From JAWCQZ01 sp038869515 [NCBI: Halobacteria archaeon] (GTDB lineage: Archaea; Halobacteriota; Syntropharchaeia; JACQPP01), in assembly GCA_038869515.1 (NCBI GenBank), contig JAWCQZ010000011.1, positions 1 through 30,924 of the forward strand: a stretch of DNA of 30,924 bases, written 5' to 3'. Positions within the stretch are counted from its first letter, which is position 1; every line of letters begins with the position of its first letter. Under the pieces are notes generated by a model, which saw only the letters and a list, made by a program, of their open reading frames with translations, had not been told where the DNA came from and made no database searches. Positions 1 to 30,924 of this stretch are shown here, one piece after another. The translations under genes and the position numbers were made by a program.

Positions 1-60
1 GGGGCCCGGCCCCCCCCCCCCCGGCGACAGGCCCGCCCCCCACCCCCCGAGAGAGACGAT

Positions 61-70
61 AGGTTTAGTC
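61..70 (+). promoter_or_regulatory. TATA-like box of the SDR gene
   Basis: GGTTTAG centred near 66 lies 28 nt before the ATG at 94, the spacing expected for a leaderless archaeal transcript. The first 60 bases are C-rich with no visible gene. Confidence 0.5.
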
Positions 71-93
71 CTCCGCGGTCGCCGGAGGTTCCC

Positions 94-909
94 ATGGCCG
101 ACGCCCGCGTGGTCCTCGTCACCGGCGCCTCCTCCGGCATCGGGCAGGCGACCGCCCGCCTCCTCGCCCGCGAGGGGTTCCGGGTCTTCGGGACGAGCCG
201 CAAGCCCGCCGCCGGCAAGGTCGACGGTGTCGAGATGGTCCCCCTCGACGTCACCTCCGAAGCCACGGTGCGGGAGTGCGTCGAAACCGTGCTGAACAGG
301 GCGGGCCGTGTGGACGGGCTGGTGAACAACGCCGGCCACGAGCTGGCGGGAGCGGTCGAGGAGACGGCGCTGGAGGACGCGAAGGCGCAGTTCGAGACCA
401 ACTTTTTCGGGACCCACCGGATGACCCGCGCCGTGCTGCCCCACATGAGGGCGCGGCGGAGCGGCCACCTCGTCACCATCGGCTCCCTCGCGGGGGTCAT
501 CCCCATCCCCTTCGTCGGCTTCTACTCGGCCACCAAGTTCGCCCTGGAGGGCTACACCGAGGCGCTGCGCCACGAGGTCCGCCCTTTCGGCATCCGTGTC
601 TCCATCGTGGAGCCGAGTTTCATGCGCACCGGCCTCCAGGGGGCGCGGAGATGGGCTTCGGAGGAGATTCCCGACTACGGGCCCTGGCGGAGCCGGGCGA
701 TGGGCCGCGTCACCCTCTACGAGAACCGCGACCCCCACCCGGAAAAGGTAGCCGCGGTCGTCCTGCGCATCCTCCGGAGCCCCAACCCGCGGCTCCGCCA
801 CCCGGTCGGCCGCAACGCCCGGGCCTACGCCCTCGGACGGAGGCTCATGGCGGAGCCGCTCTTCGAGCGGGGGACGCGGAGGTTTTTCGCGCTCGATTCG
901 AAGCGGTAG
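94..909 (+). CDS. Short-chain dehydrogenase/reductase (classical SDR)
   Basis: A 271-residue cytosolic NAD(P)-dependent oxidoreductase of the classical SDR family. Seen in the sequence: the nucleotide-binding motif TGASSGIG at residues 10-17, the NNAG motif near residue 78, a catalytic Ser in the GSLAG stretch and the YSATK catalytic Tyr/Lys pair near residue 145. The order and spacing are normal and the length fits the family, so it is probably active. The C-terminal tail is basic (about 70 residues after the SDR core) and resembles SDRs acting on lipophilic alcohols or ketones, but the substrate cannot be read from the sequence. The ATG at 94 is 28 nt from a TATA-like box, supporting this start. 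The following RNase Z gene has its own TATA-like element, so the two need not be one operon. Confidence 0.9.
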   Translation: MADARVVLVTGASSGIGQATARLLAREGFRVFGTSRKPAAGKVDGVEMVPLDVTSEATVRECVETVLNRAGRVDGLVNNAGHELAGAVEETALEDAKAQFETNFFGTHRMTRAVLPHMRARRSGHLVTIGSLAGVIPIPFVGFYSATKFALEGYTEALRHEVRPFGIRVSIVEPSFMRTGLQGARRWASEEIPDYGPWRSRAMGRVTLYENRDPHPEKVAAVVLRILRSPNPRLRHPVGRNARAYALGRRLMAEPLFERGTRRFFALDSKR

Positions 910-948
910 CGAAGATAGAAATAGGGAGGGCCGCCCCCAACTCCCTCC

Positions 949-1908
949 ATGTCCACCCACCACCGCTTCCCGCTGCAGGTCACCTTCCTCGGCACCGCCG
1001 GCACCGCCCCGAGCGCCCACCGCAACCCCTCCGCCATCCTCCTCAGCCGCGAGGGCGAACTCATCCTCTTCGACTGCGGCGAAGGCACACAGCAACAAAT
1101 GATGAGAGCCAAGACCGGCATGCGGGCGCTCTCGACCATCTGCATCACCCATTTCCACGGCGACCACATCCTCGGCATCCCGGGAATCCTCATGACCTTC
1201 GCCTTCCACGAGCGGCAGGAGCCCCTCTGGATCGTGGGCCCCCGGGGGACGCAGCGGCTCGTGGAGACCCTCTCGACCCTGGGCGGATTCCAGGTCAACT
1301 TCCCGGTGAAGGCGGTCGAACTGCAGCCGGGCGAGCCCCTGGAGCGGGAGGGCTACCGCATCCTCCCCTTCAAGACCGACCACACCGGGCGCTCCATGGG
1401 CTACGTCCTCGAGGACCCGCCCCGGCCCGGGAAATTCGACAAGCCCAAGGCGCTCGCTCTCGGAATCCCCGAGGGGCCGCTCTTCGGGAAGCTGCAGCGG
1501 GGGCAGGCGGTAGCCCTCCCCGACGGACGGAACTTCCGGCCCGAGGATGTCCTCGGCCCGTCGCGCCCGGGGCGCAGGGTGGTCTACACCGGTGACACCC
1601 GCCCCTGCGACGCCACGGTGGAGGCGGCCCGCGGGGCCGACCTCCTCATCCACGACGGCACCCTCGCCAACGACCAGGCGGAGTGGGCGCGGGAGGCGCG
1701 CCACTCCACCGCGGCCGAGGCGGCCGGGGTCGCGAAGCGGGCCGGGGTCCACCGGCTGGTCCTCACCCACATCTCGACGCGGTACGAGGAGAACCCGGCG
1801 GCCCTCCTCGAGGAGGCGAGGCCCATCTTTCCCGGGACCGTCATCGCGCGGGAGCTGGCGACCCTCGAGGTCCCCTTCCGGGACGTGGAGCCGCCGAAGA
1901 GCCGATAG
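949..1908 (+). CDS. rnz: Ribonuclease Z (tRNA 3'-processing endonuclease)
   Basis: RNase Z cuts the 3' trailer from pre-tRNA, leaving the discriminator base ready for CCA addition. This fits the tRNA in this window, which does not encode CCA. The 319-residue protein has the normal short-form length. The metallo-beta-lactamase zinc motif His-Phe-His-Gly-Asp-His is at residues 68-73. N-terminal FLGTAGTAPS (13-22) is the usual beta-strand/loop, YTGDTRP supplies the bridging Asp, and LTHISTRY near the C-terminus supplies the last His. The insert between residues about 150 and 200 is where the exosite arm of family members sits. A TATA-like AGAAATA near 918-924 lies about 28 nt before ATG 949, implying a leaderless message. 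Function is well supported; it is a housekeeping gene. Confidence 0.95.
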   Translation: MSTHHRFPLQVTFLGTAGTAPSAHRNPSAILLSREGELILFDCGEGTQQQMMRAKTGMRALSTICITHFHGDHILGIPGILMTFAFHERQEPLWIVGPRGTQRLVETLSTLGGFQVNFPVKAVELQPGEPLEREGYRILPFKTDHTGRSMGYVLEDPPRPGKFDKPKALALGIPEGPLFGKLQRGQAVALPDGRNFRPEDVLGPSRPGRRVVYTGDTRPCDATVEAARGADLLIHDGTLANDQAEWAREARHSTAAEAAGVAKRAGVHRLVLTHISTRYEENPAALLEEARPIFPGTVIARELATLEVPFRDVEPPKSR

Positions 1909-1983
1909 GCCGGGGTCCCCGAGGTCAGTTATATGGTGGCCCGGGGTCCAGAGGGGACGACGGCGCCGCAGCGCCCGCCCCCC

Positions 1984-3051
1984 ATGCCCCCCCCGAAGCG
2001 CAAAGAGGAGCCCCCGACCCCCGGCGAGGGGTGCGAGGCGCCCGCCTCCGACCTGAAGGAGGACCTCTTTTTCCTCAAGGACGACCTCGCCCGGACCCAC
2101 GCCGACCTGGGCCAGCAGGCGGTCCGGCTGCAGAAGGAGGTCGGCGACGCGGGGCGGGAGTTGAAGACCCTCCTGGAGATCCAGGGGAAGCGCATGGAGG
2201 AGCGGCTCCTCGACCGCGAAGCGGCCGCGGCCCGCGAGCGCGAGGCGGCCGCCCTGGAGCGCGCGGCGGAGAAGGAGGCGCACGCCCAGGCCCTGGAACT
2301 CCTGCGGCAGGGCGCGGCGGCGGCCGAGGCGCGGCTGGCCGCCCTGGAGTCGGGGCTCCAGGAGACCCGCGCCGAGCGGGAGGCGCTGCGCCGCGAGTTC
2401 ACCAAGACCATCCGCGACTTCGGGGAGGCGGACCGCGCCCTGGTGGAGAAGGGGATGCTGGTGGTGGAGCGGAGGAGCGCGGAGCAGATGGAGCGGTTCC
2501 TGAAGAGCCTCGACGCCCGGGACGAGCAGATCCGCTCGGAGCTGCGGGACGCCCTGGCGGCCCTTCGCCGGGAGATGGAGCAGGCCCTGTCGCCCTACCT
2601 GAAGCTTCAGGACTTCGAGAACGCCGCCCAGCGGTTCGCGGCCAGGGACGAGGTCGAGGCCCGGACCCAGGAGGCCTCCGCCCGCCTCGCCGCCCTCGAG
2701 AAGAACGTGGACCGCGCCGAGACCGGGTTCGAGAGCGGGGTCAAGCAGGTCCTCGCCCAGGACCTGCGGGTCCTCGAGGCGGAGCTCCGCACCTTCGTGA
2801 AGGAGCTGGACCGGGACCGGCTCGACGAGACCCGGACCCGACTCGCCCGCCTGGAGGGGCGGGTCTCCGCGATGGAGGGGCCCAAGGCCCCGCGCTCCCC
2901 GGCCGACGCGAAACTGGAGGCGATGGCCGCGAGGAAGGTCGCGGGCAAGGCTGCGGCGGAGGCGGTGGAGCCCCTGAAGGAGCAGATGGAGCAGATGCGG
3001 CAGAAGGTCGAGGCGCTCCTCAAGGCCGTCGAACGTCGGGAGCCGAAGTAA
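1984..3051 (+). CDS. Coiled-coil protein of unknown function
   Basis: Apart from a Pro-rich N-terminus this protein is almost entirely predicted helix, with long Glu/Arg/Ala-rich heptad stretches from about residue 25 to the end, typical of a rod-like coiled coil. It has no signal peptide, membrane segment or enzymatic motif. Two starts are possible. ATG 1933 overlaps a TATA-like sequence (TTATAT, 1928-1933), so translation from there is unlikely if that box is used. ATG 1984 gives a 355-residue protein and a leader of about 27 nt, and I prefer it, but not firmly. Repetitive coiled-coil composition means database hits to SMC-like or myosin-like proteins would be uninformative. Role unknown; possibly structural or scaffolding. 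Confidence 0.75.
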   Translation: MPPPKRKEEPPTPGEGCEAPASDLKEDLFFLKDDLARTHADLGQQAVRLQKEVGDAGRELKTLLEIQGKRMEERLLDREAAAAREREAAALERAAEKEAHAQALELLRQGAAAAEARLAALESGLQETRAEREALRREFTKTIRDFGEADRALVEKGMLVVERRSAEQMERFLKSLDARDEQIRSELRDALAALRREMEQALSPYLKLQDFENAAQRFAARDEVEARTQEASARLAALEKNVDRAETGFESGVKQVLAQDLRVLEAELRTFVKELDRDRLDETRTRLARLEGRVSAMEGPKAPRSPADAKLEAMAARKVAGKAAAEAVEPLKEQMEQMRQKVEALLKAVERREPK

Positions 3052-3103
3052 CCCCCTCGCCCTCGCGGACGATGGCTTTTTCCCGCCGCTTCCAACGCAG
3101 CGG

Positions 3104-3664
3104 ATGGGCAAAGTTTGGGCCTTGAAGGAGTGGGCCGCCGTGTGCGAGGCGCTCGACCGCGGGATGCAAATCGTGCTGCTGCGCAAGGGGGGCATCGACG
3201 AGGTGCGGGGCGACTTCGCCGTGGAGCACCCTGAATTCTTCCTCTACCCGACCTGGGAGCACCAGCGGGCCGAGCACCTGCAGCCCCGTTTTCGGGAGGT
3301 CCTCGAGGAGTCGTTCCGGGAGCCTCCGGGCCACCGCGTCCCCATCCTCGACTTCGCCCGCGTCGAGAAGGTCCTGCGGGTGGGAGAGGCCTCAAAACTC
3401 CAGGCCCTGACGGACCACTGCGTCTGGACCTCCGAGCACGTGGCCCGGCGCCACGCCTACAAGCCGTCGAAGCCGATGTTCGTCATGCTTCTGCGGGTCT
3501 TCCGGCTGCCCGAGGCCCGGGCAGTCGCAGAGACCCCTCGGTACGCCGGCTGCAAGTCGTGGGTGGACCTCGATGAGCCGCTGGGGAGGGAGGGCGCCCG
3601 GCCGGTCCTCGACGACGCGCGGTTCGCGGAGGAGGTCGCCGCCCTCTCCCGGGCCCTGGCATGA
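3104..3664 (+). CDS. DUF1802-like protein
   Basis: A 186-residue protein that I recognise as DUF1802-like from its opening (WALKEWAAVCEALDRG), the following ILLRKGG-type segment, and the HPEFFLYPTWEHQ segment near residue 45. The family is conserved in archaea and bacteria and has no assigned biochemical role that I know of. There is no signal peptide or membrane segment. The start at 3104 has a T-rich TATA-like element (GGCTTTTTCCC, 3072-3082) 27-28 nt upstream, consistent with leaderless transcription. The stop overlaps the next start by 4 bp (ATGA at 3661-3664), so the HEAT-repeat protein downstream is very likely translated from the same message and may act with it. Confidence 0.8.
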   Translation: MGKVWALKEWAAVCEALDRGMQIVLLRKGGIDEVRGDFAVEHPEFFLYPTWEHQRAEHLQPRFREVLEESFREPPGHRVPILDFARVEKVLRVGEASKLQALTDHCVWTSEHVARRHAYKPSKPMFVMLLRVFRLPEARAVAETPRYAGCKSWVDLDEPLGREGARPVLDDARFAEEVAALSRALA

Positions 3665-4059
3665 GCACCCTGCAGGAGCTGGAAGCGCTGCTCGGCGACC
3701 CCTCGACCCCCCACCACCGCCGCATCTACGCCTGCCAGGAGCTGTTGCGCCTGGGGACCTCGGGTGCCATCGCCCTTCTCGGCCGGGTGTTGAGCGGGGA
3801 CCCCGACTCGGTGGTCCGCCACGAGGCCGCCTTCGTCCTGGGGGAGTTGGCCGATCCCGCGGGGGTTCCCGCCCTCGCCGAGGCGATGAGGCGCGACCCC
3901 TCCGACCTGGTGCGCCACGAGTCTGCCGAGGCCCTCGGGTGGATTGCGACCCCCGAATCGGCGGCCGCCCTGAAGGAGGCGTTGAGGGACCGGAGCCCCG
4001 AGGTGGTGCGGACGGCGGAGATCTCCCTGGCGATGCACCGGGAGCCGAGGGCGAGGTAA
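3661..4059 (+). CDS. HEAT-repeat protein with two His-Glu motifs (half-DOHH-like)
   Basis: A 132-residue alpha-helical HEAT-repeat (PBS-lyase-type) protein. Two repeats carry the sequences VRHEAAFVLGEL (His54-Glu55) and VRHESAEALGWI (His86-Glu87), 32 residues apart. From family knowledge, eukaryotic deoxyhypusine hydroxylase has two such halves, each with two His-Glu motifs about 33 residues apart, which bind a diiron centre. Here there is one half only. It may simply be a generic HEAT protein, since RHEA-type repeats are common, or it may dimerise to build a metal site. It is translationally coupled (4-bp overlap) to the DUF1802-like gene and ends 5 bp before a convergent gene. HEAT fold is certain; hydroxylase activity is only a hypothesis. 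Confidence 0.85.
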   Translation: MSTLQELEALLGDPSTPHHRRIYACQELLRLGTSGAIALLGRVLSGDPDSVVRHEAAFVLGELADPAGVPALAEAMRRDPSDLVRHESAEALGWIATPESAAALKEALRDRSPEVVRTAEISLAMHREPRAR

Positions 4060-4063
4060 CTGC

Positions 4064-4417
4064 TCAGGCGCGGCCCAGGAACTCCCTCAGCTCCTGGTAG
4101 CGCTGCTTCACAATCTCCTTGAACTTCTTCTGCTCGGCCCGGATGCGGTCGGCCGTGTTTCGGTCTCCGAGGTACTCGATCCAGTCGGCCACCCAGTAGG
4201 CGTGGTCGTCGCCGAACTTTTCCAGGTTCCCGACCAGCTCCTCCAGGTTCCCGATCGGCTGGCCCCCGACCCAGTAGGGCTGGCGGTCGGAGGGGCGGAG
4301 CAGTTTCCGGGCCTCCTCGGCGAGACTCTGGGCCACCGGGGGGAGGAGGGAGGGCATCGCCCGCTCCTCGCCGTCGGGGGCCTTGCCCTTCGGTTTGGAG
4401 CCGCCCTTGGGCGCCAT
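4064..4417 (-). CDS. Conserved hypothetical protein, small helical
   Basis: 117 residues. It has a Lys/Gly-rich, probably disordered N-terminus (first 20 residues), then a helical body containing YWVGGQPIGNLEEL and a second YWVADWIEYLGD segment, and a charged C-terminal helix. No signal peptide, membrane segment or catalytic motif. I do not recognise the family. The start is supported by a TTTAAA box at 4442-4447, centred 27-28 nt upstream of the ATG at 4417. That box overlaps the stop codon of the trm5-like gene upstream, so this gene has its own promoter at the tail of the pur-trm5 operon. Codon usage matches the neighbours, so it is likely a real gene. Confidence 0.75.
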   Translation of the reverse strand: MAPKGGSKPKGKAPDGEERAMPSLLPPVAQSLAEEARKLLRPSDRQPYWVGGQPIGNLEELVGNLEKFGDDHAYWVADWIEYLGDRNTADRIRAEQKKFKEIVKQRYQELREFLGRA

Positions 4418-4442
4418 GGCACACCTGCCCCCCGGCCCCGCT

Positions 4443-5441
4443 TTAAAAGGCTGTCGAGGCCCGCGCGACGACCTCCGCCACCGCCAGGGATTTCCCCGGC
4501 GCGTAGGGGCGCAGGCGGCGGACCTCGCGGACTTCGTCCCCCCGCAGGCGCTCCCCCAGGAGGCGGGCCAGGGCCTCCGGGTCCCCCTCCGGCACCACCC
4601 CGTAGAGGTGCAGGACGCCCCCCGGACGGAGGACCCGCCGGGCCGCCTCCAGGAAGGGGGCGGGGTCGGTGGGGAAGTCGAGGACCGCCCGGTCGGCGCT
4701 CCCCTCCTCGACCGCCTTCCGGAGGTCCCCCTCGCGGACCTCGACGTTGGCGACCCTGTTCAACTCCAGATTCTTGCGCAGCAACTCCACCGCCGCAGGG
4801 TTCGCGTCGCAGGCGACGACCCGCCGGGCGCGCCTCGCCGCCTGGACCGTGAAGTAGCCGCCCCCCGCCGTGAGGTCCGCCACGGTCTCCCCCGGCCCGA
4901 CGAGGGCGGCCAGCCGGGCCCGCTCCGCGGCGAGGCGGGGGGAGAAGTAGGCCCGCGCGAGGTCGACGTGGAAGGTGAACCCGTTCTCCCGGTAGAGGGT
5001 CGAGGTGCGCGGCTCGCCGGCCACGACGCGGTAGGCCCGCGTCCGGTAGGCCCCCTCGGTGAAGGTCTCCGGCCGGAGGACGGTCTTCAGGCGGGGCCGC
5101 GCCCGAAGGAGGGCCTCCGCGACTCTCCGCTCCTCGTCCGGGGTCGCGGGGCTCTCCTCGCGCACCTTGAGGAGCGCCAGGTCGCCGATGAGTTCCGCCC
5201 CGAGGGGCAGCTCCTCCAGCGCCTCCTCCGCGGCAGCCCGCTCCCGGACATCGAGCGGCACGCGGACCACCCGCGTGGACCGGGGCGGGAGCCACGGCCG
5301 GCGGCGCAGGGGGAAGAGGATGGCGTCGCCCGCCTTCCGGACCTCACGCGTCGGGTCGAGGAGCCCCTTCCGGGCGAGGAGGCGCCGCACCTCCTCCCCC
5401 GCGCCGCTGGGCACCCGGAGGGCGAGGGAGGTCTTCACCAT
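4443..5441 (-). CDS. Trm5/Taw2-family tRNA-G37 methyl/aminocarboxypropyl transferase
   Basis: A 332-residue class I SAM-dependent tRNA-modifying enzyme acting on G37 next to the anticodon. Domain order fits archaeal Trm5: a small N-terminal domain (about 1-60), a THUMP-like middle domain, then the Rossmann domain. The signature YFSPRLAAER is near residue 186, the SAM-binding motif VADLTAGGGYF follows it, and then VVACDANPAAVELL. The position where Trm5 enzymes carry an Asn-Leu-Pro motif reads LDFPTDP, so the usual Asn is Asp. The C-terminal RPYAPGKS resembles both Trm5 and Taw2 (wyosine pathway) endings, so which reaction it performs is open. The ATG at 5441 was chosen because an upstream in-frame start would overlap purE; the gap to purE is 11 nt and they are probably cotranscribed. 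Confidence 0.85.
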   Translation of the reverse strand: MVKTSLALRVPSGAGEEVRRLLARKGLLDPTREVRKAGDAILFPLRRRPWLPPRSTRVVRVPLDVRERAAAEEALEELPLGAELIGDLALLKVREESPATPDEERRVAEALLRARPRLKTVLRPETFTEGAYRTRAYRVVAGEPRTSTLYRENGFTFHVDLARAYFSPRLAAERARLAALVGPGETVADLTAGGGYFTVQAARRARRVVACDANPAAVELLRKNLELNRVANVEVREGDLRKAVEEGSADRAVLDFPTDPAPFLEAARRVLRPGGVLHLYGVVPEGDPEALARLLGERLRGDEVREVRRLRPYAPGKSLAVAEVVARASTAF

Positions 5442-5452
5442 CCGGTCCCCCG

Positions 5453-5980
5453 TCAAAACCGCACTTTCCCGCTTTCCAGGTATCTTTTGAAGCCCTCGGC
5501 TTCCAGAACCCTGGCTTTCCTCAGGACGTCGCGCTTCTGCCCCCTCTTGAGCTTCTCGACCCGTCCGGCGATGGCCGCGTGCCCCACCCCGAGGATTTGG
5601 CACGCCAGGATGCCCGCGTTCCTCGCGCCGTTGATGGCGACCGTGGCCACCGGAACGCCGGGCGGCATCTGGGCGATGGAGAGGAGGGAATCGAGACCCC
5701 CCAGGGCCTGGGTCCGGATGGGGACGCCGATGACCGGCAGGGGCGTCAGGGACGCCACCATTCCCGGCAGGTGTGCCGCCCCGCCCGCCCCGGCGATGAT
5801 GACCTCGATGCCCCGCTTCCTGGCGCTTTCGGCGTAGGCGACCATCCGGCGGGTCGTCCGGTGGGCGGAGACCACCGTCACCTCGTGGGGCACTTCGAGG
5901 GAGTCGAGAAGCTCCGCCGCCTGTTTCATGACGGGGAGGTCGGAGTCGCTCCCCATGATGATGCCGACGAGGGGCTTCAC
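5453..5980 (-). CDS. purE: N5-CAIR mutase PurE (class I)
   Basis: PurE converts N5-carboxyaminoimidazole ribonucleotide to CAIR in de novo purine synthesis. The 175-residue size and the motifs GSDSDLPVM (about 9-17), SAHRT (near 42) and the GGAAHLPGM loop are those of class I PurE, which works with PurK, consistent with the adjacent purK. The start is a GTG at 5980 that overlaps the purK stop (GTGA, 5980-5977), an arrangement giving translational coupling. The reading frame is open further upstream only as a shadow of purK. The C-terminus has an extra basic helical extension ([20 protein letters not shown]) beyond the usual core. Cytosolic enzyme; function is secure. Confidence 0.95.
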
Positions 5981-7149
5981 CGTCTCACGCCCGCAGCAGG
6001 CACGAGCCGGATTGCGGCCCGGGCCCTCCGGGCCCTCGCCACGGCCTCCCGGACAGTCCTGCCCGTGGCGGTGATGTGGCCCATCTTCCTCATGGGTGCC
6101 GATGTTTTCTTGCCGTAGATATAGAGCACGGCCCCGGGGACCCGGGCCATCTTCTCCAGCCCCCGGACGGCGTAGGGACCGCTCAGGCCCCCGGGGCCCA
6201 GGAGGTTCGCCATGGCCGCAGGGGAGAGCAACTCCGGCTTCGCGAGGGGCAGGCCGAGGACCGCCCGCAGGTGCTGCTCGAACTGCGACACCGAGCAAGC
6301 CTCATTGGCATAGTGCCCGGAATTGTGGACCCGGGGCGCGATTTCGTTGACGAGAATGCCGCCCGACCGGGTCACGAACATCTCGACCCCGAAGATGCCC
6401 GCCCCGCGCAGGGCTTTCACCGCGCTCTCGGCGGTGCGTCTCGCGCGGGCTTCCGTCCGGCGGCTGACCCGCGCGGGCGCGATGGTCGTGTCCAGGATGC
6501 CATCGCGGTGGATGTTCTCGACCACGGGAAACGACTCGACCTGCCCCGACGGGTTGCGGGCCACCATGACCGAGACCTCCCTGGCGAAGGGGACAAACCT
6601 CTCCAGCATCGTCTCCCGGCCCGGGAAGCGGCCGAGGGCCCCGCGGATACCCGACTCCTTGGAAATGACGAAGTTGCCCCGCCCGTCGTAGGCGTCCTCG
6701 GTCGCCTTGAGGACCGCCGGGAGGCCGAACCTCCTGCAGAGCCGGCGCAACGCCTCCTCCGATTCGACGCGCTGGAAGTCCGGGACGGGGATGTTGCGCC
6801 TCCGGAGGAACGTTTTCTGGCGGTGCTTGTTCTGGAGAATCCGGAGGATCCGGGGGGCGGGACGGACCGGGTATCCGCGCCTCTCCAGCCGCCGGAGCGC
6901 GGTCGAGCCCGCGAGTTCGATTTCGTAGGTCAGGACGTCGCATTTCGCGGCCAGCCGCTCGATGGCCTCCTCGCTTTTGAAGCTGGCGACGACCTGCTCG
7001 TCCGCCACCTGCGCGGCGGGGCAGCCCTCGGTCGGATCGAGGACGACGACCCGGAGCGAGAGCCGCTTCGCCTCGGCGGCCATCATCTTGCCCAACTGCC
7101 CCCCGCCCAGGATTCCCACGCAGGTCGGGCGGTCCATGGAGATGGCCAT
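5977..7149 (-). CDS. purK: N5-CAIR synthetase PurK (ATP-grasp)
   Basis: PurK carboxylates aminoimidazole ribonucleotide with ATP and bicarbonate, giving N5-CAIR for PurE. The 390-residue protein starts with the PurK nucleotide-fold sequence [13 protein letters not shown]. It has the ATP-grasp features YDGRGNF (near 168), the [12 protein letters not shown] strand and the metal-binding [13 protein letters not shown] loop (near 285). Length is normal. ATG 7149 lies about 25 nt from a CTATTAAGC box (7170-7178), consistent with a leaderless transcript; a second in-frame ATG at 7137 would give MDRPTC. It heads the operon purK-purE-trm5-like and is divergent from the HTH-ThiN gene. Confidence 0.95.
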
Positions 7150-7169
7150 CGTTTCGATGGCCTCCGGGG

Positions 7170-7178
7170 CTATTAAGC
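7170..7178 (-). promoter_or_regulatory. TATA-like box of the purK-purE-trm5 operon
   Basis: CTATTAAGC on the plus strand reads GCTTAATAG on the minus strand, centred about 25 nt before ATG 7149. The same AT-rich patch is 41 nt before the divergent start at 7214 and could also serve that gene with a short leader. Confidence 0.5.
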
Positions 7179-7213
7179 GCTGGGTTCATCTTTCCCCTCC
7201 CCCCCGTTGTCCC

Positions 7214-8086
7214 ATGCGTTTCCGGGAAGAGGAGGTTGTCGAGAAGCTCCTCCCCGCCATCCGCTTCCTCCTGGTGGGCGAGTTGCGGAGACGGGGCTGG
7301 AACCAGGCGCGCATCGCCGCCTCCCTCGACCTGAGCCAGGCCGCCATCTCGAAATACCTCCGGAGGCGGTTCCGGCCCGACCCCCGCTTCCTCGCCCACC
7401 CCGAGGTGCGGGGGGCGGTCGGCGAGGTGGCGAAGGGGATGGCCGCCGGGGCGCTCGGGGCGATGGAGGCGCTCGACCGGTTCGAGGGGCTCATCCGGAG
7501 GCTCGAGGCGCAGGGGGACCTCCCCGCGCGGCCCGGGAGCGAGTCGGTCGAGGAGGAGCGGGTCCTGAACTCCCTGCGGCGCGGGGCGCGCCTCCTGGAG
7601 CGGGAGTCGGCCGTGGTCGCCCTCCTGCCCCACGTCGGCTCCAACCTCGCCATGGCCCTGCCCGGGGCCGGGAGCCGGGCCGAGGTCGCCGCCTTCCCGG
7701 GGCGCATCAACGAGTTGCGCGGAGCGGCCCGCCCGCCGGGGGAGCCGGAGTTCGGGGCGAGTCGTCACGTCGCCGAGGTGGTCCTCGGGGCGCACCGGGC
7801 GCGGCCCGCTGTCCGGGCGGCGATGAACGTCGCGGCTCGGCCGGAGGTGCTGGCGGCCGCGAAGGGGTTGGGGTGGGCGCTGGAGGAGTTCAGGGCGGAC
7901 TACGAGGGGCGGGGGGACCGGATCCACGCGCTGCTGAAGAGACGGAAGCGTGCGCCCGATTTGCTCTACCACAAGGGGGCCCATGGAATCGAGCCGATGG
8001 CCTACCTGCTGGGGACGGACGGGGAGGCGGTGGCGAAGCGGGCGGTGGAGTTGGCGGGACGGGTCGGGGCGCAGGCCTACCTGTAA
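7214..8086 (+). CDS. HTH-ThiN protein (thiamine regulator ThiR-like or thiamine-phosphate synthase)
   Basis: 290 residues. Residues 30-49 form a classical helix-turn-helix (NQARIAASLDLSQAAISKYL). The C-terminal half (about 120-290) matches the ThiN domain, with GEPEFGASRHVAEVVLGAHR and near the end DLLYHKGAHGIEPMAYLLG. From family knowledge, ThiN domains make thiamine phosphate in ThiDN fusions. When joined to an HTH they are reported to act as thiamine-responsive repressors (ThiR) with degenerate catalytic residues; the loop His is still present here, so I cannot decide. There is no ThiD kinase domain and no thiamine gene nearby, so a regulon elsewhere is likely. The ATG at 7214 was preferred over upstream in-frame codons because those lie inside divergent purK. 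It overlaps the next, convergent gene by 10 bp. Confidence 0.8.
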   Translation: MRFREEEVVEKLLPAIRFLLVGELRRRGWNQARIAASLDLSQAAISKYLRRRFRPDPRFLAHPEVRGAVGEVAKGMAAGALGAMEALDRFEGLIRRLEAQGDLPARPGSESVEEERVLNSLRRGARLLERESAVVALLPHVGSNLAMALPGAGSRAEVAAFPGRINELRGAARPPGEPEFGASRHVAEVVLGAHRARPAVRAAMNVAARPEVLAAAKGLGWALEEFRADYEGRGDRIHALLKRRKRAPDLLYHKGAHGIEPMAYLLGTDGEAVAKRAVELAGRVGAQAYL

Positions 8087-8742
8087 ATCTCCTCCATCCG
8101 GTCGCTCAGCATCCTATCCCCGTGGATGACCACGTCCCTCAGAATCTGCGCGATCTCCTTCCGGAAGACCGCCCGGCCGAGGAACTCGGGGGGCCGCACC
8201 ATGTCGGTGTGCCTCTCCATCAGCCGGGACATCTGCTCCCCCAGTTTCAACTGCTCGTCGCACAGGAGTTCCAGCTCCTTCCGCTTCGGGAAGCCGCTGC
8301 GGGCCAGTTCGAGCCAGGTCTCCCCCTCCCCCATGAGGAGCGCCCGGACCCCCCGTATGCGGTTGGCGTAGGCCTTCCGGAGCAACTCCTTCATCTCGGC
8401 CGCCTTCGGGTGGTCCTTCTGGACCCGGTTCCACACCTCGTCCACCTTGAGGAACTCCTCGAAGGTCTCGCCGGCCGCCGTCTCCGGCTCCCGGTCCGAC
8501 GCCGCGACGTCGAGGACGAAGTCGATCATCCTCCGGCCCCGCAGCCGCGCCCGGTCCCGCCCGACCCACTTGAAGAGCCCCTGGATGACCGGGTTCAGGA
8601 GGCCGCCCAGGACTCCCGGGACGAGGGAGCGGATCCGCTCCTCCACAACCCTGAGGGTCTCCTCGAGGGAGGCGTAGAGCTCCCTGCGGAGCACCTCCTT
8701 CTTCCGCTTCAGGTCGCCGTTCGGCTCGGCGGCGGGGGCCAT
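8077..8742 (-). CDS. Helical protein of unknown function (paralogue of the 22736-23419 gene)
   Basis: 221 residues, mostly helical, without signal peptide. The N-terminal part is charged and is followed by a hydrophobic patch (LVPGVLGGLLNPVIQGLF, about 41-58). I do not recognise a named family. It is clearly homologous to the protein at 22736-23419. Both have an NP motif before a conserved RxR...RR stretch, a DHP followed about 25 residues later by an EG, an F/ELE segment, and an RKE(I/V) helix ending in an I..IYR motif. The ATG at 8742 is about 24 nt from a TTTTTAGC element (8762-8769), suggesting its own leaderless message although it sits just behind the JAMM gene. Function unknown. Confidence 0.75.
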   Translation of the reverse strand: MAPAAEPNGDLKRKKEVLRRELYASLEETLRVVEERIRSLVPGVLGGLLNPVIQGLFKWVGRDRARLRGRRMIDFVLDVAASDREPETAAGETFEEFLKVDEVWNRVQKDHPKAAEMKELLRKAYANRIRGVRALLMGEGETWLELARSGFPKRKELELLCDEQLKLGEQMSRLMERHTDMVRPPEFLGRAVFRKEIAQILRDVVIHGDRMLSDRMEEIYR

Positions 8743-8762
8743 CCATGGGCTAATCCCCCCGG

Positions 8763-9323
8763 CTAAAAACCCCCCCCGGCCTGCGCTCTTCCGGCGGAGA
8801 AAATCTCCAGCGTCGCCGGGGCGAGCCCCTCTCCCCTCCGGCGGTAGAGGGCCGTCCCGCCGCCGGCCGGGTCCACGATGAGCGCCACCTGCCACTCCTC
8901 GGGGAAGAAGCGGGTGTGGAGGAAGAGGTCCTTCCCCGAGGGAGAGACGCCGATGCCCGGGTGGGAGTGGAACCAGCCGACGGCGGCCCACGCGGGAAGC
9001 GCCTCCTCCAGGCGGTCGGCCATGCCTCTCCACGCCTCGGGGGTGAATGTGAGGTGGCCCGGGCCCCCCTCCGTTTCCTCGGCGGGGAGGGCGGCGTGGA
9101 CCACCACGAGCCCCCGCCTCCCGAGGCCCGCCAGGAGGCCCCCCGCCTCACGGGAGGGTTCGGCGCGGACGTGGGCCCAGAGGGCGTTCCACGCCTCCTC
9201 CCGGATGAAGGCGCGGAGGCCCGGCCCGCCGGGGCCGACCCGCCGGAGGACCGACGACCGTGGCGGGGCCCGGGGCGCCCGGCGGGGGACGGGCAGGTCG
9301 GAGAGGCGGAGTTCGTCGCTCAC
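8763..9323 (-). CDS. JAMM/MPN+ metallopeptidase
   Basis: A 186-residue protein with a complete zinc-peptidase JAMM motif: upstream Glu59 (SREAGG) and His119-Ser-His121-Pro...Ser129-x-x-Asp132. The block HSHPGIG...SGKD resembles the proteasomal Rpn11/CSN5 version. Family members remove ubiquitin-like proteins or small sulfur-carrier proteins (SAMPs, CysO) from targets; archaeal homologues are desampylases. A plausible partner is the Gly-Gly-tailed protein at 15929-16201. The first 35 residues are Arg/Pro-rich and precede the domain. The start codon is GTG 9323, overlapping the stop of the HTH mini-gene (GTGA), so the two are coupled. The start is certain only to that degree; no ATG fits better. 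Confidence 0.88.
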   Translation of the reverse strand: MSDELRLSDLPVPRRAPRAPPRSSVLRRVGPGGPGLRAFIREEAWNALWAHVRAEPSREAGGLLAGLGRRGLVVVHAALPAEETEGGPGHLTFTPEAWRGMADRLEEALPAWAAVGWFHSHPGIGVSPSGKDLFLHTRFFPEEWQVALIVDPAGGGTALYRRRGEGLAPATLEIFSAGRAQAGGGF

Positions 9324-9451
9324 GCCGCCCCCAGGAGGGCCTCGAAGACCCGCTTCTCCGCCCGCCGGAGAGTCTCGCCCACCGTGGACTTGTCCATCCC
9401 GAGGAGCCTCCCGAGGGTGGCGAGGGGGAGGTCCACCACGGCGCGCTCCAC
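9320..9451 (-). CDS. HTH mini-protein (bacterio-opsin-activator-type HTH)
   Basis: About 43 residues, too short for most gene finders. The sequence LATLGRLLGMDKSTVGETLR followed by RAEKRVFEALLG matches the HTH_10 (bacterio-opsin activator) or sigma-region-4-like helix-turn-helix, with no other domain. The stop at 9320-9322 overlaps the GTG start of the JAMM gene (4 bp), which makes translational coupling likely and supports it as a real gene. The start is uncertain: GTG 9451 lies about 24 nt from a TTAAAG box at 9473-9478, and later GTGs at 9439 and 9436 are possible. A perfect 16-bp palindrome covers its start and may be its own operator. It could be a domain left after truncation of a larger regulator. 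Confidence 0.6.
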   Translation of the reverse strand: MERAVVDLPLATLGRLLGMDKSTVGETLRRAEKRVFEALLGAA

Positions 9452-9466
9452 GCCAACATGTTGGCG
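9451..9466. promoter_or_regulatory. Perfect 16-bp palindrome, candidate operator
   Basis: CGCCAACATGTTGGCG is exactly self-complementary. It sits between the TATA-like box (9473-9478) and the start region of the HTH-JAMM pair, where a bound protein would block transcription, and just upstream of the divergent diiron gene. The coupled HTH mini-protein is the obvious candidate ligand; this is inference. Confidence 0.5.
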
Positions 9467-9471
9467 CACCT

Positions 9472-9478
9472 CTTTAAG
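9472..9478. promoter_or_regulatory. Shared TATA-like box (CTTTAAG) between HTH-JAMM and the diiron gene
   Basis: CTTTAAG centred at 9475 is 27-28 nt before ATG 9503 on the plus strand and about 24 nt before GTG 9451 on the minus strand. The core TTTAA is nearly palindromic, so one box may serve both directions. Confidence 0.45.
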
Positions 9479-9502
9479 TGATTTTGCGCCGCCATGGAGG
9501 GG

Positions 9503-10483
9503 ATGGAGCCGCTGGACCCCCTCCCGGGAGTCCCGACCCGCTACGACACCCTGTTCACGATGGACTACCTCCGGGGCAAGGTCCCCCGGCTGGCCCGCCT
9601 CTACGAGAACGCGAAGCGGGACCAGTGGAACGCCGCGACAGACATCGACTGGTCCATCGAGGTTGACCCCGCGAAGGAGAACTTCCCCGACGCGATGCTC
9701 CCCATCTACGGGACCCCCCTCTGGAAGGAGTTGAGCGCCGAGAAAAAGCTCCAGTTGCGCAAGGACGGCGCCGCGTGGATCCTCTCCCAGTTCCTCCACG
9801 GGGAGCAGGGGGCCCTCCTCACCGTCGCCCAGGTGGTGAACTCCGTCCCCGACTACGACGCCAAGCTCTACGCCTCGACCCAGACCGTGGACGAGGGGCG
9901 CCACGTGGAGGTCTACGGCCGCTACCTCCAGGAGAAGGCGAGGGCGATGATGCCGATCAACCCCAACCTCCACGCGATGCTCAACGACATCCTCGGCGAG
10001 TCCCGCTGGGACATGAAGTACCTCGGGATGCAGATTCTCATCGAGGGGCTCGCCCTGGGGGCCTTCGGGATGATCCACAAAACCGCCCGGGAGCCCCTGA
10101 TCAAGGAGATCACACACTACGTCATGAAGGACGAGAGCCGCCACGTCGCCTTCGGCATCATCGCCCTGGAGGACGTCTACAACGCCATGTCCCGCGAGGA
10201 GGTCCGGGTCAGGGAGGCGTTCGCCTACGAGGGCTGCCTCCGGATGCGGGACCGCTTCATCGCGGAGGAGATCGCCCGCAGGAACGGCATCCCGGTGGAA
10301 CTCTGGAACCGGCAATCCATGAACTCGAAACTGATGCAGGAGTTCCGCCGGATGCTCTTCACCCGCATCATGCCGTGCCTGAAGCGGGTCGGCCTCCTCA
10401 GCGACGAGGTCAAGCCGAAGTTCCAGGAACTGGGGCTCCTGAAGTACCAGGACGCCCCCCTCGACTTCGCCGACCTCGGGTAG
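9503..10483 (+). CDS. Ferritin-like diiron protein (R2/AurF-like)
   Basis: 326 residues, all-helical, with a full set of carboxylate-bridged diiron ligands. Numbered from ATG 9494 these are Glu104, Glu134 and His137 (DEGRHVE), Glu184, and Glu214 and His217 (DESRHVAFG). The two EX2H motifs on paired helices are the ferritin-like oxidase/oxygenase pattern, as in ribonucleotide reductase R2, R2-like oxidases and AurF N-oxygenases. The upstream DQWNAATDIDW segment is typical of an uncharacterised bacterial/archaeal subfamily. There is no ribonucleotide reductase large subunit nearby, so a nucleotide role is not supported. ATG 9503 is preferred to ATG 9494 because the TTTAAG box is 27-28 nt from 9503, the spacing seen throughout this window. 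Substrate unknown. Confidence 0.8.
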   Translation: MEPLDPLPGVPTRYDTLFTMDYLRGKVPRLARLYENAKRDQWNAATDIDWSIEVDPAKENFPDAMLPIYGTPLWKELSAEKKLQLRKDGAAWILSQFLHGEQGALLTVAQVVNSVPDYDAKLYASTQTVDEGRHVEVYGRYLQEKARAMMPINPNLHAMLNDILGESRWDMKYLGMQILIEGLALGAFGMIHKTAREPLIKEITHYVMKDESRHVAFGIIALEDVYNAMSREEVRVREAFAYEGCLRMRDRFIAEEIARRNGIPVELWNRQSMNSKLMQEFRRMLFTRIMPCLKRVGLLSDEVKPKFQELGLLKYQDAPLDFADLG

Positions 10484-10537
10484 GGCCCCCCGGGTCCCAG
10501 CGCAACCGTTTTTTCAGGGTCGCCGCCCCCCTCGGGC

Positions 10538-10927
10538 ATGGTCGCCGGTCTCCCCCTCCGGGTCGTCGTCTTCGGCGTGGCGGGGGCCGCCGGCGCGGCC
10601 CTGGTCGCCTCGGCCCTCCTCGGCTTCTCGGGCCAGCGGTGCGCCGATCAGGCGTGGGGCGAGCTCCAGCGGGTCGCGGAGCGCGCCCGGACCCTCGCCT
10701 CTCTCGTGGCGGGCTCCCTGGAGGCCGACCTGAGGCTCCCGGGCTGCGTGGAGGCCGCCTCCTTCGACGCGACGGGGCGCTTCACCCTCCGGGCGGCGGG
10801 TGAGCTCCGGCAGGGACACGCCGGGACCCCGCTCAGCCTGTCCGGCGGCTCCCTGGTCCTCGGTCCCGGGCCCCACCGGCTCGTGCTGACCACCGACGGC
10901 TCGGCGGTCCAAATATCGGAGGCTTGA
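10538..10927 (+). CDS. Membrane-anchored pilin-like protein 1
   Basis: 129 residues: an N-terminal hydrophobic segment (about 5-29) and a small beta-rich extracytoplasmic domain (RFTLRAAGEL, SLVLGPGPHRLVL). The architecture resembles archaeal pilin-like or pseudopilin proteins, which are often encoded in groups of three or four. No clear class III signal peptide cleavage motif is present, so anchoring rather than processing is possible. The start is supported by a T-run (CCGTTTTTTCA, 10506-10516) 26-27 nt upstream of ATG 10538. It is followed by a 160-nt spacer full of inverted repeats, then a second pilin-like gene. Confidence 0.65.
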   Translation: MVAGLPLRVVVFGVAGAAGAALVASALLGFSGQRCADQAWGELQRVAERARTLASLVAGSLEADLRLPGCVEAASFDATGRFTLRAAGELRQGHAGTPLSLSGGSLVLGPGPHRLVLTTDGSAVQISEA

Positions 10928-10952
10928 ATGACACGTTCCACCGGGACGACTG

Positions 10953-11079
10953 CGTCGGTTGCCGACGGGACGAGAGGGCTCCCGAGGGGACCGGCGCGGG
11001 CCTCCGATATTGCCACGCGTCCCGAAGGGGACGCGAGGCGGAGGCCCGCGCCGGCGAAACGAGAGGGTTTCCGAGGGGA
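10953..11079. repeat. Nested inverted repeats in the spacer between pilin-like genes
   Basis: The spacer holds, in order, a hairpin with 6-bp arms (10953-10967, CGTCGG/CCGACG) and a 21-nt element at 10970-10990. Next come perfect 16-bp inverted arms (10991-11006 and 11039-11054, CCGGCGCGGGCCTCCG and its complement). They enclose an 8-bp hairpin with a GAAG loop (11016-11035). Last is a second copy of the 21-nt element at 11059-11079 with 2 mismatches. In addition ATATCGGAGGC at 10913-10923 is complementary to 11000-11010. This could be a structured RNA or a miniature transposable element. Confidence 0.8.
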
Positions 11080-11088
11080 GCGGCAATA

Positions 11089-11964
11089 ATGGCCTGGGCC
11101 GATTTCTGGCTGAGCCGCATCGGTCTTCTCGCGGCCGCGGGCGTCCTCCTGGTCGCCGCCCTGCTCATCCCCTCCGCCCTCGCGCCCCGGGGCCAGGAGG
11201 CTGCCGCGGCCCGGGCGGCCGACGAGATCGCCCAGCGTGCGGCGGCGCTCGCGGGAGCCCTCCCCGGGACCGCGGAGCGGCTCCTCCTGCCCGAGGGGGT
11301 GGAGGTCGAGGTCGGGCCCGGGCAGGTCGCCGCCCGCGCCGGCCCCTACCGGGAGGTCCGCTATCTTCCCCGCCCCCTCGTGGGGCCCACCTCCTTCGGG
11401 GCGGAGGCGGGGCTCTTCGAGGGCGCGGTGGCGCTCCGGTGCGGTCCCGACTCCGCCTGCGCGGAGGAGGCGCTCGACCGCGCCCGGGCAGAGTTCCGGG
11501 AGTTTCCGCTCCGACCCATCGGGCGGGCGGTCGCCCTGGAGCGCCTCGGGCCCGCCGCCCTCGACTCCGTTTTCATCTCCGAGCCGGGGAGGAGCGTGCT
11601 CCGGGCGCGGCCGGAGCTCCGGAGGGACGAGGGGGGCGCGACGCTGCAGCGGGTCGAGGTCCTCCACCTCGGGGGCCCTTCCCTCGACGTCCGGGGGGCG
11701 GAGGTCCGGCTGTCGGCCTGGGGCGAGCCCCTCGGCACCGTCGCCCTCCCCGCCACGGTCGGAATCGCGGGGACCCGCGGAGTCGGGGGGGTCTTCCACT
11801 CCAACAACACCTCGGGTCCCCTCTGGGAGGCGGGGGAGTCGGGGTGGGTCAACGTCGCCCGTGGCCGGCGCGCCCTGATTCCGGGAGACCTGGTGCGGTT
11901 CGAGTTGTGGAGCGGGAGCCGCCTCCTCGCCCGGGCCGACGGGGAGGTGGCGGACCGGAGGTAG
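11089..11964 (+). CDS. Membrane-anchored pilin-like protein 2
   Basis: 291 residues from ATG 11089. N-terminal membrane segment at about 10-30 (RIGLLAAAGVLLVAALLIPS), then a helix rich in Ala/Arg and a large extracytoplasmic, beta-rich region. The C-terminus (GDLVRFELWSGSRLLARADG) looks like the end of archaeal type IV pilin-like domains, where a strand of the form V.V...SG..LA is usual. An in-frame TTG at 10924 would add 55 residues without coding character and overlap the inverted-repeat element, so ATG 11089 is the better start. No TATA-like box lies at the leaderless distance, so it is probably cotranscribed with pilin-like protein 1. Function inferred only from architecture. Confidence 0.65.
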   Translation: MAWADFWLSRIGLLAAAGVLLVAALLIPSALAPRGQEAAAARAADEIAQRAAALAGALPGTAERLLLPEGVEVEVGPGQVAARAGPYREVRYLPRPLVGPTSFGAEAGLFEGAVALRCGPDSACAEEALDRARAEFREFPLRPIGRAVALERLGPAALDSVFISEPGRSVLRARPELRRDEGGATLQRVEVLHLGGPSLDVRGAEVRLSAWGEPLGTVALPATVGIAGTRGVGGVFHSNNTSGPLWEAGESGWVNVARGRRALIPGDLVRFELWSGSRLLARADGEVADRR

Positions 11965-11965
11965 A

Positions 11966-12068
11966 TGGAGCGGTCCCATCTGTCGCCGGGGGGGAGGGGG
12001 CTCCGCCCCCTCCCCCCCGTCGCACCTTCCGGCGCTCCTGGCCCCGCACTCCGGGCAGGGCCGCTCCA
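11966..12068. repeat. GC hairpin element between pilin-like genes 2 and 3
   Basis: Inside the 149-nt gap 11965-12113, arms TGGAGCGG (11966-11973) and CCGCTCCA (12061-12068) flank a very stable hairpin. That hairpin has a 15-bp perfect stem of C plus a G-rich run (11987-12001) and its complement (12005-12019) around a TCC loop. No coding signal is seen. Function unknown; it may block or attenuate transcription or be a structured RNA. Confidence 0.75.
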
Positions 12069-12113
12069 CAGGCCCGCCCCCCCTCCTCCCCCCCGACCAG
12101 GAGGCATCTGAAA

Positions 12114-12530
12114 GTGGAAGGAGCGCAGGACTTGATTTCACTGGCGGCCGTGGGAATCGGCTTCGTCCTCTTCTTCGCGGTCCTGGTCCAGGCGTGGGAC
12201 GGCCACGAGGAGCGGCAGGACCTCCTCCGCTCCTTCCGGGAGAGCCTCGTCCTGGCCGACACCCTGCGGAAGGACCCTGCGCTGACCCTCCCGGGACGCC
12301 CCGACATCCTCGACGGCGAACGGCTCCGGGAGTCGGAGGCAGGGAGGCTCCTCGGAAAACGGTTCGCCAGGGGTCTCCACATCTCCCTGAACGTCACGAC
12401 CGAATCGTGGAGGCGGCTCGTCGGTCCTCCGCCGCCGGACCGGACCCTGGTGGCCGCCGTCCCGGTGGCGGTCGCATGGAGCCCGGCGCGGGTCGAGGCG
12501 GGGAGCCTCCGGGTGGCGCTGTGGCGATGA
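12114..12530 (+). CDS. Membrane-anchored pilin-like protein 3
   Basis: 138 residues from a GTG at 12114, chosen because it follows a GGAGG Shine-Dalgarno sequence (12100-12104) by 9 nt and gives an N-terminus EGAQDLISLAAVGIGFVLFF, i.e. a short charged stretch then one membrane segment. This is the layout of archaeal pilin-like proteins that follow type IV pilus-like operons. The rest (RESLVLADTLRKDP...LVAAVPVAVAW...RVEAGSLRVALWR) is extracytoplasmic, with an overall pattern like the uncharacterised DUF7287-type family, though I cannot verify that. The stop overlaps an ATG (ATGA at 12527), suggesting coupling with the next, apparently broken gene. Confidence 0.6.
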   Translation: MEGAQDLISLAAVGIGFVLFFAVLVQAWDGHEERQDLLRSFRESLVLADTLRKDPALTLPGRPDILDGERLRESEAGRLLGKRFARGLHISLNVTTESWRRLVGPPPPDRTLVAAVPVAVAWSPARVEAGSLRVALWR

Positions 12531-12805
12531 GCGCGGACCGGGGCGAGGGGGGTCTCTGGGAGGTTCGTTCAACGCGACCTCGGTCCGCGCCCTCGGCTCC
12601 CTGGAGCGGTTCAACCTCACCGTCGCTTGGCGCCCCGTCCCGCGGGCGGGGCCGGAGGCGCGGGCCGAAGACCCCCTCTTCCGGGCCCTCGCCGGGCAGG
12701 CGCTGGCCCGGCACGTCGCCTCGGGCGGGAGCGCTGAGGGCCGGCTCGACGCCCAGTTGCGGTCCAACCGGGTCCGGGCCGGTCCCGGCCCTGTGGCGGG
12801 TGTGA
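12527..12805 (+). pseudogene. Frameshifted pilin-like gene (disrupted or sequence error)
   Basis: ATG 12527 overlaps the previous stop but its frame soon loses coding character. Between about 12566 and 12780 a different frame (+2 relative to the ATG) has nearly all G/C third positions and reads as protein-like, including FNATSVRALGSLERFNLTV. That frame has no start and no stop before 12996. A run of six G at 12547-12552 is a likely indel site, and a second shift would be needed to reach the TGA at 12803-12805. The reconstructed product would be a fourth pilin-like protein. A sequencing or assembly error is as likely as a true pseudogene. Confidence 0.4.
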
Positions 12806-12806
12806 A

Positions 12807-12814
12807 CCGTTTTG
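12807..12814 (+). promoter_or_regulatory. TATA-like box of the zinc-finger/mannosidase operon
   Basis: AACCGTTTTG has its T-run centred 26-27 nt before ATG 12838. The same AACCGTTTT context precedes the gene at 10538 at the same distance. Confidence 0.45.
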
Positions 12815-12837
12815 TGCCCCGCGCCGCAGGGGGCCCC

Positions 12838-12996
12838 ATGGCGTGCGAGATGTGCGGCGCCCCCGGGCCCCTTCAGGACGCGGTCTTCTTCGACCACGAC
12901 CCGGTCCTGAAGGCGCAGCAGAGGCGGCCGGTGAAACTCTGCGCGGAGTGCGCCTCCTCCATGGAGATCGAGCCCACCGGGGGGGCCTCGGAATGA
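12838..12996 (+). CDS. Small zinc-finger protein
   Basis: 52 residues. Two Cys pairs (CEMC at residues 3-6 and CAEC at about 36-39) would bind one zinc ion in a ribbon-like fold; the sequence between them is charged (VFFDHDPVLKAQQRRPVKL). There is no membrane segment. The ATG at 12838 has a TATA-like T-run 26-27 nt upstream. The stop overlaps the GH38 mannosidase start (ATGA at 12993-12996), so the two are translationally coupled. The role is unknown; such small zinc ribbons often bind nucleic acid or act as protein adaptors. The upstream reading frame is open, which is why a longer fusion is possible, but the promoter and methionine favour this short form. Confidence 0.7.
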   Translation: MACEMCGAPGPLQDAVFFDHDPVLKAQQRRPVKLCAECASSMEIEPTGGASE

Positions 12997-15512
12997 AGGA
13001 GTTGGCCGGTCGCGAAATCTTCGCCGTCCCCCACTTTCACTTCGACTTCGAGTGGTGGAAGTCCCTCGAGGGCTACGCCGAGGACGTGAAGGAGGTCCTC
13101 CGGGGCGCCCTCGACCTCCTCGACCGGAGGCCCGACTTCCGGTTCACCGTGGACGGCCTCTACGCGGCCCGACTGGTCCTCGGGACCCCCGAGGAGGCGC
13201 GCTTCCGCCGCCACCTCAAGGAGGGGCGCATCGAAATCGTCGGCAACACGATTTGCGGCCCCGACGAGAACCTCCCCACCGGGGAGGGGCTCATCCGGCA
13301 GCTGCTGCTGGTCCGGCGGAAGTTCCGGGAGACCTTCGGGACGTGGGGCCGGGTGGCGTGGATGATCGACGAGTTTGGCCACTCCGCCCAGATGCCCCAG
13401 ATTTTCCTCAAGGCGGGGATGGAGGCTTTCTCCTTCGCCCGGGGCATCCCCCACGGTTCGGACCACCCGGCCGACTTCTGGTGGGAGGCCCCCGACGGCT
13501 CCCGCGTCCTCACCCACCACATGGCGACCCACTACGCGGGGTTCGCCCCCTTCCTGCCGCCGCCGCTGGGTGCGACCCACGACGAGGAGGCGGAGTTCAC
13601 CGCCCGCTTCCTCGCGCCCCGCAGTCCCGGGCCCCTCTTCATGCCGATGGGGACCGACTTCACCGTCCCCTCGATGAAGTGGGCCGAGTTCTGGGACCGC
13701 TGGAACCGCGACCCGGACGGGCGTCCCAGGGCCCGCTTCGCGCTCCCCTCCGACTACTTCCGCGCCCTGGAGCCGCACCGGGAGGGGCTGCCGGTGGTCC
13801 GGGGCGAATTCAACCCGCTGTTCGAGGGGTGCTACGAGTCGCGGGAGGGGCTGAAGAAGCGGATGAGGTCCACCGCCCATCTCCTCCTGGAAGCGGAGCG
13901 GTGGAACGCGGTCGCGCAATCCCTGGGGGTCCCGCCCCGCGACCTCGACGGGGCGTGGGAGGAGGCGGTGGCCAACGACGCCCACGACGTCGGGTGCGGA
14001 ACCATCACCGACCCCCTCGCCGAAAAGGCGGAGGCGCGCTACCGCAGGGCCGGGGAGCGGGGTCGGGGGGTCCTGGAGGAGGCGCTCGAAGCGGTCGCGT
14101 CGCAGGCGGATACGAACGGCCCCGGGAGGGCCCACGTCGTCTTCAACAGCCTCCCCTGGAAGCGGACCCTCTGCGTCGAACTCCCGGGCGCGGGTCTGGC
14201 GGAGGTCGAACTCCCGCCCCTCGGGTTCCGGGTTGTCCGCGGAGCCGGGCACACTCCCCCCGGGGGGGCCGGGGCGCGGGCCGCCCTCGAAGGCCGGGGC
14301 GCGCTCCTGGAGAACGACCGCCTCCGGGTCGAGGTGGACCCCCTCGGGAATGTGGTGGCGGCCGACAAGGCGGGAGGCGCGGCCGTCCGGGGCAACCGGC
14401 TCCGGTGCGAGGAGGACCTCGGGAACCTCTGGGTCGTCCGTACCACCGGAATCCGCCTCGGTCCCGCAACACCCGCGAACCTCCGGGTGGTCGAGCGGGG
14501 GCCCCTGAGAGCGGTCGTCGAGGCGACCGGGAGCCACCCCCACTTCGAGTGGGCCAAGCGCGTCATCCTCCACCGCACCTCGCGGGTCGTGGAGTTCGAG
14601 ACCGACATCCGCTACACCGGCCGCTCCTCCCGCGTCACCGCCGAGTTCGACGGGCCGACCGGCGACCGGACCCTCCACGAAATCCCCTACGGCGCCGTAG
14701 AGCGCGGCCCCGGAATCTGGCCGGTCCAGAACTGGGCCGCCGCCGACGGGTGGGCCCTCCTCAACCGGGGCATCCCCTCGCTCCAGACGAAACCGGGCCG
14801 CATGGCCCTTGGCCTGATGCGCTCGGTCGAGGTGCTGCCCCTCCGGCTCATCCCCCACCTCCTCCGCCGCCTCCCGGCGCTGGTGAAGGCTCTTGGCGGG
14901 GCTCTGGCCGCAATCTCGAAGGGCTACAACCGGTTCGAGGACATCATGATGCCGTTCCACCACCTGGTCCTGCGGGAGTTCGCGTCGAAGGGCCCCGGGT
15001 TCGAGGCGAGGGGAGGCATCACGATTCCCGACCATCTCATCCCCGCCATCCTGCGGTGGAAGGTCTCGACGGCGTGGGAGCGCGGCCTCCACAGGTTCCA
15101 CTACGCGCTCGCGCTGGGCGTGGAGCGCGACGCCCTCCCGCGCCTCGGGATGGAGTTCCAGCACCCGGCGCGGGTGGTGGCTGCGGAGCCCCACCCCGGG
15201 GAGTTGGGGGCGGAGCACTCGTTCGCGGCGGTCGCGTCGCGGAGCGAGGCGACCGGAGGCGACGGAGTCGGCTCGGCCGACCAGACTCCGGTCTTGTGGA
15301 CCGCCCTGCGGCGCGATGCCGAAGGGCGGTGGGTCGCAAGGCTCGTCAACATGTCCGGCGGGCCGGTGACCGCGCGGCCGCGCTTCTTCCGGCGCATCGT
15401 CCGGGCCGAGAAGGTCGCGCTCACCGAGGAGGAGGTCTACGGGCCGGTCCCGTGGCCCGAGGTCCCATTGGGGCCGTGGGAGATTGCGACGGTGAGGATG
15501 GTGGAAGGGTAG
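12993..15512 (+). CDS. GH38 alpha-mannosidase
   Basis: 839 residues, a full-length family GH38 retaining alpha-mannosidase that uses zinc to cleave alpha-mannosides. The N-terminal HFHFDFEWW holds the metal-binding His/Asp. WMIDEFGHSAQMPQIF (near 125) contains the catalytic nucleophile Asp, and NDAHDVGCGTITD (near 330) supplies another metal ligand. C-terminal beta domains follow. There is no signal peptide, so it probably acts in the cytosol on glycans taken up or trimmed from N-glycans, which is inference. The start overlaps the small zinc-finger stop (ATGA) and is preferred over longer upstream frames, which have no coding character. It is the last gene before a 416-bp non-coding stretch. 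Confidence 0.9.
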   Translation: MKELAGREIFAVPHFHFDFEWWKSLEGYAEDVKEVLRGALDLLDRRPDFRFTVDGLYAARLVLGTPEEARFRRHLKEGRIEIVGNTICGPDENLPTGEGLIRQLLLVRRKFRETFGTWGRVAWMIDEFGHSAQMPQIFLKAGMEAFSFARGIPHGSDHPADFWWEAPDGSRVLTHHMATHYAGFAPFLPPPLGATHDEEAEFTARFLAPRSPGPLFMPMGTDFTVPSMKWAEFWDRWNRDPDGRPRARFALPSDYFRALEPHREGLPVVRGEFNPLFEGCYESREGLKKRMRSTAHLLLEAERWNAVAQSLGVPPRDLDGAWEEAVANDAHDVGCGTITDPLAEKAEARYRRAGERGRGVLEEALEAVASQADTNGPGRAHVVFNSLPWKRTLCVELPGAGLAEVELPPLGFRVVRGAGHTPPGGAGARAALEGRGALLENDRLRVEVDPLGNVVAADKAGGAAVRGNRLRCEEDLGNLWVVRTTGIRLGPATPANLRVVERGPLRAVVEATGSHPHFEWAKRVILHRTSRVVEFETDIRYTGRSSRVTAEFDGPTGDRTLHEIPYGAVERGPGIWPVQNWAAADGWALLNRGIPSLQTKPGRMALGLMRSVEVLPLRLIPHLLRRLPALVKALGGALAAISKGYNRFEDIMMPFHHLVLREFASKGPGFEARGGITIPDHLIPAILRWKVSTAWERGLHRFHYALALGVERDALPRLGMEFQHPARVVAAEPHPGELGAEHSFAAVASRSEATGGDGVGSADQTPVLWTALRRDAEGRWVARLVNMSGGPVTARPRFFRRIVRAEKVALTEEEVYGPVPWPEVPLGPWEIATVRMVEG

Positions 15513-15928
15513 GGCGCTGCCCCAGCCCCGATTCGGAGGAGTCTAAACCAAGAGTCTCTGGACGACAGATCGGGAACGGAGAAGATAGAACGATGGGGTT
15601 AAGGTGGAAGAGGGCCGTGCCCGAGAATTCGCCCCGACCCCCAGAAAGACCATCAACCCCACGGCTGACCCCTCCGTAGAGAGTGGCCCGCCACCGGCGG
15701 GCCTGCTACCGAGGGGATGAACAACGGAAGCAAGATACGAGCCAAGGCCAGGAAGCAGGCCAAAGGAAAGCGCGACTGAAGCCGCGCCGTTGCAACGCCT
15801 GGAGGCGGAGGGACACCCGCATCATGGAAGACCTTATGAGCCGCGGCTTGGCCCGAATCCGCATCACCGCTGGCACTACTTTGGCGATTCTGCGAACTTC
15901 GAACGGGCAAATTCAGGCCTGTCTGCCC
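15513..15928. other. Non-coding stretch with stable hairpins
   Basis: No convincing gene on either strand; the open frames here lack G/C third-position bias. There is a long hairpin at 15669-15716: outer arms 15669-15679/15706-15716 with 10 of 11 pairs, and inner arms 15685-15692/15696-15703 perfect with an ACC loop. GGGGTT at 15596-15601 pairs with AACCCC near 15655-15660, enclosing a GGGC-CGT-GCCC hairpin. Near 15905-15928 a GGGCA/TGCCC hairpin lies just beyond the sulfur-carrier stop and might act as its 3' end. I could not match RNase P RNA, SRP RNA or a C/D box RNA. Confidence 0.6.
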
Positions 15929-16201
15929 CTACCCGCCGCTCACCGCCGGCAAAATCGAGACCTCGTCCTTCTCGCCGATCGGGGTGTCGAGCCCCTTCAA
16001 ATGCCGGATGTCCTCGCCGTTGACGAAGACGTTCACGAAGCGGCGCAACTGGCCGTTCTCGAAGAGCCGCTTGTCGAACTCGGGCCCGAACTCCTTCTTC
16101 AGGTCGTCGAAGAGCGCCTTGAGGTTCTTGCCCCCCTCGACCTCCTTGAGTTGGGTCTTCGTGACGCTGTGGAGCGCGCTGGAGAAGCGCACGATGGCCA
16201 T
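15929..16201 (-). CDS. MoaD/ThiS-type sulfur carrier (SAMP-like), Gly-Gly C-terminus
   Basis: 90 residues with the beta-grasp pattern of MoaD/Thi[12 protein letters not shown] at the start, an [14 protein letters not shown] middle strand pair, and the ending [12 protein letters not shown]. The terminal Gly-Gly is the site of activation as a thiocarboxylate, or of attachment to proteins as a SAMP in archaea. It starts 2 nt after the threonine synthase stop, so it is in the same operon. The pairing of a sulfur carrier with a PLP enzyme recalls CysO/CysM in actinobacteria, where the carrier donates sulfide and a JAMM protease frees the amino acid. A JAMM gene is present at 8763-9323. Molybdopterin or thiazole roles cannot be excluded. 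Confidence 0.88.
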
Positions 16202-16203
16202 GT

Positions 16204-17424
16204 TCAGGCCACGCTCCTCTCGAACTCGCCCACCGTCGGCTTGATGGCCGGGGGCAGCCGGAGCCGCCCGGTGAGGTTGTCCTGGGTCTTGAGGCCGTTG
16301 CCGGTGACATAGATGACCACCCGCTCGTCCTTCTCGACGACCCCGTCCTCCACCAGGTGCTTCAGCCCCGCCACCGTGGTCCCGCCGGCGGGCTCGGTGA
16401 AGATGCCCTCGGTCTTGGCGAGGAGCACGATGGAGTCGAGAATCTCCTCGTCGCTCGGCGTCGCCGCGCCCCCCTTCGACTTCAGGATCGCCTCCTTGGC
16501 GTAGTGGCCGTCGGCCGGGTTGCCGATGGCGAGGCTGTGGGCGACCGTTTCGAACTGCCGCAGGGGCTTGACGTCCGCCCCCTCCTTCACCGCCGTGGCG
16601 ATGGGGGCGCACCCGGAGGGCTGGGCCCCGCTCATCCGGACGTGGTTCCTCTCGACCAGCCCGAGCCGCTCGAACTGGGCGAAGCCGCGCTGGATGGCGC
16701 AGAGGAGGGCGCCCGATGCCATCGGCACGACGACGTGGTCGGGGGTCTCCCAGTTCAACTGCTCCACCGTCTCGAAGGCGAGGGTCTTGGAGCCCTCGGT
16801 GTAGAAGGGACGGATGTTGATGTTCACGAAGGCCCAGTCGGGGCGGGCGTCCGCCACCTCGCTCGCCAGCCGGTTGGCGTCGTCGTAGGTCCCCTGGACC
16901 GGGATGATGCGGGGGCCGTAGGCGAGGGTCTGGGTGATTTTGCCGAGCTCGATGGTGGCGGGAATGAAGATGTAGGCCGGGAGCCCCGCCTTGGCGGCGT
17001 GGGCGGCGACGGCGGCCCCGAGGTTTCCGGTGGAGGCGCAGCCGACCGCCTTCGCCCCGAACTCCAGCGCCTTGGTGACCGCCACCGACGTGACCCGGTC
17101 CTTGAAGGAGTAGGTCGGGTTCACCGAATCGTCGAGGATGTAGAGTTCGTCGAGCCCCAGCTCCTTGCCGAGCCGCTTCGCCCGGTGGAGCCGGTTGTAG
17201 CCCGCGCCCAGGTCCACCCGCTCGTCGCCGTCCACCGGGAGGAGATAGGCGTAGCGCCACATCGAGCGCGGCCCTCCGGCGATGCCAGCCCGCGTGACCA
17301 CTTCGGAGAGCCACTTCCAGTTGTAGTCCACTTCGAGGGGGCCGAAGCACGCTTCGCAGGTGTTCCGCATGGCCGCGGGGTAGAGCGCCTTGCACTCCCT
17401 GCAGACGAGGCCTCGGACGTGCAT
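16204..17424 (-). CDS. thrC: Threonine synthase (PLP fold-type II)
   Basis: 406 residues. Threonine synthase converts O-phosphohomoserine to threonine. An N-terminal zinc-binding knuckle (Cys8, Cys11, Cys23, Cys26) is typical of archaeal forms. The PLP lysine is Lys108 in [10 protein letters not shown]; the phosphate-binding [17 protein letters not shown] follows, and a Gly-rich [10 protein letters not shown] closes the site near 370. Length is normal. ATG 17424 is about 27 nt from an AATATTAATA box, giving a leaderless start. The downstream gene is a sulfur carrier 2 nt away, so the enzyme may use a carrier thiocarboxylate in addition to, or instead of, water. That is speculative. Its normal role in threonine synthesis is the default call. 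Confidence 0.92.
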
Positions 17425-17444
17425 CCCCTGGCCGCCGTTGGAAA

Positions 17445-17457
17445 GAATATTAATAAT
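17445..17457 (-). promoter_or_regulatory. thrC TATA box
   Basis: AATATTAATAAT is centred about 27 nt before ATG 17424. This is the most AT-rich spot in the first 20 kb. Confidence 0.6.
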
Positions 17458-17470
17458 TTCCCTATTTTTT

Positions 17471-17487
17471 AATTACCATTGGTAATT
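17471..17487. promoter_or_regulatory. 17-bp palindrome upstream of thrC, candidate operator
   Basis: AATTACCA-T-TGGTAATT is a perfect palindrome with one central base. It lies about 15-20 bp upstream of the thrC TATA box and covers the last codons and stop of the prenol kinase/DUF92 gene. An Lrp- or repressor-type site for the thrC operon is plausible. Confidence 0.4.
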
Positions 17488-19110
17488 CATCCAGAGCATG
17501 AGGGCGACCGCCCCCCCGGTCAGGGTCCCGAGGAGGTTGACCTCCTCCTTCGAGAGCGCCCGAACCGCCGCCCCCAGGAAGGAGTCGGTGTGGGCCCCTG
17601 CGACCGCCCCCGCCATGCAGACCATCATGAGTCCGGCCGGGTTCCCGGTTCCTGGGAAGAGGCCGGCAAGCGCCATCCAGAGGATGCCCATGAGGGCGCC
17701 TCCCGCCACCACCGCCCCCTCGCCGTAGAGGGAGATGGCGCCCCGGGTCCCGGGGGCGACCGGCTTGCCGGTGGACATCAGGACCGGGCGGGGGTGGAGC
17801 AGGCCCAGTTCGGTGGCGAGGGTGTCGGCCAGCGCCCCCGAGAGCGCCCCGGCCAGGAGGTAGGGATTCCCCGTGGAGGCGGGCAGGACCGCGAGGAATG
17901 CGGGGACGACGCCGTTGGCCACCACCGGGTTGACGCTCCTGCGGCCCCCGTCGGGCTCGGCTGCCTGGAGGGCCGCCTTCCAGTCGTAGCGGAGCCGGGT
18001 GACCCCGAAGCCCAGGAAGAGGAAGGCGAGGAGGGCGATGAGGGAGGGGACCGACGCCTGGAAGACGAGGAGGCCGAAGAAGACCGCCGCCCCGCTCCCG
18101 AGGAAGTCGAGCATCCGGGTGGCGTAGGCGAAGAGGCCGAGGCCGAGGAGGAAGGGGACCGCCACGAGCCAGAGGGTCCGGTCGGCCACGACCACCTGGG
18201 CGCCGATGTTGGTCGTGAGGACCATGCCCGCGAGAAGGGGGAGGATGAGGTTGTCCCCGATGCGGAGGGGGAGTGACTCGAAGAGGGCGGCGGCCAGGGC
18301 GGCGAGGAGCGCGGTCGCGGGGTGGAGCCCCGCGGCGGGGGCCAAGATGAGGAGGAGGCCGGCGCAGACCCCGAACATGGCGAGGGTCCCCTCAATCGAT
18401 TTCTGCGGGTTGTGGCGCCACTTGTGGCGGCCCCAGCGCCGGCCGAAGAAACTCGCCGCCGGGTCCCCGTAGGTCAGGACCGCCACGGCCCCGGCGGCCA
18501 GGGGAAGCGGCAGCAGGAGGGTGACCAGGAACATGGCTGAGAGGAAGAAGAGGGAGGCCATGTAGCCCCCCACCTCCCCCGCGCGGAGGGCCGGGGTGAA
18601 AATCCGGTGGACGAACCGGACCACGGGGCTCCGGGGGTCGTTGAGGCGCCGGAGATATTCCGCCACCAGGAGGAGGTCGAGCGCCAGGGCCAAGGCGATG
18701 AAGTTGACGTGGATGGACTGGAGCAGGACGAGCAGGAAGAAGCTCCCGGCCACCACGTGGAAGAGGGAGCGGTAGGTCGGCTGGGAGAGGCGGCGGGCGA
18801 GGAGGAGGGCCGCGCTGATGCCCGCGGCCAGCAGGACGAGGGCGAGGATGATTTTCGGCCCTTCCTGGAGGAGGCGGGGGAGGAGGTGGCCCAGGACTTC
18901 GTCGTTGTAGCCCTCCAAACGCCCCTGGTAGCCGAGGAGGATGACCGACCCGGCCGCGATTCCGAGGGCGGGGAGGCTGGCGAGTTCGAAGCGGAGTTTC
19001 AGGCGGAGGACGTGGACCGAGAGGAGGAAGGCGATGCCCACCATGAGGAAGTTGCCCGCGGCCTTCAGGATGACCGGGTCGGCCTCGGTGAGGCCGATTC
19101 CTCCTGCCAT
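17473..19110 (-). CDS. Fused prenol kinase (SEC59/VTE5-like) and DUF92 (VTE6-like) membrane protein
   Basis: 545 residues with many membrane segments. The N-terminal half (to about 330) carries the CTP-dependent polyprenol/phytol kinase signature YGDPAASFFGRRWGR (about 214-228), HNPQKSIEGT (233-242) and the LFESLPLRIGDNLILPLL loop. The C-terminal half (about 345-545) matches DUF92, with GNPYLLAGALSGALADTLAT and later TRGAISLYGEGAVVAGG. In plants the separate proteins VTE5 (phytol kinase) and VTE6 (phytyl-phosphate kinase) act in sequence to salvage phytol as its diphosphate. A fusion would do both steps on an isoprenoid alcohol, for instance to recycle geranylgeraniol for archaeal lipids; that substrate is inference. 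The start is supported by a CTTTAAG box 27 nt upstream. Confidence 0.82.
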   Translation of the reverse strand: MAGGIGLTEADPVILKAAGNFLMVGIAFLLSVHVLRLKLRFELASLPALGIAAGSVILLGYQGRLEGYNDEVLGHLLPRLLQEGPKIILALVLLAAGISAALLLARRLSQPTYRSLFHVVAGSFFLLVLLQSIHVNFIALALALDLLLVAEYLRRLNDPRSPVVRFVHRIFTPALRAGEVGGYMASLFFLSAMFLVTLLLPLPLAAGAVAVLTYGDPAASFFGRRWGRHKWRHNPQKSIEGTLAMFGVCAGLLLILAPAAGLHPATALLAALAAALFESLPLRIGDNLILPLLAGMVLTTNIGAQVVVADRTLWLVAVPFLLGLGLFAYATRMLDFLGSGAAVFFGLLVFQASVPSLIALLAFLFLGFGVTRLRYDWKAALQAAEPDGGRRSVNPVVANGVVPAFLAVLPASTGNPYLLAGALSGALADTLATELGLLHPRPVLMSTGKPVAPGTRGAISLYGEGAVVAGGALMGILWMALAGLFPGTGNPAGLMMVCMAGAVAGAHTDSFLGAAVRALSKEEVNLLGTLTGGAVALMLWMNYQW

Positions 19111-19133
19111 GGCGGGGGAGAGGAGGGCGGGCG

Positions 19134-19140
19134 CTTAAAG
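19134..19140 (-). promoter_or_regulatory. TATA-like box of the prenol kinase/DUF92 gene
   Basis: CTTTAAG on the minus strand is centred 27 nt before ATG 19110. It lies just beyond the 3' end of the tRNA gene. Confidence 0.55.
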
Positions 19141-19155
19141 TGATTCCGCAACAAT

Positions 19156-19228
19156 GCCCTCGCGGGGATTTGAACCCCGGTCAGCGGGTCCGAAGCCCGC
19201 GAGTCTGTCCGGACTAACCTACGAGGGC
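19156..19228 (-). tRNA. tRNA-Arg (anticodon UCG)
   Basis: The 73-nt minus-strand sequence folds into a cloverleaf. The acceptor stem GCCCTCG pairs with CGAGGGC. The anticodon stem GCGGG/CCCGC encloses the loop CTTCGGA, with anticodon TCG at positions 34-36, and the T arm is CGGGG-TTCAAAT-CCCCG. The D arm carries GG in its loop. No CCA is encoded, so it needs CCA addition after RNase Z cleavage. A CATAAAG box at about 19258-19264 lies 33 nt upstream, so a short leader is expected. It sits 48 nt downstream of the EF-1-beta stop. Confidence 0.95.
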
Positions 19229-19276
19229 AAGAGGAGATTCGTGCCGGGTTCTATCTCCTTTATGTCCGTTCCAGCG

Positions 19277-19546
19277 CTACTGCAGTCGGCTCACTTCGAG
19301 AACCTGGACCGACTGGACCCCCTCGATCCTGCTCCAGGCCTCCTCCAGGGCGTCGGTCCCGCCCTCCGCGTCCTCCAGGGTCACGCTGGCGATGAGGGCC
19401 CTCAGCCCGAAGGCGACCGGCTCCTCCCGGAAGCCCTGCAACTGGATGGCGACGGGAACCTTGGAGGCGAGGCTCTTCCGCAGGGCCTGGAGGTCCCGCT
19501 TCGGGCCGTCCGGCATGACTTTCACGGTGGCGCCGACGCGTGCCAT
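19277..19546 (-). CDS. Elongation factor 1-beta (aEF-1B)
   Basis: 89 residues, the full length of archaeal EF-1-beta, the guanine-nucleotide exchange factor that recharges EF-1-alpha with GTP. The start MARVGATVKVMPDGPK, the PVAFGLRALIASVTLEDAEG middle and the end VQSVQVLEVSRL match the family. It follows the zinc-ribbon gene by 4 nt and is the last gene of the operon Sec61-beta - zinc ribbon - EF-1-beta. The zinc ribbon/EF-1-beta pair is a common archaeal neighbourhood. Cytosolic, housekeeping. Confidence 0.93.
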   Translation of the reverse strand: MARVGATVKVMPDGPKRDLQALRKSLASKVPVAIQLQGFREEPVAFGLRALIASVTLEDAEGGTDALEEAWSRIEGVQSVQVLEVSRLQ

Positions 19547-19550
19547 GGCC

Positions 19551-19751
19551 CTACGGCCCCGAGAACCCGCAGGCGGGGCACTTGTAGGCGATGGCCTGCC
19601 GGCGGCAGCGCCAGCAGCGGCCCAGGGGGGTGGCGTCCCCGGGGCAGAGGAACTGGACCATTCCCCTCCCGAGGAGGCGGACGCCGCAGGAGGTGCAGAA
19701 TTCCGCCTTGGGGGCGGTCGGGGCGGAACCGGGGGAGAGGGCTTCGGCCAT
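19551..19751 (-). CDS. Small zinc-ribbon protein (paired with EF-1-beta)
   Basis: 66 residues. Cys pairs CTSC (about 18-21), then CPGD...CWRC and CPAC form two zinc-binding knuckles, as in the HVO_2753-type archaeal zinc-finger proteins usually encoded just before EF-1-beta. The function is not established; such ribbons often bind RNA or the ribosome. ATG 19751 starts 2 nt after the Sec61-beta stop. An upstream GTG at 19757 would overlap that stop as GTGA, and is equally possible because GTGA coupling is used elsewhere in this window. Confidence 0.85.
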   Translation of the reverse strand: MAEALSPGSAPTAPKAEFCTSCGVRLLGRGMVQFLCPGDATPLGRCWRCRRQAIAYKCPACGFSGP

Positions 19752-19753
19752 CG

Positions 19754-19930
19754 TCACGGGAACTTGCCGTAATAGACGTTGATAAGAAGGACGCCGGCGC
19801 AGGTGAGGATGGCCACCCAGAGGACAGTCTGGGGCGAGAATTTGACCACCGACTCCTCCGACTCGTAGTAGCGCATGAGGCCGGCTGCGCTCATGAGGCC
19901 GCTGTCCTTGCTCGACTTTTCCGGGGCCAT
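19754..19930 (-). CDS. Preprotein translocase subunit Sec61-beta
   Basis: 58 residues, the usual tiny size of archaeal Sec61-beta, the non-essential small subunit of the Sec translocon in the cytoplasmic membrane. The soluble half includes GLMSAAGLMRYYESEE and is followed by VVKFSPQTVLWVAILTCAG and a single C-terminal membrane helix ending in INVYYGKFP, which are family hallmarks. A TTATAA box at 19955-19960 lies 27-28 nt upstream of ATG 19930, so the message is probably leaderless. It heads the operon with the zinc ribbon and EF-1-beta. Confidence 0.93.
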   Translation of the reverse strand: MAPEKSSKDSGLMSAAGLMRYYESEESVVKFSPQTVLWVAILTCAGVLLINVYYGKFP

Positions 19931-19954
19931 CGCAACCCCCTGCCCCGGGCGCCG

Positions 19955-19960
19955 TTATAA
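19955..19960. promoter_or_regulatory. Symmetric TTATAA box shared by Sec61-beta and acyl-CoA synthetase
   Basis: The palindromic TTATAA has its centre 27.5 nt from ATG 19930 on the minus strand and 28.5 nt from ATG 19986 on the plus strand. One TATA box can therefore direct [16 protein letters not shown] in both directions. Confidence 0.65.
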
Positions 19961-19985
19961 GATTGATGGGGGACCTTCACGAGGG

Positions 19986-21533
19986 ATGGGAACCCCCGTC
20001 GCCCCGCCTCCCCCCTTCACCCTCGCCCACCACGCCCTCCACCGGCCCGCCCACACCGCCCTGCTGGAGGAGGGGCGGAGTCTCGACTACCGGACCTTCA
20101 ACTCGCGGGTGAACCGTCTCGCCCACGGCCTCCTCTCCCTCGGCCTCCGGCGCGGGGACAGGGCGGCCCTGATGCTCACCAACCGGGCGGAGTTCCTGGA
20201 GGCGACCTTCGCGGGCCGCAAGGCGGGGCTCCCGACGGTCCCCATCGGCTGGCGCCTCAAACCCCGCGAGGTCCGCCATATCCTGGATGACTCCGACTCC
20301 CGGGCGGTGGTCTTCGACGCCTCTCTGGCCGGGACCGTCCGGGCCGCCGCCGAGGGGTTGCCCGGACCCGAGTTCCGCATCGCCGTCGGAGGGTCCCCGG
20401 GCGCCGTGGACTACGAAGAGCTCCTCTCCCGCTCGCCCGACCGGGAGCCCGAGCACGACCCCGACCTGCCGACCCCCGGCATGTTCTACACTTCGGGGAC
20501 CACCGGCGCCCCGAAGGGGGCCTACCGGGACGCGAGGGTCCGGGACACCGACCAGATGAGGCTCATCATCCGGGAGTTCGGGTTCGGGCCCGGAGACGTC
20601 CACCTCGTTGCGGGGCCCCTCTACCACTCGGCGCCATACCGGTTCGCGGTGATGCACCTCCTCCTCGGGGCCACGGCTGTCCTCCGGCGCGAGTTCGACC
20701 CCGAGGAGTTCCTCCGCGCCGTCCAGGAGAACCGGGCGACCACCGCCTTCGTCGTTCCCACGATGCTGGCCCGCATCAACGACCTGCCGGAGCCGGTGAA
20801 GAGGAACTACGACCTCTCCTCGATGCGCTCCCTTGTCGTCGCCGGTGCTCCCTGCCCCTTCCCGGTGAAGGAGAGAGCCATCCGGCTCTTCGGCCCCGTC
20901 CTCTGCGAGTTCTACGGCGCCACCGAGACCGGCATCAACACCCTCCTGAAGCCGGAGGAGCAGTTGCGGAAGCCGGGCTCCTGCGGGAGAGTCTTCCCGG
21001 GGAACGAGGTCCGCATCCTCGACGAAGCGGGCAACCCGGTCCCCCCCGGGCAGCCGGGACTGCTCTACGTCAAAAACAGCGGCCTCATCACCCGCTACCA
21101 CAAGCGGCCCGAAGCGACGGAGGCCAACTTCCGGGACGGCTTCTTCACCGTCGGGGATGTGGCCCGGATGGACGGGGAGGGATTCATCTACATCGTGGAC
21201 CGCAAAATCGACATGGTCATCAGCGGGGGGGTGAACATCTACCCCGCCGAAATCGAGGCCCTCCTGCGGAGACACCCTGCGGTGGCCGACGCCGCGGTGA
21301 TTGGCGTCCCTGATGAGGAGTGGGGGGAGTCGCTCAAGGCGTTCGTGGTCCGGCGGGCGGGAGCGAAGCTGACTGCGGAGGAGGCGATCGAGTTCTGCAA
21401 GCAGAACCTGGCGTCCTACAAGAAACCGAAATCGGTGGAGTTCGTGGCGGAGCTGCCCTACGGGCCGTCGGGAAAGGTGCTCAAGCGGGAGCTGAGGGAG
21501 AGATACTGGGGCGGGCGGGAACGGCGGGTCTGA
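19986..21533 (+). CDS. Acyl-CoA synthetase / AMP-forming ligase
   Basis: 515 residues of the ANL superfamily, which activates carboxylic acids as acyl-AMP and usually transfers them to CoA. The P-loop YTSGTTGAPKG is at 168-178. YGATETG is near 318, the adenine-binding GD is in FFTVGDVARMDGEG, and the catalytic Lys is in the C-terminal GPSGKVLKREL. The motif order and length are those of medium/long-chain or aryl-CoA synthetases; the chain length cannot be told. ATG 19986 is preferred to an upstream in-frame ATG because the latter lies antisense to Sec61-beta and the TTATAA box is 28-29 nt away. The hairpin-poor 15-nt gap after it leads into convergent HEPN. Confidence 0.9.
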   Translation: MGTPVAPPPPFTLAHHALHRPAHTALLEEGRSLDYRTFNSRVNRLAHGLLSLGLRRGDRAALMLTNRAEFLEATFAGRKAGLPTVPIGWRLKPREVRHILDDSDSRAVVFDASLAGTVRAAAEGLPGPEFRIAVGGSPGAVDYEELLSRSPDREPEHDPDLPTPGMFYTSGTTGAPKGAYRDARVRDTDQMRLIIREFGFGPGDVHLVAGPLYHSAPYRFAVMHLLLGATAVLRREFDPEEFLRAVQENRATTAFVVPTMLARINDLPEPVKRNYDLSSMRSLVVAGAPCPFPVKERAIRLFGPVLCEFYGATETGINTLLKPEEQLRKPGSCGRVFPGNEVRILDEAGNPVPPGQPGLLYVKNSGLITRYHKRPEATEANFRDGFFTVGDVARMDGEGFIYIVDRKIDMVISGGVNIYPAEIEALLRRHPAVADAAVIGVPDEEWGESLKAFVVRRAGAKLTAEEAIEFCKQNLASYKKPKSVEFVAELPYGPSGKVLKRELRERYWGGRERRV

Positions 21534-21548
21534 GCACCTTCAATCCGT

Positions 21549-21947
21549 TCACCTGAAGCCCGCTCTCTCGGCCTCTTCCTTCACAAAAGCCAGCACCTTG
21601 CGGGCATTTCGAATCGCTTGTTCGGCCTGGCTCTCCGAAGGGGGCGCCCCTCCTCCATAGGATATGGGGGCATGAAGCTCTTCGATGAAATCGATTGCTT
21701 GCGCCAGCTCCTCCGGCATTCCCGCTTCGGCAGCCCGCTTCCCCACCTCTCCATGCCTCAGCCGGCCTCTCCTTCCGTGTTTCAGGCTTCGATAGGCGAC
21801 GGCCGCGTTGTGGACGGCCAAGTGGGAGGCCTCGATTGCCAGGGAGGGATCTCCGGCCCTGGTCCCCACTTCGGCGGACTCCATCCACCGCTTGGCTGCG
21901 CCGAACGACTCGGCGAACCTCTTGCGGGCTCTGGCGTCCGCAGCCAT
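21549..21947 (-). CDS. HEPN-domain protein, copy 1 (putative toxin)
   Basis: 132 residues, all-helical. IEASHLAVHNAAVAYRSLKHG and the C-terminal ISYGG...ARKVLAFVKE match the HEPN fold as found next to minimal nucleotidyltransferases. In characterised systems HEPN proteins are RNases neutralised by AMPylation of a Tyr by the partner MNT. The canonical R-x4-6-H motif is not evident here, so nuclease activity is unproven. It starts 3 nt after the AbrB-MNT stop (21951) on the same strand and is certainly cotranscribed. The sequence is not close to the copy 2 HEPN. It lies in an accessory island with lower GC in its spacers. Confidence 0.75.
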   Translation of the reverse strand: MAADARARKRFAESFGAAKRWMESAEVGTRAGDPSLAIEASHLAVHNAAVAYRSLKHGRRGRLRHGEVGKRAAEAGMPEELAQAIDFIEELHAPISYGGGAPPSESQAEQAIRNARKVLAFVKEEAERAGFR

Positions 21948-21950
21948 GCG

Positions 21951-22481
21951 TCAAGCGGGATTTGCCTCGGCCTTGGTCTCCACTCCCTCCACCTCGTACA
22001 GATACTCAAGAGGGGGGACGCCGTGGGGAAACTCGACCGGGTCCACGTAGAGCGGGAATCCAGACGCGACCTCGTCCTCAAACCACACCCAACTCACGTC
22101 GGAAAGTGCAATCGCGACGGTGCTCAGGGGAGTCCCCCTCATGCGGATATTCAGTTCGGCGGATATCTCGATGACCTTCGTCTGTGCCCTCTCGTCCCGG
22201 ACGACGACGAAGAGGTCGATGTCGCTCCGGTCGGCCTTGAACTTCGGCGTCACGAAGGAACCGAACAGGTAGACCAGGAGGACCTCCTTCCCGAGCAGGG
22301 GCCGGATGGCCTCCATGAACGCGGCTATCTTGGGATGCTTCGGGGTTTTGGACAGAACCATGTCGTTCCCCTCGGTGGACAGGAAGAGGCCGCCCCCCTC
22401 TCTGAGCCCCAGCGACGCCAGGACGCGCCGGGGGATGCGGAGGGAGAGCGAGTTGCCGACCTTCACGAGGGGGAGGCGCAT
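21951..22481 (-). CDS. AbrB-MNT fusion, copy 1 (putative antitoxin)
   Basis: 176 residues. Residues 1-45 form a SpoVT/AbrB swapped-hairpin DNA-binding domain (KVGNSLSLRIPRRVLASLGL). After a linker, residues about 65-176 are a minimal nucleotidyltransferase with Gly74-Ser75 and Asp87-x-Asp89 (SDIDLFVV). The third carboxylate, Asp125 in copy 2, is Ser120 here. MNT proteins paired with HEPN are antitoxins that AMPylate the toxin; the AbrB part would add promoter autoregulation, as in other antitoxins. ATG 22481 was chosen because the TTTAA box at 22506-22510 is 27 nt upstream, and GTATATAC palindromes lie between. The alternative GTG at 22505 is inside that operator. Confidence 0.8.
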   Translation of the reverse strand: MRLPLVKVGNSLSLRIPRRVLASLGLREGGGLFLSTEGNDMVLSKTPKHPKIAAFMEAIRPLLGKEVLLVYLFGSFVTPKFKADRSDIDLFVVVRDERAQTKVIEISAELNIRMRGTPLSTVAIALSDVSWVWFEDEVASGFPLYVDPVEFPHGVPPLEYLYEVEGVETKAEANPA

Positions 22482-22482
22482 A

Positions 22483-22511
22483 GTATATACTATTTGTATA
22501 TACACTTAAAC
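22483..22511 (-). promoter_or_regulatory. TATA box and twin GTATATAC palindromes before AbrB-MNT copy 1
   Basis: GTTTAAGTG (22505-22511 region) is centred 27 nt from ATG 22481. Between them lie two self-complementary GTATATAC sites (22483-22490 and 22496-22503) whose starts are 13 bp apart. They are ideally placed for autorepression by the AbrB domain. Confidence 0.6.
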
Positions 22512-22735
22512 ATACCGCAGTCCAGTCGTATCAGGAGATGATAGCGCGGAACCCTGCCCTCCGCTCGCGCTTCGCGCTTTGGGATTTCGTGCTTCGCGCC
22601 ATCGAGGCGCGGCCCGCCGAGAGACCCTGCGCGACCCAAAAGCGGGAGGAGAGGGTGCCCGGGATGTTGCGAAGCGGCAGGAGCAATGGTTGAGCACATC
22701 ACGGTTTTGACGCCTCCGGGCGAAGCGGTCCCGGC
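22512..22735. other. Spacer without a supported gene
   Basis: Lower GC and repeated CGCTTCGCGC-type words (about 22567-22605) but no frame with coding third-position bias. A 70-residue minus-strand frame here looks spurious. Confidence 0.5.
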
Positions 22736-23419
22736 TTACGCAGCCCCTTCGCTCTCCGCTTTCGCCGCCGCCGTGGCCCCGCCCGCCTCGCGATAAATCC
22801 TCCGAATCTCCTCCGTCATCCACTGCCGATACCACGCATACCCGGCCCGCATCACGCCCACGACCTCTTTGCGGATGATTTTCGGAACCCGGAGCATCTC
22901 GCTCTGCTCGGCGAGGTCGAGGAGCCTCTCCAGGACCCGATACTGGATGTTCCAGAACTCCTCCGCCTCCGCCCGGGAGAAGGAGTTGCGCATCAGGTCG
23001 TCGAAGGAGTGCCCCTCGGCCCGGACCATGCGGACCAGAGAGTCGAGCCGCCCCCGCCACGCCTCGCGGACGAAGGGCAGGACCTTGGGGAAGTCGGGGT
23101 GGTCCCTGTCGCAGCGGACGTAGAGCTCCTCGGTCCTGAGGAGCTCCCCGGTCCACCTGTCGAGCGCCGCGTCCACCGAGAGCCCCTGCTCCACGTCGTC
23201 GGTGGCGCCGAGGAGGATGCTCAACTGGCGCCGGGCCCGGTTCAGGACCCGCTCCCGCTGCATGAAGCGGTAGAAGACGACCACGAAGGGGTTCACGATG
23301 GCCCCCATGGCGCCGGAGTAGAGGTGGGCCACCTGGTCGTCGAGGTAGCGGGCTCCCACCGTGAGCTGGCGCTCGAACCAGAGGCGGAGAATCTCCTTGT
23401 TCAGTTCGCGGTTGGCCAC
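22736..23419 (-). CDS. Helical protein of unknown function (paralogue of the 8077-8742 gene)
   Basis: 227 residues, helical, no signal peptide. It is homologous to the protein at 8077-8742: both share NP before an R-rich helix, DHP, EG about 25 residues later, a FWNIQY/ELELLC-type block and the RKEV...IRRIYR ending. The start GTG 23419 is selected because a GCCATATTTTC element (about 23441-23449) lies 26 nt upstream. The longer frame starting at 23722 would be antisense to AbrB-MNT copy 2 and is rejected. It sits between the two AbrB-MNT/HEPN pairs and is divergent from copy 2, which suggests association with the island. The other paralogue lies next to JAMM. Function unknown. Confidence 0.7.
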   Translation of the reverse strand: MANRELNKEILRLWFERQLTVGARYLDDQVAHLYSGAMGAIVNPFVVVFYRFMQRERVLNRARRQLSILLGATDDVEQGLSVDAALDRWTGELLRTEELYVRCDRDHPDFPKVLPFVREAWRGRLDSLVRMVRAEGHSFDDLMRNSFSRAEAEEFWNIQYRVLERLLDLAEQSEMLRVPKIIRKEVVGVMRAGYAWYRQWMTEEIRRIYREAGGATAAAKAESEGAA

Positions 23420-23440
23420 GGTCAACAATGGGCGAGCAAG

Positions 23441-23500
23441 AAAATATGGCCGTCGAAAAGACGCTTTCAACCTCGGGAGAGAGCGTGCTGAAGGTTTAAG
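23441..23500. promoter_or_regulatory. Divergent promoters between the unknown gene and AbrB-MNT copy 2
   Basis: TTTAAG (23495-23500) is 28-29 nt before ATG 23526 for copy 2. On the minus strand the CATATTTTC element (about 23441-23449) is 26 nt before GTG 23419. No GTATATAC palindrome is present here, unlike copy 1. Confidence 0.5.
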
Positions 23501-23525
23501 ACCACAAGAAACGTAAGAACATTTA

Positions 23526-23999
23526 ATGACCGTTACCCTCCAGGCCTCCCGCGTCCAGCGGGTCGGAAACAGCCGCGGAATCATCCTGCCCCGCAAAGTG
23601 CTTTCGCATCTCGGCTGGAGAGAGGGGGACCCTGTGTTCCTCTCCACCGACGGCCGCCGCCTTGCCGTCTCCCGCGACCCCGGGGGCCCCATCGGCGACT
23701 TCCTGGACGCCATTCGCGACATCCTCGGAACCGAGGTCCGGCAGGTGCGCCTCCTGGGCTCTTATGGCACCCCCCGCTACCGCCCCGGGGAGAGCGACAT
23801 CGACCTCTACATCGAGACGCGCAGCGACACCCCGGGCATCCGCAATCGCTTGCACCGGGCCGCCGTGGACGCAGGTCTCAAGCACGGGGTCTCCTTCGAC
23901 CTCACTCTCCTCACCGCACCTCAGGCCCGGCGCTCCGAGAGGCTCGGGGTCCCCTACCTCCGCGAGGTCCGCCGTGGCACACTCCTCTATGGCGCGTGA
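23526..23999 (+). CDS. AbrB-MNT fusion, copy 2 (putative antitoxin)
   Basis: 157 residues and collinear with copy 1. AbrB domain at 8-50 (RVQRVGNSRGIILPRKVLSH), MNT domain from about 70 with Gly78-Ser79, Asp91-x-Asp93 and Asp125 (VSFDLTLL). All three carboxylates are present, so this copy looks catalytically complete. As in copy 1, the loop between the Gly-Ser and the Asp pair has 11 residues with a TP(K/R)(F/Y) core. The stop overlaps the HEPN start by 11 bp, giving coupled translation. The start is supported by TTTAAG 28-29 nt upstream. Role inferred from MNT/HEPN systems. Confidence 0.83.
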   Translation: MTVTLQASRVQRVGNSRGIILPRKVLSHLGWREGDPVFLSTDGRRLAVSRDPGGPIGDFLDAIRDILGTEVRQVRLLGSYGTPRYRPGESDIDLYIETRSDTPGIRNRLHRAAVDAGLKHGVSFDLTLLTAPQARRSERLGVPYLREVRRGTLLYGA

Positions 24000-24381
24000 A
24001 AGCCTCCCGGACATCCTCCTGGACCGGGCCCGGGAGTTCCTCGAGTCCGCCGAGACCGACCTGGGGGAGGAGCGGTTCCACTCGGCGGCGAGCCGCGCCT
24101 ACTACGCGGTTTTCACCGCCGCCCGCGCCCTCCTTCACCGGCGGGGCAGGGCCGCCAAGACCCACGGAGGTCTCTGGTCGCTGTTCGGAAGAGAACTGGT
24201 CGTCCCCGGCCACATGGAACGCGAGATGGCGAGAATCGCATCTGAGTTGCGGAGCCTGCGAAACATCTCCGACTACGGGCAGGAGGCCCCGGTGACCCGC
24301 GAGAGGGCCCGGGAGGCGGTGGAGGGGGCAAGGAGGTTCGTGGAGAGGGCGGAGCAGGTGAGCCGGAGGCTGCAGGAATGA
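23989..24381 (+). CDS. HEPN-domain protein, copy 2 (putative toxin)
   Basis: 130 residues. SAASRAYYAVFTAARALLHR, a THGGLWSLFG turn and LRSLRNISDYG near residue 95 are hallmarks of the HEPN family paired with MNT. The ATG at 23989 overlaps the last codons of AbrB-MNT copy 2 (11 bp). In known systems the Tyr following the R-x4-6-H motif is AMPylated by the MNT. A clear R-x4-6-H is not visible, though Tyr residues lie in the corresponding helix. The gene is convergent with a winged-helix regulator 17 nt away. Toxicity is not shown by the sequence. Confidence 0.8.
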   Translation: MARESLPDILLDRAREFLESAETDLGEERFHSAASRAYYAVFTAARALLHRRGRAAKTHGGLWSLFGRELVVPGHMEREMARIASELRSLRNISDYGQEAPVTRERAREAVEGARRFVERAEQVSRRLQE

Positions 24382-24398
24382 AATGGGGTGGAGTCTTC

Positions 24399-24977
24399 TC
24401 AAGAAACCTCTTCCGGAAACTTCTCCAGATACTCCCTCGCCCGCTCCATCTCCCTCTTCGAAGCGCCCTTCAGGGCCTCCTCGGAGACCCTCCCCTTCTT
24501 GAGCCAGCCGGCCACGCGCAGGAGATGCGCCCGCTCCCGGTCGGCGGCGGCCCTCTCCGCAGGCGTGGGAGGGCGCCACTTCAGGGTCGGGCCGATGCGG
24601 TAGACGAGGTCGCGGGTGACCTTGTCCTCGGGGCTCTCCCCCAGTTCCAGGATGATTTCGTCCACATCGGGGTTCCGCAGCAACTTCTCCCGCAGGAGCT
24701 CCATGGTCCGCTGGATGCGGGGGTGGATGTCGGGCATCTTGGTCACCGGCAGGTAGCCGCTCAGGCTGACGGCCGCGTCGATGTGCTCGGGGAGGCTGTA
24801 GAGGGCCACGAAGCGGTTGCCCCGGCGCATGGGGTAGATGAGGACCTTCCGCTCCTCCAGGAGCCGGGTCATGTGCTTGTAGAGGGTCTTCTCCGAGACC
24901 CGCATGAGCGTCGAGAGCTCCTTGGCGGTTTTGGGGCCGTTCCCCAGCAGGGCGAGGGGCTCCCGGGGCTCGGCCAT
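24399..24977 (-). CDS. Winged-helix (ArsR/MarR-like) transcriptional regulator
   Basis: 192 residues. Residues about 15-75 form a winged HTH: KTAKELSTLMRVSEKTLYKH, then the wing RLLEERKVLIYPMRRGNRFV. The rest is helical with acidic stretches (PDVDEIILELGESPEDK) and may sense a ligand or dimerise. The ATG at 24977 was chosen because it precedes the HTH directly; the frame runs further upstream into the shared promoter region. A 17-bp palindrome at 24984-25000 begins 6 nt before the start and has a close match upstream of the large secreted protein, so this protein is the likely regulator of both secreted genes and of itself. Inferred, not shown. Confidence 0.75.
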   Translation of the reverse strand: MAEPREPLALLGNGPKTAKELSTLMRVSEKTLYKHMTRLLEERKVLIYPMRRGNRFVALYSLPEHIDAAVSLSGYLPVTKMPDIHPRIQRTMELLREKLLRNPDVDEIILELGESPEDKVTRDLVYRIGPTLKWRPPTPAERAAADRERAHLLRVAGWLKKGRVSEEALKGASKREMERAREYLEKFPEEVS

Positions 24978-24983
24978 CCAGAA

Positions 24984-25000
24984 AGGAAAGTCTCTTACCC
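24984..25000. promoter_or_regulatory. 17-bp palindrome A, candidate operator
   Basis: AGGAAAG-TCT-CTTACCC, 14 of 17 identical to the palindrome at 26849. It lies at the start of the winged-helix gene and about 128 nt before the glycoside hydrolase ATG. Confidence 0.5.
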
Positions 25001-25023
25001 GCAAGAATCTTTCGTAAAGAGTT

Positions 25024-25055
25024 CCATTTTGGTGAAAAACGGCAGGAAAACTGGA
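25024..25055 (+). promoter_or_regulatory. Conserved promoter block of the glycoside hydrolase gene
   Basis: 32 nt, 25 identical with one gap to 26887-26919. It ends in AAAACTGGA, which starts exactly 81 nt before ATG 25128, the same distance as in the large secreted protein gene. The GGTGAAAAAC part lies where the other copy has a good TATA box. Confidence 0.5.
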
Positions 25056-25127
25056 GTTCCAGATTCCTTGGGAAAGTGGTTTCCGGCGCATCTACGAAGA
25101 TGATGGGGAGCGGCCCCTGGGGGGGCC

Positions 25128-26828
25128 ATGGTCCGCCTCGGCGCCCTGCCGGTCCTCTCCGGCCATCGAAACCTCAAATCCTGGAGAACTTTCGCCCTGT
25201 CGGTTTCGATGGCCGGCCTCCTTCTCTCAGTTCCGGCTCTCGCCTCCGACTCCCAGCCCATCGGGGTCAACATCGACGACCCGAGCCCGGCCCTGAACAT
25301 CTTCCCCAAAGCGGGCCAGGCGGGCATGGACTGGGTCCGCATCTGGCTCTGGTGGCGCTGGCTGGAGCCGGTCCAGGGGCAGATTGACTGGACCCCCATT
25401 GACCAGCAGGTGGCCGCCGCCGAGGCTGCCGGCCTGAACATCATGGCCACGGTCGTTTCCGTCCCCTCCTGGGCCAACGGGGTCCCGGCGAACTGCGACT
25501 TCTTCCGGGACCAGACGTGCAGCAAGTTCCCGGCGTCGGCCTCGGCCTCCTACGAGAGCTTCCTCCGGCGGGCCGTGGCTCGCTACCCGGGGCGGGTGAA
25601 GGCGTGGGGCCTCTGGAACGAGCCCAACCTCAAACTGTTCTTCGACGACACGACCTCGTCGGGCAAGGACGACATCAACAACTACATCGGCCGCATCCTG
25701 GTCCCCGGCCACCGGGCCGTGAAGGAGACCGACGCCGCAGCCCTCGTGGTGGCCCCCGACCTGGCCCACGTCGGGTCGTGCCTCATCACCTGCCCCCGCG
25801 AATACTGGAAAACGTGGCTGCGGGACATCCTGCGCTACAACCAGGCGGGCATGATGGACGTGGTTTCCCACCACATCTACAAGAACGACGACGCCGACGC
25901 CATGGTCGACGCCATCGTGAACGACGTCCGGCCGGTCCTGGTGAGCAACTACGCCGCCAACAAGCCCTTCTGGGTCACCGAGTTGGGGGTGGACGGCTCC
26001 AAGACCGGCCTCCACAACCAGGCCATGGAGTTCCGGGACGTCTATCTCAAGATGGCGGCCTATCCCTGGTGGCACAAGACCTTCATCTACCGCATGTGGG
26101 ACCAGTTCTGGTTCGACGGAAGGTTCTCCGTGGGCCTCGTCGCCGAGATGGGGAGCCGCGGGGAGGCCCCCCACCACAAGCCCTCCTTCTACTCGGTGCG
26201 GAACTTCGCCGACCCCGCCCTCCTGATGCTCCCCCTGGACGACTCCACCTCCAGCGTCACCGCGGGCGAGGCTCCCTCCGAAAACACCGGCGTTACCCTG
26301 GAAGGCGGATACCACCTCAACGGGGCCCGGGTGGGAGGCCGCCTCTCCTTCGCCTCCTCCGGCAACTTCGCTCCCAACCAGGGAACCGCTGAGATGTGGG
26401 TCCGCCCCGACTGGTCCTACAGCCCCGGCTGCACCGGCCGCCCCCACATGCTCTTCTACTGGGGCTCCCAGGCTTGGCAGAACGAACTGCGGCTCTTCAC
26501 CTGGAACGAGTGCGTCTTGGCGGCTCGGTGGGTGGTGAATGGGGAGGTCAAGAGCGTGGAGGTCCCCGCCGACATGATGGCCGCCGGGAACTGGTACCAC
26601 CTCGTGACCACGTGGGACGCGGCGTCGGGCCAGGCGGCCCTTTACGTGAACGGCCAGCCCGTCGGTCAGCGCATGGATTGGAGCGCCCCCTCCGGAACGG
26701 CCGCCAACATCAACATCGGCCACGCCTACGGGACCGACAACTTCGGCGGCGTCCTCGATTTGGTCACCATCTACGGAAGCGCACGGAGCGCGGCCCAGGT
26801 GGCGGCGGACTACCAGATGGAGGCGTAG
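25128..26828 (+). CDS. Secreted glycoside hydrolase (TIM-barrel clan A) with LamG-like domain
   Basis: 566 residues. An N-terminal signal peptide (about 20-40, LSVSMAGLLLSVPALAS) points to secretion. Residues about 44-360 form a clan-A TIM barrel like GH39/GH5: acid/base Glu165 in WGLWNEPN and nucleophile Glu285 in FWVTELG. Residues about 375-566 are a LamG/concanavalin-like jelly roll (GTAEMWVRPDWSY, WYHLVTTWDAASGQAALYVN). The exact glycan is unknown. The start at 25128 gives a normal signal peptide and puts the conserved AAAACTGGA at -81, as in the next secreted gene. It is divergent from the winged-helix regulator. Confidence 0.85.
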   Translation: MVRLGALPVLSGHRNLKSWRTFALSVSMAGLLLSVPALASDSQPIGVNIDDPSPALNIFPKAGQAGMDWVRIWLWWRWLEPVQGQIDWTPIDQQVAAAEAAGLNIMATVVSVPSWANGVPANCDFFRDQTCSKFPASASASYESFLRRAVARYPGRVKAWGLWNEPNLKLFFDDTTSSGKDDINNYIGRILVPGHRAVKETDAAALVVAPDLAHVGSCLITCPREYWKTWLRDILRYNQAGMMDVVSHHIYKNDDADAMVDAIVNDVRPVLVSNYAANKPFWVTELGVDGSKTGLHNQAMEFRDVYLKMAAYPWWHKTFIYRMWDQFWFDGRFSVGLVAEMGSRGEAPHHKPSFYSVRNFADPALLMLPLDDSTSSVTAGEAPSENTGVTLEGGYHLNGARVGGRLSFASSGNFAPNQGTAEMWVRPDWSYSPGCTGRPHMLFYWGSQAWQNELRLFTWNECVLAARWVVNGEVKSVEVPADMMAAGNWYHLVTTWDAASGQAALYVNGQPVGQRMDWSAPSGTAANINIGHAYGTDNFGGVLDLVTIYGSARSAAQVAADYQMEA

Positions 26829-26848
26829 TCGCCCGCCGAGGTCTGCGC

Positions 26849-26865
26849 AGGTAAGTGTCTTACCT
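26849..26865. promoter_or_regulatory. 17-bp palindrome B, candidate operator
   Basis: AGGTAAG-TGT-CTTACCT is a perfect 7-bp inverted repeat. It matches the one at 24984-25000 (14 of 17). It could also form a hairpin after the hydrolase stop, but its recurrence favours a protein-binding site. Confidence 0.55.
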
Positions 26866-26886
26866 TTCTAAATAGCTTGATAAGGC

Positions 26887-26919
26887 CGATTTTAGGCTAA
26901 ATACGCCATAAAAACTGGA
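26887..26919 (+). promoter_or_regulatory. Conserved promoter block of the large secreted gene
   Basis: It contains GGCTAAATACG, a good TATA box with a start expected near 26925, and AAAACTGGA beginning 81 nt before ATG 26992. The leader would be about 66 nt, unusual in this largely leaderless window. Confidence 0.6.
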
Positions 26920-26991
26920 TTTCTTACAAGCACTGAAACCCATCTCCCGAGAATTTGCGAATATGTCGCTGGGGAGCGCCCAGACTCGTAG

Positions 26992-29900
26992 ATGTCGTGG
27001 AGGGTATACGGGGGCATCGCGCTCGTTCTCGCTCTGACCCTCGCCGCCCCCGCCTCCGCCACCCACGACACGACCCGCTACACCGACGCCCCCTACTTCG
27101 ACCTCGCGGCCCGCTGGGCCCCCGTGTTCGGCCAGGACACCGCCTCGAAATACACCGAGGACTACATCACCCGGTTCGACTTCGACCACGACTGGGTCGG
27201 AAACAACAACTGGGACAACACCTATCTCTACGAGCAGAACGCGGCGCTCTACGCCCTGAAGGCGTGGATCTACTACTCTGTGGTCGAGACCGACTCCCAC
27301 TGGTATATCCACTACTACGCCTTCCACCCCCGGGACTGGAACAACGTCTGGTTCGGCGGCTGCGGCCCCGACCCCGACTGCCACGAGAACGACGGCGAAG
27401 GGGTCCTCCTGGTGGTCCAGAAGGACGGGACTCCCTACGGCCGGGTCCAGGTCGTGGAGACCCTGGCCCACGACGAATTCTACCAGTACACCGATGACGC
27501 GAGCATCAAGAGCGGAACGGACAACGTGGATGGGGGAATCGTATATGACTCAACCACCGGGACGCCGGTGGTCTACGTCGAGTCCAAGGGCCACGGCATC
27601 TGCGGCTGGGACAGCCCCTCCACGGTGAAGTGCAGCCACAGCAAGAACGACGACTTCCCCGGCGGCGACGGCCTCTTCTACCGCTACAAAGGCGTCGCCG
27701 AGCTGCCGGAGCACAAGAACGACCGGGACGTGGGCTACGACCTGCTGCCGATGAGCCTCCTCTGGGACCGCAGGGCGGACATCGGCAACGGCCGCACCTT
27801 CGACTGCCCATTCTCCTACGCGGGAGCCCGCCACTCCATCCCGGGGACCATCGGCGGCTGCCTCGACGGCGACACGAAGGGCGACGACCAGGCCAAGCCC
27901 CCCTGGGGCTGGGACGACTCCAACGACGGGCCGGTTTACAAGGGGGACTGGTTCTTCGACCCCGCCCACGCGGTCTCGACCCACCTCGACATCCCGGTCA
28001 CCTCCCCGCTGGTGACCCCGACCGCCGCCGACCAGGACGGCGACACCCTCGACGACGCGAAGGAGCAGGCGCTCCTGGAGCAGTTCAAGCCCACGTGGCA
28101 CTTCCACCGCAAGGACAAGGCGAAGGGACCCGTCCAACTCCAGAAGGGGACGACCGACCCCGTCGTGGTCGATGGCTCCGAAGGCTACATCTACGCCTGG
28201 GCCCGCCCCAGCCCCGGGGGGTGCCCGCCAGCGGCTGCGGACGCCGGCATGTGCAGTCAGGCCGCCGTCAGCGTCGAGCTCAAGTTCATCCCCATCTGGG
28301 AGTGGGACTACGGCCTCCCTCCGACCTTCAACTGGCCCTGGTGCATCCCGGGCATCACATTCCACAAGTGGGACCGGGAGGGCGGGGTCCGGCTCCTGGT
28401 CAGCGGCCCCTCCTGGGACGCGGCGCCCGACCAGTGGCGCATCTGGCGCATCGCCTACCACCACCACGGCGACCTCGACGAATACCCGGGTCTCCCGGGC
28501 ATCGGCTCCAACACCGGGGAGTCGGTGAGCGCCTACACCTCGTGGAACAAGCACGGGACCTACCCGAGCGTCGAGACGGCCCGGAACGAGGACAGCGCCG
28601 CCTTCTGCGACATCGCCGACGAGGGGGCGCCGGCCCACCGGGACTACACCCCGGACAACCTCGGCGAGTTCGGCCGGCCGATGAACAACAACCTCTTCGG
28701 TGGCTTCTACAACAACGGGAAGAACCGCCTCGAGCCCGCCATGGGCGTCTTCTCCACCACCTACGTGGACAACCCCTACCTCTCCATCACCCCCGACCCG
28801 CCGGTGGTGGACCCCGAGGCTCCGCCCGCCCCCACCCTCGGCTCCCCCGAATTCCTCGACCCCGCCCTCCAGATTTCCGCCGACATCCGGGCGCGCCACA
28901 TGCCCTTCGGGACCATCCACGACCCCGTCTACGACTCGCCGACCGGGAACACCATTGTCGGCTACGCCCGCTGCGGCGACTCGGCCATCTGGACTGGCCA
29001 CTACCTCGCGGCCGAGTCCTACCGCTACTCTGTGACCCGGGACGCCGAAGCCCTCGCCAACGTCCGCTCTGCCCTCTCCGGCCTCCACAACCTCCTCGAA
29101 ATCACCGGAGGCGAAGGGCTCCTGGCCCGCTGCATGATTCGCGCCGACTCCCCCTACCTGGCCGGGGAACTCGCCGCAGAGGCCCACAACAGGCCCACCC
29201 TCGCCAGCCTCAACGGCGTGGACTACTACTGGTTCGACCATGTGAGCCGCGACCAGTACACCGGTGCTATGTTCGGCTTCATGACCGCCTGGCGCCTCGT
29301 GGACGCCCCGGACGTCCGGGACACCGCGGCCGCGGACATCACCCGCATGGTGGATTTCCTCGTCCGCAACAACTGGGTGGTCCCCTACCCCGACGGCCGC
29401 CCGAGCCTCGTCCTCTTCTGGGGCAGGTTCGACCAGCAACTCGCATTCCTCCAGATGGCGCGGACCGTGAACCCGGCCAAGTTCCAGTCCAAATACGACA
29501 GCATGGCCGCCCTCTCATCGAAACTGGTCTCGGCTCCCATCTGGTTCGAGACGCTGGACACCCACAACTCCTACTACAAGTTCAACCTCGACTACGACAA
29601 CCTGTTCCACCTTGTCCTCCTGGAGGATGACGCGGCCCGGAAGGCCGACTACATGAAGGCTTACACCACCCTCCGGAAAGCCACAGAGAGCCACGGCAAC
29701 GCCCACTTCAACATGATTGACCGGGCCCTCCGCGGCCCCGAGGCGGGCCGGGACGCCGAGACCCAGCAACTCCTCGCCGACTGGCTCACCCGGCCCCGCC
29801 GGGACGTCTGGGTGGACCTCTCGGGAAGCGTCCCCGTCTGCGGGGGGAAGGCGTGCAGCCCCGTCCCCGTCGCCCAGCGGGTCAACACCGACTTCCTCTG

Positions 29901-30924
29901 GCAGCGCTCGCCCTTCCAACTCGCGGGCGGCGGCGCCGGGACCATCGAGAGCCCGGGCATTGACTACATCCTCCCCTACTGGATGGCGCGCCACTACCTG
30001 GAGCCCTGGGAGAGCGAGACCACGGCAAGCCCCGCCGGGCCCGAGGCCGACGTGACGACGCTCTTCGCGGAGGCGGAGCCCGCCGCCACCCTGGACGGAA
30101 TCCTGACCGGCAACTTCCACGAGGACTCGGTCTCGGCCGACCAGTTGTGGGACATCCCGCTGGCCGGCGTCCCGTTCCTCAACGTGGGCGCGGGAGTGAA
30201 GGTCACCGCCAAGAACGTGGAGGGCGAGTGGGGCCAGTGGTTCGTCCGCATCGCCGCCGACAGAGTCGAGGTCACGCCGGTGGCGGGCGCGGGCGTCCCC
30301 GGCTTCCGCATCGTCGAAATCAACGGCGGCGTGGCTCTCGTGGTGACCGACCCCTCGGCGGAAATCGCCATCGAGTCGGGCAACCTCGTTTACCAGGCCT
30401 CGTTCTCCTCCCTCGACGCGGGCACGCGCGACGTCGTGATCCAACTCTTCGGGAAGGAGGTCTACCGGATCGACATCCCTGACTGGTCCTACCACCTTCT
30501 CGACGGCCGGCAGGTCCGGGGGGTCCTGGGCCTCTCCACCTCCATCCGGCCCACGAGCCTGAACCTTGACGCGAGCGGGCTCAACCTCTCCTGGCCCGCC
30601 GTCCCCGGCGCCGCCCAGTACTCCATCGTCGAGGCGACGAACAAGTTCAACACCGCCGTGGCGAAAGTCGTGAACACGACCCGGACTTTCTTCCAGGACC
30701 TCGCCGACGACGCCGGGCAGGTCTTCTACTGGATCCGGCCGGTGGACGCGGACGGCACCGTGGCCCCGACCACGTCGGTCGTCTCCAAGGTGAAGAAGAC
30801 CTTCACCTACCAGCCCGGCAAGACCAACCTCTTCTGGGTCTCCATCCCCCACGGCTCGAAGTTCGCCAGGGCCTCCGACATCGTCGCCGCCCTCGAGCCG
30901 GAGGGCGGAAACTCGAAGGTCAGC
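26992..30924 (+). CDS. Giant secreted multidomain protein, 3' end beyond window
   Basis: At least 1311 residues with no stop before the window ends. A signal peptide is at about 4-22 (LVLALTLAAPASA). Residues about 35-340 are a beta-rich domain with aromatic/His clusters (WYIHYYAFHPRDW, then HENDGEGV near 131-138) recalling Vps62-like folds. A calcium-loop-like DQDGDTLDD (347-355) precedes a second such domain (to about 500, AYHHHGDLDEYPG). From about 645 there is a helical, possibly (alpha/alpha)-toroid region (GDSAIWTGHYLAAESYRYS), then a beta region. A fibronectin III-like domain (about 1186-1268) and the start of another domain follow. It is likely a surface or secreted glycan-binding or degrading protein. 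The ATG at 26992 is 81 nt from the same promoter element as the hydrolase. Confidence 0.8.
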   Translation, partial: MSWRVYGGIALVLALTLAAPASATHDTTRYTDAPYFDLAARWAPVFGQDTASKYTEDYITRFDFDHDWVGNNNWDNTYLYEQNAALYALKAWIYYSVVETDSHWYIHYYAFHPRDWNNVWFGGCGPDPDCHENDGEGVLLVVQKDGTPYGRVQVVETLAHDEFYQYTDDASIKSGTDNVDGGIVYDSTTGTPVVYVESKGHGICGWDSPSTVKCSHSKNDDFPGGDGLFYRYKGVAELPEHKNDRDVGYDLLPMSLLWDRRADIGNGRTFDCPFSYAGARHSIPGTIGGCLDGDTKGDDQAKPPWGWDDSNDGPVYKGDWFFDPAHAVSTHLDIPVTSPLVTPTAADQDGDTLDDAKEQALLEQFKPTWHFHRKDKAKGPVQLQKGTTDPVVVDGSEGYIYAWARPSPGGCPPAAADAGMCSQAAVSVELKFIPIWEWDYGLPPTFNWPWCIPGITFHKWDREGGVRLLVSGPSWDAAPDQWRIWRIAYHHHGDLDEYPGLPGIGSNTGESVSAYTSWNKHGTYPSVETARNEDSAAFCDIADEGAPAHRDYTPDNLGEFGRPMNNNLFGGFYNNGKNRLEPAMGVFSTTYVDNPYLSITPDPPVVDPEAPPAPTLGSPEFLDPALQISADIRARHMPFGTIHDPVYDSPTGNTIVGYARCGDSAIWTGHYLAAESYRYSVTRDAEALANVRSALSGLHNLLEITGGEGLLARCMIRADSPYLAGELAAEAHNRPTLASLNGVDYYWFDHVSRDQYTGAMFGFMTAWRLVDAPDVRDTAAADITRMVDFLVRNNWVVPYPDGRPSLVLFWGRFDQQLAFLQMARTVNPAKFQSKYDSMAALSSKLVSAPIWFETLDTHNSYYKFNLDYDNLFHLVLLEDDAARKADYMKAYTTLRKATESHGNAHFNMIDRALRGPEAGRDAETQQLLADWLTRPRRDVWVDLSGSVPVCGGKACSPVPVAQRVNTDFLWQRSPFQLAGGGAGTIESPGIDYILPYWMARHYLEPWESETTASPAGPEADVTTLFAEAEPAATLDGILTGNFHEDSVSADQLWDIPLAGVPFLNVGAGVKVTAKNVEGEWGQWFVRIAADRVEVTPVAGAGVPGFRIVEINGGVALVVTDPSAEIAIESGNLVYQASFSSLDAGTRDVVIQLFGKEVYRIDIPDWSYHLLDGRQVRGVLGLSTSIRPTSLNLDASGLNLSWPAVPGAAQYSIVEATNKFNTAVAKVVNTTRTFFQDLADDAGQVFYWIRPVDADGTVAPTTSVVSKVKKTFTYQPGKTNLFWVSIPHGSKFARASDIVAALEPEGGNSKVS

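What the first reader, a model, noticed from the sequence alone, without database searches (positions are those of the whole stretch)
24984..26992. Putative winged-helix regulon of two secreted proteins with duplicated promoters
Palindromes AGGAAAG-TCT-CTTACCC (24984) and AGGTAAG-TGT-CTTACCT (26849) match at 14 of 17 positions. Each is followed by a conserved block (25 of 32 identical) ending in AAAACTGGA exactly 81 nt before ATG 25128 and ATG 26992. The whole promoters, about 140 nt, keep the same spacing within 2 nt. The first palindrome also abuts the winged-helix regulator start. This is a strong sign of coordinated control of glycan-active secreted proteins.
Basis: partly seen in the sequence, partly recalled or inferred. 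Interest (0 to 1): 0.62.

Follow-up and report, generated by a model that had tools for sequence, protein, structure and literature searches.

The report
Shared promoter of archaeal secreted proteins
Two neighbouring genes for secreted proteins in an uncultured archaeon carry near-matching switch regions of about 145 bases, and the same switch recurs before secreted-protein genes in a related archaeon, so it is probably a real shared control element, although the protein that reads it is not yet identified.

Summary
Palindromes at 24984 and 26849 match at 14 of 17 positions and start 144 and 143 nt before ATG 25128 and 26992; AAAACTGGA starts 81 nt before each. Similarity runs through the whole region (88 of 149 columns; 0 of 1000 shuffles as good, with or without the palindrome).

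The window looks archaeal. In the nearest held genome (G001, a groundwater 'Euryarchaeota' MAG) a relaxed pattern hits 7 places. The 4 hit on both strands lie 79-145 nt before genes of proteins with signal-like N termini; background 12 of 155 genes. Two carry the full module at 145 nt. A model of the two window promoters alone finds just those two in 705 kb (E 5e-7, 0.014).

A small conserved regulon of secreted, partly glycosidase-like proteins is thus well supported. That the adjacent winged-helix protein reads the palindrome is not: its four full-length G001 paralogs are not beside the sites (nearest, same contig, 23 kb off) and lack the palindrome nearby. 'Glycan-active' fits 25128, is untested for 26992. 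RNA folding is at chance. A new lineage-restricted operator of a known kind.

The parts
24984..25000 (.). Palindrome 1 (imperfect dyad AGGAAAG-TCT-CTTACCC), putative operator
   Evidence: 11 of 12 half-site positions
25027..25059 (+). Conserved block in promoter 1, includes AAAACTGGA at 25047 (starts 81 nt before ATG)
24984..25127 (+). Promoter module 1 (palindrome to ATG, 144 nt)
25088..25102 (+). Conserved columns before the ATG (GCATCTACGAAGATG), aligned with GGATTTTAGAATATG of G001; possible weak TATA
   Evidence: alignment; core-promoter role inferred, crude scoring inconclusive
24399..24977 (-). Winged-helix-like protein, 192 aa, start revised from 25091 to 24977; candidate regulator
25128..26828 (+). 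Secreted-type PslG-like barrel with C-terminal LamG domain, 566 aa
26849..26865 (.). Palindrome 2 (perfect dyad AGGTAAG-TGT-CTTACCT), putative operator
   Evidence: 12 of 12 half-site positions
26891..26923 (+). Conserved block in promoter 2, AAAACTGGA at 26911 (starts 81 nt before ATG)
26849..26991 (+). Promoter module 2 (palindrome to ATG, 143 nt)
26992..30924 (+). Large protein with an N-terminal signal-like stretch (by eye), at least 1310 aa, runs off the window; no family assigned

Best explanation
The two regions are copies of one DNA promoter module of an archaeal regulon for secreted proteins. A dimeric regulator binds the dyad GGTAAG-N3-CTTACC upstream of the core promoter of each gene and, with further conserved sequence between it and the start codon, sets transcription; the upstream place suggests activation. 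In promoter 1 the same site lies just before the divergent winged-helix gene's start, where binding would repress that gene. SHOWN: module, spacing, recurrence in a second genome before proteins with signal-like N termini. INFERRED: binding by a dimeric protein, activation, core-promoter place. GUESSED: that the adjacent winged-helix protein is the binder (about 0.4).
For: Same length and full-length similarity in four promoters of two genomes: 144, 143, 145, 145 nt; six pairwise z values without the palindrome from 3.3 to 13.3, with 0 to 2 of 1000 shuffles as good. Model R2, trained only on the window pair, finds L105 (5.3e-7) and L104 (0.014) and nothing else at E up to 10 in 50 loci, 705,063 bases; it must be said that L104/L105 had been fetched because of the palindrome. 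In G001, GGTAANTNNNTTACC at up to 1 mismatch: 11 rows, 7 distinct places, against 3 rows for the reversed control; the 4 places matching on both strands (C99, C77, C55, C134) precede proteins with signal-like N termini, the other 3 match one strand only. My crude hydrophobicity rule flagged 3 of these 4 targets; the C99 target is cut by its contig end, was not scored by the rule, and is judged by eye. Half-site scores of 11 of 12 or better: 0 in a 178,927 bp sample of G001; secreted-like genes there 12 of 155, so 4 of 4 would have a chance of about 3.6e-5 and, counting the paralogous C99 and C77 targets once, 3 of 3 about 5e-4 (my arithmetic, sites taken as random before genes). RNA folding not above chance: z -0.69, -1.06, 0.39, 0.15. 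Rule that sites upstream of BRE/TATA activate and sites at the start of transcription repress: reported for TrmB-type regulators (PMC4158304, passages).
Against: The G001 count rests on few sites and one draft genome of untold completeness. At up to 3 mismatches the first relaxed pattern gave 12 rows against 14 for its control; only the low-mismatch and both-strand subset stands out, and that pattern was drawn partly from the C99 site already seen by eye. C55 and C134 lack the rest of the module (79 and 111 nt; no model match there at E up to 10). The full module occurs at only 2 places in G001, whose genes are paralogs (83% over 108 aa). The signal-peptide rule is mine, untested, and also flagged at least one likely false case (the V4R regulator frame in L104 with an over-long start). 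No TATA of normal strength lies at the same column in all four promoters (crude). Nothing tests binding, direction of control or the inducer.
Confidence: 0.7

Rival explanations
1. The module is a real operator-bearing promoter, but it is read by another regulator common to both genomes; the divergent winged-helix gene is a bystander with its own, different operator.
For: The dyad keeps its place relative to the secreted gene, not to the winged-helix gene. Four full-length G001 paralogs (48, 43, 39, 36% to the window protein) and one short weak hit are not beside the four sites; the nearest is on the same contig as the C55 site but 23 kb away. Their loci lack the dyad at up to 3 mismatches apart from one non-dyad hit in L082.
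Against: A divergent regulator next to its target is a common layout (general knowledge); a paralog in G001 (L082) is also divergent from a secreted lipase-like gene; the family appears as lineage-restricted as the module (1 of 392 genomes drawn from the phylum at E 1e-8, 1 of 58 of the class at E 1e-6, both G001). G001 may simply lack the orthologous contig.
Confidence: 0.45
2. The conserved ~145 nt is an RNA leader (riboswitch-like or translational control) rather than a DNA promoter.
For: Long, rigid, full-length conservation up to the ATG; the dyad can fold as a 6-pair hairpin and 2 of 8 consensus pairs, both outside the dyad, show a change on both sides.
Against: Folding energies at chance in all four; one dyad pair is broken in promoter 1 and one in C99; 3 Rfam matches at E 0.16 to 0.64, all far below their gathering scores; the dyad alone recurs at 79 and 111 nt.
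Confidence: 0.08
3. The second promoter is a copy left by an old duplication and the similarity is mere descent without function.
For: Full-length similarity, two adjacent genes, paralogous genes in G001.
Against: The 26992 protein matched none of the 5 other proteins validly compared at E up to 0.1, the 25128 protein included, so no gene was duplicated along; patchwise conservation kept across two genomes about 73% alike in a threonine-synthase-like protein argues for selection.
Confidence: 0.1

Closest known systems
TrmB family and its operators (TACT-N3-AGTA; TGM TATCAC-N5-GTGATA) in Thermococcales
   Same: Archaeal winged-helix regulators; dyad operators before sugar-related genes, alpha-amylases included; some self-regulated; place relative to BRE/TATA decides activation or repression (PMC4158304, passages).
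   Different: Operator sequence differs; the window protein scores below the Pfam TrmB cut-off (17.6 vs 25.6 bits), is 192 aa and matches no TrmB effector domain; dyad here starts 143-145 nt before the ATG at four genes.
TrmBL4 of Thermococcus barophilus
   Same: A regulator linked to which proteins an archaeon secretes on sugars (PMC10667668, outline and abstract).
   Different: TrmB-type protein with effects seen by proteomics; no shared promoter module is described in the abstract.
XylR / Ara-box of Sulfolobus acidocaldarius
   Same: Palindromic box in promoters of a sugar regulon, known for some time before its regulator was found (PMC7264815, passages).
   Different: Different box, lineage and target genes (transport and catabolism).
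sptA promoter of Natrinema sp. J7-2
   Same: Archaeal secreted enzyme whose expression involves semi-palindromes upstream of TATA plus a distant element (PMC6085418, outline and abstract).
   Different: Single gene, protease, haloarchaeon; no shared module on several genes described in the abstract.

Membership tests
TrmB family (regulator) | TrmB DNA-binding domain PF01978 above its cut-off | tested here: not met
   17.6 bits against 25.6; HTH_20 21.5 against 27, PF0610-like 22.1 against 33, HTH_5 16.5 against 22: a winged-helix-like N terminus, no curated cut-off reached
TrmB family (regulator) | Effector-binding domain PF11495 | tested here: not met
   No such match at E up to 1; some TrmB-like proteins lack it too (table in PMC4158304)
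TGM / TrmB operator | TATCAC-N5-GTGATA or TACT-N3-AGTA | tested here: not met
   Dyad is GGTAAG-N3-CTTACC by direct reading
Operator-defined regulon | Same dyad before several functionally related genes, above the background | tested here: met
   2 in the window, 4 both-strand places of 7 in G001, before proteins with signal-like N termini; background 12 of 155 genes
Operator-defined regulon | Regulator shown to bind | not testable with these tools
   needs a binding assay
Structured RNA leader | Folding better than shuffles, covariation | tested here: not met
   z between -1.06 and 0.39; no Rfam family at gathering score; 2 of 8 consensus pairs with a both-sides change, outside the dyad

The most novel reading that the evidence does not exclude
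A lineage-restricted archaeal 'promoter cassette' of fixed ~145 bp, carried by non-homologous secreted-protein genes in two genomes, with its dyad about 100 bp upstream of a weak TATA near the ATG: a long, rigid, enhancer-like promoter that was copied onto new secreted genes as a unit.
Probability: 0.2. Interest if true: 0.55.

Novelty: new member of a known kind. Interest (0 to 1): 0.42.

Why it matters
Regulons of archaea outside the model species are mostly unmapped (general knowledge). Here a dyad operator and a whole promoter module can be followed across two uncultured genomes and tie unrelated secreted proteins, some glycosidase-like, into one response. It gives a motif to search with in further genomes of the lineage and a short list of testable regulators.

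Tried and rejected
Own-genome search for the motif: no genome is held. Winged-helix protein in the GTDB contigs by peptide patterns: no relative found, though G001, reached through a locus of that same collection, does encode relatives, so that scan was simply too strict. Block pattern in G001 at up to 3 mismatches: none; strict palindrome at up to 1 mismatch: none. RNA leader: folding, Rfam and consensus structure give no support. Idea that each winged-helix paralog has an inverted repeat before its own start: dropped, best repeats not clearly better than shuffles (window 70, L081 23, L082 296, L083 239, L084 240 of 300 shuffles as good). TATA placement by a small matrix from 13 upstream regions: inconclusive; the matrix is noisy, e.g. 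it chose a poor site for one gene. Predicted structures of the winged-helix protein (pLDDT 54.9) and of residues 1-605 of the 26992 protein (pLDDT 30.4), both single sequence, too poor to use; no fold search was run. Profile search of the winged-helix family against solved structures: 8 hits at E 0.0085 to 0.59, the best two in sigma factors outside the winged-helix part; not used. Sigma-70 promoter and terminator scan of 24300-27100: nothing above shuffles, as expected of an archaeon. A near-dyad in promoter 1 (GGAAAGTGGTTTCC, about 50 nt before the ATG) has a different spacing and was not counted.

In one search the C55 protein was translated one base out of frame, so that row of the comparison is void; its naming as a metallophosphoesterase rests.
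Full report
What the window is. The window is 69.5% G+C and archaeal in character: several of the 35 gene starts I listed have a TATA-like element 25-35 nt before the ATG (by eye), the tRNA-Arg has no encoded CCA, and the closest relative found of its threonine-synthase-like protein is in a groundwater MAG labelled Euryarchaeota archaeon NC_groundwater_1310_Ag_S-0.2um_68_50 (73% identity). No genome of the window's own organism is held. The MAG's genome became handle G001; it is the only genome of its order that the search drew.

The observation. Both palindromes and the block are where stated. The ungapped match is 14 of 17 for the palindromes and 25 of 33 for the block by the repeat finder. 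AAAACTGGA starts 81 nt before both ATGs. Aligned over the whole palindrome-to-ATG stretch the two regions agree at 88 of 149 columns; none of 1000 dinucleotide shuffles did as well, and the same holds with the palindrome cut off. A perfect 7-3-7 dyad alone is not remarkable in this window, which has 8, and the bare count of pattern matches at up to 3 mismatches is not above chance (5 rows, mean 3.24 in shuffles).

Start of the regulator. The listed ORF begins at 25091. In the alignment with four G001 paralogs, three begin close to 24977 (MAEPREP...), the fourth as read has a longer N terminus. With 24977 the palindrome is 7-23 nt before the start, on the regulator's strand.

Recurrence in a related genome. 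A strict pattern missed. While reading the surroundings of a distant relative of the 25128 protein in G001 (L086, 29% identity) I saw AGGTAATTGACTTACCA before another secreted-type gene. A pattern relaxed to include it, at up to 3 mismatches, gave 12 rows (14 for the reversed control); a simpler pattern, GGTAANTNNNTTACC at up to 1 mismatch, gave 11 rows against 3 for the control. These 11 rows are 7 places. Four match on both strands, as a dyad should: C99:3329, C77:1491, C55:26368 and C134:444. All four lie before genes with a signal-like N terminus: two proteins 83% identical over 108 aa (C99 is cut by its contig end; the C77 protein is 26% similar to a neighbouring glycosidase-like protein of C99), a metallophosphoesterase, and a protein with weak glycosidase matches (GH130 below its Pfam cut-off, 21 against 26 bits; an anhydro-galactosidase in the PDB at 3.4e-6). 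The C77 protein itself matches no Pfam family. The distances to the ATG are 145, 145, 79 and 111 nt. The three other places (C4, C28, C102) match one strand only; within about 300 nt on either side I saw no signal-type start by eye. In a 178,927 bp sample of 20 other G001 stretches, no place reached 11 of 12 half-site positions and one reached 10 (apparently inside a reading frame, by eye); 12 of 155 called genes were secreted-like by a crude hydrophobicity rule. That rule is mine and untested. It flagged the C77, C55 and C134 targets and 3 of 23 called window genes (25128 and two others); it could not judge the C99 target or 26992, both cut by an end, and it also flagged the V4R regulator frame in L104, probably through an over-long start.

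The whole module. Four promoters (two in the window, C99 and C77) align over 150 columns with few gaps. Pairwise similarity without the palindrome has z of 3.3 to 13.3. A sequence-only model of all four finds just C77 and C99 in G001. At E up to 1, 42 of the 58 class genomes have some match, but the best outside G001 was E 0.0048 (17.7 bits, against 103 and 97 for the two), in line with chance over 57 genomes. In the window the model finds its two members and nothing else. A model of only the two window promoters finds C77 (5.3e-7) and C99 (0.014) and nothing else in 50 loci. C55 and C134 share the dyad alone.

What kind of element. Single-strand folding is at chance for all four, RNAalifold gives only the dyad and two further pairs, and Rfam has nothing near a gathering score. 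I therefore read it as DNA. Where the core promoter lies is open: a TATA-like stretch (GATTTTAGAATATG in G001) is conserved about 30-40 nt before the ATG, close to where many genes of the lineage seem to have theirs, and good TATA-like words also lie just after the palindrome in W2 and C99; a small scoring matrix did not decide. In both cases the dyad lies upstream of the core promoter of the secreted gene, which in TrmB-type systems is the place of an activator, and it lies close to the start of the divergent winged-helix gene, the place of a repressor (rule from PMC4158304, passages). This is inference.

Which regulator. The neighbour is a winged-helix-like protein below every Pfam cut-off. 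Its family was found only in G001 among 392 genomes drawn from the phylum (E 1e-8) and among 58 of the class (E 1e-6): 4 full-length paralogs and one weak short hit. One paralog (L082) is divergent from a secreted lipase-like gene, another (L081) from a prolyl-tRNA-synthetase-like gene (the latter named by eye). None is beside the four sites; one (C55:2820-3389) shares a contig with the C55 site, 23 kb away. None of the five loci shows the dyad at up to 3 mismatches, apart from one non-dyad hit in L082. In G001 the glycosidase-like gene before the C99 site is divergent from a different regulator, with a V4R domain. The link between winged-helix protein and palindrome is thus a candidate only; I give it about 0.4.

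Targets. 25128 has a barrel related to PslG (E 2.1e-6) and a LamG domain. 26992 begins like a secreted protein but matches no Pfam family over 1310 residues and one NCBIfam model at an insignificant E of 0.2; residues about 37-333 have relatives on 6 bacterial plasmids, mostly annotated as hypothetical, residues 342-580 a 49% relative in G001, and a short stretch is Fn3-like (E 0.0062). 'Glycan-active' is therefore fair for 25128 only.

Literature. Searches. The four written forms of the operator searched were not found in the held library (0 papers), which says little, as motifs are printed in many ways. Papers seen: PMC4158304 and PMC7264815 as passages, PMC10667668 and PMC6085418 as outline and abstract, the rest as listings.

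Verdict. The feature is real and conserved; the regulon reading is supported by a second genome; the named regulator is not established.

Noticed in passing
window 21549-22505 and 23526-24381: Two pairs that look like MNT nucleotidyltransferase (with an AbrB-like N terminus) and HEPN proteins, in opposite orientation; named from the sequence by eye, no family search gave these names.
   Followed up: no
L104 about 1860-1945 (G001:C99): A V4R-domain HTH regulator is divergent from a glycosidase-like secreted-type gene, with an inverted repeat GATTAAC-N6-GTTAATC between them; a second regulator-and-secreted-enzyme pair in the same lineage.
   Followed up: partly
L106 about 6394-6409 (G001:C55): A second perfect dyad, CCCTAACATGTTAGGG, follows the GGTAA-TTACC palindrome before the metallophosphoesterase gene.
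   Followed up: no
L104 about 3413-3447 and L105 about 1575-1609: The two full G001 promoters share GGTAACTYGTCKCTACGGGATTTTAGAATATGC about 30-60 nt before the ATG, holding an extra GGTAA half-site.
   Followed up: no
window 27100-27990 (residues 37-333 of the 26992 protein): A region with 30-39% identity to proteins on 6 plasmid records of Nostoc, Streptomyces, Eleftheria and Peribacillus; no Pfam family.
   Followed up: no
window 12843-15512: Reading frame that resembles an alpha-mannosidase-type glycoside hydrolase (by eye), a further carbohydrate enzyme; the only palindrome-pattern match there is a 3-mismatch one inside the frame at 13539.
   Followed up: no
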